DNA of 64,000 nucleotides from the NCBI GenBank assembly GCA_012729785.1, contig JAAYCL010000015.1, forward strand, positions 49,645 to 113,644. Direction: 5' to 3'. The position numbers and the translations under genes are program-made. Numbering within the stretch: the stretch's first letter is position 1; each line of letters starts with the position of its first letter. Shown here piece after piece: positions 1 through 64,000 of the stretch. This DNA is from Chlamydiota bacterium. GTDB lineage: Bacteria > Auribacterota > Tritonobacteria > UBA1439. The notes beneath the pieces are model-generated. The model was not told the origin of the DNA and made no database searches. It was given only the letters and a program-made list of their open reading frames with translations.

Positions 1-1
1 G

Positions 2-820
<819 letters not shown>

Positions 821-834
821 CCAGGGGAGACACA

Positions 835-1593
835 ATGCGCAGGCCGATGATCGCCGGCAACTGGAAGATGCACAAGAATCTGAGGGAGTCGATCGAGTTG
901 GTGACCGCCCTGAAGCGGGAGCTGCACTCCGAGAACGACCGGGACGTGGCGGTCTGCCCGCCGTTCACCGCCCTCGCCACCGTCGGGGAGATCCTGCAGG
1001 GGAGCGGCATCCTGCTCGGCGCGCAGGACATCTCGTACGAGCCCGAGGGCGCCTTCACCGGGGAGGTGAGCGGCGTGATGCTCAAAGACGTCGGCTGCCG
1101 GCTCGTCATCATCGGGCACTCGGAGCGGCGGCGGCTCTTCGGCGACACGAACGAGGTCGTGAGGAGGAAGATCGGCGCCGCCCTGCTCGTGGGGCTCACC
1201 CCGATCGTCTGCGTGGGGGAGACGCTCGACAAGAGGGAGCAGGGCGTCACCGACGAGGTCCTCAGGAAGCAGTGCGACGGCTCGTTCGAGAAGCTCGGCG
1301 AACAGGAGTTCAGGCGGTGCATCATCGCCTACGAACCGGTCTGGGCCATCGGGACCGGACGGACCGCCACCCCCGCGCAGGCCTCGGCGGCGCACGCCAC
1401 CATCCGTCTCTGGGCGCGGGAGCGCTACTCCGCGGCGACCGCGGAGGCGCAGCGGATACTCTACGGCGGCAGCGTCACGCCGGACAACATCGAGGCCCTG
1501 ATGGCGACGGAGGAGATCGACGGCGCGCTCGTCGGCAACGCGAGCCTCAAGCCGGAGTCGTTCAGCCGCATCGCGCGGTTCCGCGTACAGTAG
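835..1593 (+). CDS. tpiA: Triosephosphate isomerase
   Basis: Interconverts dihydroxyacetone phosphate and glyceraldehyde 3-phosphate. The protein has 252 residues, normal for the family. Substrate-binding N and K are in AGNWKMHKN at the N-terminus, the catalytic His is in IIGHSERR, the catalytic Glu is in AYEPVWAIGTG, and the phosphate loop is in LYGGSVTPDNI. I chose the ATG at 835 because AGGGGAGA lies just upstream at 823-830 and the protein then begins directly with the conserved beta-strand; a TTG at 817 would add six residues and overlap pgk. Context (pgk, secG) is the common glycolytic arrangement seen in many bacteria. Confidence 0.97.
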   Translation: MRRPMIAGNWKMHKNLRESIELVTALKRELHSENDRDVAVCPPFTALATVGEILQGSGILLGAQDISYEPEGAFTGEVSGVMLKDVGCRLVIIGHSERRRLFGDTNEVVRRKIGAALLVGLTPIVCVGETLDKREQGVTDEVLRKQCDGSFEKLGEQEFRRCIIAYEPVWAIGTGRTATPAQASAAHATIRLWARERYSAATAEAQRILYGGSVTPDNIEALMATEEIDGALVGNASLKPESFSRIARFRVQ

Positions 1594-1638
1594 CCTCGCC
1601 GCGGATTCCGCGGCAAGGCGCGACACAAGGAGAGGGGT

Positions 1639-1986
1639 ATGCTGTTCATCATCGTGGCGATCGTGCACGTGACGGCCTGCATCCTTTTGATCGTCGCCGT
1701 CCTGCTCCAGTCGGGGAAGGACGCGGGGCTCTCGGGGGCGTTCGGCCTCGGGGGCGGCGGGCAGACGATATTCGGCGCCCGGGCGGGGGACGTGCTCACG
1801 CGCGCGACCACCGTGCTCGCGGTGACGTTCGTGATCACCTGCCTCGCCTTCACTCGAATCCGCCCCCCCGGGGCGGGGTCGGTGGCGAGCAGCTCCGTCA
1901 CCGCGAAGGTCCCGGCGCCGGCCGCGGAGCCCGTCTCCGCCCCCGTGCCGGCGGAGGCGGAAGGCGCGCCGGGGGAGGCGAGGTAG
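1639..1986 (+). CDS. secG: Preprotein translocase subunit SecG
   Basis: Small inner-membrane subunit of the SecYEG channel. The 115-residue product starts with a hydrophobic helix (about residues 2-23), then the family signature LLQSGKDAGLSGAFG and the GGGGQTIFG loop, then a second transmembrane helix (about 53-70) and an Ala/Pro/Glu-rich tail, which is typical of SecG in many phyla. The start has a GAGAGGGG ribosome site. It follows tpiA by 45 bases, the conserved tpiA-secG order, and is followed by a strong terminator. Confidence 0.93.
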   Translation: MLFIIVAIVHVTACILLIVAVLLQSGKDAGLSGAFGLGGGGQTIFGARAGDVLTRATTVLAVTFVITCLAFTRIRPPGAGSVASSSVTAKVPAPAAEPVSAPVPAEAEGAPGEAR

Positions 1987-2013
1987 TTTCGCCCGCTGCG
2001 CGGCTGCACGGAA

Positions 2014-2042
2014 CCGCCGGCCCTCGCGGCCGGCGGATTTTT
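2014..2042 (+). terminator. Rho-independent terminator after secG
   Basis: A perfect 9-bp GC stem (CCGCCGGCC and GGCCGGCGG) around a CTCGC loop is followed by ATTTTT. It closes the pgk-tpiA-secG transcript and separates it from the ABC ATPase gene. Confidence 0.85.
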
Positions 2043-2080
2043 CTTCCCGGGCCGCCGCCCCGGGCGCGCGGGTGCAACCG

Positions 2081-3079
2081 ATGGGCGAGCTTCTCCTCGA
2101 CCTCAGGGATCTCAGGACCCAGTACCGGACCGACGGCGGGGTCGTCAGGGCCGTGGACGGGGTTTCGCTCTCAATCTGCGCGGGCGAAACCGTCGGCCTC
2201 GTCGGCGAGAGCGCGTGCGGGAAAAGCGCCATGGCCCTCTCGATACTGGGACTCATCGAGCCCGGCGAGGGGTGCGTCGCGGGCGGGGAGGTGCGCTGGC
2301 GCGGAACCGATCTGCGCCGGCTCGGCCCCCGGGGGATGCGGCGCATCCGCGGCCGGGAGATCGCGATGATCTTCCAGGACCCGTTCGCCTCCCTGAACCC
2401 GGTCTTCACGGTCGGCGCGCAGATCGGCGAGGCCGTGCGGCTGCACCGCGGCGCCGGACGGCGCCGGGCGCGGGAGATCGCGCTCGAGGCCCTCGCGCGG
2501 GTCGGCATCCCCGACCCCGGCGCGCGCCTCGAAGAGTACCCGCACCGGCTCTCGGGGGGGATGCAGCAGCGGGTGATGATCGCGATGGCGCTCGCCTGCT
2601 CCCCGAGGATGCTGATCGCCGACGAGCCCACCACCGCCCTCGATGTCACCGTGCAGGCGCAGATCCTCGATCTCCTCTCCGAGGTGCAGAAATCGACCGG
2701 GATGGCGCTCCTGCTCATCACGCACGACCTCGGCGTGGTCTCGGAGATGGCGGACCGGGTCGCGGTGATGTACGCGGGAAGGATCGTCGAGGAGGGGCCC
2801 GCGGCGGCGCTGCTCTCCTCGCCGCGGCACCCGTACACCCGGGCGCTTCTGGATTCCATCCCGCGCCTCGGTGCGCGCCGTCGCCGTCTCAAGGTCATCG
2901 GCGGGAACGTGCCCGACCCGCTCGATTTCCCCCCCGGGTGCCGGTTCCATCCGCGCTGCGGGATGGCGGAGCGGATCTGCCGCGAGCGGGATCCGGCGCT
3001 GCGGGCGGTGGGGGAGGGACGGAGATCCGCCTGCCATTTCGCCGAGCGTATGGGTGGACGAGGCGGGCATTCCCCTTGA
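2081..3079 (+). CDS. Oligopeptide/dipeptide ABC transporter ATPase (OppD/DppD family)
   Basis: Cytoplasmic ATPase that powers uptake of peptides, or related substrates such as nickel, through an Opp/Dpp-type permease. Visible motifs are Walker A (GESACGKS, with Ala where Gly is usual), the Q-loop in IFQDPFASLNPVF, the ABC signature LSGGMQQRV, Walker B in RMLIADEPTTALDV, the switch His in LLITHDLG, and the family-specific C-terminal region with HPYTRALL and Cys-containing PPGCRFHPRCG. About 332 residues, normal for OppD. ATG 2081 and GTG 2072 are in frame; neither has a strong ribosome site. Unusually, no permease, OppF or binding protein lies next to it, so the partners must be elsewhere or it is an orphan. 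Confidence 0.88.
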   Translation: MGELLLDLRDLRTQYRTDGGVVRAVDGVSLSICAGETVGLVGESACGKSAMALSILGLIEPGEGCVAGGEVRWRGTDLRRLGPRGMRRIRGREIAMIFQDPFASLNPVFTVGAQIGEAVRLHRGAGRRRAREIALEALARVGIPDPGARLEEYPHRLSGGMQQRVMIAMALACSPRMLIADEPTTALDVTVQAQILDLLSEVQKSTGMALLLITHDLGVVSEMADRVAVMYAGRIVEEGPAAALLSSPRHPYTRALLDSIPRLGARRRRLKVIGGNVPDPLDFPPGCRFHPRCGMAERICRERDPALRAVGEGRRSACHFAERMGGRGGHSP

Positions 3080-3104
3080 CGAGGCGCACGGCGTGGTGCA
3101 AAAT
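3076..3104 (+). promoter_or_regulatory. Candidate sigma70-type promoter for the small basic protein
   Basis: TTGACG at 3076-3081 and CAAAAT at 3099-3104 are separated by exactly 17 bases. The pair overlaps the end of the ABC ATPase gene and lies about 90 bases before the small basic protein start, giving that gene its own probable promoter. Confidence 0.45.
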
Positions 3105-3192
3105 GACCGATTGTTCGATCGCGCCCGGGGCGTCGAGGCGCGGGACCGTGCGCGGGGAACGGAGTAAACGACGGCAAGAGAAGGAGCGGGGG

Positions 3193-3348
3193 ATGAGCAG
3201 GCACTCGAGCTTCGGCGGCAGCGGCAAGATCAAGGTCAAGAGGAACGTCCTCAAACGATACGAGCGGATCGACCTCCTCAAGGCCAAGGGGAAATGGAAG
3301 GAGGGCGACAAGGCCCTCGGCCTCGCCAAGACAAAGGTCACGGGGTGA
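3193..3348 (+). CDS. Small basic protein of the PVC-superphylum signature family
   Basis: A 51-residue, Lys/Arg-rich protein starting MSRHSSFGGSGKIKVKRNVL and ending in the LGLAKTKVTG segment. Its length, the S-S-F near the N-terminus, the KRNVLxRxERI core and the GLPKTK-like end match my memory of the small basic protein reported as a signature of Planctomycetes, Verrucomicrobia and Chlamydiae and thought to associate with the ribosome. It has a good ribosome site (AAGGAGCGGGGG) and a candidate promoter upstream. It precedes a ribosomal RNA modification gene by only nine bases, which fits a ribosomal role. It lies in a longer open frame of which only this part is protein-like. The exact function is unknown. 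Confidence 0.82.
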   Translation: MSRHSSFGGSGKIKVKRNVLKRYERIDLLKAKGKWKEGDKALGLAKTKVTG

Positions 3349-3357
3349 TCTGAGGGG

Positions 3358-4095
3358 ATGAAGCAGCGCCTGCAGAAACTGCTCGCCGACGCCGGTCTCG
3401 GGTCGCGCAGGGGGTGCGAGGCGCTCATCGTCGAGGGAAGGGTGAGCGTCAACCGCCGCGTGATCACGGAGCTCGGCGCCGCCGCGGACCCGGACCGGGA
3501 CGTCGTCGCCCTGGACGGGGAGCGGATCCGTCCGGCGCCCAAGATGTACCTGATGCTCAACAAGCCGCCCGGCTTCCTCTGCACCAGCAGGGACGAGAAG
3601 GGGCGGCCCACGGTCCACCGGCTCCTGAAGGGGGTGCGCGGCAGGGTCTACACGGTGGGGCGCTTGGACGCGGACGCCGAGGGGCTCCTTCTCCTGACCA
3701 ACGACGGAGACTTCGCGCAGCGGGTCGCGCACCCCGGCGGCACGGTCGGGAAGACCTACCAGGCGGAGATCCGGGGCGCGTTGGATTCGAAGGGGCGCAC
3801 GGGCATCGAGCGGGGTATCGTGCTCGACGGCCGCAGGACGCTCCCCGCCGAGATTCTCCGGGAGGACCCGGTGGACGGAGGGACGAGGGTTTTGCTGCGC
3901 ATCCGCGAGGGGAGAAACCGGCAGGTCAAGCGGATGTTCCTCTCGGTCGGGTGTCCGGTGCGCCGCCTGCGGAGGGTCGCGATCGGCGGGCTGGTGCTCG
4001 GCGACCTCCCGCGGGGGGCGTATCGGCGCCTCGAGCGGAAGGATATCCAGAAGCTGTTCGCCGGGGCCAAACCGCCGCGGGGAGGGGGGAGATGA
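3358..4095 (+). CDS. rluB: Pseudouridine synthase, RluB/RsuA family
   Basis: Converts a specific uridine of rRNA to pseudouridine. The 245-residue product has an N-terminal S4 RNA-binding domain (about residues 2-50, with KLLADAGLGSRRGCEALI) followed by the catalytic domain containing the family signature GRLDADAEGLLLLTNDG with the catalytic Asp, and the later motif IREGRNRQVKRMF. RluB (23S) is more likely than RsuA (16S) because of the S4 domain spacing and RQVKRM motif, but substrate is inferred only. It follows the small basic protein closely and overlaps the next gene by an ATGA. Confidence 0.9.
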   Translation: MKQRLQKLLADAGLGSRRGCEALIVEGRVSVNRRVITELGAAADPDRDVVALDGERIRPAPKMYLMLNKPPGFLCTSRDEKGRPTVHRLLKGVRGRVYTVGRLDADAEGLLLLTNDGDFAQRVAHPGGTVGKTYQAEIRGALDSKGRTGIERGIVLDGRRTLPAEILREDPVDGGTRVLLRIREGRNRQVKRMFLSVGCPVRRLRRVAIGGLVLGDLPRGAYRRLERKDIQKLFAGAKPPRGGGR

Positions 4096-5396
4096 ACAAC
4101 GCATTCTTGCGGCGCGGGGCGTGCGCCGGCCTTCTCGTCGCGGCCGTCTGGGGCGGGCCGTCGTCCGGCGCGCTGGGCCCTTTCCCCTGCGACGGCGAGA
4201 TCAACACCGACAGCGCCAATCTGCGCGCGGGCCCGAGCCTCAACTACGAGGTGGCGCACCGTCTCGACCGCGGGGCGCCGGTGCTGGTCACCGGGCACAG
4301 GAGGGGGTGGTATCGCGTCGAGTCGCCGGAGGAGGCGATCTTCTACGTCTCCGCGCGCTACCTCTCCGACGGTGCGGTGGTCTGCGGCAGACTCAATGTC
4401 CGCGTCGAGCCGTCTCCCTCCGCGACCGTCGTCTGCCAGCTCGTGCGGGGAGAACAGGTCGAGGAGATCGAGCGGGACGGCGAGTGGGCGGCGATCAAGG
4501 CGCCCGACTGCGCGGAACTGTGGGTCAGCGCCGAACTGATCACCGTGTGCTCCGAAGAGGACGAGGAGGGGGAGGCGTCCGCCGCGCCGGCCGCGTCGCC
4601 GTCCGCACCCGCGGCCGCCCAGACGCCCGCGCCGGCCCCGTCGCCGGCCGCACCCGTGGCCGCCCAGACGCCCGCCCCGGCCCCGTCGCCGTCCGCACCC
4701 GCGGCCGCCCAGACGCCCGCGCCGCTCGCGTCGCCGCCCGCACCCGCGGCCGCCCAGACGCCCGCGCCGGCCGCACCCGCGGCCGCCCAGACACCCGCGC
4801 CGGCCGCATCGCCGTCCGAACTCGCGGTCGCCCGGACGCCCGCGCCGGCCGCGTCGCCGCCCGAACCCGCGGTCGCCCGGACGCCCGCGCCGGCCGCACC
4901 GCCGTCCGAACCCGCGGCCGTCCAGACGCCTGCGCCGGCCGCACCGCCGCCCGCACCCGTAGTCGCCCAGACACCCGCGCCGGCCGCGTCGCCGTCCGCA
5001 CCCGTAGTCGCCCAGACACCCGCGCCGGCCGCACCGCCGCCCGAACCCGCGGCCGCCCGGACACCCGCGCCGGCCGCACCGCCGCCCGCACCCGCGAGCG
5101 AGGAGACGCCCGAGCCGGCCGCCGGGACGGCGAGCACTCGCGTCGCGGCCCGGCCCGAAAATGTTCCGTGCAGGAAGAGGGGAAAGCTTGTCCGGGCGGA
5201 CGCGCGCGGGATGCGCGGTGCGCCGTACTGCCTTGTCGACGGTTTTTTCGTGCGGCGAGTCGTTGCGCTCGTCGATTCAAACACGGTCAATCTCGGACAC
5301 TACGAAGGTGACCGGGTGAAGGTGTGGGGGTACGAGCGTTTCCGGGATCCGGCCGGCGTCCCTGTCGTGGATGTGCGCCGCCTCGAGGTGGAGTAA
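4092..5396 (+). CDS. Exported SH3-domain protein with Pro/Ala repeat region
   Basis: 434-residue exported protein of unknown role. Residues 1-27 look like a signal peptide. Two bacterial SH3 (SH3b) domains follow, about 32-93 (NLRAGPSLNYEVAHRL, WYRVESPEE) and 96-150 (LNVRVEPSPSATVVCQL, EWAAIKAPDCAELWV), a fold that often binds cell-wall peptides. Residues about 169-344 are twelve units of a 15-residue Pro/Ala repeat with core QTPAPA. The last 80 residues form a separate domain with CRKRGKLVRADARG and a predicted beta-rich end. The start overlaps the previous stop (ATGA). The protein may span or decorate the periplasm, with the repeat acting as a stiff linker. Because of extreme GC content, other frames are also open here; this one has the signal peptide and SH3 motifs. 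Confidence 0.8.
   Translation: MNNAFLRRGACAGLLVAAVWGGPSSGALGPFPCDGEINTDSANLRAGPSLNYEVAHRLDRGAPVLVTGHRRGWYRVESPEEAIFYVSARYLSDGAVVCGRLNVRVEPSPSATVVCQLVRGEQVEEIERDGEWAAIKAPDCAELWVSAELITVCSEEDEEGEASAAPAASPSAPAAAQTPAPAPSPAAPVAAQTPAPAPSPSAPAAAQTPAPLASPPAPAAAQTPAPAAPAAAQTPAPAASPSELAVARTPAPAASPPEPAVARTPAPAAPPSEPAAVQTPAPAAPPPAPVVAQTPAPAASPSAPVVAQTPAPAAPPPEPAAARTPAPAAPPPAPASEETPEPAAGTASTRVAARPENVPCRKRGKLVRADARGMRGAPYCLVDGFFVRRVVALVDSNTVNLGHYEGDRVKVWGYERFRDPAGVPVVDVRRLEVE
4596..5123 (+). repeat. Tandem 45-bp coding repeat (Pro/Ala spacer)
   Basis: About twelve in-frame copies of a 45-bp unit encoding variants of SPSAPAAAQTPAPAA (one unit is shortened to 12 residues). Copies differ mainly at positions 2-8 of the unit, including S/P, A/E, A/V and Q/R changes, so the array has diverged by point change as well as duplication. 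Copy number is likely to vary between strains and to be misassembled by short reads. Confidence 0.85.
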
Positions 5397-5549
5397 GCGC
5401 GGAGGCGGGGTTAAGGCGCACGGGGAACACGATTCGCCGCTCTCCATCACCGCGCCGCGAGCGGATCGCGTGAGCCGCTCGATCCCTCCATCGGCAATCA
5501 GGGCGGTTCCGGCGGGTTCCGGCAACGCGGGGAAAGGGGCGTCGGGGAG

Positions 5550-6872
5550 ATGAAGGCGCGCACCTTTCGGGGGGGCGTGCACCCCTCGGGGCGCAAGGAG
5601 CTGACGGCGGGGCGCCCGATCAGGGTCGCCGCTGTTCCCGCATCAGTGAGGATCCCGCTCCACCAGAACGCCGGGCAGCCGCCGCGTCCGGTCGTGGAAG
5701 CCGGGCAGCGCGTCCGCACCGGCGAGCTGATCGCCGAGGCGTCGGGCCGCGTCTCCGCGTGCCTCCACGCGAGCATCTCGGGAACGGTCAAGTCGATCGG
5801 ACCGGTCCCCGTCCCGTACGGGGGGACGGACACCGCGATCGAGATCCAGGGGGACGGGAACGACGAGCGGGGGTGGGGGCCGGGCGCGCCGGACCCGTTC
5901 GCCCTGACGGGGGAGGAGATCTCGGAGCGGATCCGCCTCGCCGGGATCGTCGGGCTCGGCGGCGCCGAGTTCCCGACGCATGTCAAGCTCCGGCCGCCGC
6001 CGGGGAAGAAGTTCGACTGCCTGATCATCAACGGGGCGGAGTGCGAGCCGTATCTGACCGCCGATCACCGCCTGATGGCGGAGCGTCCGGCCGACGTAAT
6101 CGCGGGGACGCGCCTGCTGATGAAGGCCGCCGGCGTAGCCCGGGCCCGCATAGGCGTCGAGTCGAACAAGCCCGACGCCTTCTCGGCGATCGCCGCGGCG
6201 GCGGCGAGGGACAAAGGCATCGAGGTGATTTCGCTGAAGGTGAAGTACCCGCAGGGCGCGGAGAAGCAGCTGATCGCGGCGCTGCTCGGCCGGGAGGTCC
6301 CGCCCGGCGCCTTGCCCGCCGACGTCGGCACCGTGGTCCAGAACGCGGGGACCGCCGCGGCGGTCGCCGAGGCGGTGCGCGACGGCAAGCCGCTCTACGA
6401 GCGCGTGGTGACCGTCTCGGGGAGCGGGGTGCGGGAGCCGGGGAACTGGCTCGCGCGCGTCGGGACGCCGTTCTCGGATCTCGTCGCGCAGAGCGGAGGC
6501 CTCGTCCCCGGCGCCGCGATGGTCATCATGGGGGGGCCGATGATGGGGACGGCGCAGTGGACGCTCGATGTCCCCGTGGTCAAGGGGACCTCCGGGATCG
6601 TCGTCTTGACGGAGGACGAGACCGCCGCGGGGCACGACGCCCCCTGCATCCGCTGCGGCCGCTGCCTCGCGATATGCCCGATGGGGCTCTCGCCCGCCCT
6701 GCTGCGGCAGGCGGTGGAAAAGGAGCGCTGGGATCTGGCGGGGGAGCTCGGCGCGACGGAGTGCATCGAGTGCGGCGCCTGCGCGTTCGTCTGCGCCTCG
6801 GGACGCGACCAGGTGCAGGGGATCCGGAGGTCCAAGCTCGAGCTTTCGAAGAAGGGGGGGAAGGGTGGCTGA
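5550..6872 (+). CDS. rnfC: Rnf complex subunit C
   Basis: Peripheral NADH/FMN and Fe-S subunit of the Rnf ferredoxin:NAD+ oxidoreductase. The 440-residue product has the conserved N-terminus (TFRGGVHPSGRKE), the barrel-sandwich region PLHQNAGQPPRPVVEAGQRV, the nucleotide-binding region LGGAEFPTHVKL with NGAECEPYLTADHRLM, the GGPMMG motif, and two [4Fe-4S] motifs at the C-terminus (CIRCGRCLAICP and CIECGACAFVCAS). It is the short form without the long C-terminal extension of some proteobacterial RnfC. It starts the rnfCDGEAB operon and overlaps rnfD by eight bases. Confidence 0.96.
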   Translation: MKARTFRGGVHPSGRKELTAGRPIRVAAVPASVRIPLHQNAGQPPRPVVEAGQRVRTGELIAEASGRVSACLHASISGTVKSIGPVPVPYGGTDTAIEIQGDGNDERGWGPGAPDPFALTGEEISERIRLAGIVGLGGAEFPTHVKLRPPPGKKFDCLIINGAECEPYLTADHRLMAERPADVIAGTRLLMKAAGVARARIGVESNKPDAFSAIAAAAARDKGIEVISLKVKYPQGAEKQLIAALLGREVPPGALPADVGTVVQNAGTAAAVAEAVRDGKPLYERVVTVSGSGVREPGNWLARVGTPFSDLVAQSGGLVPGAAMVIMGGPMMGTAQWTLDVPVVKGTSGIVVLTEDETAAGHDAPCIRCGRCLAICPMGLSPALLRQAVEKERWDLAGELGATECIECGACAFVCASGRDQVQGIRRSKLELSKKGGKGG

Positions 6873-7812
6873 CGCGTCCCGGCTTCTGATCCTCTCCTCC
6901 CCGCCGTTCGTGCGCGAGGGGGATTCGGTCGCGAGGGTGATGTGGCGCGTGAATCTGGCCCTGCTCCCCGCCCTGGCGTGGGGGGTCTGGTCGTTCGGGC
7001 CCGACGCCCTGCGCGTCACCGCGGCCTGCGCGGCGGCCTGCGTGCTCACCGAGGCGGCGATCCAGAGGCTGCGCGGGAAGCCGGTGACGGTGGCCGACGG
7101 AAGCGCTGTCGTGACCGGCATCCTGCTCGCCCTCAACCTCCCGCCCGGCATCCCGACCTGGATGACCGTCGTCGGGAGCGTCGTCGCCATCGCCGTCGCG
7201 AAGCAGGCGTTCGGGGGGCTCGGCTTCAATATCTTCAACCCGGCCCTGATCGGGCGGGCGTTTCTGATGGCCTCGTATCCGGCCCCGATGACCTCCTGGC
7301 GCCCCTACGGCGCGTGGGACGCCGTCACGACGGCGACCCCGCTCGGGATCGTCAAGGAGAAGCTCTCGGCCGCGCTCCCCTCGTACGCGGAGATGTTGTT
7401 CGGGAAAACCGGCGGCTGCATCGGCGAGACCTCGACGCTGCTGCTCCTCGCCGGGGCGCTGTACCTGCTCTGGAGAGGCGACATCACCTGGCATGTCCCG
7501 GCATCCTTCCTCGCGTCGCTCGCCCTCGTCAGCCGCCTGAGCGGCCGCGATCCGCTTTTCTCGCTGCTGGCGGGGGGGGCCGTGCTGGGCGCCTGCTTCA
7601 TGGCCACCGACATGGTGACCGTGCCGCTCTCGGGGAAGGGGAGGCTGATCTTCGGCGCGGGGTGCGGCTGCATCGCCGGCATGATACGCGCCTGGGGCGG
7701 CTATCCGGAGGGGGTCTGCTACGCCATCCTCCTCATGAACGCGTTCACGCCGGTGATCGACCGGTACACGCAGCCCCGCCGTTTCGGCGGGAGGCGGAGG
7801 AGCGCGGGATGA
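6865..7812 (+). CDS. rnfD: Rnf complex subunit D
   Basis: Membrane subunit carrying covalently bound FMN; part of the electron and ion path of Rnf. The 315-residue product has about eight to ten hydrophobic helices and the motif DAVTTATPLG, where a Thr is the expected flavin attachment site. GGLGFNIFNPALIGRAFL and GGYPEGVCYAILLMN are typical RnfD/NqrB segments. Start is GTG at 6865, behind AAGGGGGGGAAGGG, overlapping the end of rnfC. A 68-base gap follows before rnfG, the largest spacing within the operon apart from the rnfA-rnfB junction. Confidence 0.95.
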   Translation: MADASRLLILSSPPFVREGDSVARVMWRVNLALLPALAWGVWSFGPDALRVTAACAAACVLTEAAIQRLRGKPVTVADGSAVVTGILLALNLPPGIPTWMTVVGSVVAIAVAKQAFGGLGFNIFNPALIGRAFLMASYPAPMTSWRPYGAWDAVTTATPLGIVKEKLSAALPSYAEMLFGKTGGCIGETSTLLLLAGALYLLWRGDITWHVPASFLASLALVSRLSGRDPLFSLLAGGAVLGACFMATDMVTVPLSGKGRLIFGAGCGCIAGMIRAWGGYPEGVCYAILLMNAFTPVIDRYTQPRRFGGRRRSAG

Positions 7813-7880
7813 GGGAGGCGGGTCGGCGCGGCTGTCGGGGAGTTGTCAGCCCCGCGCCAAGGACGCATCGGTGAACTGAC

Positions 7881-8534
7881 ATGGGCGACATCGCGAAGCT
7901 CTGCCTCATCCTGACCGTTGTCTGCGTCCTGAACGGACTGGCGCTCGGCTACGTCTACGACGCGACGAGGGCGGCGATCGATCGGAGCGCGGCCGGGCGG
8001 CTGGCCTCCTCCCTCGCGCTGGTCGTGCCCGGCGCAAAGAGTTTTTCGGAGAAGAAGCAGGCCTCCCTCGCGGGCGGTCGTTCGCTCGACTACTATGAGG
8101 GGTTCGACGCCGAGGGGAAGGCCGTCGGCTACGCCCTCTCCGCGGAGCGGCAGGGGTATCAGAGTCTTCTCAGAATGCTCGTGGGGATCGACGGGGCGGG
8201 GGTCATCCTGGGGATGCGGGTTCTCGAGCAGGCCGAGACCCCCGGGCTGGGGGCGCGCGTGGACGAGGTGGAAACGCGCGAGACGCTCTGGGGCCGTCTT
8301 GCGGCCCTCCTCGGCGCCGGGCGTGCGGCGGGGGGGGAGGCGCCCGGGGAGCCGTGGTTCCAGGCGCAGTACCGGGGGCTCGCGCCGAGCGAACTGAAGC
8401 TCCTCGCCTCCGCGGAGACGGGCGGCGGGATCCACGCCGTCACCGGCGCCACGGTCACGAGCCGCGCGATCACGGATGCGGTCCGGGAGTCGATCGAGCT
8501 CTTCCTCGCGGCGAAGAAGGACGGCGGCCGATGA
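7881..8534 (+). CDS. rnfG: Rnf complex subunit G
   Basis: Single-span membrane protein with an extracytoplasmic domain that carries covalent FMN. The 217-residue product has a transmembrane helix at residues 5-25 and the flavinylation motif in GGIHAVTGATVTSRAI, where the second Thr of TGATVT is the expected FMN attachment residue. ETPGLGARVDE is another conserved RnfG segment. Flavinylation would need an ApbE transferase, which is not encoded in this window. The stop overlaps the rnfE start (ATGA). Confidence 0.95.
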   Translation: MGDIAKLCLILTVVCVLNGLALGYVYDATRAAIDRSAAGRLASSLALVVPGAKSFSEKKQASLAGGRSLDYYEGFDAEGKAVGYALSAERQGYQSLLRMLVGIDGAGVILGMRVLEQAETPGLGARVDEVETRETLWGRLAALLGAGRAAGGEAPGEPWFQAQYRGLAPSELKLLASAETGGGIHAVTGATVTSRAITDAVRESIELFLAAKKDGGR

Positions 8535-9196
8535 ACGCCACGAAAAGGAAACAGGACGGCTTGTGGAACGAGTTTGCGAAGGGGCTCTTCGCCCAGAACC
8601 CGATCTTCGTGATCGTCCTCGGCCTCTGCCCGACGCTCGCCGTATCGGTGAGCATCGAGAACGCGATCGGGATGGGGGCGGCCGCCAGCTTCGTGCTCCT
8701 GGCGTCGAACATCGTCATCGCGGCCCTGATGGCGCTTTTCGGCAAGATCCTCTCGCCGGGGATGCTCGCCCAGGTGAAGAAGATCAGGATACCGATCTAC
8801 ATCGTGATCATCGCCTCGTTCGTCACCATCGTGGATTTGCTGATGAACGGCTTCGCCCCGGCGCTCTACGCGAAGCTCGGCCTCTACGTCCCGCTGATCG
8901 TGGTCAACTGCATCATCCTGGGCCGGGCGGAGGCGTTCGCGGCGTCGAACGGCGTCGTCGCCTCGGCGCTCGACGCCCTCGGAATGGGGCTCGGCTTCAC
9001 GCTGGCGATGCTCCTCCTCTCCACCGTGCGCGAGGTGATCGGGGCCGGGAAATTCTACGGGTACCCGGTCTTCGGCCCCGGCTACTCTCCGATGCTCATC
9101 CTCACGCTCGCCCCCGGGGCGCTCCTCACCTTCGGGCTGTTCATGGGGCTCTTCAGGCATCTGAAGAACATGCGAGGCGGCAATGGATCTCTTTGA
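8531..9196 (+). CDS. rnfE: Rnf complex subunit E
   Basis: Integral membrane subunit of Rnf (RnfE/NqrD family), 221 residues with about six helices. Signature segments are NPIFVIVLGLCPTLAVS near the N-terminus and YVPLIVVNCIILGRAEAFA in the middle, both carrying the conserved Cys residues that flank the membrane [2Fe-2S] or equivalent cluster shared with RnfA. I chose ATG 8531 because it overlaps the rnfG stop and gives the conserved N-terminus; upstream in-frame sequence is not protein-like. Its last bases overlap the rnfA start by 14. Confidence 0.95.
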   Translation: MNATKRKQDGLWNEFAKGLFAQNPIFVIVLGLCPTLAVSVSIENAIGMGAAASFVLLASNIVIAALMALFGKILSPGMLAQVKKIRIPIYIVIIASFVTIVDLLMNGFAPALYAKLGLYVPLIVVNCIILGRAEAFAASNGVVASALDALGMGLGFTLAMLLLSTVREVIGAGKFYGYPVFGPGYSPMLILTLAPGALLTFGLFMGLFRHLKNMRGGNGSL

Positions 9197-9776
9197 ACTC
9201 TTCTCCATATTCATCGGCGTCGCCCTGGTGCACAACTTCATCTTCTGCCAGTTCCTCGGCCTCTGTCCGTACATCGGCGTGACCGAGCGGACCTCCTCCG
9301 CGATGGGGATGGGGATGGCGGTCATCTTCGTGATGGTGATCTCCTCCGCGATCACCTGGGCGGTCTACCAGTGGCTGCTCGTGCCGCTCAAGATCACCTA
9401 CCTGTACATCATCGCCTTCATCCTGGTGATCGCCGCGTTCGTCCAGCTCGTGGAGATGTTCCTCCAGAAATCGGTCCCCGCCTTGTACCGGGCGCTCGGC
9501 ATCTACCTGCCGCTCATCACCACCAACTGCGCGGTGCTCGGCGTGGTGGTGCTCAACATGCGGCTCTTCGACTCGCCGAACAGCCTCGTGAAATGCGTCA
9601 TCCAGGGGTTCGGGGGAGGGGCGGGTTTCATGCTCGCGATGCTCATCATGGCCGGGATACGGGAGCGGCTCGAGCTCGCGGACGTCCCCGCGGCGCTCAG
9701 GGGGATGCCGATCGCCCTCATCACCGCGGGGCTCACCGCGATCGCGTTCCTCGGTTTTGCGGGGTTGTCGATATAG
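9183..9776 (+). CDS. rnfA: Rnf complex subunit A
   Basis: Integral membrane partner of RnfE (RnfA/NqrE family), 197 residues, six predicted helices. Conserved segments are NFIFCQFLGLCPYIGVT and YLPLITTNCAVLGVV, whose Cys residues pair with those of RnfE. The start overlaps rnfE. The inverted sequence relation between RnfA and RnfE is visible in the shared LCP and NC-xxLG motifs. Confidence 0.95.
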   Translation: MDLFELFSIFIGVALVHNFIFCQFLGLCPYIGVTERTSSAMGMGMAVIFVMVISSAITWAVYQWLLVPLKITYLYIIAFILVIAAFVQLVEMFLQKSVPALYRALGIYLPLITTNCAVLGVVVLNMRLFDSPNSLVKCVIQGFGGGAGFMLAMLIMAGIRERLELADVPAALRGMPIALITAGLTAIAFLGFAGLSI

Positions 9777-9839
9777 CGGGAGAGGGGATGCCGTTTCGCC
9801 GTGCCGGTCGCGGTCGTTGAACGTCGAGGGGCGCTCGAT

Positions 9840-10640
9840 ATGTCTTCGGTGGTGCTCTACTCCACGGTCGTCCTCGGGGCGATGGGCCTCGCCCTCGGCT
9901 TCCTGCTCGCGGTCTTCAGCCGCATCTTCGCGGTGCGGCTCGACCCGAGGATCGAGGCGGTCTCCGACGCGTTGGCCGGGCTCAACTGCGGCGTCTGCGG
10001 CTACCCCGGCTGCGCCTCGTTCGCCGAGGCGATCGTGGCGGGGAAGGCGGCCGCGAACGGGTGCGCCCCGGGCGGGCGCCAGACGGTGCACAAGATCGCC
10101 GCGATCCTCGGCGGGGAGGCCGTCTTCGCCGAACCGATGGTCGCCGCGGTCCGGTGCAGGGGGGGGAGGAGCGCGGCGAAGGAACGGGCGGTCTACCGGG
10201 GCATCCGCGACTGCGTGTCGGCCGAACTGATCGGGGCGGGTCCCAAGGCGTGCGTCTACGGCTGCCTCGGGATGGGCTCCTGCGTCGACGCCTGCCCGTT
10301 CGGGGCGCTCCGGATGGGCGCCGAGAACCTTCCTGAACTGGTCGAGGAGAAGTGCACGGCGTGCGGGAAATGCGTCGCGGCCTGCCCGCGGCGGATCATC
10401 GCCCTGGTCCCCCGCCGGCAGAAGGTTTATCTGGGGTGCGTGTCGCGGGACAGGGGGAAACGGGTGAAGGAGGTCTGCGCCGCGGGGTGCACGGCGTGCG
10501 GTCTCTGCGCGAGCCCGAAGGTGACGCCGTCGGGGAAGGTGGTCTTGCGCGGCAACCTCCCCGATTTCCCGCCGGACTGGGAGGATTTCAAGGCCGCCGC
10601 GGAGAAGTGCCCGTCGCACTGCTTCGTCCTCCGCCCCTGA
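9840..10640 (+). CDS. rnfB: Rnf complex subunit B (polyferredoxin)
   Basis: Subunit that accepts electrons from reduced ferredoxin. The 266-residue product has an N-terminal membrane anchor (residues 4-25), the 4Fe-4S domain with LNCGVCGYPGCASFA and a distant Cys, then two ferredoxin clusters (CLGMGSCVDACPFGA and CTACGKCVAACP) and an additional Cys cluster around GCTACGLCASPK. I chose ATG 9840, eight bases after GAGGGGCG and directly at the membrane helix; an upstream GTG at 9801 would add 13 residues. The order C-D-G-E-A-B is that of acetogens and other anaerobes rather than the ABCDGE order of proteobacteria. No rnfH is present. Confidence 0.94.
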   Translation: MSSVVLYSTVVLGAMGLALGFLLAVFSRIFAVRLDPRIEAVSDALAGLNCGVCGYPGCASFAEAIVAGKAAANGCAPGGRQTVHKIAAILGGEAVFAEPMVAAVRCRGGRSAAKERAVYRGIRDCVSAELIGAGPKACVYGCLGMGSCVDACPFGALRMGAENLPELVEEKCTACGKCVAACPRRIIALVPRRQKVYLGCVSRDRGKRVKEVCAAGCTACGLCASPKVTPSGKVVLRGNLPDFPPDWEDFKAAAEKCPSHCFVLRP

Positions 10641-10674
10641 CCTCCCGCGCGACGGTTCGACCGAGGGCGCGATC

Positions 10675-11550
10675 ATGCTTTTGGACGGCACAAGGATAGG
10701 CGCGGAGATCCGGCGCGAGGTCGCCGGCGGCGTGGCGGCGCTCCGCCGGGAGCGGGGCGTCGTTCCCGGCATCGCCTTCGTCTCCGTCGGCGACGACCCC
10801 GCCTCCCGTTCCTACGTGGCGATGAAGGAGAAGGGCTGCGCCGAGGTCGGGATACGCTCCCGGCAATGCACCTTCCCCGCCGCCGTCGGGAAGGGCCCGC
10901 TCCTCGAGACGATCCGCCTCCTCAACCTCGATCCGGCGATCCACGGCATCCTCGTCCAGCTCCCCCTGCCGCCCGGCATCGACGCCCTCGAAATCCTCTC
11001 GGCGGTCTCGCCGGAGAAGGACGTGGACGGGTTCCACCCGCTCAACGCCGGGAGGACGCTGCTCGGCGCCGGGGGATTCCGCGCGTGCACGCCGGCGGGC
11101 ATCGTCGAGCTCCTCCTGCGCTCGGGCGGTTCGTGGGAGGGGAAGGACGTGGTGGTGGTCGGGCGCAGCGCGATCGTGGGGAAGCCGCTCGCCGCGATGC
11201 TGATGCAGCGGGACAGGCGGGCGAACGCGACCGTGACGGTCTGCCACACCGGGACGCGCGATCTCGCCGCGCACACCCGGCGCGCCGACATCGTGGTCGC
11301 GGCGCTCGGGCAGCCGCGCTTCCTCAAGGCGGCGATGGTCCGCGAGGGCGTCACGGTCATCGACGTCGGCATCAACAGGATCGAGGACCCCGCCTCCCCG
11401 CGCGGCTACCGGATCGCGGGCGACGTGGATTTCGACGAGGTCGCCCCGAAGGCGGAGGCGATCTCCCCCGTCCCGGGAGGCGTCGGGCCGATGACCATCG
11501 CGATGCTCCTGTCCAACACGCTCCTGGCCGCGCGCCGGCTGGCCCGCTGA
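10675..11550 (+). CDS. folD: Bifunctional methylenetetrahydrofolate dehydrogenase/cyclohydrolase
   Basis: Oxidises 5,10-methylene-THF with NADP+ and hydrolyses the methenyl product to 10-formyl-THF. The 291-residue product shows the catalytic Tyr/Lys region SYVAMKEKGC, VQLPLPPGI, the family signature PEKDVDGFHPLN, the dinucleotide loop VVVVGRSAIVGKPLA and the C-terminal PVPGGVGPMTIAML. It follows rnfB by 34 bases and may be cotranscribed with the Rnf genes, which would link one-carbon and ferredoxin metabolism; that link is inference. Confidence 0.96.
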   Translation: MLLDGTRIGAEIRREVAGGVAALRRERGVVPGIAFVSVGDDPASRSYVAMKEKGCAEVGIRSRQCTFPAAVGKGPLLETIRLLNLDPAIHGILVQLPLPPGIDALEILSAVSPEKDVDGFHPLNAGRTLLGAGGFRACTPAGIVELLLRSGGSWEGKDVVVVGRSAIVGKPLAAMLMQRDRRANATVTVCHTGTRDLAAHTRRADIVVAALGQPRFLKAAMVREGVTVIDVGINRIEDPASPRGYRIAGDVDFDEVAPKAEAISPVPGGVGPMTIAMLLSNTLLAARRLAR

Positions 11551-11754
11551 GGCGTCCCCGCGGCGTTCGCGCCCCCGTCCGTTCACGGCTCGCCGCTCCG
11601 GGCCTTGACTTTCCCTTGCGCGCGGGGTATCCGTGAAGGTGGAGGGAACGGGGTGCCCGGGGCAGGGTATCCGAGGCCTTCCGCGCGCCTGGACGCCCCG
11701 GGGGTCCTCGGATCGGCCCGCGGGCACCCTTCCCGTCTTCGCCTCCCGCGCCTC

Positions 11755-11783
11755 TTTGTAACCCCGCGGGGAATGTGCTATTT
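11755..11783 (+). promoter_or_regulatory. Candidate promoter just before mfd (possible leaderless start)
   Basis: TTTGTA at 11755-11760 and CTATTT at 11778-11783 are 17 bases apart. Transcription from this pair would begin around 11790, within two bases of the mfd ATG at 11792, and there is no purine-rich ribosome site before that ATG. Confidence 0.35.
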
Positions 11784-11791
11784 TCAACCGT

Positions 11792-14700
11792 ATGCGTTCC
11801 GATCTCCGCGCACCCCCCGCCGACCTGGAGGCGGCGCGCCGCCTCCTCGCGGACTGCTGCCTGCGCGCCCCCTCCGCGGCGCGTCTGCTCGACCGCCTCG
11901 CCTCCGGCGAATCGCCCGGCGTCTCCGGCGTCTTCGGTTCCGCCTCCGCCGTGCTGCTCGCGGCGGCGCGGGAGCGGCTCCGGAAGCCGATCCTCCTCGT
12001 GACGCCGGGGCCGCGCGAGGCCGAGGAGGCCGCCGGGGACCTCGCCACGGTCGCGGGCGGATCGATCCTGCTCTTCCCGGCGTGGGAGACGCTGCCCGGG
12101 GAGGGGATCGAACCGCACCCGGATCTGGTAGGCGACCGGTTCCGCGCCCTCGCCGCCCTCGCCGCTGCGCGGCCCGCCGGCGCCCCCCCGATCGTCGTCG
12201 CCCCCGCGCGGGCGATCGCCCAGCGCGTCCCGCTCCCCGCGGCGTTCGCCGCGGAGATCCTCTGCATCCGCCGCGGGGGGAGCGTTTCGATCGAGGAGCT
12301 CGTCAGGCGGCTCGAGGGGGGCGGCTACCGCAGGGTGGAGATGGTCGAGTGGAAGGGGGAGTACTGTGTCCGGGGCGGCATCGTCGACGTCTTCCCCCCC
12401 GACGCGGAGGAGCCGGTGCGGCTGGAGCTCTGGGGCGACGAGGCGGCGACGATCAGGTCGTTCCACGCGGGGACGCAGCGCGCCTCCGGGGAACTGGACG
12501 CCGTCGCGCTCACCCCGGCGTCCGAGAAGGCCCTCCTCGAACGCCGGGCGGCGGCGCGGGGGACCATCCTCGACTACCTCCCGGCGAGCGCCCTCGTGGC
12601 GCTGCAGGAGCCCGCGGCGGTGGACAAGGCGTTCGACGGCCTCCAGGGGACCGCCGGGGCGTTCCTCTCCCCGGAAGAGACGAGAGCGGCCCTGGATGCG
12701 CGGCAGGCGCTGCGCCTCGCCCTGCTGCCGGCCGACGGCCTCGAGATGACGCTCTCTCCGGATTTCCGATCGCTCGAGCCGTACCGCGCCCTCGCCCTGG
12801 GGCCGGAGACGGGCGGGGGGTGGGGGGGGCGCATCTTCACGCAGCTGGCGGAGTGGGCCGCCGCGGGGGCGCGGATCTGCCTCTTCTGCAACGCCGCGGG
12901 GGAGCGGCAGCGTTTGGAGGAGCTGCTCCGCGAGCGCGGCATCGTCTTGCCGCCCGAGAGCGTTGTCGCGCTGGGTTCGTTGCGCGCGGGGTTCTTCTCG
13001 CCCGCGGGACGCCTCGCCGTCGTCACCGACGGGGAGCTGTTCGCGCGCTACCGCGTGCGGCGCTTCCGGAGAAGATTCAAGGGCACCGCCCAGATCACGG
13101 GGTTCGCGGCATTCAGGGCCGGCGACCGCGTGGTGCACGCGGGGCACGGGATCGGGATCTACCGCGGCGTGGCGAGGCTCCCGAAGGACGGCGTCGAGCG
13201 CGACTTCCTCGTCCTCGAGTACGCGGAGAAGGCCAAGCTCTACGTCCCGATTGACCAGGCGGGGCTCGTGGAGCGGTACGTGGGGGTCGGGAAGGGGGCG
13301 CCGCTCCTCGACCGGCTCGGCGGCTCCCGCTGGAAATCCGCGCGGGTGGCGGCGCAGCGGGCGATATTCGACTACGCGGCGGAGATCCTCCAGCTCCAGG
13401 CCGCGCGGCGGGCGCAGCCCGGCTTCGCCTTCCCGGCGGGCGGGGACTGGGAGCGGGAGTTCGAGGAGGCGTTCATCTACGAGGAGACGCCGGACCAGGC
13501 GGCGGCGATCGCGGAGATGAAACGCGACATGGAGAGCCCGCACCCGATGGACCGCCTCATCTGCGGGGACGTCGGCTACGGGAAGACCGAGGTGGCGATG
13601 CGGGCCGCATTCAAGGCGGTGACGGCGGGGAAGCAGGCTGCCGTGCTCGTCCCCACGACGGTCCTGGCGCAGCAGCACCTGCGCACCTTCTCGGACCGTT
13701 TCGCCGACTACCCGGTGCGGATCGAGATGCTGAGCCGATTCCGCACCGGCCGGGAACAGGCGGCGGTGCTCGAGGGGCTTGCAGACGGGACGGTCGACAT
13801 CGTCATCGGGACGCACCGCCTCGTCCAGGGCGACGTGGCGTTCAAGGATCTCGGGCTCGTCATCATCGACGAGGAGCAGCGGTTCGGCGTCCGGCACAAG
13901 GAGCGGCTGAAGAAGCTCCGCCTCACGGTGGACGTGCTCACCCTCACGGCGACGCCGATCCCGCGCACCCTCTACCTGTCGCTGTCGGGGATACGGGACA
14001 TGTCCACGATCGAAACCCCGCCGGAGGACCGGCTGTCGGTCGAGACGACGGTGCGGGGGTACGACAGGCGCCTCATCGCGGAGGCGATCCGGCGCGAGCT
14101 CGCCCGGGAGGGGCAGGTCTATCTCGTCCACAACCGCATCGAGACGATCGACCGGGCGAGGGAGGCGGTGGAGCGGCTCGTTTCCGAGGCGACGGTGGCC
14201 GTCGCGCACGGGCGGATGGGGGACGAGGAGCTCGAGGAGGTGATGCGCCGCTTCGTCGAGGGGGATGTCGACGTCCTCGTCTGCACGACCATCATCCAAT
14301 CCGGCCTCGATATCCCCAACGCCAACACCATCCTCATCGACCGCGCGGACCGGTTCGGCCTCGCCGAGCTCTACCAACTGCGCGGGCGCGTCGGGCGCTA
14401 CCGGCACCGGGCCTACGCCTATCTCCTCTACCCGCCGGGGGAGCGGCTCCTCGACGACGCGCAGCAGCGCCTGCAGGCGATCCTCGACCATCCGGGCCTC
14501 GGCGCCGGCTTCAGGATCGCCCTGCGCGACCTCGAGATCCGGGGCGCGGGGAACATCCTCGGGCACGAGCAGAGCGGCCACATCGCCGCCATCGGCTTCG
14601 ATCTCTACTGCAAACTGTTGAAGCGGAGCGTCGACCGGATGCGGGGGAAGGAGATCACCGGCATCGAGGAGATCGGGGTGAACCTCCCGTACCGGGCGGA

Positions 14701-15037
14701 GATCGCCGCGGCGTACGTTCCGTCGGAGTCCCAGCGGATAGATCTGTACCGGAGGATGGGGGGGATCAGCGCGGAATCGGACGTGGAGGCGCTCGAGGGG
14801 GAGATGCGCGACCGGTTCGGGCCGCCTCCGCCCGAGACGAAGCTCCTCATCGAGATCTGCCGGCTGCGGCTCGCCGCGCGGGAGCGGGGGATCAGGTCGG
14901 TGTCGCTGAAGGAGGACCGGATCGTCGCCGTGCGCCACGGCGAGGAGCTCCGGCCCGGCGGCCGCTATCCGCGCCTCGTCGCCCGGGATCCTCTCGCCGC
15001 CGTGCGGGAGATCCGAAACACGCTGGCGCGCCTCTGA
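11792..15037 (+). CDS. mfd: Transcription-repair coupling factor Mfd
   Basis: DNA translocase that removes stalled RNA polymerase at lesions and recruits UvrA. The 1081-residue product is slightly shorter than E. coli Mfd (1148). The N-terminal UvrB-like, UvrA-binding region has [16 protein letters not shown]. The RNA polymerase interaction domain lies near residues 435-500 ([17 protein letters not shown]). The helicase motor follows: Walker A in [17 protein letters not shown], the DEEQ box in [24 protein letters not shown] and [15 protein letters not shown] with RGRVGR. The C-terminal domain follows. It is preceded by a 240-base gap with a candidate promoter and followed by a weak GC hairpin at 15055-15072. 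Confidence 0.96.
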
Positions 15038-15101
15038 TCCGCGCCCCGGTTTTTCCGGGCGGTCGCGCCCGGGCCCGGATCGAATCCCGTGTCGAATCCC
15101 G

Positions 15102-15131
15102 TTGCCGCGGCGGCGGAGGAGACGCTATACT
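15102..15131 (+). promoter_or_regulatory. Candidate promoter for the DUF4282 gene
   Basis: TTGCCG at 15102-15107 and TATACT at 15126-15131 are separated by 18 bases, about 80 bases before the start codon. Confidence 0.5.
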
Positions 15132-15212
15132 GGCCTGACTGGACCGGCCGTCCGGCGGTGTCGTCCGCGGGGCGCCGGCGCGCCGGAGACGGCGCCCGGA
15201 AAGGAGGGGGGG

Positions 15213-15509
15213 ATGGAGGAGAAGGGGCTGTGCGGACTGCTGTTCGATCTCTCGTTTTCCGAGTTCGTCACCACGCGCGTCATCAAGGTGCTCTTCGTCG
15301 TGGGCATCGTCTTCTCCGCGCTCGGGGCGCTGGCGATGATCGGCGCGGGATTCGCCGCGGGCGCGGGCAGGGGGATCCTGATGCTCGTGCTCTCCCCGCT
15401 CGTCTTTCTCCTGTACGCGCTCGTCGTCAGGGTCTGGTGCGAACTGATCATCGTGGTCTTCCGCATCGCGGAGAACACGAGCCGGCTCGCGGGTCAGAAC
15501 AAGGGGTGA
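15213..15509 (+). CDS. DUF4282-type small membrane protein
   Basis: 98-residue membrane protein of unknown function. The N-terminus (LFDLSFSEFVTTRVIKVLF) is the hallmark of the DUF4282 family, followed by two transmembrane helices (about residues 24-48 and 55-80) and the conserved RVWCELIIVVFRIAENT segment. The ATG at 15213 lies right after a strong AAGGAGGGGG ribosome site. Upstream in-frame codons are not protein-like. It is followed by a 26-residue membrane peptide and a SurA-like chaperone, so an envelope role is possible but not shown. Confidence 0.8.
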   Translation: MEEKGLCGLLFDLSFSEFVTTRVIKVLFVVGIVFSALGALAMIGAGFAAGAGRGILMLVLSPLVFLLYALVVRVWCELIIVVFRIAENTSRLAGQNKG

Positions 15510-15587
15510 GTTCGCCCGCGTCCGCCGGGCGCCGCGCCGGCGCATCCCCCCGCCGCGCGCGTTTTCCGTCGAACCAAGGAGGGCGTC

Positions 15588-15668
15588 ATGCAGATCGCCG
15601 CCGTGCTGTTTTTCGCCGCGCTCCTCATCGCGCTCGTTATGATCAAGAAGTCGCAGGGGAAGAGGTAG
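15588..15668 (+). CDS. 26-residue predicted membrane peptide
   Basis: Small open frame starting MQIAAVLFFAALLIALVM, one hydrophobic helix with Lys/Arg-rich end (KKSQGKR). It has a near-perfect ribosome site, AAGGAGG at 15576-15582, five bases from the ATG. It sits between the DUF4282 gene and the SurA-like gene on the same strand. I do not recognise a family. The strong start signal and clean membrane topology (positive end inside) argue that it is translated; being so short, chance cannot be excluded. Confidence 0.5.
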   Translation: MQIAAVLFFAALLIALVMIKKSQGKR

Positions 15669-15691
15669 CGCCCCGCGGCGCCTGATTCCCG

Positions 15692-16744
15692 ATGCCCACG
15701 TTCACCGTTCCATGCCGAAGCGGGCGGTCGCTCCACGCTCCAGACGCGGCCCCGGCGCCCCGCCGCGGGCCGTTCCTGCGCGCCGCGGGCGCGGCGGCCG
15801 CCGCATTCCTGTTGTGCGCCGCCGCCCCCCCTCGCGCGCAGGCCGAGATCAAGGAGCAGATCGTCGCCGTCGTGAACGACGAGATCATCACCTACTCGGA
15901 GCTGGAGAAGATCCTCGCCCCCGTCTTCGAGCAGTACGAGCAGAGCTACTCCGGCGCGGAGCTGTTCACGATGCTCCAGCAGGCGCGCCGCGACGTCCTC
16001 TCCCACCTTGTGGAGGAGCGGCTCATCCTCCAGGAGGCGAAGCGGCTGAAGATCCAGGAGCAGCTCGGGGACGAATTCGCGAAGGAGGTCGAGGGGGCGA
16101 TCGCGGCGGTGAAGGCCAGATTCCCGTCCGCGGAGGAGTTCGAGAAGACTCTCGCGCGGCAGGGGTTCACGATGGAGTCGTACCGCGCGCAGGAGGAGCG
16201 GCGCGCCCTGGTGCGGGCGATGCTGATCAAGGAGGTCTCGTCGCGCTGCAGCGTGTCGCCGGCGGAGATCGTGGCGTACTACGAGGGGCACCCGGAGGAG
16301 TTCACGGAGGGCGAGAGGATCCACGTGAGCCAGATATGGATCAAGGAGACGCCCGAGAAGCCGGCTGAAGCGGAGCGGCTCGCGCGCGAAATCCTCGCGC
16401 GCCTCGAGGCGGGCGAACCGTTCGCGGAGCTCGCGAAGAAGCACTCGGACTGCCCCTACGCGCGGAAGGGGGGCGACTGGGGGTTCATCGGGCGGGGGCA
16501 CTGGAACCGCGAACTCGAGGACGCCGCCTTCGCCCTCGCCCCCGGATCCCGCAGCGGCATCGTGAGATCCCCGCTCGGGTACCATCTCATCGCCGTGCAC
16601 GAGAAACAACCCGCCTCCGTGAAGTCCCTCTCGGACGTCTACCGGGATGTCGAGGAGAAACTCTTCCGGGAGAAGGTGGGGGTGAAGCGCGGCGAATGGA
16701 TCGCCCGCCTCAGGAAGAAGGCGTACCTATCGATGGTGGACTGA
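15692..16744 (+). CDS. SurA-like periplasmic peptidyl-prolyl isomerase/chaperone
   Basis: 350-residue exported chaperone for outer-membrane proteins. A long N-terminus with Arg residues precedes a hydrophobic stretch and a probable signal peptidase site near AQA at about residue 50. The SurA N-terminal chaperone domain follows (IVAVVNDEIITYSELEK, LVEERLILQEAKRLKI). One parvulin PPIase domain lies around residues 208-305 (HVSQIWIK, FAELAKKHSDCPYARKGGDWG, ALAPGSRSGIVRSPLGYHLI). SurA of E. coli has two parvulin domains; this has one, as in many other phyla. It is followed at once by pdxA and rsmA, the same neighbours as in proteobacterial surA-pdxA-ksgA operons, which supports the SurA assignment. 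Confidence 0.88.
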   Translation: MPTFTVPCRSGRSLHAPDAAPAPRRGPFLRAAGAAAAAFLLCAAAPPRAQAEIKEQIVAVVNDEIITYSELEKILAPVFEQYEQSYSGAELFTMLQQARRDVLSHLVEERLILQEAKRLKIQEQLGDEFAKEVEGAIAAVKARFPSAEEFEKTLARQGFTMESYRAQEERRALVRAMLIKEVSSRCSVSPAEIVAYYEGHPEEFTEGERIHVSQIWIKETPEKPAEAERLAREILARLEAGEPFAELAKKHSDCPYARKGGDWGFIGRGHWNRELEDAAFALAPGSRSGIVRSPLGYHLIAVHEKQPASVKSLSDVYRDVEEKLFREKVGVKRGEWIARLRKKAYLSMVD

Positions 16745-16745
16745 G

Positions 16746-17822
16746 ATGACGGAGAAACGAAACGCGCCGGCGGCGACGCCGGCGCTCGCCGTGACGATGG
16801 GGGACCCCGGCGGCATCGGGCCGGAGGTGGTCTTGAAGGCGCTCCTGCGGAAGCCGGTGCGCCGCGCCTGCCGCCCCGTCGTCGTCGGCGACCTCGCCGT
16901 GCTGCGCCGGTGCGCCCGCCTCCTCGGGCTTCCCGCCCGGCTTGTCTCCGTACGGGGGATCCGGGAGATCCCGCGCGGGGCGGGCGCGATCCCCGTCATC
17001 GAACCGTGCGCCTCGATCCGCCGCCACCGCTGGAGCGCGGTGCGCCGTGACCACGGCGCCGCCTCGATGGAGTACGTGCGGCACGCGGTCGCCCTGGCGC
17101 TCGCGGGCGAGGCCGACGGCGTCGTCACCGCTCCGATCTGCAAGGAGGCGATCCACCGGGCGGGGTACCGCTTCCAGGGGCACACCGATTTTCTGGCGCA
17201 CCTCACCGGGGCGCGGCGGCACGCCATGATGCTCACCGGCGGCGGGCTCAGCGTCGTCCTCGTGACGATCCACGTCGCCCTCTCCGCCGTGAGCCGCCTC
17301 GTCACGCGCCCGGCGGTCCTCGAAGCCGTCCGCCTCGCGCACGAAGCCGCCTTGCGGATGGGGAGGCGAAGGCCCCGCGTGGCCGTCTGCGGCCTGAACC
17401 CGCACGCGGGCGAGGCGGGGGCGTTCGGGGACGAGGAGCGCCGCGCGATCGCCCCGGCGATACGGGCGGCGCGCCGCGAGGGGATCGACGCCCGCGGGCC
17501 GTTCCCCCCGGACACGCTCTTCGTCGCCCGGTCGCGGGAAGGGTACGACATCGTCGTCGCGATGTACCATGACCAGGGGCTGATACCGCTCAAGATGCTC
17601 GCCTTCGAGCGCGGCGTGAACGTGACGCTCGGCCTCCCGATCGTGCGGACCTCCCCCGACCACGGGACGGCGTTCGATATCGCCGGCCGGGGCGTCGCCG
17701 ATCCCGGGAGCATGGTCGAGGCGCTGCTGCTCGCCGCGCGGCTCTGCGGGCGGGGAAGGCGCCGCCGCCTAACCGGAACGGACCGGGCATGCCGGGCGGG
17801 CGCGAAGATCGCGGCGCGATGA
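16746..17822 (+). CDS. pdxA: 4-hydroxythreonine-4-phosphate dehydrogenase
   Basis: NAD-dependent enzyme of the DXP-dependent pyridoxal phosphate pathway. The 358-residue product has the N-terminal TMGDPGGIGPEVVLKAL, the substrate-binding PICKEAIHRAG and FQGHTDFLAHLTG with the metal-binding His, the MYHDQGLIPLKMLAF motif and GLPIVRTSPDHGTAFDIAG. Length is slightly above the usual 330, mainly from a basic tail after MVEALLLAARL. It starts one base after the SurA-like stop and overlaps rsmA by ATGA. Confidence 0.95.
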   Translation: MTEKRNAPAATPALAVTMGDPGGIGPEVVLKALLRKPVRRACRPVVVGDLAVLRRCARLLGLPARLVSVRGIREIPRGAGAIPVIEPCASIRRHRWSAVRRDHGAASMEYVRHAVALALAGEADGVVTAPICKEAIHRAGYRFQGHTDFLAHLTGARRHAMMLTGGGLSVVLVTIHVALSAVSRLVTRPAVLEAVRLAHEAALRMGRRRPRVAVCGLNPHAGEAGAFGDEERRAIAPAIRAARREGIDARGPFPPDTLFVARSREGYDIVVAMYHDQGLIPLKMLAFERGVNVTLGLPIVRTSPDHGTAFDIAGRGVADPGSMVEALLLAARLCGRGRRRRLTGTDRACRAGAKIAAR

Positions 17823-18694
17823 ACATTCCCCGCCCCGCGGAGACGCTCGCGTCCCTGGGCGTCAGGCCGAGCGCGCGGCGCGGACAGGCGTTTCTCGTGC
17901 GCCGGGAGACGGGGAGCAGAATCGCCGGCGTCGCCTCGCTCGACGCGGGGGACGCGGTGCTCGAGATCGGCCCGGGCCTCGGCGCCCTCACCGACGCCCT
18001 CCTCGGCGCCGCGGGGCGCGTGGTCGCCGTGGAGAGCGACCGCCGGCTCGCGGCGTGGCTGCGCGAACGCTTCCGCGGCCGCGCCGATTTCGAGCTGATC
18101 GAGGGCGACGCGCTCAAGATCGATCTCTCGGCGCTCCTGCGGCGGATGGCCTCGGGCGGGAAACGCGTCAAGGTAGTGGCCAATATCCCGTACTCCATCA
18201 GCGGGCCGCTGATCGCGCGGCTCGTGCGGCTGTCCGGCTGCTGGGCGATGATGGCGCTCACCGTCCAGCGCGAACTCGCCCTGAGGATCGCCGCCGAGCC
18301 CGGGGGGAAGGCGTACGGCGCCTTCACCGTGCTCTGCCGCTGCCGCGCGACGGCGCGCGAGGCGTTGACGATCGCGCCGGGGGCGTTCTACCCGAGACCG
18401 GAGGTGGTCTCGTCGGTGGTCGTCTTCGCGCCGCTGGCCGTGCCCGTATTCCCGCCCGCCGAGGAGGAGCGGCTCCTCGCCATGGTGCGGCTGCTCTTTT
18501 CGCAGCGCCGGAAATCGATCGGCACGGTCCTCAGGAGGTCCGCGCGGGGGTTTCCGTGGGCAGGCAGGATCGAGGAGGCGTTCGCCGCGTGCGGGATCGA
18601 CCCCGCGGCGCGGCCCGAGCGTCTCTCCCCGGAGGAGTTCAATCGCCTCGGGGAGGCGCTCCGCCGGGCGGGGTGGGGGAGGTGGCGTACATGA
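17819..18694 (+). CDS. rsmA: 16S rRNA dimethyladenosine methyltransferase
   Basis: Dimethylates two adjacent adenosines near the 3' end of 16S rRNA. The product from ATG 17819 has 291 residues. AdoMet-binding motif I is LEIGPGLGALT, the acidic loop is VESD, and motif IV is ANIPYSISGPLIARL. PGAFYPRPEVVSSVV and LFSQRRKSIGTVLRR are characteristic of KsgA/RsmA. I chose ATG 17819 because it overlaps the pdxA stop (ATGA); an upstream in-frame start at 17789 would extend into pdxA without conservation. The stop overlaps the next start in the same way. Confidence 0.93.
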   Translation: MNIPRPAETLASLGVRPSARRGQAFLVRRETGSRIAGVASLDAGDAVLEIGPGLGALTDALLGAAGRVVAVESDRRLAAWLRERFRGRADFELIEGDALKIDLSALLRRMASGGKRVKVVANIPYSISGPLIARLVRLSGCWAMMALTVQRELALRIAAEPGGKAYGAFTVLCRCRATAREALTIAPGAFYPRPEVVSSVVVFAPLAVPVFPPAEEERLLAMVRLLFSQRRKSIGTVLRRSARGFPWAGRIEEAFAACGIDPAARPERLSPEEFNRLGEALRRAGWGRWRT

Positions 18695-19602
18695 AGAAGA
18701 TGCTGATCGCCGCGGCCGTCTCCGCGGCCGCCGTCACCGGCTGCGCAGAGGAGCCGGCGGAGGAGGCGCGGCGTCCGAAAATCCCGTCCCTGCAGGGACG
18801 GCTCGTCTACCAGCGCGGCGAGGGGAACAGGAGCGAGCTGTGGCTGATGGACCTCTCCACGCGCAGGAGCGTCCGACTCACGGACAACGACGTCCTCGAC
18901 GAGTACCCGCGCTGGTCGCCCGACGGGAAGGAGATCGCCTTCTACTCCGACCGCGACGGGACCCGCCGGCTATACCTGATGGACGCCGCGGGGGGCAACG
19001 TCCGCCGCCTGACCGGCGCGCTGCCGGTACAGGAGGATCCGACATGGTCGCCCGACGGGCGGCGGCTCTGCTTCTGGGGGCGGCACGACGCGAAGGGGCC
19101 CGAGAATCTCTACCTGATACGCCGCGACGGGACCGAAATGACGAACCTCACCCGCTCCCGCAAAGGGACGCGCCGCGTGCCCGCCTGGTCGCCGGACGGC
19201 TCCCGGATCGCCTTCACCTCCAACCGCTACCTCAACCACCAGGTCTACCTGATCGGGGCGGACGGCGCGGGGGAGCGGCGCCTGACGGGAAACCCGCGCG
19301 GGGCGTGCCGCCCGCGATGGTCCCCGGACGGGAAGAGGATCGCCTACTCGGACGGCGGCTACGGGGTGCGCAAGAACGTCGACATCTGGGAAATGGACCC
19401 GGACGGCGAACGGAAGATCCGGCTCTCGAAGGGGGAGGGGAACGACTACGACCCCGCCTACGCGCCGGACGGAAGATGGATCATCTTCGCCTCCGACCGG
19501 ACCGGGTGCTACGAACTGTACCTGATGCGGCGCGACGGGAGCGACGAAACGCGCCTGACGGAGTTCGGGGGCTACACCCGGTACCCGGATTGGACGCGGT
19601 GA
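18691..19602 (+). CDS. TolB-like beta-propeller lipoprotein
   Basis: 303-residue lipoprotein: signal peptide with lipobox ending AVTGC (Cys18), then repeated TolB/WD40-like PD40 blades with cores such as PRWSPDGKEIAFYSDRDG, PTWSPDGRRLCFWG, PAWSPDGSRIAFTSNR and PRWSPDGKRIAYSDG. About six blades are visible, enough for one propeller. It lacks the N-terminal TolB domain, so it is a PD40 propeller rather than bona fide TolB. Its start overlaps the rsmA stop. A role in outer-membrane or substrate binding is inferred from the family. Confidence 0.82.
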   Translation: MKKMLIAAAVSAAAVTGCAEEPAEEARRPKIPSLQGRLVYQRGEGNRSELWLMDLSTRRSVRLTDNDVLDEYPRWSPDGKEIAFYSDRDGTRRLYLMDAAGGNVRRLTGALPVQEDPTWSPDGRRLCFWGRHDAKGPENLYLIRRDGTEMTNLTRSRKGTRRVPAWSPDGSRIAFTSNRYLNHQVYLIGADGAGERRLTGNPRGACRPRWSPDGKRIAYSDGGYGVRKNVDIWEMDPDGERKIRLSKGEGNDYDPAYAPDGRWIIFASDRTGCYELYLMRRDGSDETRLTEFGGYTRYPDWTR

Positions 19603-19629
19603 CCGGCGGGGATCCCCGCGGCGTCACCG
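19597..19629. terminator. Long palindromic hairpin between convergent genes
   Basis: CGGTGAC and GTCACCG flank an inner GCGGGG/CCCCGC stem, giving a long, almost complete palindrome between the ends of the TolB-like gene (plus) and the STN-like gene (minus). There is no T-run on either side, so it may act as a bidirectional pause or Rho-dependent end rather than a classic terminator. Confidence 0.5.
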
Positions 19630-19630
19630 G

Positions 19631-20272
19631 TCAGTCCATCGGGGGAGGGTCCCCCTCGGGCGGCGGCTCCTCGTCGGGCGGCGGCGCCTCCGGGGGAGGC
19701 TCCGCGTCGGGCGGCTGGTCGGGCGGCGCGTCGGGGGGGGGCGGCTGGTTCTCCGGCTGCGCGGCGGGCGCCTCCGCGTCCTGTGCGGGGCGGCGCGGCG
19801 GCCTGCGCCGTCTCCGCCTGCGGCGCTGCAACGCCTCCTCCCGCGCCCGCGTCTCCTCCTGGCGCTCCTGCCCGACCGACGGATCTCCGCCGGAAACCGG
19901 GGGCGGCGCGCTCCCGGTCCCCTCGTCCATCACGGTCACCTCGCTCACCACCATCTGCCCGTCGATCTTGCGCGACTTCGCCATATAGCTGCCGAGGAGC
20001 CGGCTCAAAAACTCCTCGTAGGCCGCGTCTCGCAGGTCGAGTGTCGCGGTGGCGCTCTTGCCCGCGAACTTGTTGAAGGTGACGCCGCTTTTTCGCGAGA
20101 ATTCGGAGAGGAGTTGCTCCACCGGCGCCTCGTTGGAGGTCACGGTGATCCGCCCGTTCTCGCAGCGCATCTCGAACCCCCCTGTGGGGACGGGGGTCGC
20201 CGAGGACCGGGGCGGGAGGGCGGCCGCAAGGCACAGCAGCGCGGACAGCAGGGACAACGGCGTAGGTCTCAT
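19631..20272 (-). CDS. Exported protein with STN-like domain and Arg/Pro-rich tail
   Basis: 213-residue exported protein. The signal peptide is residues 1-26. Residues about 35-115 resemble the secretin/TonB short N-terminal (STN) fold (GRITVTSNEAPVEQLLSEF, TATLDLRDAAYEEFLSRLL). The tail has a run of about eight Arg and then a very Pro/Asp/Glu-rich end. In STN proteins the domain lies in the periplasm of outer-membrane receptors or secretins; here no barrel follows. It is 26 bases downstream of the EcfS gene and probably the last gene of the cobalamin-riboswitch operon, so it may help couple outer-membrane and inner-membrane steps; that is inference. Confidence 0.6.
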   Translation of the reverse strand: MRPTPLSLLSALLCLAAALPPRSSATPVPTGGFEMRCENGRITVTSNEAPVEQLLSEFSRKSGVTFNKFAGKSATATLDLRDAAYEEFLSRLLGSYMAKSRKIDGQMVVSEVTVMDEGTGSAPPPVSGGDPSVGQERQEETRAREEALQRRRRRRRRPPRRPAQDAEAPAAQPENQPPPPDAPPDQPPDAEPPPEAPPPDEEPPPEGDPPPMD

Positions 20273-20298
20273 CGCGGCGCAGTTCCAGTGCGGGCAGT

Positions 20299-20910
20299 CT
20301 AGCACCCGAGGCGGGCCAGGGCAAGCCGTTTCTGCGCGTAGCGCAGCGCCCCGATGAGCCCGTTGCCGAGCAGAAGGGCGAAGGCGGCGTTCCCCGCCGC
20401 GTGAACGGCGTCGAACGGGAACGAGGCCGCGTTCACCGCGAGCCACGACCGGAGTGAGAGGGGGTGCACGAACGAGTACCAGTACCAGAAGTTCATTATC
20501 CAGCCGAAGAGGAAGCCCCACGCGGCGGTGAACAGGGCGAGCGCGCCCCGACCCACCCGCGGCGCCGAGACGCCCAGCGCCCCCGCCGTGAGGCCGCACG
20601 CCCCCCACGCGACCATCTGCCAGACGGTCCAGGGGCCGTGCCCGAGGAAGATGTTGGAGACGAGGGCGGCGACCGCGCCGACGAGGAAACCGGCCGCGGG
20701 GCCGAAGACGAAGCCGGAGGCGGCGACGACGAACGTCGCCGGCTGGAGTCCCGGCACGGCGGCGAACGGGAGCCGGCCGAGGGCCGCGAGCGCCGCCAAA
20801 ACGGCGATGAGCGGGATCTCGCGCGAGGAGAGCCGGCCGCGCTCGAAGCGGAGGAACGCCGCCCAGAGGGCCGCAACGGCGACGAGCATGCTGAGGAGGG
20901 CGCGGGTCAT
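20299..20910 (-). CDS. ECF transporter substrate-binding membrane subunit (EcfS), probably for cobalamin
   Basis: 203-residue integral membrane protein with about six helices. The segments SGFVFGPAAGFLVGAVAALV, GPWTVWQMVAWGACGLTAG and WGFLFGWIMNFWYW are typical of ECF-type S components that are encoded next to DUF4430 proteins and regulated by B12. It binds the vitamin and delivers it through EcfT. The start ATG at 20910 overlaps the stop of the ATPase gene. Substrate is inferred from the riboswitch at the head of the operon, not from the sequence of the S component itself, which is poorly conserved in this class. Confidence 0.8.
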   Translation of the reverse strand: MTRALLSMLVAVAALWAAFLRFERGRLSSREIPLIAVLAALAALGRLPFAAVPGLQPATFVVAASGFVFGPAAGFLVGAVAALVSNIFLGHGPWTVWQMVAWGACGLTAGALGVSAPRVGRGALALFTAAWGFLFGWIMNFWYWYSFVHPLSLRSWLAVNAASFPFDAVHAAGNAAFALLLGNGLIGALRYAQKRLALARLGC

Positions 20911-22460
20911 GGGACCGGCGCCTCCGCCGCGGCGCGTTCCGCGAAGCGCCGGAAGAGGCGGCCGGCCAGGGGCGGATCGAACGGGGCCCCGGCGAGGACC
21001 GTGCCGGCCGGCCCCTCCGCGGCGACGACGCCGTCGGAGAGCAGGACGACGCGTCCGGCGCACCCCGCGGCGAAGCCGAGATCCTGTGTCACGAGCAGGA
21101 CCGCCGCGCCGCGCGCCGCCGCGGCTTCGAGCATCGAGGCGAGGCGGCGCTTCAGGAGCGGGTCCTGCCCGCGGGTCGGCTCGTCGAGGAGGAGCAGGGG
21201 CGGACAGGCGGCCATCGCCGCTCCGAGCGCCACGCACTGCCGCTCCCCCGCGGAGAGTTCGCGCGGGTTCCTCCCCGCGAGGCGGGCGAGCCCCCAGGCG
21301 TCGAGCAGGCGCGCCGCGTCGCCGTCTTCGGCGCGGCCGAGGAGGCGCGAGGTGTAGCCGATCTCCTCCTCCACGGTGTCGTGGAAGAGGAAGTCGCCGG
21401 GGTTCTGCGTGAGGTAGCCGCAGGCGGCGGCGCGCTCCCGGTTCCGCATCAGGGCCGGGTCCCCGCCGTCGAGCAGGACCGCGCCGCCCGAGGGGCGGAG
21501 GAGGCCGCAGGCGAGCTTGAGGAGCGTGCTCTTCCCCGCCCCGTTGGGGCCGAGCAGGGCGGTGATCTCCCCGGCGCGCAGCTCAAGACTCACCCGGTCG
21601 AGGACGGGCGGGCCGTCGCGGTAGGCGAACGCGACGCGGTCCAGGCGGAGGATCGGGCGGGGCGGGGGGGGCGTCCCCGGGACGACGCGGCGCGCCCCGC
21701 GCGCGCTCGGCGCGCCGGCCCCGGAGCCGGGCAGATAGTCCGGCGCCGCCTCCGCCGCCCACCGGCGGAACTCCGGCGGCGCGCCGTCGAAACGGGGACG
21801 GCCACGGTCGAAATAGATGACGCGTTCGGCGGCCTCGAGACAGCGCTCGACGCGCTGTTCGACCAGCACGATCGTGCAGCCGAGGTCGCGGCGGAGACGG
21901 GAGAGGAGCGAGAGGAGGTCCTCCGCCGCCGCGGGGTCGAGCTGCGAGGTCGGCTCGTCGAGCACGAGCGTCCGCGCCCCCGCCGCCATCGCCGCCCCGA
22001 GGCAGACCCGCTGCCGCATCCCGCCGGAGAGTTCGTCGACCCGCGCCCCCAGAAGATCCTGGATGCCGAGGCGCTCGGCGATCTCCTCCACGCGCCGGCG
22101 CGCCGCCGCGGGGGGGATCCCGAGGTTCTCCGGCCCGAACGAGAGCTCCCGCTCCACGCGTCTCATCAGCGCCTGCCGCTCGGGATCCTGGAGCACGACG
22201 CCGATCTCCGCGTGGAGGATGCGCCGGTCGATCCGCTCGATCGGCTCGCCGCGGAACAGGAGGCGCCCACCGACCGTTCCGCCGAAGAAGCTCGGCACGA
22301 GGCCGGCGAGGGCGAGGGCGAGCGTCGACTTGCCCCCTCCCGACGGGCCGGTCACGAGCGCGAACCCCCCCTCCTCCAGCGACAGGGAGACCCGGTCCAG
22401 CGCGGGGCGGGGCGCGCCGGGATAGAGGTAGGTGAACCGCTCTGCCAGAAAATGGCTCAC
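20907..22460 (-). CDS. ECF transporter ATPase, two fused ABC domains (EcfA-EcfA')
   Basis: 517-residue cytoplasmic energiser with two ABC cassettes. The first half has Walker A GPSGGGKST, Q-loop VLQDPERQ, signature LSGGMRQRV and Walker B TLVLDEPTSQLDP. The second half, after a Pro/Gly-rich linker, has GPNGAGKST, TQNPGDF, LSAGERQCV and LLLLDEPTRGQDP. Most ECF systems use two separate ATPases; fusion is found in some lineages. Start is GTG 22460, overlapping the EcfT stop (GTGA); sequence upstream in the frame is not ABC-like. Confidence 0.93.
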   Translation of the reverse strand: MSHFLAERFTYLYPGAPRPALDRVSLSLEEGGFALVTGPSGGGKSTLALALAGLVPSFFGGTVGGRLLFRGEPIERIDRRILHAEIGVVLQDPERQALMRRVERELSFGPENLGIPPAAARRRVEEIAERLGIQDLLGARVDELSGGMRQRVCLGAAMAAGARTLVLDEPTSQLDPAAAEDLLSLLSRLRRDLGCTIVLVEQRVERCLEAAERVIYFDRGRPRFDGAPPEFRRWAAEAAPDYLPGSGAGAPSARGARRVVPGTPPPPRPILRLDRVAFAYRDGPPVLDRVSLELRAGEITALLGPNGAGKSTLLKLACGLLRPSGGAVLLDGGDPALMRNRERAAACGYLTQNPGDFLFHDTVEEEIGYTSRLLGRAEDGDAARLLDAWGLARLAGRNPRELSAGERQCVALGAAMAACPPLLLLDEPTRGQDPLLKRRLASMLEAAAARGAAVLLVTQDLGFAAGCAGRVVLLSDGVVAAEGPAGTVLAGAPFDPPLAGRLFRRFAERAAAEAPVP

Positions 22461-23356
22461 CGGGCCGCCCTCCGGGCGAGGGCCACGGCCGCCGCGAGCG
22501 GCGCCGCGGCCGCGAAAAGCCACGGCAGGTCCGCCGCGATGCAGAGCCGGCCGAGGCGCGGGTAGAAGACGAAGGCACCCTTGCCGAGAACGAGGCCGGC
22601 GCCGGTCGCGGCGAGCGAGAGGGCCGCGCCGAAGGCGAGGACCCGGTCGGCCCGTCTCCAGGGCGGCGCGGGGGCGGCGCTGCGCGCGCCGCAGCCGAAG
22701 CCGCGGGTCTGGAGCGCGACGGCGGTGTCCCACGCCCCCTCGAGGGAGGAGACGAGGAGGGCGTGGAGGATCGGGCGGGAGGCGTTGATCCGGGAGAGAA
22801 GGTTCCGGTCGTCCAACGCGGCGCCGCGGACCGCCATCACGCTGCGGATCCTGCCGAGGTCGCGTCGCATCCGGGGGATCGCGAGAAGGGCGAGGGAAAC
22901 CGCGAGCGCCGTCTTCGGCGCGAAGCGGGAACAGAGGGCGAACGCCCCGTCGGCGTCGGCGAGCGTTTCCGCGAGGGAGAAGGCGGCTATCGCGAGGGCG
23001 ATCCTGAGGCCCGAGGAGAGGCCGAAGACGAGCGGCTCGAGGCGGAGCGTGAACGGGAGAAACAAGACGCGCGGCGGGACCAGCACCGTCTCCCCGGACC
23101 GCGTCAGGAGGACGTTGACGAGGGCGAAGAGGACGGCGGAGGGGACGGCGATTGAGAGCGTCTTCCCGCACGCCCGCGGACCGGCGGCCGCGGCGAGGGC
23201 GGCGAGGGCGGCGGCGAGGAGGACCCCGAGCCAGAGGGGGTTGCCCCACGCCGCCGCGGGAAGGAAGACGGCGGCGGCGGCGAGGAGGGCGGCGAGCGGG
23301 TGGAAGCCCGCCGCCGTCCGGCTGCGCACTGCCGGCGGCGCTCCGACCGCGGTCAT
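22457..23356 (-). CDS. ECF transporter transmembrane subunit (EcfT)
   Basis: 299-residue membrane coupling subunit of the ECF transporter. It has N-terminal helices (HPLAALLAAAAVFLPAAAWG), a central part with ASRPILHALLVSSLEGA and the two coupling-helix motifs: AIPRMRRDLGRIRSVMAVRG contains the characteristic Ala-Arg-Gly-type motif and LQTRGFGCGAR is the second. The C-terminal region has two more helices. Start ATG overlaps the stop of the DUF4430 gene; stop overlaps EcfA. Confidence 0.88.
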   Translation of the reverse strand: MTAVGAPPAVRSRTAAGFHPLAALLAAAAVFLPAAAWGNPLWLGVLLAAALAALAAAAGPRACGKTLSIAVPSAVLFALVNVLLTRSGETVLVPPRVLFLPFTLRLEPLVFGLSSGLRIALAIAAFSLAETLADADGAFALCSRFAPKTALAVSLALLAIPRMRRDLGRIRSVMAVRGAALDDRNLLSRINASRPILHALLVSSLEGAWDTAVALQTRGFGCGARSAAPAPPWRRADRVLAFGAALSLAATGAGLVLGKGAFVFYPRLGRLCIAADLPWLFAAAAPLAAAVALARRAAR

Positions 23357-24264
23357 TCGATCACCGGCGCAGGGAGGACGTCGTCCCCCGCGACCACCGC
23401 GGAGGCCATCCCCCGGATCCTTTCCGGGCGTGAGATCAGCACGTCGGCGGCGGCGCAGGCGCGCGCCGTGTCCGTGCCGGTGACGAGCCAGAGCGGCGCG
23501 GGGCGCGTCGCGCCGCCCACGACCGCGACGAGCGCGCCGGCGCCGGGATGGGAGGAGCGCGGCGTCCCGGCGAGGTCGAGGCGGCGCATCCCGGCGGCGC
23601 CGCCATCCACGAACAAGCCCGTGCGGGCGCCGTCGGAGATCGAGCGTTTCACGAGCGGGACGCGCGCGATCCCGTCCCAGGGGCCGATGACAAGCGACGG
23701 GGCGTCGGACGGCGGCTCGGATTCCGCCAGCGGCGCAACGCGCACCCCGGCTGCGCCGCGTCGCGCCAGCGCGGAGACGAGCCCCCTCGCCGCCGCCTCG
23801 GCGCCGGGGCTGAAGAGGACGCGCGGGGGCAGGGAGCCGTCCCGCGCCGCCTGGACGAACGGATGCGGGTAGCCGCCGATGATCGCCCGGACCTGCCGCA
23901 CCCCGTCCCACAGGTGGAGATCCCACTGGAGCATGTCGCCCGGTTCGGGGATGCAGGACGCCGCCCCCCGCTCCGCCAGAATCCCGTTCAGGTAGTAGAA
24001 CCACGCCTGCCCGGCGTCCCGCGCCCCCTTGGCCGGCAGGCCGTTGATCCGCGACACGAAGGCGCCGCCGAACGCGGTCTCCACCTGCGCGCACTCCTCG
24101 AGGAGGCGGAGGGCCGAACGCCCGCGCGCGGGAACGGACCGCTCGGCGAGGGGCGGCGAGGAGAAGTTGCGGCAGACGAGGACGGCGACCTCGGCCCCGC
24201 CTGCGGGGGGCGGAGCGGAGGCGGCGAGGGCCGCCGCGGCAACCATCCCGAGTATCGGATGCAT
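23353..24264 (-). CDS. DUF4430 (transcobalamin C-terminal-like) exported protein
   Basis: 303-residue exported protein. Signal peptide at residues 1-24. The first half has the DUF4430 pattern: VLVCRNF, a Leu/Glu-rich helix (LRLLEECAQV), AWFYYLNGILAERGAASC and PGDMLQWDLHLW. This fold is known from the C-terminal beta domain of transcobalamin and intrinsic factor. The second half (about 130-303) is an alpha/beta domain I do not recognise, with VLFSPGAEAAARGLVSALA, LVIGPWDG and repeated AALVAVVGG-type strands, perhaps a second ligand domain. It lies between the surface protein and EcfT in the cobalamin-riboswitch operon, so corrinoid binding at the membrane surface is a strong inference. Confidence 0.82.
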   Translation of the reverse strand: MHPILGMVAAAALAASAPPPAGGAEVAVLVCRNFSSPPLAERSVPARGRSALRLLEECAQVETAFGGAFVSRINGLPAKGARDAGQAWFYYLNGILAERGAASCIPEPGDMLQWDLHLWDGVRQVRAIIGGYPHPFVQAARDGSLPPRVLFSPGAEAAARGLVSALARRGAAGVRVAPLAESEPPSDAPSLVIGPWDGIARVPLVKRSISDGARTGLFVDGGAAGMRRLDLAGTPRSSHPGAGALVAVVGGATRPAPLWLVTGTDTARACAAADVLISRPERIRGMASAVVAGDDVLPAPVIE

Positions 24265-24290
24265 CCGGTCCCCCCGCGCCGCATCGGTCC

Positions 24291-26774
24291 CTAGTAGTGC
24301 ACGGCGCACACCGCGTCCAGGTCGAATCCCGACGACCCGGCGCCGGAGCACGACCCCAGATCGGTCACGTGCCGCACGCGATCGCCGTTCCGGTCGACGA
24401 GCCAGCCGTCGCCCGTGGCGGTGATGCGGACGAAGCGCACCCAGTCGAGGTTGAGCGCGTCGAGGTCGAAGGCGTCTCCGCCGGCCGCGGGCGTGCGCGG
24501 GTCGGGGGAGCCGCCGCTGCTGTACGTCGGGGAGACGCCCGCGAAGCCGCGCGACGAGCCGTCGGCGTCGAGGTAGCAGTACGGATTGTAGAGGTTGAGT
24601 TCCCCGGTGTCCGTGTAGTGCGGGACGAAGTCGAAGGGGAAGGTGTGAAACAGCGCCCCGTCTTTGCTCACGGAGACCACCGCGGGCTCGATCCAGCGCC
24701 GCCGGGGGTCGCCCCCGGCGAAGAAGGCGTTCTCGAAGACGATGAAATCGGGGCCGGGGCCGTTCACGACGAGGTTGTCGGTGAACTCGAGCGTGATGCT
24801 GCCCCCGTACGGCGCCGACGCCCCGTTGTCGGTGTTGGCCCTGGCGTGCAGGGAGACGACGTGGGTCGACCCCATCGCCGCCCCCGCCCCGCGCGGGGCG
24901 CCGAGCGCCCACGAGAGGGACGACGAACCGTAGCCGCCCGGCGAGAGCGGATTGAACGAGACGACCCTGTCGGCGAACGGGTCGGCGGGGCCCGCGAGCG
25001 TCACCTCGCGCGGGACCGCGACCGCCCTCGCCTCGTCGGGGATGACGCCCGCGACGCCCGAGGCGGTGTAGGGGAGGGCGGCGTAGTGGCAGGCGGCGTC
25101 GTTGACGAGGCCGGTGTCGAGGAACTCCGTCCCGGCGCCGCGGTAGACGATGACGCCGTCCTCGGGGCTGGACGGGGGGGAGGCGGGGGAGCGGAGGATG
25201 ACGGTGAACGAGAAGTCGGGGTGCGCGGGATTGGTCCAGGCGAGGGCGACCTTCCGGTCGCTGGGCGCGGCGGAGAGGCCGGAGACGGAGAGGAGGGCGG
25301 GTTCGGAGACACGGATCGCCAGGTTCCTCTCCGCCTGCTCCGCCGCGGCGTCGGCGACGGCCGCCGTGAACGGGTAGTCGCCCGCGGTCGCCGCGACGGT
25401 GCCGCGGATGCGGCCCGAGGCGGCGTCGAGCGAGAGGCCCGAGGGGAGCCCGCCGCGCGGGAGCGACCATCGGTACGGCGGGGTCCCCCCTTCCGCATCG
25501 AGAGACGCCTCGTACGCCGCGTCGCGGGTCGCGTCCGGGAGATTGGAGGTGACGACGGTGAGCGCGTCGGCGTAGACGAGGAGTTCGAGCTCCGCGGCCG
25601 CCTCCTGCCCCTGCGCGTCGGTTACGCGCGCCGTGACGAGCAGATCGGCGGGCTCCCCGGGCGTGCCGCCGATGACGCCGCGCGCGGGGTCGATCCTGAG
25701 GCCGGCCGGGAGGGCGCCCGGATGGATCCGCCATTCGTAGGGGGGGGTCCCGCCGGAGGCCTCCAGCGTCTGCTCGTACGGCGCGCCGACGAGCCCCTCC
25801 GCCAGCGTTTCGGTCAGGATGAGGAGCTCCACCCCGCGGACGGTGAGGGCGTACTCGGCGACGTCGGCGTTCGAGCCGGCGTCCGAGACCATCGCCCTGA
25901 ACACCCACCGGCCCCCGGCGGACGGGACCCCGCCGACGAGGCCGCTCGCCGGCTCCAGCGAGAGCGCGTCGGGAAGGGCGCCGGCGACGATCGACCAGGC
26001 GTAGGGCGGGGTCCCGCCGGTCGCCTCCAGTTTCGCCGCGTACCCCTCCTTCGCGACCGCCTCGGGGAGCGCCCCGGTCGTGATGTAGAGCGGCTCGGTG
26101 ATCTTGCCCTGCGGGCGCTCGTACGCGATCCCCCCGCCGTCCGTGACGGCGAGGACGTAGACCGACTCCGCCCGCCTCCCCGCCGCGTCGACGACAGCGA
26201 GACCGACCTGGGCGGTCTCCGCGGTCCGCGCCGTCCCGCGCAGCATCCCGTGCGTCCCGTCGAGCTCGATCCCGGCGGGCAGGGCCCCCGAGGAGAGGCG
26301 CCAGGCGTACGGGAGCGTGCCCCCCTCCGCGAAGAGCGGAACGTAGTACGCGGTCCCGGTCACCGCGGGCGGCAGCGCCGCGGTCGTGATCCGCAAGGCC
26401 GCTTCGGGCTCCGGCGCCGCCCCGGCCTCCGCGGAGGGGCGCGCCGCAGCAGCCGGTGAGGCGGCGGGCGCCTCTTCGCCCTCCCCGCCGCCGTCGCGCG
26501 CGCGCGCGGAGGGGGGGACGGGAGTCGATTCACGAGAAGGCGCGGGGGAGGGCTCCGGCTCGGAGGCCTCGGGCGTGGAGTCACCGGCGCCGAAAAAGCG
26601 GGTGACGACGGTTGCGGGGTACAGGAGGCGCCTGAACGGGCGCGGCGCCCCGGCGCCGTTCCGTGCCGCCGGGGGGGCGGAGGCGCGGCGGTCGAGCGCC
26701 CGGGAGGCGGCGAACAGGGCCGCCCATACGAACAGTACAGCCGAGGCGAGGAGCGCGATCCTTGACGGTTTCAT
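24291..26774 (-). CDS. Large surface protein with four putative-Ig domains, first gene of B12 riboswitch operon
   Basis: 827-residue exported or membrane-anchored protein. A hydrophobic helix (residues 6-26) acts as signal or anchor, then a Pro/Ser/Glu-rich linker to about 125. Four He_PIG-type Ig repeats follow (about 126-208, 226-312, 313-402, 403-490), each with core GGTPPYxWxxxxGALPxGLxLD and a GTP/GTV turn. A fibronectin-like part has KVALAWTNPAHPDFSFTVI. The last 250 residues are a separate domain with SWALGAPRGAGAA, PGPDFIVFENAFFAG, PAVVSVSKDGALFHTF and DGDGWLVDRNGDR-like turns, resembling surface-protein domains found with B12 uptake genes elsewhere. Known B12 riboswitch operons can start with a capture protein, so I propose this role. 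I do not recognise any enzyme motif. Confidence 0.72.
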   Translation of the reverse strand: MKPSRIALLASAVLFVWAALFAASRALDRRASAPPAARNGAGAPRPFRRLLYPATVVTRFFGAGDSTPEASEPEPSPAPSRESTPVPPSARARDGGGEGEEAPAASPAAAARPSAEAGAAPEPEAALRITTAALPPAVTGTAYYVPLFAEGGTLPYAWRLSSGALPAGIELDGTHGMLRGTARTAETAQVGLAVVDAAGRRAESVYVLAVTDGGGIAYERPQGKITEPLYITTGALPEAVAKEGYAAKLEATGGTPPYAWSIVAGALPDALSLEPASGLVGGVPSAGGRWVFRAMVSDAGSNADVAEYALTVRGVELLILTETLAEGLVGAPYEQTLEASGGTPPYEWRIHPGALPAGLRIDPARGVIGGTPGEPADLLVTARVTDAQGQEAAAELELLVYADALTVVTSNLPDATRDAAYEASLDAEGGTPPYRWSLPRGGLPSGLSLDAASGRIRGTVAATAGDYPFTAAVADAAAEQAERNLAIRVSEPALLSVSGLSAAPSDRKVALAWTNPAHPDFSFTVILRSPASPPSSPEDGVIVYRGAGTEFLDTGLVNDAACHYAALPYTASGVAGVIPDEARAVAVPREVTLAGPADPFADRVVSFNPLSPGGYGSSSLSWALGAPRGAGAAMGSTHVVSLHARANTDNGASAPYGGSITLEFTDNLVVNGPGPDFIVFENAFFAGGDPRRRWIEPAVVSVSKDGALFHTFPFDFVPHYTDTGELNLYNPYCYLDADGSSRGFAGVSPTYSSGGSPDPRTPAAGGDAFDLDALNLDWVRFVRITATGDGWLVDRNGDRVRHVTDLGSCSGAGSSGFDLDAVCAVHY

Positions 26775-26819
26775 TCAATGCATCAATGCGGTGCGCGTAT
26801 CCTCCCCGGGAGGCGGGCG

Positions 26820-26850
26820 AAAAAAAAAGCCCTCCGCGTGAGCGAAGGGC
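26820..26850 (-). terminator. Riboswitch-controlled intrinsic terminator
   Basis: On the minus strand CCCTTCGC, loop TCAC, GCGGAGGG forms an 8-bp stem with one G-U pair, followed by C and nine Ts. It stands between the cobalamin riboswitch and the start of the surface-protein gene, the expected position of an expression platform. Confidence 0.88.
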
Positions 26851-26889
26851 TGCAGAATCGGCCGATCAGCTTCTCTCACCCCGGAGAAT

Positions 26890-27085
26890 ACAGCGACGCG
26901 AGGTTTCCTGGCTCGCGGCAATGCGTCCCTTTCCGGCCTTCCCGGCACGGCGGCCTCGGCGGCCGCTTGCACCAGTGACCGGAGGGCGTGTCCCTTCGCC
27001 GCTTACAGTTGCGGGGGCAGCAGCGGATTCTCACCGCTTTCCCTCTCCGTGCCAAAGAACCGGTGCAATGGTACGCCAGGAGCGT
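26890..27085 (-). ncRNA. Cobalamin riboswitch
   Basis: The minus-strand leader has the conserved blocks of the B12 riboswitch in the right order: GAGGGAAAGCGGTGAGAATC, then GCTGCCCCCGCAACTGTAAG, then GGTCACTGG, then GGGAAGGCCGG and finally the B12 box GCGAGCCAGGAAACCTCGC at 26898-26915. The class is AdoCbl or cobalamin; I did not assign a subclass. When cobalamin binds, the downstream terminator would form and shut off the surface-protein and ECF operon. The ends are approximate. Confidence 0.95.
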
Positions 27086-27157
27086 GCGGGGGTCAACAGG
27101 GGATTTCGCCGGATTTGTCGGGCCTGCCCTGCGTGCCGGGCGTGTCGCACGGCATTT

Positions 27158-27186
27158 TTTACATTCCGGTTGCATTGTGGTGACAA
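27158..27186 (-). promoter_or_regulatory. Promoter of the cobalamin riboswitch operon
   Basis: On the minus strand TTGTCA (27186-27181) and TGTAAA (27163-27158) are 17 bases apart, about 70 bases before the riboswitch core. It is the only good sigma70-type pair between the riboswitch and the divergent propeller gene. Confidence 0.55.
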
Positions 27187-27268
27187 CCTCCCGCCGCCGC
27201 TGTGCGATCCTTCGGGCGTGATACGGGGAACGTGCCCCGCGCAGGGCGCCTGATGGAAGGAGGAGGCG

Positions 27269-28825
27269 ATGCAACTCTTCATCCGAGGTGCGATGATCGC
27301 GGCGGTATGGGCGGCGGGGACGTCCTGTTTTGCGCAAGTGGACCCGTGGCCGATGTTCCGCTGCAATCCCGCGCGCACCGGCGCGAGCCAACTGCACGGA
27401 TGCGCGACGGTGGCGCTCTCCTGGTCGTACGCCACGGGGCACACCATCGAGTCGTCCCCGGTCGTCGGCTCGGACGGGACCGCCTATTACGGCTCCTATG
27501 ACAATCGGATCTACGCGATGTCGTCTTCCGGGACCCTGGCCTGGAGCTACGACGCGGGGAACTTCGTCTCCACCTCCCCGGCCTTCGACGGAGACGCCGG
27601 GCGCGTCTACGTCGCCTCGTATGTCGGTCGCCTGTTCGCCTGCACCCTCGGCGGGGCGCTGGAGTGGAGCTACGAGACCGGGGGCCTCATCGCGCGATCG
27701 TCGCCCGCCGTCGATTCCGGCGGATGCATCTATCTGGGTTCGGCGGACAACCGCCTCCACGTGCTCTCGCCCGCGGGGGTGCTCGCCTGGAGTTATGAAA
27801 CCGCCGGCGACGTCCATTCGTCGCCCTCCATGGAGGGGGAGCGCGTATTCGTAGGATCCAAGGACGGGAGGCTCTACGCCCTCGGCGCGGACGGCGCGTT
27901 CGCCTGGAGTTACGATACTGGGAAAACCATCGGCGAGTCGTCCCCGGCGGTGGGGACGGACGGGACGGTCTACGTGGGGGAGATAGACCCTGGAAAAACC
28001 CCGGTCCCGTGCAATCTCTACGCATTCAACTCGTCGGGCGGTCTCGCCTGGAGTTACGCGACGGGGGACGACGTCAGTTCCTCGCCCGCGATCGGGGCGG
28101 AGGGGATCGTCGCGGCGTCGGGAGACGGCAACGTCTATCTGTTCAACACGGACGGGACATTCAGGTGGAGCTACGTCACGGGCGGGTACGTGCATTCGTC
28201 GCCGGCCGTCGACGAGGACGGGATGATCTTCGTCGGATCCTTCGATGGGGGGGTGTACGCGCTGGACAGCATCGGAACGCTCGCCTGGAGCTATCGCACG
28301 GCGGGGCCCGTACTATCGTCCCCCTCCATCGGCCTAGGCGGAACAGTCCAGATCGGCTCGTTCGACAGCGTGTGCTACTGCTTCGGCGCGGCGTCCGCAT
28401 CGACCCCGACCCCGACGCCCGAGCTCACACCGACGCCGGAACCGACAGAGACGCAGCCACCGCTCGACCTGAAGGTGAACAGCACGAGTCCCTCCGCGGG
28501 CGACGAATTCACGGCGGAGGTGTCGGTACAGCCCCTGGAAGAGACGTTCGACGCGTACGGGGTGGTGCTCGGTGCGGGAGGGGCGTGGTCGTTCGACCTC
28601 GCGAACCCGGGGGCGCTCGTTTCGGGCGTGCGGCCCCTTGTCCGGTCGGTCCCCGGCCTGACCGAGGTCTGGGGGGGGACGCTTTTCCATATGGATTCGA
28701 TACCGGACTATCTGCGGGGAGCCGGGTTTACGTTCATCGCCGGGCTCGTCCCCGCGGGGGCGCCGCCGGCGGTGGAATACGCGATCCCGGGCTTCGTGGA
28801 TCAGGAACAGGTGGAGATCAGGTAG
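27269..28825 (+). CDS. Exported PQQ-like beta-propeller protein
   Basis: 518-residue exported protein. A signal peptide (residues 1-22) is followed by about nine blades with the repeated core WSYxTGxxxxSSPxV, DGTxYxGSxDxxxYAL. This is the PQQ-binding-like or BamB-type propeller, here without cofactor motifs. Residues 375-400 are a Thr/Pro-rich linker and the last 120 residues form a beta-rich domain resembling cohesin or Ig-like carbohydrate-associated modules (LKVNSTSPSAGDEFTAEV). It lies divergent from the cobalamin operon and has a GGAAGGAGGAGG ribosome site. A surface or envelope role is likely; ligand unknown. Confidence 0.78.
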   Translation: MQLFIRGAMIAAVWAAGTSCFAQVDPWPMFRCNPARTGASQLHGCATVALSWSYATGHTIESSPVVGSDGTAYYGSYDNRIYAMSSSGTLAWSYDAGNFVSTSPAFDGDAGRVYVASYVGRLFACTLGGALEWSYETGGLIARSSPAVDSGGCIYLGSADNRLHVLSPAGVLAWSYETAGDVHSSPSMEGERVFVGSKDGRLYALGADGAFAWSYDTGKTIGESSPAVGTDGTVYVGEIDPGKTPVPCNLYAFNSSGGLAWSYATGDDVSSSPAIGAEGIVAASGDGNVYLFNTDGTFRWSYVTGGYVHSSPAVDEDGMIFVGSFDGGVYALDSIGTLAWSYRTAGPVLSSPSIGLGGTVQIGSFDSVCYCFGAASASTPTPTPELTPTPEPTETQPPLDLKVNSTSPSAGDEFTAEVSVQPLEETFDAYGVVLGAGGAWSFDLANPGALVSGVRPLVRSVPGLTEVWGGTLFHMDSIPDYLRGAGFTFIAGLVPAGAPPAVEYAIPGFVDQEQVEIR

Positions 28826-28848
28826 GGAAAGGGGCGGGAGACGCGCAG

Positions 28849-28876
28849 AAAAAAAGGCTCCCCTTCGCGGGGAGCC
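28849..28876 (-). terminator. Intrinsic terminator of the Cys-rich gene
   Basis: GGCTCCCC and GGGGAGCC form an 8-bp perfect stem around a five-base loop. On the minus strand it is followed by seven Ts, so it ends the small Cys-rich gene; on the plus strand it also lies just past the propeller gene but has only three Ts there. Confidence 0.85.
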
Positions 28877-28900
28877 TTTCGCTTCGTATGGGAAACGAGA

Positions 28901-29128
28901 TCAGGCCTTCTTCGGCTTCGCGGCGTGCTTCTTCCACGCCTCGGGATCCTGCTCCTTGACGAACTGCTTCCACGTCTCCGGTTCGCCCTTCTTCTGGAAC
29001 GAAACCATGCTCCTGCCGCAGCAGACGAGATCGCACTCCATCTCGTCGCAGACCTCAATCACGACGACCTTGAGGCCGCAACCGCCCTCGGGCCCGCACA
29101 CCAGCACATCACCCTGATTCAGCTTCAT
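28901..29128 (-). CDS. Small Cys-rich, probably metal-binding protein (desulforedoxin-like)
   Basis: 75-residue protein with Cys at positions 11, 17, 27, 32, 36 and 37. The pattern VLVCGPEGGCG followed by CDLVCCGRSM is like the N-terminal iron domain of desulfoferrodoxin (C-x-x-C then CC-G-x-x-M), with longer spacing between the first two. The C-terminus is a Lys-rich amphipathic tail. It has its own promoter, an AGGAGG ribosome site, and its own terminator, so it is a single-gene transcript that looks well expressed. Binding of iron or zinc is inferred; the partner is unknown. Confidence 0.72.
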   Translation of the reverse strand: MKLNQGDVLVCGPEGGCGLKVVVIEVCDEMECDLVCCGRSMVSFQKKGEPETWKQFVKEQDPEAWKKHAAKPKKA

Positions 29129-29155
29129 CGAGCACTACCTCCTGACTTTGTAACT

Positions 29156-29184
29156 ATCTTACAAAAATCGTGGGCGGATTTCAA
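29156..29184 (-). promoter_or_regulatory. Promoter of the small Cys-rich gene
   Basis: On the minus strand TTGAAA (29184-29179) and TAAGAT (29161-29156) are separated by 17 bases, about 30 bases before an AGGAGG site and the start codon. This is one of the best sigma70-type matches in the window. Confidence 0.6.
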
Positions 29185-29277
29185 CGGAAAAGCGCCGGAA
29201 AAGGTGTCGCGGAGAATAACGAAAGGAGGCCGGGTAAGGGGTAATCCCCAACCTATTCCGCCGCAATCTGTAGCGGA

Positions 29278-30396
29278 TTATTCCCCCGCCCGGAGCGACG
29301 AGATCAGAAAATCGAGCGCGAAGCGCCCGCATCCAGGCGGCCCCGCGATGAAGCGGCCTGCCGCCCGGCGGGCCGCGGGGCGCGACCGGAGTGCGCACAC
29401 GAAGCGCTCGACGCCGGTTTCGGTGAAGAACAGGCGGCGCGCGAGGAGGGTCTGGCCGTGCCAGCCGAGCAGGAGGAGGCGGAGAAGCGCCGGGTAGGCG
29501 GCGGGCCGGGAGCGGACGATGCAGCGCGCGAGGAGGGCTGCGGATCGCATCGAGTAGTAGATCCCCTCGCGCGTCGCGGGGTCGGCCAAACCCGCCGCGT
29601 CGCCTGCGAGCGCCCACCCGCCGCCGCCGACCCGCCCCGCGCGCAGGCCGGGGGTCGGCACGAGGGCCGCATACGGCCTCGACCAGTCGAAGCGGACGCC
29701 GGGGTGCGAGGCCTCAAGCCACGCGCGCAGGCGCCTCCGCAGGCGCTCGCCGCGCGATCCGGCCAGCGGCGCAACGATCCCTGCGGAAGCGGCGGACGGC
29801 CCAGGGAAGAGCCACGCGTACGACGCCGCCCCTCCCACGAAGCCGATCGAGATGCGGCCGGGCTCGGGAGGGGCGAGGTAGTAGCCCGCGCAGAGCGAGA
29901 GCGCCTCGGCGGAAAACGGCGTCGAGAGGAGGCGCCGGACGATGCCGGTGGCCCCGTCGGCGCCCGCGAGAAAACCGGCGCGCCAGGCCTTTCCGCCGGC
30001 TTCGATCGCCCAGGAGGAACCGCGCCGTTCGATGCGGCGCACGCCCTCGGCCACGAGGCGGGCGCCCGCGGCTTCGGCCTCGCCGCGGAGCGCCCGGTCG
30101 AAGGCGGCGCGGTCGAAGACCGAGATCGGGCGGGGCAGCTCGATCGAAGGCGCCGCCCCGGCGCCGGGAGCGAAGAACGAGATGCGGCATGCGTCGGCGC
30201 GGGGCGCGGCGAGCCGGCGCAGCAGGGGCATCCGGTCGAAGGCGCGCGGCGGGATGCCGCCGCCGCAGTGCTTGGGGCCGCGGGCGGCGTGGAAGATGAC
30301 CGTGTCGATCCCCGCCCCGGCGAGCAGGGCCGCGAGCGTCGAGCCGGCGGGGCCGGCGCCGACGACCGCCACTGATGCGGTCATACGGTCGGGCAT
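29278..30396 (-). CDS. Geranylgeranyl-reductase-family FAD oxidoreductase
   Basis: 372-residue flavoprotein. The N-terminal FAD motif is VAVVGAGPAGSTLAALL; PKHCGGGIPPRAF is the family loop near the active site; DGATGIVRRLL and GWALAGDAAGLADPATREG are the second and third FAD contacts. Family members reduce isoprenoid double bonds of lipids, quinones or chlorophyll side chains, or act as halogenase-like hydroxylases. Start at 30396 or 30384 (both ATG) cannot be separated. It is alone, convergent with no operon partner, so the substrate is unknown. Confidence 0.78.
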   Translation of the reverse strand: MPDRMTASVAVVGAGPAGSTLAALLAGAGIDTVIFHAARGPKHCGGGIPPRAFDRMPLLRRLAAPRADACRISFFAPGAGAAPSIELPRPISVFDRAAFDRALRGEAEAAGARLVAEGVRRIERRGSSWAIEAGGKAWRAGFLAGADGATGIVRRLLSTPFSAEALSLCAGYYLAPPEPGRISIGFVGGAASYAWLFPGPSAASAGIVAPLAGSRGERLRRRLRAWLEASHPGVRFDWSRPYAALVPTPGLRAGRVGGGGWALAGDAAGLADPATREGIYYSMRSAALLARCIVRSRPAAYPALLRLLLLGWHGQTLLARRLFFTETGVERFVCALRSRPAARRAAGRFIAGPPGCGRFALDFLISSLRAGE

Positions 30397-30427
30397 CGGA
30401 CAAACGGGGGCCGAACAGCCGCGCGCG

Positions 30428-30456
30428 TTTTGCCGCCTCCCCGCCGATAGTGTATC
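30428..30456 (+). promoter_or_regulatory. Promoter for the transglutaminase-like gene
   Basis: TTGCCG at 30428-30433 and TATCAT at 30451-30456 are 17 bases apart, and a GGGAGGAG ribosome site lies between them and the ATG at 30486. Confidence 0.6.
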
Positions 30457-30485
30457 ATAGGGCGTGTCGTCGGGAGGAGAACCGG

Positions 30486-31955
30486 ATGAGAACCTCTGTG
30501 CGCCTCGTCGCCGCGCTGTGGCTCCTGTGCGCCGCCGGCTGCGCCGCCGTCCCCTCCCGCGCCGCCCCGCCCGATCTCGCGAAGCACCTGGGGAAGAGAT
30601 GGTACGGCATCTACTTCCTCGGCGGGAAGATCGGGTGGGCGGAGTCGGAGATCAGCGAGGCGACGCGCCGCGGGAAACCGGCGGTCGTCGTGCGCCTTGC
30701 GCTCACCGCGCGCGTGGAGATGCACGATGTCCCCCAGGAGATGTCGATCACCGAGGAGCGGGTGTACGTCCTGGAGGAGGGGCTCGAATCGTTTGCGGAC
30801 GAATCGAACACGGGCGGGGCGATGACGAGGATCGCCGGCACACGGGAGGGGGACAGGATGCGCGTCACCTCGATCGTCGGCGGCGAGAAACGGGAGGAGC
30901 TGATCGGCCTCCCCCCCGAGCGGTTCGAGGATTACCTCGCCGAGGAGCGGCTCGTCGGCGAGGGGGCCGGGGTGGGGGACGAGATCTCCTTCTCGCAGTA
31001 CCAGCCGCGAATGGGGAGGAGCGTGACGGCGGTCAGCCGGGTCGCGGCGGTCTCCCGCCGGCCGCTCGGGGGCGTTTCCACGGAGGTCTACACGGTCGAG
31101 ACCACGCTGAAGGAGATGGGGATCTCGTCGCGGTCGCTCCTCACCGCCTCCGGGGAGGTGCTCGAGACGCAGGTGGGCGGGGTGTTCACGATGCGGCTCG
31201 AGGACGAGAAGAGCGCCAAAAGCCTCGACTACCGGAGCGACGTCGTCCTGTCGAGCGCGATACGCACCGGGGTGAGGATCGTCGACCCGGCGCGGGTCCG
31301 GGTGCTGCGGGCGGCCCTGCGGGGAGTGCACGACCGCGCCCTCCTCGTCGAATCGGAACGCCAGTCGTACGCGGAGGGGCCCGGCGGGGAGCTGCTGCTC
31401 ACCGTGAAGGTCGAGGATCTGTCGAAGGCCGTTTCGCCGCGCCTCCCGCTCCCCAGGAGCGAATTCCCGCGCGAGCTCGCCCCCGGACTCTTCATCCAGA
31501 GCGAGAGCCCCGCGATCGTGGAGAAGGCGCGTCAGATCGTCGGGGCGGAGCGCGACGCGCGGGCGGCGAGCGATCTCCTCGTGCGCTGGGTGCACGGGAA
31601 CCTCGCCAAGCGGTTCAGCGCGTCGTTCTCGAACGCCCTCGACGTGCTGCAGGCGGGAGGAGGGGACTGCACCGAGCACTCGGTTCTCTACGTGGCGCTC
31701 GCGCGCGCCGCGGGGCTTCCCGCCCGCGAGGTCTCGGGGATCGTCTACTGCGACGACGGCTTCTACTACCACCAGTGGGCGGAGGCGTTCGTGGGGAAAT
31801 GGATCGCCGTGGACCCGACGTTCGGGCAGACGCAGGCCGACGCCACGCACATTCGGTTCGTCGAGGGGGATCTCCTCTCCCAGGCCCGGCTGTTGAACCT
31901 CATCGGCGCGCTCTCGATCGAGGTGCGGGGGTACTCGCATGAAGAGGACGGCTGA
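30486..31955 (+). CDS. Exported transglutaminase-like protease/amidase
   Basis: 489-residue lipoprotein or periplasmic protein: signal with lipobox-like AAGCAAV, then a large N-terminal beta-rich region (about 45-330) of unknown role and a C-terminal transglutaminase-like domain. The catalytic triad is visible: Cys in GGGDCTEHSVLYVALARAAG, His in YYHQWAEAFVG and Asp in WIAVDPTFGQ. Bacterial members hydrolyse or crosslink peptides. The stop overlaps the TPR-peptidase start by 17 bases, so the two genes probably act together. Confidence 0.85.
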   Translation: MRTSVRLVAALWLLCAAGCAAVPSRAAPPDLAKHLGKRWYGIYFLGGKIGWAESEISEATRRGKPAVVVRLALTARVEMHDVPQEMSITEERVYVLEEGLESFADESNTGGAMTRIAGTREGDRMRVTSIVGGEKREELIGLPPERFEDYLAEERLVGEGAGVGDEISFSQYQPRMGRSVTAVSRVAAVSRRPLGGVSTEVYTVETTLKEMGISSRSLLTASGEVLETQVGGVFTMRLEDEKSAKSLDYRSDVVLSSAIRTGVRIVDPARVRVLRAALRGVHDRALLVESERQSYAEGPGGELLLTVKVEDLSKAVSPRLPLPRSEFPRELAPGLFIQSESPAIVEKARQIVGAERDARAASDLLVRWVHGNLAKRFSASFSNALDVLQAGGGDCTEHSVLYVALARAAGLPAREVSGIVYCDDGFYYHQWAEAFVGKWIAVDPTFGQTQADATHIRFVEGDLLSQARLLNLIGALSIEVRGYSHEEDG

Positions 31956-33327
31956 CCTCGTCCGATCGGCGCTCCTCCTCCTCATCCCGGCGGCGGCGCT
32001 CGCCGCGTCGCCCGGGGAGGAGGGGCTCCGCCTGAACAACGAGGGGGTCGCGGCGTTGCGGCACGGGGACCTCAAGAAGGCCGTCTCGCGGCTCGCGGCG
32101 GCCCGGCGCCTCCTGCCCGGAAACGAAACGGTGGCCAAGAATTTCGCCGCCGCCTGTCTCGAGGAGGCGCAGGGCTGCACCGCGCGCGGCGACCTCGAAG
32201 CCGCCGTGAGCTGGCTCGATCAGGCCGCGGCGGCGAACTCCGCGGACGCGACGGTCAGGAACAACCTCGCGGCCGGCTACAGCGACGCCGCCTCCGCCTT
32301 GACGCAGGCGCGGAGATACGGGGACGCCGCCGGGCTGCTCAGGACCGCCGTCGCCCTCGAACCCGAGAGCACGGTGCTCAGGGGGGGGCTCGGCGCCGCC
32401 CTCTACCGTGACAACCGGCGCGAGGAGGCGCTCGAGGAGTACCGGGCCGTCCTCGACCGCGACCCGCGCGACGCCGCCGCGCGGCGGATGTGCGGCCGCA
32501 TCCTCTACTGGAAGGGGCGGATGGAGGAGGCGCTCGAGGAGTTGCGGGAGGCGGTCCGGATCGATCCGTCGGATTCGGAGTCGGCGGCCCTGGCGGAGAG
32601 GATCGAGCGCGAGTATGAGGTGGAGAAAGGGTTCTCCGTGGACCGGCACGCCCATTTCACGGTGAGCTTCGACGGGGCGAAGGATTATCGGATCGGCAGA
32701 GCGGTGGTGGACGCCCTCGATGAGGCGCGTATCGCCGTCGGGTCGGCCCTGGCGTTCTACCCGACGGAGAGGATCGCGGTCGTCATCTACACGGCGCGGC
32801 AGTTCCGCGAGCTGCTCGACGTCTCCGTGGGCGTCGGCGGGCTCTACGACGGGAAGATCCGCGTGCCGGCGGGGGGGCTCGACAGCGAGCGGGACCGCGA
32901 GAAGCTCCGGCGGGTCATCGTCCACGAGTACGCGCACGCCGCCGTGCACTTCCTGACGCACGACCGCTGCCCCCTCTGGCTGAACGAGGGGATCGCCGAG
33001 TTTCTGTCGGCCGGGTGGGACGGGAGCAAGGACCCGATGCTGAAGGGGGCGATGGAACGCGGCACGCTCATCCCCCTCTCGCGGCTCTCGGGGGCGCTGA
33101 AAGGGTCCTCCGGCCCGCGCGCGGGGCTCGCCTACGCCCAGGCCCTCTCGGTAACGGCGACGGTCGTGGACCGCTCGGGGATGTACACGCTGCGCAGGAT
33201 ACTGGACTGTCTCGACGGGGGCGACAGCCTCGATACCGCCCTCCGGAAGTCGATCGCCGAGGACCTCGAGGGGCTCGAGGCGGCGTGGATGGAAACGCTC
33301 AGGGACCGCTTCGGCATACGCGGGTGA
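31939..33327 (+). CDS. TPR protein with gluzincin (peptidase MA-like) metalloprotease domain
   Basis: 462-residue exported protein. After a signal peptide (1-23) there are about five TPR motifs (residues 30-215, e.g. LRLNNEGVAALRHGDLKKA, EALEEYRAVLDRDPRDAAA). The C-terminal half has the zinc motif VIVHEYAHAAVH (HExxH type) and the third ligand in WLNEGIAEFLS, as in peptidase MA/M48-like gluzincins. It overlaps the transglutaminase-like gene, so it may process or mature proteins of the envelope. Substrate unknown. Confidence 0.85.
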   Translation: MKRTADLVRSALLLLIPAAALAASPGEEGLRLNNEGVAALRHGDLKKAVSRLAAARRLLPGNETVAKNFAAACLEEAQGCTARGDLEAAVSWLDQAAAANSADATVRNNLAAGYSDAASALTQARRYGDAAGLLRTAVALEPESTVLRGGLGAALYRDNRREEALEEYRAVLDRDPRDAAARRMCGRILYWKGRMEEALEELREAVRIDPSDSESAALAERIEREYEVEKGFSVDRHAHFTVSFDGAKDYRIGRAVVDALDEARIAVGSALAFYPTERIAVVIYTARQFRELLDVSVGVGGLYDGKIRVPAGGLDSERDREKLRRVIVHEYAHAAVHFLTHDRCPLWLNEGIAEFLSAGWDGSKDPMLKGAMERGTLIPLSRLSGALKGSSGPRAGLAYAQALSVTATVVDRSGMYTLRRILDCLDGGDSLDTALRKSIAEDLEGLEAAWMETLRDRFGIRG

Positions 33328-33366
33328 GCCGGTTCCCGCGGGCGCGGGCCCCGGAAGGGCGAACGG

Positions 33367-34488
33367 CTACGCCTCGGCGGCGGGGGGAGGGGCGGCCCCG
33401 GACGCCAGCGACTCCAGCATCGCGAGGTAGCGGCGCGCCGCCTCGTCCCAGCTGAAGCGCTCGCGGTTGAATCTCCGCGCCGCCTCCCCCGCCGCCGCCC
33501 TCCGCCCCGCGTCGGCGAGGAGCGCCGCGACGGTCGAGACGAACCCCTCCGTGTCGTCCCAGCGGATGAGCGCGCCGTTCATCCCGGGGACGATCGCGTC
33601 GCGGATCCCCTCCAGGTCGGACGCCGCCACCGGGAGCCCCGCGCACCCCGCCTCGAGCGCGACGAGGCCGAACCCCTCCGCGTCGCCCTCCACCGGGATG
33701 TTGGGCATCACGAAGACCGACGCGACGCCTGCGAGCCCGCGCAGGAGCTCCGGCGGGAGCGCGCCGGCCAGCAGCGCGTGCCGTTCCATCTCGCGTTCGG
33801 CGATCCGCCTCTCGATCGACGCGCGTTCCCTCCCCTCGCCGACGACAATCAGCAGAACGTCCGGGTGCAGGCGGGCGAGCGCGGGGAGCGCCTCCCCGAC
33901 GAAGCGCGCGACCCCTTTTCGTTTCACCAGCCGCCCGACGGTGAGGAGCATGGGGCGGGACCGGTCGATCCCGCGCCCCGCGAGCCAGCGCAGCGCCGCC
34001 TCCCGGTCGGCGGGGCCTGCCCGGTGCGCGTCGGGATCGACGCCGTTGGGGATGATGCGGCGGCGTTCGGCGGGGACGCCCGTCGCGGCGCAGAGGCCGT
34101 CCGTGTGCCGGCTCACGGACGCGACGCGGTCGAGCCGGCGCAGGGCCGATCCCACGACCGTCCGGTAGAGGGGGAACCGGAAGGTGATGTCGCGCCCGTG
34201 CGCGGTGACCGCGACGGGGCGCCGGAGGAGCCGTTTCAGGAGGAGGCCGAACGGAGCCAGGAGCGCGTCCCCGAGGTAGACGGCGTCGGGCCTGCGACGG
34301 GGGGGGAGCAGGGCCAGGGAACGGAGGAGCGCCCAGGCGAGGAAGAAGGGGAGGAACCACTGCGACCCGCCCCACGCGACGACCGTGGCGTCGGTGTCGC
34401 GTGCGAGGCGGGAGATGAGCGCCTGGTTCATCGCCTGCATCCCGCCCACCGAAGGCGGATGCTTCCGGGAGATGCAGAGCAGTTTCAC
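33367..34488 (-). CDS. Glycosyltransferase, GT4 family
   Basis: 373-residue GT-B enzyme that transfers a sugar from a nucleotide donor. The N-terminus KLLCISRKHPPSVGGMQ is typical of GT4. The donor-binding half has LTVGRLVKRKGVARFV and the acidic signature DAEGFGLVALEAGCAGLPVAAS with the conserved Glu residues. It starts with GTG 34488, overlapping the DNA-polymerase stop (GTGA), which is odd for a sugar transferase: it may simply be transcribed through from the SOS genes. Acceptor unknown. Confidence 0.85.
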   Translation of the reverse strand: MKLLCISRKHPPSVGGMQAMNQALISRLARDTDATVVAWGGSQWFLPFFLAWALLRSLALLPPRRRPDAVYLGDALLAPFGLLLKRLLRRPVAVTAHGRDITFRFPLYRTVVGSALRRLDRVASVSRHTDGLCAATGVPAERRRIIPNGVDPDAHRAGPADREAALRWLAGRGIDRSRPMLLTVGRLVKRKGVARFVGEALPALARLHPDVLLIVVGEGRERASIERRIAEREMERHALLAGALPPELLRGLAGVASVFVMPNIPVEGDAEGFGLVALEAGCAGLPVAASDLEGIRDAIVPGMNGALIRWDDTEGFVSTVAALLADAGRRAAAGEAARRFNRERFSWDEAARRYLAMLESLASGAAPPPAAEA

Positions 34489-37400
34489 GGGGCCAAGTGT
34501 AGCATCTTCGGGGGGGATATTCCCGGCCGCGTGCGCCGCGGAGACGATGCGGGGAACGGTTCCAGCCGGTCGATCTTGAGGACGACCGCGCCGCCGTCGT
34601 CCGAGGCGAGGCCGCGCACCGCGAACGGGCCGGGCGATCGCAGCAGGTGCCCGAAACGCCGGTAGGCGTCGGGGAAGAGGACCGCCTCGAACAGGGCGGT
34701 CGCGTCCTCGAACGTCAGGAAGCGCATCTGCCCCCCCCTCGAGGTCCGCACCCGTTTCGTGCAGACGAGCCAGCCGACGAGCGCGACCCGTCTTCCCGCC
34801 TGCCGGTCGAGCGCCACCGCCCTGATGAACCCCGGGGGGGTCTCCGCCGCTCCGACCGCCTCGAGGGGATGGGCGGTTACGTGCGCGCCGAGGATCCCCC
34901 GCTCCAGCGCGTGCGCGGTCGGGGCGTCGTACTCCGAAACGCGGGGGGCCGGGGAGGGGGGGTGCGGGCCTGCGGACGCCGCCGTCCCGGCGCCCCGGCA
35001 TGCCGATGCGGCGGCGGCCGCGGGGGCGTCCCCGAACAGGGGGAGCTCGACCGGGCGGCGCCGTCGGCCGCCGCACAGGTACAGTGCGCGGAGCATCTCC
35101 GGCCGGGAGCGGCCGAGGCCGGCGCAGGCGCCGCACAGGATGAGGCGCTCCGCCTCCCTCCTGTCGGGCCCGGCGCGGCGCACAAGGTCTTCGATCGAGA
35201 CGAACGGCCCCCCGGTCGTTCGCGCCGCCGTGATGCGGCGGATGGTCTCGCCGCGGAGGCCTTTCACCCGCCCGAGGCCGGCGCGTATCCAGCCCGGTCC
35301 CGCATCGAACGCCGCCCCGCTCCTGTTCACGTGCGGCGGGAGCACCGCGAGCCCGAGGCGGCGCGCCTCGTCGAGGTACGCCTGGGCGGGATAGAAGCCG
35401 CCGCCGTTGGAGAGGACCGCGGCGATGAACTCCGCCGGCCAGTGCGCCTTCAGGAAGGCGACCTGCCATGAGAGGAGGGCGAACGAGGCGCTGTGCGCCT
35501 TGCAGAACGCGTAGCCGGCGAAGCTCTCGATCTGCCGCCAGATCTCCGCGGCGGCGGCGGGGGGGATGCCGCGCCCGGCGGCGGAGGCCGCGAACCGCTC
35601 CTTCGTCTGTCGCATCGCCTCCCGCGACCGCATCCTGCCGCTCATCGCCCGCCGCAACAGGTCGGCCTCTTCCATCGTCATCCCGGCGACGAGGTGCGCG
35701 ACGCGCATCACGTCCTCCTGGTAGATCATCACGCCGTGCGTTTCGGCGAGGATCGACTCCATCCCCGGGTGGAGGAAGACCGCCTTCTCCCGCCCCCGGT
35801 GGCGGTCCACGTACTGCCGCAGCATCCCGCTCTCCGCCACGCCGGGCCTGATGACGGAACTCGCGGCGACGAGGTCCCCGTAGGTCGCGACGTCGAGTTT
35901 TTTAAGGAGCTGCCGCATCCCCGGGCTCTCGATGTAGAAGCAGCCCATCGTGCGCCCCTCCCGTATGAGCGACGCCGCCCCGGCGTCGCCGAAGAGCGTC
36001 TCCGCGTCGCGGACGTCCGGGCGCGTTCCGCGGTTCGCCTCGATCAGGTCGAGCGCGTCCCCGAGGACCGCCAGCGACCGCTGCCCCAGGAGGTCGATCT
36101 TCACCAGCCCGAACGCCTCCGCGGCGCGCATCTCGCACTGGGTCACCAAGACCCCCTTCGCGGCGGGCTCCAGCGGGACGACCCGCTCGATCGGGAACGG
36201 CGCGACCACGATCCCCCCCGCGTGCACGCCGAGATGGCGAGGGAAGCCTTCGATCGCCGCGGCGAGACGGATGACGGTGCGGAGCGGCTCGCGGTCGACC
36301 GGCAGCCCGCGGCACTCGGGGAGGGTTTGCGCCGCGGCCGGGATCGAGGCGGCGGGGGCGTGCGGGAGATGTCTGGTCCAGCGGTCGATCTCGGCGATGG
36401 GGACGCCGAGGGCCTTCCCGATCTCGCGCACGGCCAGGCGCGCCGTGAAGGTGACGTGCGTCGAGAGCATCGCCGCGCGGTCGGTCCCGTGGCGCGCGAA
36501 GACGTACGCGAGCATCTCGTCCCGCCGGTTCCAGGCGAGGTCGAGGTCGATGTCCGGCGGCGTCCGCCGGGCCGGATTGAGAAAGCGCTCGAAGTAGAGG
36601 TCGTGGGCGAGCGGGTCGACATGCGTGATCCCGAGGCAGTAGGAGACGAGCGACCCCGCCGCCGACCCGCGGCCGATGACGGGGATGCCGCGGCGCCCCG
36701 CCTCTTGGACGATGTCGTGCGCCACGAGGAAGTAGGCGTCGAAGCCGAGGCGTCCGATCGCTTCGAGCTCGCGCCGCAGGCGCGCGCGCGCCGCGGCCGA
36801 CGGGGGGCGAAGGCGCCGCGCGAGCCCCTCGCGGCAGAGCCGGCGGAGACGCTCCGCCGCCGATTCCCCGCCGGCGGGGACGAGGAGGGGAGGGTGGAAA
36901 CGCCCGAGGGGGAGCTCGAGGCGGCACGCGTCGGCGATGCGGCGGGCGTTCTCGACCGCCGCGGGGAGGGCGGAGAAGATGCGCCGCATCTCCTCCCCGC
37001 TCCGCAGCCACGCCCCGGGGGGGGCGAGCGCGCCGGGCGGGAGCGTCCCGACGGTCGCGCGCGTCCGCACGGCCGCGAGGACGCGGTGCAGCGCGTGGCG
37101 CTCCGGACGGGCGAAGACGACCGGTCCCGTCGCGACCGGTGGGAGCCGGAGGCGCGCGGCGAGCCGGGCGAGCCGCGCGATCCTCGGCGCCCCCGCGGCG
37201 GCGGGCGTCTCGAGGAAGAGCCCCGGCGGGGGGGCGCCGCGCGGGAGGAGCCGGAGCAGGCGGCAGGCGGGGATCAGGGCGAACAGGTCGGGGTCGCCGT
37301 CCGCCAGGAGGGCGCGGAGGCGCGCGGGGAACCCCGCGCCTCCCCCCGGCGCGGCGAGGAGGCGTTTCCCGGAGCGGTGGAAGGCGGTGATCAGCGCGCA

Positions 37401-37664
37401 CAGCTTCCGGTACCCGTCGGGGGTGCGGGCGAGGAGGACGAGGCGCGCCGTCGCGTCGCGCAACTCCGCGCCGACGATCGGCCGCACCCCCGCCGCCCTC
37501 GCGGCGAGGCAGAACGGGACGGCGCCATAGAGGCCGTTCGTGTCGGTGAGGGCGAGCGCCTCCATCCCGAGGGCGGCCGCGCGCGCGACGAGATCGCCGA
37601 TGCCGCTCGCCCCGTCGAGAAAGGAGTGGGCGCCGTGGCAGTGGAGGTGCGTGAAGCCGGTCAT
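34485..37664 (-). CDS. dnaE2: DNA polymerase III alpha-like, error-prone DnaE2 type
   Basis: 1059-residue C-family polymerase, close to the length of DnaE2 and shorter than replicative DnaE1. The PHP domain starts the protein (THLHCHGAHSFLDG). The palm has IGRGSAAGSLVSYCLGIT and catalytic Asp residues in PPDIDLDLAWNRRDE. QEDVMRVAHLVAGM, GYAFCKAHSASFALLSW, a helix-hairpin-helix region, and a C-terminal OB fold (VALVGWLVCTKRV, FLTFEDATALFEAVLFP) follow. The place after lexA and dinB argues for the translesion DnaE2 role. The start overlaps the dinB stop; no imuA is present. Confidence 0.87.
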   Translation of the reverse strand: MTGFTHLHCHGAHSFLDGASGIGDLVARAAALGMEALALTDTNGLYGAVPFCLAARAAGVRPIVGAELRDATARLVLLARTPDGYRKLCALITAFHRSGKRLLAAPGGGAGFPARLRALLADGDPDLFALIPACRLLRLLPRGAPPPGLFLETPAAAGAPRIARLARLAARLRLPPVATGPVVFARPERHALHRVLAAVRTRATVGTLPPGALAPPGAWLRSGEEMRRIFSALPAAVENARRIADACRLELPLGRFHPPLLVPAGGESAAERLRRLCREGLARRLRPPSAAARARLRRELEAIGRLGFDAYFLVAHDIVQEAGRRGIPVIGRGSAAGSLVSYCLGITHVDPLAHDLYFERFLNPARRTPPDIDLDLAWNRRDEMLAYVFARHGTDRAAMLSTHVTFTARLAVREIGKALGVPIAEIDRWTRHLPHAPAASIPAAAQTLPECRGLPVDREPLRTVIRLAAAIEGFPRHLGVHAGGIVVAPFPIERVVPLEPAAKGVLVTQCEMRAAEAFGLVKIDLLGQRSLAVLGDALDLIEANRGTRPDVRDAETLFGDAGAASLIREGRTMGCFYIESPGMRQLLKKLDVATYGDLVAASSVIRPGVAESGMLRQYVDRHRGREKAVFLHPGMESILAETHGVMIYQEDVMRVAHLVAGMTMEEADLLRRAMSGRMRSREAMRQTKERFAASAAGRGIPPAAAAEIWRQIESFAGYAFCKAHSASFALLSWQVAFLKAHWPAEFIAAVLSNGGGFYPAQAYLDEARRLGLAVLPPHVNRSGAAFDAGPGWIRAGLGRVKGLRGETIRRITAARTTGGPFVSIEDLVRRAGPDRREAERLILCGACAGLGRSRPEMLRALYLCGGRRRRPVELPLFGDAPAAAAASACRGAGTAASAGPHPPSPAPRVSEYDAPTAHALERGILGAHVTAHPLEAVGAAETPPGFIRAVALDRQAGRRVALVGWLVCTKRVRTSRGGQMRFLTFEDATALFEAVLFPDAYRRFGHLLRSPGPFAVRGLASDDGGAVVLKIDRLEPFPASSPRRTRPGISPPKMLHLAP

Positions 37665-38857
37665 GGCCCGATAGGCTGAAGCCGCCCCCCGGTTCGCCGC
37701 AGCAGCGCCGCCCCGCCCGCGATCGCCCCGTCGCCGTGCCGCGCGCGCACCCGGTCCATCGCGGCGTAGAGGCGCCGCAACCTCTCCCGGTCGGGGCCTC
37801 CCATCGGCAGGAAGGACTGCCGGCCGCCCCCCTCGATGCCCGAGAGGCGGACGCCGACGAGGCGCACCTTCAGCCTGCGCGTCCAGGCCTTCCCGAGAAG
37901 CCCGGCGGCGGCGGCGAAGACCTCCGCGTCCAGATCGGTCGGCTCGGGGAGGGGGGCCGAGCGGGTGACGGTCGTGAAATCCGCGTGGCGGAGCTTGAGC
38001 GTCACCGTCCGAGACCGCCGCCCCGCCTCCCGCAGCGCCCGGCAGGCCTCCGCCGCGAGAGCGGAGAGCTCGGCCAGTATCCTCTCCCGGTCGAGCGTGT
38101 CCGCGGGAAAGGTGGTCTCCCGCCCGATCGATTTCGCCTCCCCGCGGGGCGCCACCGGGCCGCCGTCCTCCCCGCGCGCCGCTTCCGCCAGCCGGCTCCC
38201 CGCCGGGCCGAGCGCGGCGGCGAGTATCCTCCCGTCGAGCCGGCGGAGTTCTCCGACCGTCGCGGCGCCGAGGAGCCGGAGCCGCTCCTCCGCCCGCGGC
38301 CCCACGCCGGGGAGCACTCGAACGGGGAGGGGGGCGAGGAACGCCTCCTCGGCGCCGGGGAGCACGCGGCAGATCCCGTTGGGTTTGGCCAGGGCGGAGG
38401 CGACCCGCGCGACGAGCTTGTTCGACGCGACGCCGATCGTCGCGTCGAGGCCCAGGCCGCCTTTCACCTCCATGCGTATCCGCTCCGCGGCCGCGAGCGG
38501 CCGGCCGAGAAGGCGGCGGCAGCCGGTCAGGTCCAGGAACGCCTCCTCCATCGAGAGCGGCTCCATGTCGGGCGTGAAGCGGCCGAGCGTCCGGAAGAGC
38601 CCCTCCGACGCCGCCGCGTAGTCGTCGAAACGGGCGGGGAGGAAGACACAGTCGGGGCAGAGGCGCTTCGCCAGGGCGAGCGGCATCGCGGCGCGGACGC
38701 CGCGCTCCCGCGCCTCGTAGGAGGCCGACGCCACCACGCCGCGCCGCGCCGGGTCGCCCCCGACGGCGACCGGGCGCCCCCTGAGCCACGGCCTCGCGCG
38801 CCGCTCGACCGAGACGAAGAATGCGTCGATGTCGAGGTGCAGTATCACGCGTTCCAC
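37661..38857 (-). CDS. dinB: Y-family DNA polymerase IV (DinB/ImuB-like)
   Basis: 398-residue translesion polymerase. It starts with GTG. The first metal Asp residues are in ILHLDIDAFFVSVE; YEARERGVRAAMPLALAKR is typical of DinB; the second acidic site is MEEAFLDLTG (Glu where Asp is more common, then Glu). The thumb helix-hairpin-helix motif is LPGVGPRAEERLRLLG, and the little-finger domain lies at the C-terminus with TTVTRSAPLPEPT. Its catalytic acids are present, so it is an active polymerase rather than the catalytically dead ImuB. It is 36 bases after lexA and overlaps the dnaE2-type gene by ATGA. Confidence 0.9.
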   Translation of the reverse strand: MERVILHLDIDAFFVSVERRARPWLRGRPVAVGGDPARRGVVASASYEARERGVRAAMPLALAKRLCPDCVFLPARFDDYAAASEGLFRTLGRFTPDMEPLSMEEAFLDLTGCRRLLGRPLAAAERIRMEVKGGLGLDATIGVASNKLVARVASALAKPNGICRVLPGAEEAFLAPLPVRVLPGVGPRAEERLRLLGAATVGELRRLDGRILAAALGPAGSRLAEAARGEDGGPVAPRGEAKSIGRETTFPADTLDRERILAELSALAAEACRALREAGRRSRTVTLKLRHADFTTVTRSAPLPEPTDLDAEVFAAAAGLLGKAWTRRLKVRLVGVRLSGIEGGGRQSFLPMGGPDRERLRRLYAAMDRVRARHGDGAIAGGAALLRRTGGRLQPIGP

Positions 38858-38893
38858 GCAGCACCCGTTGCTCTCTCGCCGCGGCGGGGGCGT

Positions 38894-39502
38894 TCAGCGG
38901 TACTTCCTGAAGACCGCGACCACCACCCCCTGGATCGCCACCTCGTCCGCCCGGACGGTGATCGGTTCGACGGCGGGATTCGCGGGGACGAGCGTGACCA
39001 GCGTCCCCTCCTGCCGGAACATCTTCAGCGTCGCCTCCTCGCCGCGGATCAGGGCGACCACCGTTTCGCCGTTGCGCGCGACGGCGCGCCGTTCGACCAC
39101 GACGTAGTCGCCGTCGCGGATCCCCTCCTCGATCATCGAGTCGCCCCTGACCCTGAGGGCGAAGGCGTTTTCCCCCCCCGCGAACTCCTTCGGCACGGCC
39201 ATCGTCTCCGGGACGGCGAGCGCCTCGATCGGTTCGCCGGCGGCGATCAGGCCGAGGAGGGGGAGCTCGACCGCGTCGAGCCGGATCCGTTCCGCCGGCA
39301 GGAGCTCGATCGAGCGGCTCCGGCGCGGCCTGCGGCTGATGGCCCCCTTCCGCTCCAGGTTCCGCAGGTGCGCGTGGACGGTGGCGACCGAGGAGAGGCC
39401 GAACCGCTTCCCGATCTCCGCGATGCTCGGGGCGTAGCCGCGCCGCGAGATGAACCCCCCGATGAAATCCGCGATCTGGCGCTGACGCTTCGTGAGGTAC
39501 AT
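38894..39502 (-). CDS. lexA: LexA repressor
   Basis: 202-residue SOS repressor. The N-terminal winged helix-turn-helix is MYLTKRQRQIADFI and SIAEIGKRFGLSSVATVHAHL. The autocleavage bond is in LLGLIAAGEP (Ala-Gly), the catalytic Ser in VRGDSMIEEGI and the catalytic Lys in TLKMF. I chose ATG 39502 because it matches the family start; upstream in-frame codons are not conserved. It heads the lexA-dinB-dnaE2 cassette on the minus strand, which it probably represses together with itself. Confidence 0.94.
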   Translation of the reverse strand: MYLTKRQRQIADFIGGFISRRGYAPSIAEIGKRFGLSSVATVHAHLRNLERKGAISRRPRRSRSIELLPAERIRLDAVELPLLGLIAAGEPIEALAVPETMAVPKEFAGGENAFALRVRGDSMIEEGIRDGDYVVVERRAVARNGETVVALIRGEEATLKMFRQEGTLVTLVPANPAVEPITVRADEVAIQGVVVAVFRKYR

Positions 39503-39579
39503 GGGCGCCTCCGTTTCGCCTTGTCCGTTTCCCGCCATCGGGGGCCCGGGCCGGCTCTCCCCCCGCGGCGATGCATCCG

Positions 39580-39591
39580 GTACAAGGGTAC
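39580..39591. promoter_or_regulatory. Candidate LexA operator GTAC-N4-GTAC
   Basis: GTACAAGGGTAC is a palindromic pair of GTAC half-sites with a 4-base gap, 78-89 bases before the lexA start. The geometry resembles the cyanobacterial LexA box (RGTAC-N3-DGTWC). No second site was found before dinB. It is a proposal from symmetry and position only. Confidence 0.4.
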
Positions 39592-39693
39592 GCGAAAGAA
39601 AAGCGAAAATCAAGAGGAACGATCTCCCCCGATAGCGTCTCCGGAATCGCCGCGGCGGGGGCTTTCGCGTCTCCCGCGGCGACGCGTCGAGGG

Positions 39694-40851
39694 TCAGAGC
39701 TTCAGCATCCTCGCCACGGGGCCCGCTCCGAACCCGCGCCTGAGGCGGATCGCGCGGGAGGGGCAGACCTCGCTGCAGCAGTAGCAGCGGATGCAGCGCC
39801 GGTCGTCGACCCCGACCCTACCCCCCGCGAGGGAGAGGGCCTTCGGGCGCGGAGGGCAGACGGCGACACAGGCGCCGCATCGGGTGCAGGCGCGGTGCAG
39901 GATGCGGGGCCTGCGGGCGAACCAGCGCTTGACGGCGCGCTCGGCGAAGGCGGGGAGACGGTGCGCCCCCGCTCCGCCCCCCGGCTGCCCGGCGCGGAAT
40001 CCGCCGACGCGCACGGTCTCGATTGTTTCGCCCAGGAGCTCGATCTCCTCCTCGCGCGCGTTCCCGAGGCCGCGCTCCGCGGCGATCCGCAGGAGGGGGA
40101 TCCGTTGCGGGTCGATCCCCGCGGCGCGGCACGCGGTCGAGTCCACGGCGACAGGGTCTTCCCCGACGATGAGAAGGCCGAGCGGGAACGGGTCTCCCGC
40201 GGCGGGGCCGTTTCCGTCCATCGCGACGACCGCGTCGAGGAGGTGGAGCCGCGCGGACACCGCGAAGGCGAGGTCGACGAGCATCCGGGCGAACAGTTCC
40301 GGGTCGGGGAAGCGGCAGTGCAGCTCCGCCTTCCTCAGCCCGGGGATGCAGCCGAAGAGGTTCTTCACCGCGGCGCTGATGCCGGTGAGGCCGTGCGTCT
40401 TGAACTTCGGGACGGAGAGCATCGCAGGCGCCCGCCTGACCGCCCCCGCCACGACGAACCGCTTGACCGTGCACCCCTCCGGCGTTTCGATCTCCGCCCC
40501 GTCGTCGAACGAGACGAGGGGGGCGCCGGCGGCCGCGGCCGCCGCGGCGATCCCCGACGCGGCCGCGGCTTTCCTGAGGGGGTGGAAGCCGGGGCTGTCG
40601 CCGACCTGCGGCGCCGCGCCGGCCTCCCGCGCGAGGCGGATCACCGCCTCGACGACCGCGGGGTGCGTGGTGACGGCCTTCTCCGGCGGATGCGGCGCGA
40701 GGATGTTCGGCTTGAGGAGGACGGCGCGCCCCGGAACGACGAAACGGCCCATCCCGCCGAGCAGCGCCACGGCCCGCCCGAGCGCAAGGCGGACCGCGTC
40801 GCCGTCGTAGCTTCGGCAGCGCGCCACCGCGACCCTCGAGCGTTGTCTCAT
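39694..40851 (-). CDS. DUF362 family protein with C-terminal 2[4Fe-4S] ferredoxin domain
   Basis: 385-residue cytoplasmic iron-sulfur protein. The DUF362 part has VLLKPNILAPHPP, AAPQVGDSPGFH, MLSVPKFKTHGLTGISAAVKNLFG and AMDGNGPAAGDPFPLG, all conserved in the family. At the C-terminus two ferredoxin clusters are visible, CTRCGACVAVCP and CIRCYCCSEVCP. Function of DUF362 is not settled; members are common in anaerobes. It is divergent from the lipoprotein/pyrophosphatase cluster, and 190 bases from lexA. It fits a ferredoxin-rich metabolism. Confidence 0.83.
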   Translation of the reverse strand: MRQRSRVAVARCRSYDGDAVRLALGRAVALLGGMGRFVVPGRAVLLKPNILAPHPPEKAVTTHPAVVEAVIRLAREAGAAPQVGDSPGFHPLRKAAAASGIAAAAAAAGAPLVSFDDGAEIETPEGCTVKRFVVAGAVRRAPAMLSVPKFKTHGLTGISAAVKNLFGCIPGLRKAELHCRFPDPELFARMLVDLAFAVSARLHLLDAVVAMDGNGPAAGDPFPLGLLIVGEDPVAVDSTACRAAGIDPQRIPLLRIAAERGLGNAREEEIELLGETIETVRVGGFRAGQPGGGAGAHRLPAFAERAVKRWFARRPRILHRACTRCGACVAVCPPRPKALSLAGGRVGVDDRRCIRCYCCSEVCPSRAIRLRRGFGAGPVARMLKL

Positions 40852-40948
40852 CGCCGTCTCCGTGCTCCGATCCGCACCATTGTACGGCGCCGGCGGCGGC
40901 GGGGAAACGGCTTTTCGCCGCCTCTCTCCGCTTCGGCCCGGAAGGATC

Positions 40949-40977
40949 TTGCGCGGTGCGGCACCCCGCAGTAGAAT
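40949..40977 (+). promoter_or_regulatory. Promoter for the small lipoprotein/pyrophosphatase cluster
   Basis: TTGCGC at 40949-40954 and TAGAAT at 40972-40977 are separated by 17 bases, about 50 bases before the lipoprotein start. Confidence 0.6.
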
Positions 40978-41029
40978 AGGGCTGGCTGACGCGCCGGTTT
41001 CGAGGCGGGGGACTCTCCAGGGAGGGACG

Positions 41030-41248
41030 ATGAAGACGATGCTGATCTGCGCTGTTCTCGCGTCGGCGCTCGCCGCCGCCGGGTGCATCACCAAGGGGCC
41101 GTACTACGTCTACGGGGACTACATCGAGCGATTCGGGGACGTGGGGTTCGATGAGATCGGCGAGTACCCGCCCGAGGAGACCGCCCCGGGGGAGGAGGCG
41201 CCCGCCGTTCCTTCTCCGGAGGAACTTGACGCGGAGGAGACGATCTGA
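41030..41248 (+). CDS. Small acidic lipoprotein
   Basis: 72-residue protein with a signal peptide and lipobox ending LAAAGC (Cys19), then GPYYVYGDYIERFGDVGFDE and an Asp/Glu/Pro-rich tail. It has a GGGAGGGAC ribosome site and a good promoter. No family recognised. It lies 44 bases before pyrophosphatase; a structural role in the envelope is all that can be said. Confidence 0.7.
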   Translation: MKTMLICAVLASALAAAGCITKGPYYVYGDYIERFGDVGFDEIGEYPPEETAPGEEAPAVPSPEELDAEETI

Positions 41249-41292
41249 ACCGCCGCATGGACGCGGCGGCGGGGAGAAGAGGGGGGCGGGAG

Positions 41293-41793
41293 ATGAGTGA
41301 CGCGCGGTGTGCACCCGTTGACGCGGTGGTGGAGATACCGAAGGGGAGCCGGAACAAGTACGAGTACGATTTCTCGACCGGGGCGATACGGCTCGATCGG
41401 GTTCTCTTCTCGTCGGTGCACTACCCGACCGACTACGGCTTCATCCCGTGGACCCGGGCGGCGGACGGCGACACGCTCGACGTGCTGATCATCGTCGAGG
41501 AGCCGACGTTCCCCGGCTGCCGCGTGAAGGTGCGGCCGATCGGCGTGCTCCAGATGCGCGACGAGCACGGCGTCGACGAGAAGATACTGGCGGTCCCGGT
41601 CGCCGACCCGCGCTTCGACGGGATCAACGATATCTCGGACCTTCAAAAGCACTGGCTCTCCGAGATCGAGAACTTCTTCAGCACCTACAAGCTGCTCGAG
41701 CACGACAAGGAGGCCCGCGTCGAGGGGTGGCAGGGCGCCGGCGCCGCCCTGGCGGTGCTCGAGAAGTACGCGGTCGAGCCGCCCCCGCGGTGA
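41293..41793 (+). CDS. ppa: Inorganic pyrophosphatase
   Basis: Soluble family I pyrophosphatase, hydrolysing PPi to two phosphates. The 166-residue product has VEIPKGSRNKYEYD, HYPTDYGFIPWT, the acidic metal site DGDTLDVLIIVEEPTFPG (usually DGDPLDVL), and AVPVADPRF. I chose ATG 41293 over the upstream in-frame ATG at 41257 because the ribosome site GGGCGGGAG is next to it and the family begins there. Confidence 0.94.
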   Translation: MSDARCAPVDAVVEIPKGSRNKYEYDFSTGAIRLDRVLFSSVHYPTDYGFIPWTRAADGDTLDVLIIVEEPTFPGCRVKVRPIGVLQMRDEHGVDEKILAVPVADPRFDGINDISDLQKHWLSEIENFFSTYKLLEHDKEARVEGWQGAGAALAVLEKYAVEPPPR

Positions 41794-41825
41794 CCCATCC
41801 CGCGGGCAAGGCCACGGAGCGCGCA

Positions 41826-43391
41826 ATGCCACGGCTCTTCATCAGGGACGGCACCGCGCAGGGCTTGCTCCGGGAGCTCGATCCCGGCACCACGACGATC
41901 GGCCGGGGGCGGGATTGCGCCATCACCCTGGAGAGTCTCGGCGTCTCCCGCCGCCACGCCGCCGTCCATCTCGGCCCGGGCGGGGAGGCCGTGATCGAGG
42001 ATCTGGGCAGCAAGAACGGGACGCTCGTGAACGGGACGCGGATCCGACGGGCGGTCTTGGGGGACGGGGACGAGATCGCGATCGGGCGCGCCACGTTTGT
42101 CTACCGGGCGGCCGCGCAGGACGAACCGGCGGCGGACGAGGTCGCCGAGCCGCTGGTGCACACCGTGCTGGAGGTCGATCCGATGCGCGGGGTCGGTCTG
42201 GACGACGAGGCGGCCGACCCCGCGCTGCTCCGCACCGCGCATCGCCATCTCGCCGTTCTGTACCGGGTCGGCAGGACCGTGTCCGCCACGCTCAACATCC
42301 ACGAGCTCCTCAAGACGCTGATGGGGATCGTCTTCGAGGTGCTGCGCCCCGACGAGGCGTTCATCATGCTGCGCGACGAGGCGACCGGGGCGATGAAGCT
42401 CCGCATCTTCCGGTCGAAGGCGTCCACGGCGACGCCGGAGGCGGTCGCCGTGAGCCGCACGATCCTCGACAAGGTGATCCGGGAACGGGTCGCCGTGCTG
42501 AGCTCGAACGCCTCCGCGGACAGCCGGTTCAGCGGTTCCAGGAGCGTGGCCCGTTTCCGGATGATGTCCACGATGTGCGTGCCGCTCGTGCGCGAGGAGA
42601 AGGTGCTCGGCGTCATCCACGCAGCCAACCGTGTCTCGTCGGGCGAGTTTCGCGAGGAGGACCTCCAGCTCTTCTCGGGGATCGCCGCGCAGGCCGCGCT
42701 CGCCGTCGAGAACGCCGTGCTCTACCGGAGGATCCAACAGGAGGTCCGCCGGCGCAGCAACCTCCAGCGCTATCTCCCCCCGGGGGCCGTCGACCAGATC
42801 CTCGACGGCACGCGCGAGCTCAATCTCGGCGGGGAGATCAGGGGGGTGACGGTGCTCTTCTCCGACATCCGCGGCTTCACCCGCCTCTCCGAGGAGCTCC
42901 CGCCGAACGAGGTGGTGGGGATGCTCAACGACTACTTCGCCGAGATGACCCAGATCGTCTTTCGCCACGAGGGGACGGTGGACAAGTTCATCGGAGACGC
43001 CCTGATCGCCGTCTTCGGGGCCGCGGTGCCGCACCCGGACGATCCGCTGCGCGCCGCCCGCGCGGCGGCCGAGATGCAGGCGGCGATGGATATGCTCAAC
43101 GCACGCTGGGAGGCGCAGGGGAGGAAGACGTTCCGCATCGGCATCGGCATCACCGCCGGCGAGGTGCTCTACGGCAACATCGGCTCCGAGCAGCGGATGG
43201 AGCTCACGGTCATCGGCGACGCGGTGAACCTCGCCGCCCGGCTGGGCGCCGCGGCCCGCGGGGGGGAGGTGCTCCTGAGCGCCCCGGCGCGCGAGGCGAT
43301 GGGCGGCGCGCTGCGGGCCGAGCGGATGCCGCCGGTCGAGGTGCAGGGCAAGGCGGCGGCGGTCGAGGTGTACCGGATGCTGCCGGGGTAG
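41826..43391 (+). CDS. Adenylate/guanylate cyclase with FHA and GAF domains
   Basis: 521-residue cytoplasmic signalling enzyme. Residues about 1-92 are an FHA domain (TIGRGRDCAITLESLGVSRRH, LGSKNGTLVNG), which binds phosphothreonine. About 155-300 is a GAF domain (LLKTLMGIVFEVL, MCVPLVREEKVLGVIHAANR). About 335-505 is a class III cyclase with both metal Asp residues (VLFSDIRGFTRLSEE and DKFIGDALIAVFG), the adenine-contact Lys and the transition-state Asn/Arg in GDAVNLAARL. All catalytic residues are intact; adenine versus guanine specificity was not judged. The next gene is a Ser/Thr kinase, which could phosphorylate a partner read by the FHA domain. Confidence 0.92.
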   Translation: MPRLFIRDGTAQGLLRELDPGTTTIGRGRDCAITLESLGVSRRHAAVHLGPGGEAVIEDLGSKNGTLVNGTRIRRAVLGDGDEIAIGRATFVYRAAAQDEPAADEVAEPLVHTVLEVDPMRGVGLDDEAADPALLRTAHRHLAVLYRVGRTVSATLNIHELLKTLMGIVFEVLRPDEAFIMLRDEATGAMKLRIFRSKASTATPEAVAVSRTILDKVIRERVAVLSSNASADSRFSGSRSVARFRMMSTMCVPLVREEKVLGVIHAANRVSSGEFREEDLQLFSGIAAQAALAVENAVLYRRIQQEVRRRSNLQRYLPPGAVDQILDGTRELNLGGEIRGVTVLFSDIRGFTRLSEELPPNEVVGMLNDYFAEMTQIVFRHEGTVDKFIGDALIAVFGAAVPHPDDPLRAARAAAEMQAAMDMLNARWEAQGRKTFRIGIGITAGEVLYGNIGSEQRMELTVIGDAVNLAARLGAAARGGEVLLSAPAREAMGGALRAERMPPVEVQGKAAAVEVYRMLPG

Positions 43392-43430
43392 GGGAACGCC
43401 GCGGACGGGAGGGGGCGCGGGGGGACGGCG

Positions 43431-45410
43431 ATGCAGAAGCCACGAATCGAGCGGCTCGGACACTACGAGATCGTCGAGGAGATCGGCCGCGGCGGGATGG
43501 CGGTGGTCTACAGGGGGATCCAGTCCTCCCTCAACCGCACGGTGGCCATCAAGGTGCTGCCGCCCGGCTTCGCGCGCGACAAGGAGTTCATCGCGCGCTT
43601 CGACCGGGAGGCGGAGACGATCGCGCGCCTCAGCCACCCGAACATCATCCAGATCATCGACCGGGGGAGCGAGCAGGGCACCTGCTACTTCGTGATGGAG
43701 TACGTCGACGGACTGAGCCTCGACGCGTTCCTGAAGGGCCAGGCGCTCACCTTCCGGCAGCTCATCGAGATTGCGACGCAGGTCTGCCGCGCGCTCGCCT
43801 ACGCCCACGCGAAGGGGATCGTGCACCGCGATCTGAAGCCGTCGAACATCCTCATCGCCAAAGACTCCCTCGCGGTGAAGGTCGCGGACTTCGGGCTCGT
43901 CCAGCTCGCCCAGTCCGCCGGGGAGCTTTCCACGCTCACCCAGTCGAACATCGCGATGGGAACGATCGAGTACATGGCCCCCGAACAGCGCCGCGACGCG
44001 CGCAACGTGGACTGCCGCGCCGACATCTTCGCCCTCGGGATCATCCTCTACGAGATGTTCACCGGGCAGATCCCGGTGGGGCACTTCAAGCGCCCGAGCG
44101 AGCTCAACCCGGAGATCCCGCGCGCCCTCGACCAGATCATCCTCACCTGCCTCGAGCCCGATCCCGCCGAGAGGTTCCAGAGCGCGGGGGAACTCGCCCG
44201 CCTCCTCCAGACGGCGCTCGGCGAGGAGCCGGGCGTGATGGACAGGATCGTCCACACGGTGAAGTCCGCCGGGGAGCGGGCGACGACCGCGATGCGCGGC
44301 AAAACCCGCCGCGTCGCGGCGGCGGGCGTCCTGCTGGCCGCCGCCGTGATCGCCATCCCCGCCGCGCGCGGCTGCAGGGCGCCCCGCGGCGCCGCCGGCA
44401 CCCCTCCCCGGGCCACCCCCGAAGAGGTCCCCGCGGTCGAAGAAAAGACCGCGCCTTCAATTCCGCCCGTCGCCGCGGCGCCGACCGCGACGCAGCCCCC
44501 CGTCTCCGCGTCGGCGCCGGTCCGCGACACGGCGACCCCTTCTGTCGCACAGGCGCGTGAAGCCGCCCCGCCCCGCGCATCCGCGCCCCCCGGAACCCCG
44601 GCGCCGCCCGTCGGGGCGGAGGCGGATTTTGCGAAGGCGGAGAGCTACGCCGCGGCGGACATGACGAAGGAGGACCTCAGGCGCTACGCCGTCACGTCGA
44701 TGCGCGCCGTACTGGAGAACTTCAAGACGGTGGAGCCGCGCTGGGCGGAGAAGGCCCAGATGCGGATCGGCCAGATCTACGAGCAGGCCGGGGAGACGAC
44801 GCTCGCCCTCGCCGAGTACAGGCGCCTCCTCGATCTTTTTCCACAGGGCTCCCTGCGGGCCGACGCGCAGTACCGGATCGCGGAGTGCTTGAAGCCGTCG
44901 GGGTTTTTCGGCATGCTGGACCTCGGCCGGAAGGAGAAGCGTCTGAAGGCGATCGACGCGTACGACAGGGTCCACCGAAACCACCCCGCGAGCCCGTACG
45001 CCTCCAAGGCGCTGTACCAGATGGGGCTCCTCCAGGAGGAGGGGGGCGCGGCGGCGGACTACGAGGCCGCGATCGGCTCGTACGAGCGTATCGCCCGCGA
45101 CTACCCCGCATCCGACGAGGCCCCGCACGCGCTGCGGAGGGTCGCTGAGCTCTGCAGAAACAGGAAGGTCAAGCAGTACGAGAAGGCGGTCCGGACGTAC
45201 GAGGATATCCTCGCGCGCTATCCCGACCGCGAGGAGGGGTTCCATCTTCTCCTCAACATCGCCCTGGTGAAGGAGACGCTCCTGAACGACCCGCAGGAGG
45301 CGCTCGAGGGGTACCGGCGCGTAATCCGGGAGAAGCCGGGGACGAAGGATGCGCTCGAGGCGAACCGGAGGTACGAGGCGCTCCTGCAGGCGGCCACGCC
45401 GCCTCGATAA
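43431..45410 (+). CDS. Membrane Ser/Thr protein kinase with TPR-like extracytoplasmic domain
   Basis: 659-residue Hanks-type kinase. The kinase domain covers about 11-270: GRGGMAVVYRG (Gly loop), VAIKVLPPG (Lys), IVHRDLKPSNILI (catalytic loop), VADFGLVQ (Mg loop) and MGTIEYMAPEQRR. A transmembrane helix lies near residues 295-312, then a Pro/Ala/Thr-rich linker, then about six TPR- or tol-pal YbgF-like repeats (e.g. YEQAGETTLALAEYRRLLDLFPQG). The outside part may sense envelope state. It directly follows the FHA-GAF-cyclase gene. Confidence 0.92.
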   Translation: MQKPRIERLGHYEIVEEIGRGGMAVVYRGIQSSLNRTVAIKVLPPGFARDKEFIARFDREAETIARLSHPNIIQIIDRGSEQGTCYFVMEYVDGLSLDAFLKGQALTFRQLIEIATQVCRALAYAHAKGIVHRDLKPSNILIAKDSLAVKVADFGLVQLAQSAGELSTLTQSNIAMGTIEYMAPEQRRDARNVDCRADIFALGIILYEMFTGQIPVGHFKRPSELNPEIPRALDQIILTCLEPDPAERFQSAGELARLLQTALGEEPGVMDRIVHTVKSAGERATTAMRGKTRRVAAAGVLLAAAVIAIPAARGCRAPRGAAGTPPRATPEEVPAVEEKTAPSIPPVAAAPTATQPPVSASAPVRDTATPSVAQAREAAPPRASAPPGTPAPPVGAEADFAKAESYAAADMTKEDLRRYAVTSMRAVLENFKTVEPRWAEKAQMRIGQIYEQAGETTLALAEYRRLLDLFPQGSLRADAQYRIAECLKPSGFFGMLDLGRKEKRLKAIDAYDRVHRNHPASPYASKALYQMGLLQEEGGAAADYEAAIGSYERIARDYPASDEAPHALRRVAELCRNRKVKQYEKAVRTYEDILARYPDREEGFHLLLNIALVKETLLNDPQEALEGYRRVIREKPGTKDALEANRRYEALLQAATPPR

Positions 45411-45437
45411 GGGGCCCCCGAAGGAAAGGGGCGGACG

Positions 45438-46214
45438 ATGAGAGGATTCAAGCCGGCGGCGTGTGTCGCGGCGGCGTTCCTGTGCGGGTGCGCGGGCGTT
45501 GACACCGGCAGACTCCGCGACGGGATGACCCGGGCGCAGGTGCGCGCCGCCGCCGGGAGCCCGGCGGAGGTGTTCGTCGCGAAGGGGCCGGGGAGCGGCG
45601 TCGAGGTCTGGGTCTACCGCGCGCGCTATTTTCCGGGGATCCCCAACCCGCTGAACGACTACGACTACCTGGTCCCGCCTCTGGTCGGGGCGGAGACGCG
45701 CGTGCGCTTCGTGCACGGCCGTCTCCGGCTTCGCGAGCCCCTCGCGCGGGACCGCGCGCGCCCCTCGCCGCCGGTCTCGCAGACAGCCGGGGTCCCCCTG
45801 ATCGACGAAAACGGGGAGTTCCGGTTTTACGGGATCGCCTTCGGCATGACGAAAGACGAGATCCAGGAGGCGGTCTCGCGGATCTCACCCGCCAAGATGC
45901 GCAGGTCGCGGGGCGGGGAGTGGGGTGAGTACCAGGTGCTGAACCTGTCGGGGAAGATGCTGGGGCTGTACTTCAGCTTCGACGACCGGGGGCGGCTCTG
46001 GTGGATGAAGGCGGAGTACCCGTACTCGCGCACGGACTCCGGGAAGACCGCCGCGCTGCTGCAAGCCTTGAAGGAGCGGTGCCAGGCGCCCGTGGCGCGG
46101 AGCCACCCGGATGTGGAACTCGTGCTCGACGAGGCCCGGATGCGGATGACGATGGTGTCGAAACCGCTCCGGGACGAATACCGCGCGCGGGTCCCCGAGG
46201 AGCAGAGGAGGTGA
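45438..46214 (+). CDS. Lipoprotein with BamE/OmlA-like repeats
   Basis: 258-residue lipoprotein (signal with lipobox FLCGC, Cys18). Two BamE-like units are suggested: residues 24-56 (GRLRDGMTRAQVRAAAGSP and WVYRARYFPG) and about 134-195 (GIAFGMTKDEIQEAVSRIS and LYFSFDDRGRLWWMKAEYP). BamE-type domains support outer-membrane protein assembly or sense envelope state. No enzyme motif was seen. It is 27 bases behind the kinase gene, with the next gene 5 bases downstream. Confidence 0.7.
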   Translation: MRGFKPAACVAAAFLCGCAGVDTGRLRDGMTRAQVRAAAGSPAEVFVAKGPGSGVEVWVYRARYFPGIPNPLNDYDYLVPPLVGAETRVRFVHGRLRLREPLARDRARPSPPVSQTAGVPLIDENGEFRFYGIAFGMTKDEIQEAVSRISPAKMRRSRGGEWGEYQVLNLSGKMLGLYFSFDDRGRLWWMKAEYPYSRTDSGKTAALLQALKERCQAPVARSHPDVELVLDEARMRMTMVSKPLRDEYRARVPEEQRR

Positions 46215-46219
46215 ACGCG

Positions 46220-46510
46220 ATGAGAAGAGCGGTGGGCCTTGCGGGGCTCCTGGCGTTTCTCCCCGCCCCCGGCGCGCGGGCGCATGACGGGTTCGGCTAC
46301 CCGGACTGGATCCGGTTGAAGGATTGCACCGCCGTGCGCTGTCGGATCCTCGGAGAAACCAAGGACGGGGTCGAGGTGATCATGTCCGGCGGGCAGGGGG
46401 ATGGGGCCGTCACGATCGACAGGGAGCAGATCGAGTGGATTCGAAGGAGAGATTCCCAGGCGGAGGCGGAGACAGGCGGCCGAGCGCCTTCTCCGCCGCC
46501 CGCCCCCTGA
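46220..46510 (+). CDS. Small exported protein, Sm-like beta strands
   Basis: 96-residue protein with a signal peptide (1-21), then DWIRLKDCTAVRCRILGETK, DGVEVIM and TIDREQIEWIRRR. The pattern L-x-x-G/C-x-I-x-G-x-I followed by D-x-V-x-V and a V/I-x-x-x-x-I-x-x-I end resembles short Sm/SH3-like barrels added to TPR proteins. ATG 46220 is chosen over GTG 46211 because GAGGAGG lies at the right distance. No family recognised; probably cotranscribed with the lipoprotein gene. Confidence 0.6.
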   Translation: MRRAVGLAGLLAFLPAPGARAHDGFGYPDWIRLKDCTAVRCRILGETKDGVEVIMSGGQGDGAVTIDREQIEWIRRRDSQAEAETGGRAPSPPPAP

Positions 46511-46524
46511 ACGGTTCAATCGGG

Positions 46525-46553
46525 TTGCGGGCGGAGGGGTTCGGTGCTATAGT
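46525..46553 (+). promoter_or_regulatory. Promoter for the 46628 gene
   Basis: TTGCGG at 46525-46530 and TATAGT at 46548-46553 are 17 bases apart; the start codon is about 75 bases further on. Confidence 0.65.
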
Positions 46554-46627
46554 GAAGACCGGTGGGTGAGGGGGACCGGCGGGACGATGCCCGGTGTGCG
46601 GTGTGGTTCGATGACGGAGGTGCCCAG

Positions 46628-47245
46628 ATGCGCCGACAGTTCCTTATTGCCGCGTTGATTTTCGCCGGCGCGCGTTGCGCCTGGTCCGCGGAAACGGTGC
46701 GCCCGGTGACCCTGCCCGATCTCAGCATTTTTCCCCAGCTCTTCGTCGGGGTCCCGCTGGTGCTGGAGCAGGTCGAACTCGAGTGGAGGATCGTCAAGGA
46801 GTTCGACTACTACTGCCTGGGAATCTCCGTGAAGGAGGGGGAGAGGAGCCGCAGGGCGATGGAGCGCGGGGAGTACGTCCCCCCCCATCTGAACAGGCAG
46901 CGGGTCACCGTCGTTGCCGGGGAGCAGCTCGCCCAGGAGCTGCTCGACAGGATGGAGCTCGACACGGTCTACCCGGTGAAGATCTGGTGCACGGTGGGGC
47001 CGGCGGATGATCTGGAGCGGGAACTGGGGAACCTCTACTGGGTGGCCCGCGTGGACCGCGTGGACTGTTACGGCGCCGACCGCACCGTGGCATGGACCCT
47101 CCCGGCCCCCTCACCGCCGCCCGCGGCGGCCCCGGTAGCGGAGGCCGCCCCGACGCTGACGGCGACGGCGGGGGAGGTTCCGGTTCCCGCGGAGCCGTCC
47201 GCCGCCGAGCTCGCGCAACCCGCGGCCACGGAGCCGGTGGAGTAG
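46628..47245 (+). CDS. Exported protein of unknown function
   Basis: 205-residue protein: signal peptide 1-20 (FAGARCAWSAE), a beta-rich central domain (ELEWRIVKEFDYYCLGISV, RVTVVAGEQLAQELLDRM, YPVKIWCTVGPADDLER) and a Pro/Ala/Thr/Glu-rich tail from about residue 160. The ATG at 46628 has TGACGGAGGTG upstream. I do not recognise a family. It has its own good promoter and starts a second transcription unit in this lipoprotein-rich cluster. Confidence 0.62.
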   Translation: MRRQFLIAALIFAGARCAWSAETVRPVTLPDLSIFPQLFVGVPLVLEQVELEWRIVKEFDYYCLGISVKEGERSRRAMERGEYVPPHLNRQRVTVVAGEQLAQELLDRMELDTVYPVKIWCTVGPADDLERELGNLYWVARVDRVDCYGADRTVAWTLPAPSPPPAAAPVAEAAPTLTATAGEVPVPAEPSAAELAQPAATEPVE

Positions 47246-47369
47246 GGCGCCCCGCGCGGTTCCCGCCCGTCCGGGGGCGGCGCGGCGGATGAACCCGTTG
47301 TGCCGCGCGGAAGCCGTCGGCGTCCCGCCGTCTTTCCCCCGTCGCGGATCGAGGAAGGCGCGTCGCCGA

Positions 47370-48077
47370 ATGAAAAGAATCCTCCTGCTCGCGACGGGTG
47401 CGGCGCTCCTCCTCGCCGCCGGTTGCGCAGAGCTCGCGCAGACGGCGAGGATCATGAACGTGGCGTTCATCGAGCTGTTCCGCCTTCCCATCTACGTCCT
47501 CCGGCTTCCGTTCCAGATCCTCCAGAACATGGGGCCCATCATCCAGTCGGCCGTCCGCAGCGCGGCGAACGTGGCGCCGCTCCTCCTCTTCATCGAGAAC
47601 ACGGCGCCGCCCAGGCGCCATGCCCCCTATCCGGCCGGCCCCGGCGAACTCGAGGAGGCCGTCCGGTTCGCGCTCGCCTCGCCGCACAGCCGGCCGCTCC
47701 TCGACCTGCTCGACCGCGAGACGGGGGGCGCCGGGGCCGCGCGCCGCTTCGTCCTGCTGGATGCGCGCCTCGCCGTCGACCCGGGCGCGCGGGCCGCCGT
47801 CCTCGCCTCGCTCGGCGCCGGCGCCGCGGCGATCTCCGTCGCCCGCGTCGACGCCGGCGGGATCTTCGATGAGCCGGAACGGTTCCTCGCCCTCTCCCGG
47901 CGGATGCGTTCGCGCGGGGACATGCTCGTCGCCGCCACCGCGTTCAACGACGCCCTCGCGGCGCTCGCGGAGCTCCCTCCAGACGCCCTCCCCGGGGATC
48001 CCGGCGGGAGGGCGTTCGTGCTGCGCCTCGACCGGGCCCTGCGGGGGATCGAATCGTTTGCGCATCCGGAGGGATGA
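47370..48077 (+). CDS. Lipoprotein of unknown function
   Basis: 235-residue lipoprotein (signal and lipobox LLAAGC, Cys19). An amphipathic/hydrophobic segment lies at residues 28-75 (IMNVAFIELFRLPIYVLRL, FQILQNMGPIIQSAVRSA), perhaps a membrane-associated helix pair. The remainder is Ala/Leu-rich and helical without recognisable motifs. It follows the 46628 gene by 124 bases and precedes the M16-like gene by 37. No family recognised. Confidence 0.6.
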   Translation: MKRILLLATGAALLLAAGCAELAQTARIMNVAFIELFRLPIYVLRLPFQILQNMGPIIQSAVRSAANVAPLLLFIENTAPPRRHAPYPAGPGELEEAVRFALASPHSRPLLDLLDRETGGAGAARRFVLLDARLAVDPGARAAVLASLGAGAAAISVARVDAGGIFDEPERFLALSRRMRSRGDMLVAATAFNDALAALAELPPDALPGDPGGRAFVLRLDRALRGIESFAHPEG

Positions 48078-48114
48078 GGCGGGCCCCCCGGCGGCACGCC
48101 GCGCCCGCATTCCG

Positions 48115-50901
48115 ATGAATACCGGATCCCTGATGCTGCTCTGCAGCGCGCTGCTGGCGATCCCCGCGGGGCCGGCGTCCCTCCCCGGGGCGGTGCGGCA
48201 GCGCTGCCTCGCCAACGGGCTCGACGTCATCCTCCTCAGGGTCGAGGGGGCCCCGCTCGTCTCCGTCTGGTCCGGCGTCCGCGCCGGCTCCGCGGACGAG
48301 CGCCCGGGGATCACGGGAGCGGCGCACTGGTGCGCGCGCATGGCGTTCAAGGGGACGGAGCGCTACGAGCCCGGGCGCATGCACGAGCTCCTCGAACGCG
48401 CCGGCGCCGCCTGGAACGCCTGCACCTGGCTCGACCAGACCTGTTTCTTCGGAACGCTCCCGAAGGGGGCGCTGGACCTCGTCCTCGATATCGAGGCGCA
48501 GCGCATGGCGGCGGCCCTCTTTCTCCCCGAAACGGTCGAGACGGAGCGCGCGGCGATCATCTCGGAGCTCCAGACGCTCGAGAACGACCCGGAGAAGCTG
48601 CTCGATATCGAGACCACCGCCGCGGCCTTCGCCGCGCACCCGTACCGATGGCCGGCGATCGGCCGGCGACGCGACGTGGAGAAGACGACCCGCGAAGAGC
48701 TGTACCGGTTCTATCGCCGCGCCTATTGCCCCTCGAACGCGACGCTTGTCGTGGCGGGCGACTTCGACGAGGAGCAGACGCTCCGGTCGATCCGCAGGGC
48801 GTTCGGCGCCCTCCCGCCGGGCGAGCCGCTCGAGCCGTCGCGGACAGAGGAGCTCGCGCAGCGCGGCGAGCGCCGCGTGCAGATCGAGCGGGGCGGGGAA
48901 ACCGCCTGTCTCCAGCTGCTCTACCGGACCCCCGCTGTCGGGGACCGCGACGTCGTCCCGCTCCTCGTCCTGAACGCGGCGCTCGGGGGGGCCGACACCC
49001 TCACGGCGCACGGTGCGGAGTGGCGGGGGCCTGCGGCGCGATCCTCCCGCCTCCACCGCGGGCTCGTGGAGACGGGCCTCGCGTCGAAGGCGGGATCGCT
49101 TTTCATCCCGACGAAGCAGCCGTTCGTCTTCTGCGTCTACGCGACCGCGGCCCGGGGCGTCGACCCGGCGCGCCTGGAGGAGGCGGCGGTGCGCGTGATG
49201 GAGGAGGCCGCCGCGGCGCGGCTCGGCGAGGCGGAGTTCCGGAAGGCGGTGAACGGTCTCCGGGCGCGTTTCATCTACGACTGCGAGGGGGCGGGGGGGT
49301 GGGCGCAGATGCTGGGGTACTATGCCACGATCGGCGACGCGTCGTTCCCGTGGGCGTTTCTCAAGGAGCTCGACCGGGTCAGCGCGGAGGATGTCAGGGC
49401 CGCGGCGGAGCGGAACCTGACGAAACAGACCAGGACCGTCGGCTGGAATCTGCCCTCCGGCGAAGCGGGCGGCGGCAGGCGTCCGGTCGAAACGGGGAGG
49501 GGCCCGGCCGACTATCGCGACGACGCCTCCGCGCCTGCGTTCGCCGCATTCCCGCGCCGGCGTTCGGGCGTCCGCCTCTGGCCGTGGGGGGACAACGGGG
49601 CGGGGGGGGCCGAGGCGCCCCCCGCCGCCGCGGCCGCGGCGCCCGGTCCCGCGCTGGGCGCGGTGCGCACCGTGTTGCCGAACGGGCTCGTTCTCGTCGT
49701 GCGCGAGAACCGCTCCTCCCCCACGATCGCCGCGCGCGTGGATATCGCCGCGGGAAGCTCCTTCGACCCGGCGGGGAAGGCGGGGCTGGCGCAGTTCACG
49801 GCGCGGATGCTCGACCGGGGCAGCCGCGCGATGAGCGCGGCGCTTCTCGCCGAGGTGATGGACTCCACCGGCACGGAGCTCGGAATCTCGTGCGAACGCG
49901 ACCGGGCGTCGCTGTCGGTGCGGATGCTGCGCGGGAAGCTTCCGCTGGTGGCGGAACTGCTCTCCCAGATGCTCCGCGAGCCGGTCTTCCCCGCCGCGGA
50001 GGTCGAGATGCTCAGGGGCGCCCTCCTCGCCGAGATACAGGAGGACGCGCGGGACGCCGCCGCGGCCGCCGTGGACAGGGCGTACGAGCTCATCTACCCG
50101 CACGGGCACCCGTACCGGCACCGGGTCGCAGGGGACGCCAGGAGCGTGGGCGCGCTGCGGCGGGAGGATCTTGCGCGCTTCTTCGAGGCGCGTTACTCCC
50201 CCCGGACGACGACGATCGTGATCTCAGGGGACGTCGCCCCGGAGGAGGCGGCCGCGGCGATCGAGGCGCATTTCGGGTCGTGGGAAACCCGCGGCGTGGC
50301 GGGAGCGGCGAATCTCATGGCGCCGCCGCTTCCGGTGGAGACGAAATGGGAGATGCTGCGGTTCCCCGGCGGGAGCGAGGCGGAGATCGTCGTCGGCAGC
50401 CGCGGCGTCGCCTGGAACAACCCGGACCGCTGCGCCCTGCAGCTCATGAACCATCTGCTCGGCGGCTTCGGGACGGGGGGGCGGCTCACGCGCCTCCTCC
50501 GGGAGGGGCGGGACGGCGCGCGCCATCTCTCCAGTGCGTTCATCCCGTATCGCGGCGCGGGGGTCTTCCTCGTCCGTGCCGGCGTGAACCCGGAGAAGGC
50601 GGCCGAGGCGGTTCGCGAGATCAGGAACGAGCTCCTCGGGATGAAGGGCGACGGGGCCGCGGAGGCGGAGCTCCTGCGGAGCCGGGAGGCTCTCGTCAAC
50701 GCCGTCCCGCGGGTGCGGGAGACCAACGCGGGGGTCGCCGACGCGCTCGCGGAGATGGAGTTCTTCCGGCTCGGCCTGGATTACCTGGAGCGCTGCCCGG
50801 GGCTTTTCGCCGCCGTGACGGAAAAGGAGGTCCGCCGCGTGGCGCACGAGTACCTCCACCCCGACAACCTCGTCATCGTCGTCGCCGGCCCCGTGGAGTA
50901 A
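48115..50901 (+). CDS. Exported tandem M16-fold protein lacking zinc motif in both halves
   Basis: 928-residue exported protein built of two M16 (insulinase/PqqL) halves. After a signal peptide (1-24) the first half shows LANGLDVILLR, RPGITGAAHWCARMAFKGT and ERAAIISELQTLENDPEKL. The second half shows LPNGLVLVVRENRSSPTIA, GKAGLAQFTARMLDRGS and GGFGTGGRLTRLLREGRDG. In an active M16 peptidase the first half carries HxxEH; here that position reads HWCAR, with Glu and the second His missing, and the second half reads QFTAR. Only the distant Glu of the first half remains. It should be a binding or chaperone-like protein, not a peptidase. It ends the plus-strand cluster. Confidence 0.85.
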   Translation: MNTGSLMLLCSALLAIPAGPASLPGAVRQRCLANGLDVILLRVEGAPLVSVWSGVRAGSADERPGITGAAHWCARMAFKGTERYEPGRMHELLERAGAAWNACTWLDQTCFFGTLPKGALDLVLDIEAQRMAAALFLPETVETERAAIISELQTLENDPEKLLDIETTAAAFAAHPYRWPAIGRRRDVEKTTREELYRFYRRAYCPSNATLVVAGDFDEEQTLRSIRRAFGALPPGEPLEPSRTEELAQRGERRVQIERGGETACLQLLYRTPAVGDRDVVPLLVLNAALGGADTLTAHGAEWRGPAARSSRLHRGLVETGLASKAGSLFIPTKQPFVFCVYATAARGVDPARLEEAAVRVMEEAAAARLGEAEFRKAVNGLRARFIYDCEGAGGWAQMLGYYATIGDASFPWAFLKELDRVSAEDVRAAAERNLTKQTRTVGWNLPSGEAGGGRRPVETGRGPADYRDDASAPAFAAFPRRRSGVRLWPWGDNGAGGAEAPPAAAAAAPGPALGAVRTVLPNGLVLVVRENRSSPTIAARVDIAAGSSFDPAGKAGLAQFTARMLDRGSRAMSAALLAEVMDSTGTELGISCERDRASLSVRMLRGKLPLVAELLSQMLREPVFPAAEVEMLRGALLAEIQEDARDAAAAAVDRAYELIYPHGHPYRHRVAGDARSVGALRREDLARFFEARYSPRTTTIVISGDVAPEEAAAAIEAHFGSWETRGVAGAANLMAPPLPVETKWEMLRFPGGSEAEIVVGSRGVAWNNPDRCALQLMNHLLGGFGTGGRLTRLLREGRDGARHLSSAFIPYRGAGVFLVRAGVNPEKAAEAVREIRNELLGMKGDGAAEAELLRSREALVNAVPRVRETNAGVADALAEMEFFRLGLDYLERCPGLFAAVTEKEVRRVAHEYLHPDNLVIVVAGPVE

Positions 50902-50904
50902 CCC

Positions 50905-50933
50905 TGGGGTCAGGTCCTTATTTCTTATTGTAA
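50905..50933. repeat. AT-rich GGGGTCAGG motif, possible REP/IS200-type element remnant
   Basis: TGGGGTCAGGTCCTTATTTC starts four bases after the M16-like stop, a short AT-rich island in GC-rich DNA. The GGGGTCAGG form recalls the end sequence of REP elements handled by IS200-like transposases (TnpA-REP). No transposase gene is nearby. This assignment rests on memory of the motif. Confidence 0.3.
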
Positions 50934-50993
50934 GAGAACCCGCTGCCGCCCGCCAATGCTGCTCTGCCAGATGAGGATTCGACCCCCCCGGGA

Positions 50994-52202
50994 TCATTCG
51001 AACAGCGGCAGGTAGATATCCCGCATCAGCACGTCCCACGCGTAGCGGCGCTCCGCCGCGTCCCGGCCCGCCTGCCCCATCCGAACCCGAAGCGAGGGAT
51101 CAGCGAGCAGGCGCGAGATCCCCGCGGCGAGCGCGGCGGGTTCGCCCGGATCGACGAGGATGCCCGTGACCCCGTCCTCGACGATGTCGGCCAGCCCCCC
51201 CGCGCGCGAGGCGACGACCGGCTTCCCCGCCGCCATCGCCTCAACCGCCGCGATGCCGAACGGTTCCCGCCATACCGACGGCACCACGCAGATGTCCGCC
51301 CCCGCGTAGAGGCGCGGCAGCTCCTCCTGGGAGCGCCACGAAACGAACCGCAGCGAATCGTCTCCGGCGTGCCCCGTGCTGTAGGTGGGGATCACGATCT
51401 CGAACCTTTCCCCGCGGCCCCGCAGGATGCGGGCGGCTTCGCGGAGGACGCGGAACCCCTTGCTCGGGTCGCCGCTCCGGCTCGTCATCAGCACCACGCA
51501 GTTCTCCCGCGCGGGAGCCGGCTCCGCCGACGGGGCGAATGCGGCCACGTCCACCCCGGACGGCGCGACGATCACCGAGGCGGCGTGCGGGGCGAGGAGG
51601 CCGCGCAGGAACCGGTTGTAGACGATCACCCGGGAGGCGCCGCGGAGGGCGGCCTTCACCCAGTGCCGGTACAGGGGCGTGAAGGCGAGCGCGCCGAGGA
51701 ACTCGTGCGAAAACGCGTCGAGCGGCCTGAACCGGTGGTGCCGCACGGCGCAGCGCGTGCAGGCGAGGGTGTCGCGGAGGTACTGTTTTGGGCAGATCGC
51801 CCCATCGAGGAACTGCGTGCCGTAGTCCTTGATGCAGACCCCCTCGTAGGCGTAGAACCTCAGTATCGGCCTGAACCGCCTGAGGGCGGCCGCGAGAGGG
51901 AACTTCAAATACCAGCCGTCGCCGATGAAGAGGCGGTCGGGGCGGAGCCGCGCGACCCTTTCCGCGAACGCGCGGGGCAGATGCCGCGCGTTGAACGTCG
52001 TGCGGGTGAACGAAATCTTCTCGATCCTGAACGGAAGCTCCCCGGCGATCCGCCCGCGCGGGAACAGGTCCGGAAAGTCGGGGACGAGGAGGGTGACCTC
52101 GTGGCGCGCGGAGAGCCGCGTCATCAGCTCCTTGAGGTCGACGCGCGCGCCGCCGTCGGGCGGCCAGTTGAACAACAGGTCTATGAAAACGATTCTGGCC
52201 AT
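50994..52202 (-). CDS. Glycosyltransferase, GT4 family
   Basis: 402-residue GT-B enzyme. RIVFIDLLFNWPPDGGARVD is the N-terminal glycine-rich loop, SRSGDPSKGFRVLREAARIL the donor-side start, and VPSVWREPFGIAAVEAMAAG the EX7E-type signature. The part between (CIKDYGTQFLDGAICPKQYL, with Cys-x-x-Cys ACTRCAV) may hold a small metal site, unusual for GT4. Start ATG 52202 chosen over upstream in-frame ATG 52241 because the family begins there. It is last of the minus-strand acyltransferase-glpD-methyltransferase set, suggesting glycolipid or polysaccharide work. Confidence 0.85.
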   Translation of the reverse strand: MARIVFIDLLFNWPPDGGARVDLKELMTRLSARHEVTLLVPDFPDLFPRGRIAGELPFRIEKISFTRTTFNARHLPRAFAERVARLRPDRLFIGDGWYLKFPLAAALRRFRPILRFYAYEGVCIKDYGTQFLDGAICPKQYLRDTLACTRCAVRHHRFRPLDAFSHEFLGALAFTPLYRHWVKAALRGASRVIVYNRFLRGLLAPHAASVIVAPSGVDVAAFAPSAEPAPARENCVVLMTSRSGDPSKGFRVLREAARILRGRGERFEIVIPTYSTGHAGDDSLRFVSWRSQEELPRLYAGADICVVPSVWREPFGIAAVEAMAAGKPVVASRAGGLADIVEDGVTGILVDPGEPAALAAGISRLLADPSLRVRMGQAGRDAAERRYAWDVLMRDIYLPLFE

Positions 52203-52317
52203 ACGGCTCTCCCCGCCGCGGCTCGACGCCGATCTTCGCACACACCGGATCAGTGCGCCGATCCGCTGCGCTCCGCGGCGACAACGAGGCCGGGCCTCCG
52301 CGCCCCCTGCGGCAACG

Positions 52318-53007
52318 TCACTCCTTCACGGCGAGGAAGACGTTCCCCGCGGGATAGAGTGCGAATTTCCAATAGGTCACCGCCCGCCGCACGGCGAAGC
52401 CGTTCCTCGAGAGGAGGCGCCGGATCGTCCGGGGTGAGCGGGGGGTGAACGGGCCGGGGATGCGGACGGGCCTCGGCACGAAGCGGGGCAGGCGGCAGCG
52501 GACCCAGGTGAGGGGGTCGAAGAGGAGGGTCTGGGCCAAAAAGACGCCGCCGGGCCTGAGCGTCGCGCGGGCCTGCGCGAAGAGCGAGTCGATCTGCGCA
52601 CGGGAGAGGTAGCTCAACACGCCGATGCACAGCATCGCATCGCACGAGGAGGCGCGGAACGGGAGCGCCCGCACATCGCCGCGCAGGAGGCGCGCCCCGG
52701 GGAGATTTTGGCGGCAGACCGCGAGCATCGGTCCGGAGAGGTCGAGGCCGATCCAGCGGGCCCCCTCGCCGACGAGCCGCCTGCCGTAGAAGCCGGGGCC
52801 GCAGCCGAGCTCGATGACGTCCCTGTCGCGCACCGGGGGGAGGAGGGAGAGGCAGAGCTCCATCCGGGCGACGGCGCGCGCCCGCACGTTCCCCTGGAAG
52901 ATCCCCCAGCGTCCGGCGCCGCCGTCACGGTACAGGCTCTCCCAGTTCCGGGCCTCGTCGTCGAACAGCGCCTTTCTCCCGCCGCCCATATCCCCCGCCC
53001 GCTTCAT
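52318..53007 (-). CDS. Class I SAM-dependent methyltransferase
   Basis: 229-residue Rossmann methyltransferase. Motif I is VIELGCGPGFYGRRL, the acidic loop is IGLDLSGPML, and RLLRGDVRALPF is motif II/III. The C-terminal region (PFTPRSPRTIRRLLSRNGF, AVTYWKFALYPAGNVF) suggests a lipid or sugar-linked substrate as in UbiE- or tylosin-type enzymes, but this is not specific. It begins 13 bases after the glpD stop, so it belongs to the same transcript. Confidence 0.83.
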   Translation of the reverse strand: MKRAGDMGGGRKALFDDEARNWESLYRDGGAGRWGIFQGNVRARAVARMELCLSLLPPVRDRDVIELGCGPGFYGRRLVGEGARWIGLDLSGPMLAVCRQNLPGARLLRGDVRALPFRASSCDAMLCIGVLSYLSRAQIDSLFAQARATLRPGGVFLAQTLLFDPLTWVRCRLPRFVPRPVRIPGPFTPRSPRTIRRLLSRNGFAVRRAVTYWKFALYPAGNVFLAVKE

Positions 53008-53020
53008 GCCCCGGCCGCGA

Positions 53021-54685
53021 TCAGCCCGCCAGTCTGTACAGCGCCTTGACCCGGTCGATCTCATCCCGCCGACGCCGGACGTCCCAGCCGAGCTCCCGCC
53101 CCATAAGGTCCGCGCACGCCGTGAGGCAGTCGTCGCCGGGGCATCCGGCGGTCCCGAGCTCCGTGCGCCGGAAGACCGCGTCGGCGAGCGAGACCGCCAT
53201 CTCCTCCCGCACGGCGCGGACGATCTCGGCCCCGAGCACGGCGGGCCGGCAGGGGAGGGGGCGGGAGAGGGGGCGCTCCCGCTCGGCGAGGGCGATGACC
53301 TCGGCGTGCAGCGAGCCGTACTGGCACACGAGCCGACGCGCGACCTCCTCTCCGAGCCAGGCGGGCCTCGCCCGAACGGCCGCGGCGAGGAACTCGTCGA
53401 AGCGCCCGACGTCGCCCCCGGGGACGGGGGTGGTGGCGCTCGCGCTCGGACGCCGGGGGAGGCCGAGCTTCCGGAGGACGAGGTGCACCGCCTTTTCGGC
53501 CACATCGCGCGCGGTGGTGTACTTGACGCCGACCATCGTCGCGATCCCGTCCCACCCGTGCCGCCGCCGGTGGTCGGTGAGGCGGTAGTGCTTCATCAGG
53601 ACCGCCTCGCCGGTCCTGCGGTTGACGCGTTGCATCGGGAGGATGCCGCGGTAGACGCAGCGGACGTCGCCGCGGGAGAGGCGTGCGCCGGGGTAGGCGG
53701 CGTTGATCGCATCGAGGAGCGCCGCGACCTCCCGCTCGGTCACGCGGTCTTCGTCCGGGCGGCCGGAGAACGGGGCGTGGACCGTGCCGACCAGCGATGC
53801 GTCCCGCCACGGGGTGACGAACCAGAGGCGCTTCCCCTTGAAGGCGGCGGAGGCGGCCGTCGCCGACGAGAGGCCCGCGCCGCAGCCGCGGATGAACGGG
53901 CGCGTCACGATGAGGAGCGCCGTGGAGAGGGGGATCGGCGGGGTGGCCAGGCGCGGGTCGAGGCGCGCGAGGAGCTCGTCGGTCCACGGGCCCGCCGCGT
54001 TCAGCACGAGCCGCGCCTGGATGTCGAATCGTTTCCCGGTCGTTCGGTCGAGCGCCGAGACGCCCACGACCCTCCGTTTGTCGGCGAGGAACCCGACCGC
54101 CTCCACGTAGTTGGCGGCCGCCGCCCCCTTCTCGCACGCCCCGAGCACAAACGAGAGGAGGAGCCGCTCGGTGTTGTGCGCCTGGCAGTCGTGCCATACC
54201 GCCCCCCCCGTGAGCCCCTTCGTCGGGATGCCGGGGAGGAGTTCGAGCACCCTCCGGCGCGAGACGGTCCTGCCGCGCGGGATCCTCTTGGCGGGGTCGT
54301 CGATTCGGTTCCGGTCGAGTCCGACGAGATCGTTCGCGAGCATCGCGACCGCCAGCGCCTCGCGGCCTCGGGTGAGATGTCCGTAGGTCGGCATGACGCA
54401 GGGGAACGGGCTGACGAACTGCGGCGCGATCCGCATCAGGGTTCGGCGTTCGCGTATCGATTCGCGCATCCGTTTCAGATCCGCCTGCTGCAGGTAGCGG
54501 AGGCCGCCGTGGATGGTCTTCTGGCTGTGCTGGGAGGTCGCGCCGCCGAAGTCGCCCCGGTCGATGAGGGCGACGCGAAGGCCCCTGAGAGAGGCGTCCC
54601 AGGCCGCGCAGGCCCCGTAGATGCCCGCCCCCACGATGAGCAGATCGAACTCCTCCGAGGCGAGCCGGTCGATTCCCCTTCTCAT
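53021..54685 (-). CDS. glpD: Glycerol-3-phosphate dehydrogenase, FAD-dependent
   Basis: 554-residue flavoenzyme that oxidises sn-glycerol 3-phosphate to dihydroxyacetone phosphate and passes electrons to quinone. The FAD motif is LLIVGAGIYGACAAWDA, the family signature GATSQHSQKTIHGGLRYLQ contains the active-site His/Lys neighbourhood, and FVTPWRDASLVGTVHAPF, YRGILPMQR and TMVGVKYTTAR follow. GDDCLTACADLMGRELGW lies at the C-terminus. The start overlaps the acyltransferase stop (ATGA). In a likely fermentative anaerobe this may run with lipid-related sugar genes. Confidence 0.92.
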   Translation of the reverse strand: MRRGIDRLASEEFDLLIVGAGIYGACAAWDASLRGLRVALIDRGDFGGATSQHSQKTIHGGLRYLQQADLKRMRESIRERRTLMRIAPQFVSPFPCVMPTYGHLTRGREALAVAMLANDLVGLDRNRIDDPAKRIPRGRTVSRRRVLELLPGIPTKGLTGGAVWHDCQAHNTERLLLSFVLGACEKGAAAANYVEAVGFLADKRRVVGVSALDRTTGKRFDIQARLVLNAAGPWTDELLARLDPRLATPPIPLSTALLIVTRPFIRGCGAGLSSATAASAAFKGKRLWFVTPWRDASLVGTVHAPFSGRPDEDRVTEREVAALLDAINAAYPGARLSRGDVRCVYRGILPMQRVNRRTGEAVLMKHYRLTDHRRRHGWDGIATMVGVKYTTARDVAEKAVHLVLRKLGLPRRPSASATTPVPGGDVGRFDEFLAAAVRARPAWLGEEVARRLVCQYGSLHAEVIALAERERPLSRPLPCRPAVLGAEIVRAVREEMAVSLADAVFRRTELGTAGCPGDDCLTACADLMGRELGWDVRRRRDEIDRVKALYRLAG

Positions 54686-55482
54686 CGGCCGGATCCTTGC
54701 GCCCCGCCTCCGCCCGCCTCCGACGGATGCCGCCGGTCCCCGACCTGTTTCGCGGGGACGCCGTAGGCGATCGCGTAGGCGGGGATCTCCTTGTTCACCA
54801 GCGCGCATGCCCCCACGATCGCGTGGGCGCCTATCTTCACGCCGTCGAGGATCGTGGCGCGCGACCCGATCCAGACGTCGTCGCCGATGGAGACCCCCCC
54901 CTTGGAGATCATCCCCTGCGCGACGATGGGGACGTCCGCCCGGGCGAAGGCGTGCTGGCCCCCGGCGATGATGCAGGACGCCGGGGCGAGGAGGAGATGC
55001 TCCCCCGCCACGAGACTGCTGGTGGAGGCGAGGATGCTGTGCGAACCGATGCCGGCGCCGGCGCCGATCTCGATCGTCCCCTCCTTGGTGCGGAGGATGG
55101 AGAAGCGGGAGACGATGGTGCGGTCCCCGAGCGTGATGCCGCCGCAGTTCTCCCCGCGCGCGTCGAGCGTGCAGTAGTCGTCGATGGCGACGTGGTTTCC
55201 CAGCGAGATCCGCCCCGGGTGGCGGAGCGTAACGCCCGTGCCGATGATGACGCCGCGGCCCATCCTCTTGAACAGGGGACGGTAGAAGATCCGGCGAAGC
55301 AGGATCCCGAGCGCGCCGGGGATGTTCGAGAAGAGCAGGAGCAGGAGCTCGTAGCGGAGGAGGCCGAGGATCCCCCCCTCCCCGAAGACGAGTCTGCGGT
55401 ACTTAGCGAGCGCCCCCTCTCGCGGGTCGCTGAGGGCCTCGCCCAGAAAGCTGCGTCCGGAGAGCGGCGTTTCCTTGGGCAT
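54682..55482 (-). CDS. Left-handed beta-helix (hexapeptide) acyltransferase
   Basis: 266-residue O- or N-acyltransferase of the WcaF/CatB type. The N-terminal helical part (about 1-65) precedes many hexapeptide turns (IGTGVTLRHPGRISLGN, GGITLGDRTIVS, GGVSIGDDVWIG, IGAHAIVGACALV). A candidate catalytic His is in GGQHAFARADVPI. I chose ATG 55482 because AGGAGG then stands at the right distance; ATG 55488 touches it. Context with glpD, methyltransferase and glycosyltransferase points to surface glycan or glycolipid modification. A TATAGT -10-like element lies just upstream at 55501-55506 (minus strand). Confidence 0.85.
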   Translation of the reverse strand: MPKETPLSGRSFLGEALSDPREGALAKYRRLVFGEGGILGLLRYELLLLLFSNIPGALGILLRRIFYRPLFKRMGRGVIIGTGVTLRHPGRISLGNHVAIDDYCTLDARGENCGGITLGDRTIVSRFSILRTKEGTIEIGAGAGIGSHSILASTSSLVAGEHLLLAPASCIIAGGQHAFARADVPIVAQGMISKGGVSIGDDVWIGSRATILDGVKIGAHAIVGACALVNKEIPAYAIAYGVPAKQVGDRRHPSEAGGGGAQGSGR

Positions 55483-56342
55483 CTCCATCCTCCTGGCCAC
55501 ACTATACCACAACGTCGCGGCGGCGGGCGAGGGGATCCTCCCCGGCGACCGACCGGGTGTCTCCCCGATTCTCCGGTCCGTCGGTTTCGTGTGCACCCGG
55601 CGGTTCAAGATTCCAAGGAGTTGCGTGGCGTCCGTTTGGGAGCCGGCAGATGGCGTGCAGGCGGTTTTGACGGCCCTGCCTTCATCCATGACTCCGTGGG
55701 GGCGTGCGCTGCCAACGGACGGCACACGGGCATCTCCCGGGCGCCCGAGCGGCGGCTGAAACACCCTGCGGGGGCGGAACCGTGTCTCCCTCGGCATGGC
55801 GCGCATAGGGCAGGCCGTTGATCGGATTCCGGAGGGTGGCGTTGCGGATGGATCCGGGCCGAGGGGGAAGATCCTTCCCGCGGTTCTCGTCGGCGCGTAT
55901 CTCATCCGATCGCGGGGGGGAGGACACGGTATCGGGTGACGGTATCCCCCGCACGGGCGACGCCCCCCCCTCGTGCGGTGCGGCACGGATGGCCTGCGTT
56001 GAATCGAACGCCCACGACTCCGGGAGCTGTCGGTCGGGGGGGGCGTGCGTACGGGGCGGAACAGCAGTCCGTTGCGCGGGGCGAGGGGGCCTGCCATTCG
56101 GGCAGAGCGGCTCATCTCCGATATCCCTTCCTTCACTGCCACCCCCTCCTCGGAGGGGCATTCTAGGGGAGACTTCCAATGAGTCCATAGGGGGACAGTA
56201 TCATCGAGGTATAACAAGGTCCCGAAAGATCGTTGACATCGCCTGATGGACGTGGCACTATCCCGTTCCTGCGCTTGGGCTGAATGTGTTGCCCGGCGGC
56301 CCGCCTCCTCGGGAGAGGGGCGGCGCGAGGAGTGCAACGGAG
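55483..56342. other. 860-base gap without recognisable gene
   Basis: Between the acyltransferase gene and rpsA I see no protein-like frame: the open frames here have random-like, Arg/Gly/Ser-rich products without motifs. It holds the -10-like element of the acyltransferase gene, a GGGGACAGTATCA motif at 56191-56203 like REP ends, and the rpsA promoter at 56233-56261. It may contain decayed genes or an unrecognised RNA. Confidence 0.5.
56233..56261 (+). promoter_or_regulatory. Promoter for rpsA
   Basis: A perfect TTGACA at 56233-56238 is followed after 17 bases by CACTAT at 56256-56261, about 80 bases before the rpsA start. Confidence 0.5.
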
Positions 56343-58103
56343 ATGAAGATCGATACGCACCTGGATGCGTCCCTGCTCGACAAGGGCAGGGAGGAGCGCG
56401 AGAAAAAGGAGCGGGCGCGCGAGGAGCTGCGCCGGCTCTACGACGAGACGATCAAGCCGATCCATGCCGGCAAGATCGTGGAGGGGACGATCCTCGAGGT
56501 CGGCAAGGACTCCGTCCTCGTGGACATCGGCTACAAGTCCGAGGGCGCCATCGCCATCGAGGAGTTCAGGGACCGGGACGCCCTCAAGGTCGGCGACAAG
56601 GTGCAGGTGCTCCTCGAGTCGAAGGAGGACCAGGACGGCGTCGTGGTCCTCTCGAAGGTCAAGGCCGACAAGCTGAGCCACTGGGAGGAGACGGTCGCCC
56701 TCTGCAAGGAGGGGAAGCTCGTCAAGGGGCGCGTCATCCGGAAGGTCAAGGGCGGCCTGATGGTCGACATCGGCCTCGAGGCGTTCCTCCCGGCGTCGCA
56801 TATCGGCCTCCGCCACGTGAAGAACATGGAGAGCTTCATCGGGAAGGACCTCGAGTTCAAGGTCATCAAGATCAACCCGGAGCGCCGGAACGTCGTCCTC
56901 TCGCGCCGCGTCCTCCTCGAGGAGGAGCGGAAACGGCAGCGCGAGCTTGTATTCGCGACGGTGAAGGTCGGCGACATCATCGAGGGCGTCGTCAAGAACA
57001 TCACCGACTTCGGCGCCTTCATCGACCTGAAAGGCATCGACGGGCTCCTGCACATCACCGACATGAGCTGGGGGCGCGTCAGCCACCCGTCCGAGGTCCT
57101 CGCGGTCGGCACCTCGGTCAAGGTCAAGGTCCTCGACTTCGACAAGCAGCGCGAGCGGATCTCGCTCGGCCTCAAGCAGCTCCTCCCGAACCCGTGGGAC
57201 ACGATCGGCGACCGGTACCCGATCGGCTCGAAGGTGAAGGGGCGCGTGACCAACATCGTGGCCTACGGCGCCTTCGTCGAGCTGGAGAAAGGGATCGAGG
57301 GGCTCGTCCACATCTCCGAGATGTCGTGGACCCGCAAGATCAGCCACCCGTCGGAGATCCTCGGCATCGGGGACACGGTGGAGGCGATGGTCCTGAACAC
57401 CGACCGGGACGCGCAGAAGATCTCGCTCGGGCTGCGCCAGACCGAGCTGAACCCGTGGACAGTCGTGGAGGACAAGTACCCGGTGGGCACGGTGATCAAG
57501 GGCAAGATCCGCAATATCGTCCCGTACGGCGCCTTCATCGAGCTCGAGGAGGGGCTCGAGGGACTCATCCACATCTCGGACATCTCCTGGACGCGGAAAC
57601 TGAACCACCCCTCGGAGATGCTCAAGCGCGGAGAGATCGTCGAGGCCAAGATCCTCTCCGTCGACCAGGAGAACAAGAAGATCTCCCTCGGCATCAAGCA
57701 GCTCAAGGGCAATCCCTGGGACGGCATCGAGCGCCGTTTCAACGTCGGGGACGCCGTGACCGGGACCATCAGCAACATCACCGGTTTCGGCCTCTTCGTG
57801 GAGCTCGGCGACGGCATCGAGGGGCTCGTCCACATCTCGCAGATCGACAAGCGGCAGGACGAGGACATCAAGACGACGCACAAGGTCGGCGACCAGGTCA
57901 CCGCGCGCATCCTGCGCATCGACCCGGTCGAGCGGAAGATAGGCCTCAGCATCAAGGAGTACCTCGAGATGCCCGACCGCGGCCGCGGGGGCGGGAAGGA
58001 AGGCGCGCCGCGTCCCGAACCGACCGTGCACAACCCGGTGCTCTCGGAGGATATCTCCTTCACCGCCCTGGGCGGCGAGGAGAGCGACCGGGGCGACTCC
58101 TGA
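56343..58103 (+). CDS. rpsA: 30S ribosomal protein S1
   Basis: 586-residue S1 that delivers mRNA to the ribosome. Six S1 RNA-binding domains are visible at about residues 41-110, 128-192, 210-280, 295-365, 382-452 and 469-541, each with a GxVxxIxxYGAFVEL-like core (e.g. VKNITDFGAFIDLKGIDGLL, TNIVAYGAFVELEKGIEGLV). It ends in a short acidic/Gly tail. The N-terminus starts with a Lys/Glu-rich helix. Start ATG 56343 follows a CGGAG site; an upstream in-frame start at 56286 would add non-conserved residues. Confidence 0.95.
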   Translation: MKIDTHLDASLLDKGREEREKKERAREELRRLYDETIKPIHAGKIVEGTILEVGKDSVLVDIGYKSEGAIAIEEFRDRDALKVGDKVQVLLESKEDQDGVVVLSKVKADKLSHWEETVALCKEGKLVKGRVIRKVKGGLMVDIGLEAFLPASHIGLRHVKNMESFIGKDLEFKVIKINPERRNVVLSRRVLLEEERKRQRELVFATVKVGDIIEGVVKNITDFGAFIDLKGIDGLLHITDMSWGRVSHPSEVLAVGTSVKVKVLDFDKQRERISLGLKQLLPNPWDTIGDRYPIGSKVKGRVTNIVAYGAFVELEKGIEGLVHISEMSWTRKISHPSEILGIGDTVEAMVLNTDRDAQKISLGLRQTELNPWTVVEDKYPVGTVIKGKIRNIVPYGAFIELEEGLEGLIHISDISWTRKLNHPSEMLKRGEIVEAKILSVDQENKKISLGIKQLKGNPWDGIERRFNVGDAVTGTISNITGFGLFVELGDGIEGLVHISQIDKRQDEDIKTTHKVGDQVTARILRIDPVERKIGLSIKEYLEMPDRGRGGGKEGAPRPEPTVHNPVLSEDISFTALGGEESDRGDS

Positions 58104-58179
58104 CGCCGCGGCGCGTGTGCACCAGGCAGCGACGGACGGCCGCGGCGACGCGGCCGTCCCTGTTTCGGGGGTGAAGGCG

Positions 58180-59400
58180 ATGCCCACGTCGGATTCCGTG
58201 CGGGCGCAGATTGCGCGCATCCGAAGGGGTTCGGTGACGCTCGAGACGGAAGCCGAGCTCGCCGGGCGCCTGAAGGAGGGGAGGCCGCTCCGGATCAAGT
58301 TCGGCGCGGACCCGAGCGCCCCCGATATCCATCTCGGCCACGCGGTCGTGCTCTCCAAGCTGCGCCTCTTCCAGGATCTCGGCCACCGGGTCATCTTCAT
58401 CATCGGCGACTTCACGGCGTGTATCGGCGATCCGAGCGGGCGGTCGAAGACGCGCCCGCAGCTTTCCCGCGAGGAGGTCGCCCGAAACGCGGAAACCTAC
58501 ACCGCCCAGGTCTTCAAGATCCTCGACCCCGACAGCACGGAGGTGGTCTTCAACAGCCGGTGGCTGGACCGTCTCACCTTCGCTGACGTGGTGCGGCTCT
58601 CGTCAAAGACGACGGTCGCCCAGATGCTCCAGCGCGAGGACTACGCCACGCGCCACGCCTCCGGCGTGCCGATCTCGCTGCACGAGTTTTTGTACCCGCT
58701 CGCGCAGGGGTACGATTCGGTCGAGGTGAAGGCCGATCTGGAGATCGGCGGCACCGACCAGACATTCAACCTGCTCCTCGGCCGGGAGCTCCAGCGCGCC
58801 TACGGCGTCCCGCCGCAGGTCGTTCTCACGATGCCGCTGCTCGAGGGTCTCGACGGCGTCGAGAAGATGAGCAAGTCGCTCGGCAACTGCATCGGGATCA
58901 CGGAGCCGCCGTTCGAGATCTACGGGAAGCTGATGAGCATCCCCGATTCGCTGATGCCGCGGTATTTCGACCTGCTGACCGGCCTCGATTTCGCGGCGCT
59001 GCAGCGGGAGACGCCGCATCCGCGCGATCTCAAGATGCGCCTCGCGCGCGAGATCGTCGGCAGGTTTCACGGCGTCGAGGCCGCCGCGCGGGCCCAGGAG
59101 AACTTTACGGTCGCCTTCGGCTCCAGGGGCGTCCCGGCGGACGACGCCTGGGTGAAGGTGGTGGCGCTTCCCCCCGGGGAGTACCCGCTCCCGCATCTGC
59201 TTCGCGAGGCCGCCCTTGCCGCAACCGGTTCCGAGGCAAGGCGTAAGATTCGAGAGGGGGCGGTGCGCCTGGACGGGGTCAGGGTGGTCGACGAGAACGC
59301 GCGGATCGCGGTGCGGCCCGGCGACGCGGCGCGCATCCTGCAGCTCGGGAGGCGCAGGTTCGCCCGGCTGGTGCCCGCCGAGGGGCGGAAAACGGGCTGA
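58180..59400 (+). CDS. tyrS: Tyrosyl-tRNA synthetase
   Basis: 406-residue class I synthetase charging tRNA-Tyr. The HIGH motif is HLGHAVVLSK, preceded by the tyrosine pocket RIKFGADPSAPD; GDFTACIGDPSGRSKTRPQ is typical of the roughly 400-residue bacterial TyrRS group; DLEIGGTDQTFN forms the amino acid site and KMSKS is in GVEKMSKSLGNCIG. The C-terminal S4 RNA-binding domain covers about 345-400 (RKIREGAVRLDGVRVVDENA). ATG 58180 is chosen; a GTG at 58171 nearer the purine-rich site is possible. It lies 76 bases after rpsA and just before the rRNA operon. Confidence 0.95.
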   Translation: MPTSDSVRAQIARIRRGSVTLETEAELAGRLKEGRPLRIKFGADPSAPDIHLGHAVVLSKLRLFQDLGHRVIFIIGDFTACIGDPSGRSKTRPQLSREEVARNAETYTAQVFKILDPDSTEVVFNSRWLDRLTFADVVRLSSKTTVAQMLQREDYATRHASGVPISLHEFLYPLAQGYDSVEVKADLEIGGTDQTFNLLLGRELQRAYGVPPQVVLTMPLLEGLDGVEKMSKSLGNCIGITEPPFEIYGKLMSIPDSLMPRYFDLLTGLDFAALQRETPHPRDLKMRLAREIVGRFHGVEAAARAQENFTVAFGSRGVPADDAWVKVVALPPGEYPLPHLLREAALAATGSEARRKIREGAVRLDGVRVVDENARIAVRPGDAARILQLGRRRFARLVPAEGRKTG

Positions 59401-59431
59401 AAAGATTCCGCGTTTATTTGCGTTTTTCCTG

Positions 59432-59460
59432 TTGACAGCGTGTGTGCGCCGCGGTAGAAT
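59432..59460 (+). promoter_or_regulatory. rRNA operon promoter
   Basis: TTGACA at 59432-59437 and TAGAAT at 59455-59460 with exactly 17 bases between; the strongest sigma70-type match in the window. It is followed by a leader of about 250 bases before 16S. Confidence 0.85.
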
Positions 59461-59561
59461 GTGCGCAGCTAAAGTGGGTATGCGTCCGCGAGCAGCAATG
59501 CGAGGGACAAATGCCGGATAGCTCCTGAAGAGATTTTAGGGAGTTCTTTGAGTCAACGACG

Positions 59562-59588
59562 AGGACATCGTTCGGTGTCCTTTTTTTT
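59562..59588 (+). terminator. Terminator-like hairpin inside the rRNA leader
   Basis: AGGACA and TGTCCT form a stem around TCGTTCGG and are followed by eight Ts. A boxA-like sequence GTTCTTTGAG (59543-59552) lies just before it and another, GGCTCTTTGA, after it at 59611-59620. Antitermination of the rRNA transcript must pass this site. Confidence 0.65.
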
Positions 59589-59715
59589 CGTCCCGCACGG
59601 CGGGACGGATGGCTCTTTGAAAACTGGATAGTGCGATGCGCCAGAAGTCGAGCCAACGTCAAGTAGATCCCGGCACGGACGGAGCGATCCGGACGGACCG
59701 GGATGTCACGAGCTC

Positions 59716-61250
<1,535 letters not shown>

Positions 61251-61414
61251 ACGACAAGACGGTGGTAAGACTTTTGAACGCATCGCACTATTCGGTTTTC
61301 AACGAGTCTGCTCTTTGAATGCGCGGATCTGAACTACAGTTGATGGTTTCTGCTGGATCGTTTCCAGGGTCGGGGAACGGATCACTAGAATCGAGAAACT
61401 GGAAACTGTGGTCC

Positions 61415-61491
61415 GGGCCTGTAGCTCAGATGGCTAGAGCGCACCCCTGATAAGGGTGAGGTCGGTAGTTCGATTCTACCCAGGCCCACCA
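61415..61491 (+). tRNA. ileT: tRNA-Ile (GAT)
   Basis: 77 bases with acceptor stem GGGCCTG/CAGGCCC, anticodon loop CTGATAA (anticodon GAT) and encoded CCA end. In the 16S-23S spacer, as in many bacteria. Confidence 0.97.
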
Positions 61492-61502
61492 GGTCAAGCT
61501 CT

Positions 61503-61555
61503 AAGCCGTAAGCGAAAAGCCGTACGCTCAGCTGTGCGCGTATAGCTTACGGCTT
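61503..61555. repeat. Inverted repeat between tRNA-Ile and tRNA-Ala
   Basis: AAGCCGTAAGC (61503-61513) and GCTTACGGCTT (61545-61555) are perfect 11-base inverted copies with 31 bases between. Short related words (AGCTTACAGC) continue up to the tRNA-Ala gene. Confidence 0.75.
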
Positions 61556-61572
61556 ACAGCTTACAGCTCAAA

Positions 61573-61648
61573 GGGGCTGTAGCTCAGATGGGAGAGCGCC
61601 AGCTTTGCAAGCTGGATGTCAGGGGTTCGATTCCCCTCAGCTCCACCA
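61573..61648 (+). tRNA. alaT: tRNA-Ala (TGC)
   Basis: 76 bases, acceptor stem GGGGCTG/CAGCTCC, anticodon TGC in the loop TTTGCAA, encoded CCA end. Second tRNA of the 16S-23S spacer. Confidence 0.97.
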
Positions 61649-61767
61649 ACCTGTATGCCGCGCGCGCAGTTCCGTTCTGAATGCGATCCGGCGCCTCGCG
61701 CCGGATACAGATAGATCGGTTCTTTGACAACTGGATAGAGAACTTCAATTTGCCGAGAAGAACTTTT

Positions 61768-64000
<2,233 letters not shown>

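Follow-up and report, generated by a model that had tools for sequence, protein, structure and literature searches.

A riboswitch-controlled operon for probable cobamide scavenging, with a BtuH-like exported protein and a CbrT-like ECF importer, in a bacterium related to Candidatus Auribacterota

RESULTS

Six closely packed genes follow a cobalamin riboswitch

The DNA analysed here is a stretch of 64,000 nucleotides (hereafter the window) from a MAG related to Candidatus Auribacterota. On its minus strand, six closely spaced genes lie behind a cobalamin riboswitch and a terminator:

27068..27096, minus strand: promoter match, sigma-70-like, TTGACC-17-TACCAT (consensus scan, 9/12)
26884..27073, minus strand: cobalamin riboswitch aptamer (Rfam RF00174)
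26828..26851, minus strand: intrinsic terminator between the aptamer and the first gene (10-pair stem, 4-base loop, 8 T; by folding)
24291..26774, minus strand: exported Ig protein, 827 aa (Pfam He_PIG, 1.9e-41, four stretches)
24294..25016, minus strand: C-terminal BtuH-like (H) domain, residues 587-827 of the Ig protein (AF2 model and profile)
23353..24264, minus strand: exported DUF4430 protein (PF14478, 1.3e-9)
22457..23356, minus strand: EcfT transmembrane coupling subunit (PF02361 CbiQ, 6.6e-7, on a slightly shorter frame)
20907..22460, minus strand: fused double ECF ATPase (PF00005, two stretches, 4.6e-56)
20299..20910, minus strand: EcfS, predicted CbrT-like B12 S component (phmmer to 6fnp_A, E 1.2e-12)
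19631..20272, minus strand: exported STN-like protein, the last gene (homologues)

At each of the five gene-gene junctions, the neighbours either overlap by 4 bases or are separated by 26; the first-pass annotation of this DNA had pointed out the tight packing correctly, but had counted only four such junctions. The riboswitch-led operon that it described is real, with an RF00174 match of 84.7 bits (E 2e-19) against a gathering score of 31.5 bits. It had also proposed a search for the gene order in other genomes, and the identical order was found in the relatives G004 (L098), G005 (L002/L099, where the contig stops inside EcfS) and G006 (L100), whereas the equivalent operon of G003 (L003/L097) has no DUF4430 gene.

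A home-made covariance model scored the window riboswitch at 96 bits, but is mostly a sequence model, RNAalifold having retained just 14 core pairs; Rfam was run as a check on 13 loci. The promoter is a consensus match only, and since its -10 element shares bases with the beginning of the Rfam aptamer match, the transcription start is uncertain. The terminator, AGCCCTTCGC-TCAC-GCGGAGGGCT followed by T8, lies at a position consistent with B12-induced termination, as far as the sequence can tell. All four cobalamin riboswitches in the genome lie upstream of genes for exported proteins.

The exported Ig protein ends in a domain resembling BtuH2 and BtuG1

The Ig protein is composed of an N-terminal hydrophobic helix, a Pro/Ala/Glu-rich linker, four He_PIG stretches and the C-terminal H domain. 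Residues 587-827 matched no Pfam family, and, with the exported protein alone as query, sequence searches of Pfam and the PDB returned nothing for this domain, which was placed only by a 60-sequence profile and a structure model. The AF2 model (pLDDT 92.6) was closest in the VIA comparison to BtuH2 (7biz, Z 13.7) and BtuG1 (8blw, Z 13.1), with the next, unrelated protein at 10.4 and CBM32/discoidin folds at about 8; the rmsd to BtuH2 was 3.5 across 171 residues. The profile matched the BtuG1 H domain (8blw_B) significantly, with E 3.2e-5, but BtuH2 just at E 0.26, and a single Bacteroidetes relative (L074) did not provide a bridge to 7BIZ. Asn399 and Phe401 of BtuH2, both of which contact B12 (PMC8941943), map onto Asn682 and Phe684, near-invariant (97% of about 60 sequences), with a residue offset that we inferred. 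These are the two BtuH2 contacts mapped, as Gln333, His476, Tyr510, Trp511, Trp577 and Leu578 fall outside the alignment. An assignment of the H domain to DUF4465 (BtuJ) was rejected, with zero DUF4465 hits among 60 members at E up to 0.1.

BtuH is known from work on gut Bacteroidetes as a protein that binds B12; its binding domain had no known structural homologues, and a few homologues were reported in Firmicutes. BtuH2 on its own binds B12 with picomolar affinity, and in Bacteroides the BtuH proteins are exposed on the cell surface (PMC10404256).

The first-pass annotation had called the Ig protein an undescribed surface component, whose four Ig domains would stand in for the helical barrel of transcobalamin, and had suggested structure prediction as a check. 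The model allows the protein to be placed, since its C-terminal domain has the fold of the BtuH2/BtuG1 B12-binding domain and apparently some of the key residues. The proposed stand-in is not supported: it is the C-terminal domain that looks like a B12 binder, the Ig repeats match the Ig spacers of BtuH2, and the G003 operon lacks DUF4430. The label "surface" is also questioned, by a hydrophobic N-terminal helix (19-residue mean hydropathy above 2) which recurs in G003 and G004. A simple pattern found no lipobox in these three proteins; it occurs in 27 of the 84 H-domain proteins examined. The Ig protein of G006 has an ordinary, cleavable-looking signal peptide.

H domains are linked to cobalamin riboswitches in many phyla

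A search with nothing but the H domain yielded 76 loci. In 56 of them a cobalamin riboswitch lies upstream in the same orientation, and in 30 a gene for a BtuB-like receptor shares the strand. The second H-domain gene of the genome (C13) sits between two cobalamin riboswitches, and in L104, from a relative in another family, the H-domain gene comes after a BtuB-like receptor gene. H-type folds occur in cobalamin-riboswitch loci of Myxococcota, Acidobacteria, Planctomycetota, Bacteroidetes, CSSED10-310 and Auribacterota. The NCBIfam model NF033170 (LIC_13355 family) was matched by all 60 aligned H-domain members (best E 5e-20), and the window protein scores under its family cut-off. For the riboswitch-controlled beta-propellers of this genome (C13 and C16), a four-sequence profile did not recover BtuG and matched nothing more specific than generic propellers (designed Pizza, NHL repeats).

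The importer, the DUF4430 protein and the STN-like protein

The best PDB match of EcfS in phmmer was ECF-CbrT (6fnp_A, E 1.2e-12), a proven B12/cobinamide transporter (PMC5997447), and the next was 4hzu_S (E 0.0017). The broad ECF riboflavin model of Pfam matches EcfS as well (E 1e-9), as do, weakly, the NCBIfam riboflavin and folate models; a riboflavin identity was rejected, the Pfam name being judged too broad. Resemblance to the S component of another vitamin had been named as a finding that would speak against B12 import, and the sole strong PDB match is the B12 transporter. The double ATPase best matched TIGR04521 ECF_ATPase_2 in NCBIfam (6.7e-77, beneath the cut-off), and CbiM reached E 0.056 only.

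The DUF4430 protein scores 38.8 bits to PF14478 against a threshold of 23.8 bits. Its N-terminal half resembles the beta domains of transcobalamin and haptocorrin (2v3n, 4kki and 5np4; VIA Z 6.4-7.2, with 6.8 for 5np4), although this match, to model residues 1-107, lies in a low-confidence region with pLDDT mostly 38-65. The likeness to transcobalamin noted earlier is thus upheld for the beta domain, by both PF14478 and the model. The alpha6-alpha6 barrel was not found in the chain, the C-terminal half of which models as a BcsB-like alpha/beta domain. The STN label of the last gene is weak: among its homologues, one (L003) matches PF07660 with E 1.6e-4, under the curated cut-off. The protein has a proline-rich acidic tail and is kept in G003 and G004.

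B12 need and uptake genes in the genome

CbiC and CobS were not found in the genome, which encodes 23 B12-binding domains; judging by its gene content, the bacterium appears unable to make vitamin B12. No BtuB or other receptor gene was found in the operon and no BtuB and BtuFCD genes at the locus. The single TonB receptor of the genome is encoded elsewhere, without a riboswitch, and FecCD gave one marginal match genome-wide.

DISCUSSION

A B12-repressed scavenging operon is the most probable reading

We consider it highly probable that the operon serves B12 scavenging in a bacterium auxotrophic for the vitamin and is repressed by it, with exported capture proteins supplying a dedicated ECF importer. 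The computed basis is the riboswitch, the gene order, the family and fold assignments, the conserved linkage to cobalamin riboswitches and the lack of CbiC and CobS. The B12 (cobamide) import system proposed in the first-pass annotation gains from a riboswitch over threshold, an EcfS nearest to ECF-CbrT, a DUF4430 protein like the beta domain, an order conserved in relatives and the missing CbiC and CobS. At low B12, the riboswitch would permit transcription past the terminator. The exported Ig protein, with its Ig repeats as a spacer, would capture cobamide through the BtuH-like domain. The cobamide may then pass to the CbrT-like S component, directly or via the transcobalamin-beta-like DUF4430 protein, and would be imported by the dedicated EcfT/double-ATPase module. 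The DUF4430 and STN-like proteins are presumed to take part in B12 import.

Where the Ig protein acts is a matter on which a quite plausible alternative exists, though one that we stop short of favouring. It accepts B12 import and departs from the main reading in location alone: the N-terminal helix would keep the protein in the inner membrane, where it would present substrate to the ECF module from the periplasm, in the place of BtuF, with another porter serving the outer membrane. This agrees with the hydrophobic helices without a lipobox in the window, G003 and G004 (set beside the pattern in 27 of 84 H-domain proteins), with an operon containing an inner-membrane transporter but no receptor, and with the lone marginal FecCD match. 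The cleavable-looking signal peptide of G006, the position of the L104 gene after a BtuB-like receptor and the surface exposure of Bacteroides BtuH speak for the other side. An earlier idea, corrected here as to the domain, was that the H domain and DUF4430 jointly clamp one B12, like the two domains of transcobalamin. The genes adjoin and are co-regulated and DUF4430 resembles the beta half, but the G003 operon does without DUF4430 and BtuH2 binds B12 alone, so that we regard a joint clamp as unlikely.

We give little credence to two further readings. The C-terminal domain could be a common adhesin domain of the carbohydrate-binding or discoidin type, incidental to a B12 operon. In favour of this, CBM32/discoidin folds reach a Z of about 8, and a related lipoprotein, LIC_13355 of Leptospira, was studied with other binding activities in view (PMC11891782); yet BtuH2 and BtuG1 are clearly the top matches, the riboswitch linkage (56/76 loci) extends across phyla, and the positions aligned to two B12 contacts are near-invariant. 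It is just as improbable that the ECF module carries another vitamin or cobalt, with an indirect riboswitch effect. The Pfam labels "riboflavin" for EcfS and "cobalt transport" for EcfT would fit, but among solved structures CbrT is much the closest relative of EcfS, CbiM is marginal, and the genome lacks CbiC, which is needed to make a corrin from cobalt.

Going beyond the B12-repressed scavenging operon, we suggest only tentatively that a two-membrane bacterium might here use a chain free of BtuB and BtuFCD, from BtuH-type and free-standing transcobalamin-beta-like proteins to a CbrT-type ECF importer, and that the BtuH-like domain might be a cobamide-capture module in general use across phyla, with the LIC_13355 lipoproteins of Leptospira among its bearers. 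Should the H domain indeed bind B12, capture proteins devoted to this vitamin would be a widespread strategy, and a testable function could be assigned to many exported proteins that lack annotation.

Comparison with known systems

In the papers found, no system joins a CbrT-type importer to both a BtuH-like and a transcobalamin-beta-like domain; the individual parts of the operon have known counterparts. With BtuH2 of Bacteroides thetaiotaomicron (7BIZ) and the BtuG1 H domain (8BLW), the window protein shares the C-terminal fold, apparently two B12-contact residues, and cobalamin-riboswitch loci, and with BtuH2 the order of Ig domains followed by a binder. It differs in its low identity (18-23% over the structural alignment), in an H domain without a Pfam model, in four He_PIG instead of the three PKD domains of BtuH2, in the lack of a lipobox and in a gene placed beside an ECF importer rather than BtuB/BtuFCD. 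ECF-CbrT of Lactobacillus delbrueckii (6FNP) has a homologous S component, EcfT and two ATPase domains, whereas the window S component shares a riboswitch-led operon with its own ECF module, the ATPases of which are fused, and with putative exported capture proteins, and the genome also has a TonB receptor. The DUF4430/beta domain is common to transcobalamin and haptocorrin, but the window protein lacks the alpha-helical barrel and its C-terminal alpha/beta part resembles parts of BcsB and of GH67/GH115 enzymes. The Leptospira LIC_13355 family (NF033170) has the H domain in common, although the window protein is under its cut-off and PMC11891782 makes no link to B12. For the Firmicute Eubacterium siraeum, a remark in the discussion of PMC8941943 places a homologue of BtuH next to an ECF-like cobamide transporter and reports no DUF4430; there, as in the window, a BtuH-type gene lies near an ECF importer.

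A cobalamin riboswitch operon with a CbrT-type transporter

The source genome is a 2.59-Mb metagenome-assembled genome, 96.6% complete, with the window on contig C15. The operon and its riboswitch, as described in the first-pass annotation, were confirmed, and the operon is also present in a relative of the same family.

27073-26884, minus strand: cobalamin riboswitch

A consensus promoter match lies upstream of the riboswitch and a strong intrinsic terminator downstream; six genes follow the terminator, and all five junctions between them are 4-base overlaps or 26-base gaps. From established riboswitch biology, a terminator behind the aptamer would be the arrangement of an OFF switch. Among solved proteins, EcfS had one clear match, chain 6fnp_A (E 1.2e-12), the next being 4hzu_S (0.0017). 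The 6FNP entry is ECF-CbrT, a transporter that supports growth dependent on cobalamin and cobinamide (PMC5997447). With EcfT and the fused double ATPase, EcfS makes up a dedicated module. B12 import by the operon, as originally proposed, is strongly supported.

The last operon gene (19631-20272, minus strand), kept in that position in three genera, encodes an exported STN-like protein whose long tail is proline-rich and acidic. Judged by eye, a PD40/TolB-like propeller gene (18800-19602, plus strand) converges with the operon end. The divergent gene beside the riboswitch (27269-28825, plus strand) encodes a PQQ/BamB-type beta-propeller, whose C-terminal part resembles, by eye, that of riboswitch-controlled propellers elsewhere in the genome.

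The exported Ig protein carries a BtuH-like domain

The exported Ig protein has a hydrophobic helix at its N-terminus, followed by a Pro/Ala/Glu-rich linker, four He_PIG domains and, at the C-terminus, ~240 residues without a Pfam match (the H domain). Run against the PDB, an H-domain profile built from a 60-sequence alignment matched the BtuG1 H domain (E 3.2e-5) and gave a weak match to BtuH2 (0.26). The AlphaFold2 model was confident (pLDDT 92.6, pTM 0.91); the BtuG1 chain was its sole Foldseek match below 0.001, and the VIA ranking placed BtuH2 (Z 13.7) and BtuG1 (13.1) ahead of PAPP-A (10.4) and CBM32 modules (~8). In the sequence alignment, residues Asn299 and Phe301 of 7BIZ line up with the motif VFENxF; by a 100-residue offset, inferred from the construct and the fit of residue types, they correspond to BtuH2 Asn399 and Phe401. 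These BtuH2 residues touch B12 at its phosphate and its lower ligand (PMC8941943), and conservation at the equivalent window positions, Asn682 and Phe684, is 97% each. The proposed capture domain is BtuH-like, a kind already known from Bacteroides, which corrects the novel part of the first-pass reading.

The 'surface' label is unproven, since a simple pattern found no lipobox in the protein, which could be secreted after cleavage or remain anchored to the inner membrane. The same pattern occurs in 27 of 84 H-domain proteins examined.

H-domain loci and riboswitches across bacteria

The C-terminal residues alone were used to scan a collection of 84,980 species, each represented by a single genome. 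The resulting 76 loci, selected by protein domain only and hence independently of the riboswitch, come from Myxococcota and other deltaproteobacterial lineages, Acidobacteria, Planctomycetota, Bacteroidetes, CSSED10-310 and others. A covariance model from 18 riboswitch cores, whose own scores are optimistic because they match by construction, found a same-strand upstream cobalamin riboswitch in 56 loci, between 192 bases and 5.9 kb from the H domain (median 1.1 kb); nine of the 20 loci counted negative have <2.5 kb of upstream sequence. Riboswitches also lay on the opposite strand (four) or downstream (one). An earlier plain motif search had already given 44 loci, and with Rfam, 8 of the first 13 loci gave an RF00174 match. 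Thirty loci have a same-strand BtuB-like receptor gene, and 27 of these also have the riboswitch; counted from locus rows, the order is riboswitch-H-BtuB in 16 and riboswitch-BtuB-H in 11.

All 60 alignment members also match NCBIfam NF033170 (LIC_13355), a family of Leptospira lipoproteins, and B12 binding is not among the activities described for it; this sequence match suggests that these lipoproteins may bind cobamides.

The DUF4430 protein

The Pfam DUF4430 match is above cut-off. Four sequences gave a mediocre model (pLDDT 69.8; DUF4430 part mostly <65); over residues 1-107 it aligns, in several entries, to the beta domains of transcobalamin and haptocorrin (Z 6.4-7.2), one of them being 5np4, an isolated beta domain with bound cyanocobalamin. 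The C-terminal half is similar to BcsB and to the N-terminal domains of glucuronidases (Z 9-12). The protein is present in 4 of 44 genomes of the phylum sample, and relative G003 has the operon without it.

B12 economy and comparison with known systems

The source genome has four cobalamin riboswitches, including that of the window operon. On C13, one precedes a second H-domain gene and another two beta-propeller genes; on C16, one precedes a single propeller gene.

L082:343-4810 (C13): riboswitches, second H-domain gene and propellers
L083:8450-9811 (C16): riboswitch and propeller
L105:4150-13400 (C35): TonB receptor locus

Judging by the placement of all four, each riboswitch precedes genes of exported-looking proteins. 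The three propellers, which are related to one another, could be BtuG-like; no BtuG match was obtained for them. Import of a finished cobamide is expected, since neither CbiC nor CobS was found in the 96.6% complete assembly, yet it encodes 23 B12-binding domains. FecCD permeases gave a single marginal match there (E 1e-6).

The assembly's sole TonB receptor lies on C35 together with TonB, ExbB/ExbD-like genes and a further ECF set, in a locus without a cobalamin riboswitch; among solved proteins the receptor is closest to BtuB, mostly across the plug, where the match is not specific. That ECF set comprises a second fused ATPase, an EcfT-like protein and a small S-like membrane protein that matches no Pfam family; an XdhC-like gene is also present.

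What is new is how widely the BtuH-like domain, the proposed capture domain, occurs and that it is paired here with DUF4430 and a CbrT-type ECF module. No paper came up in a literature text search combining BtuH and 'ECF transporter'; PMC8941943 mentions a BtuH homologue from a Firmicute that lies close to an ECF-like cobamide transporter. In BtuH2, PKD (Ig-like) domains are followed by the B12-binding domain, and the window Ig protein is built the same way.
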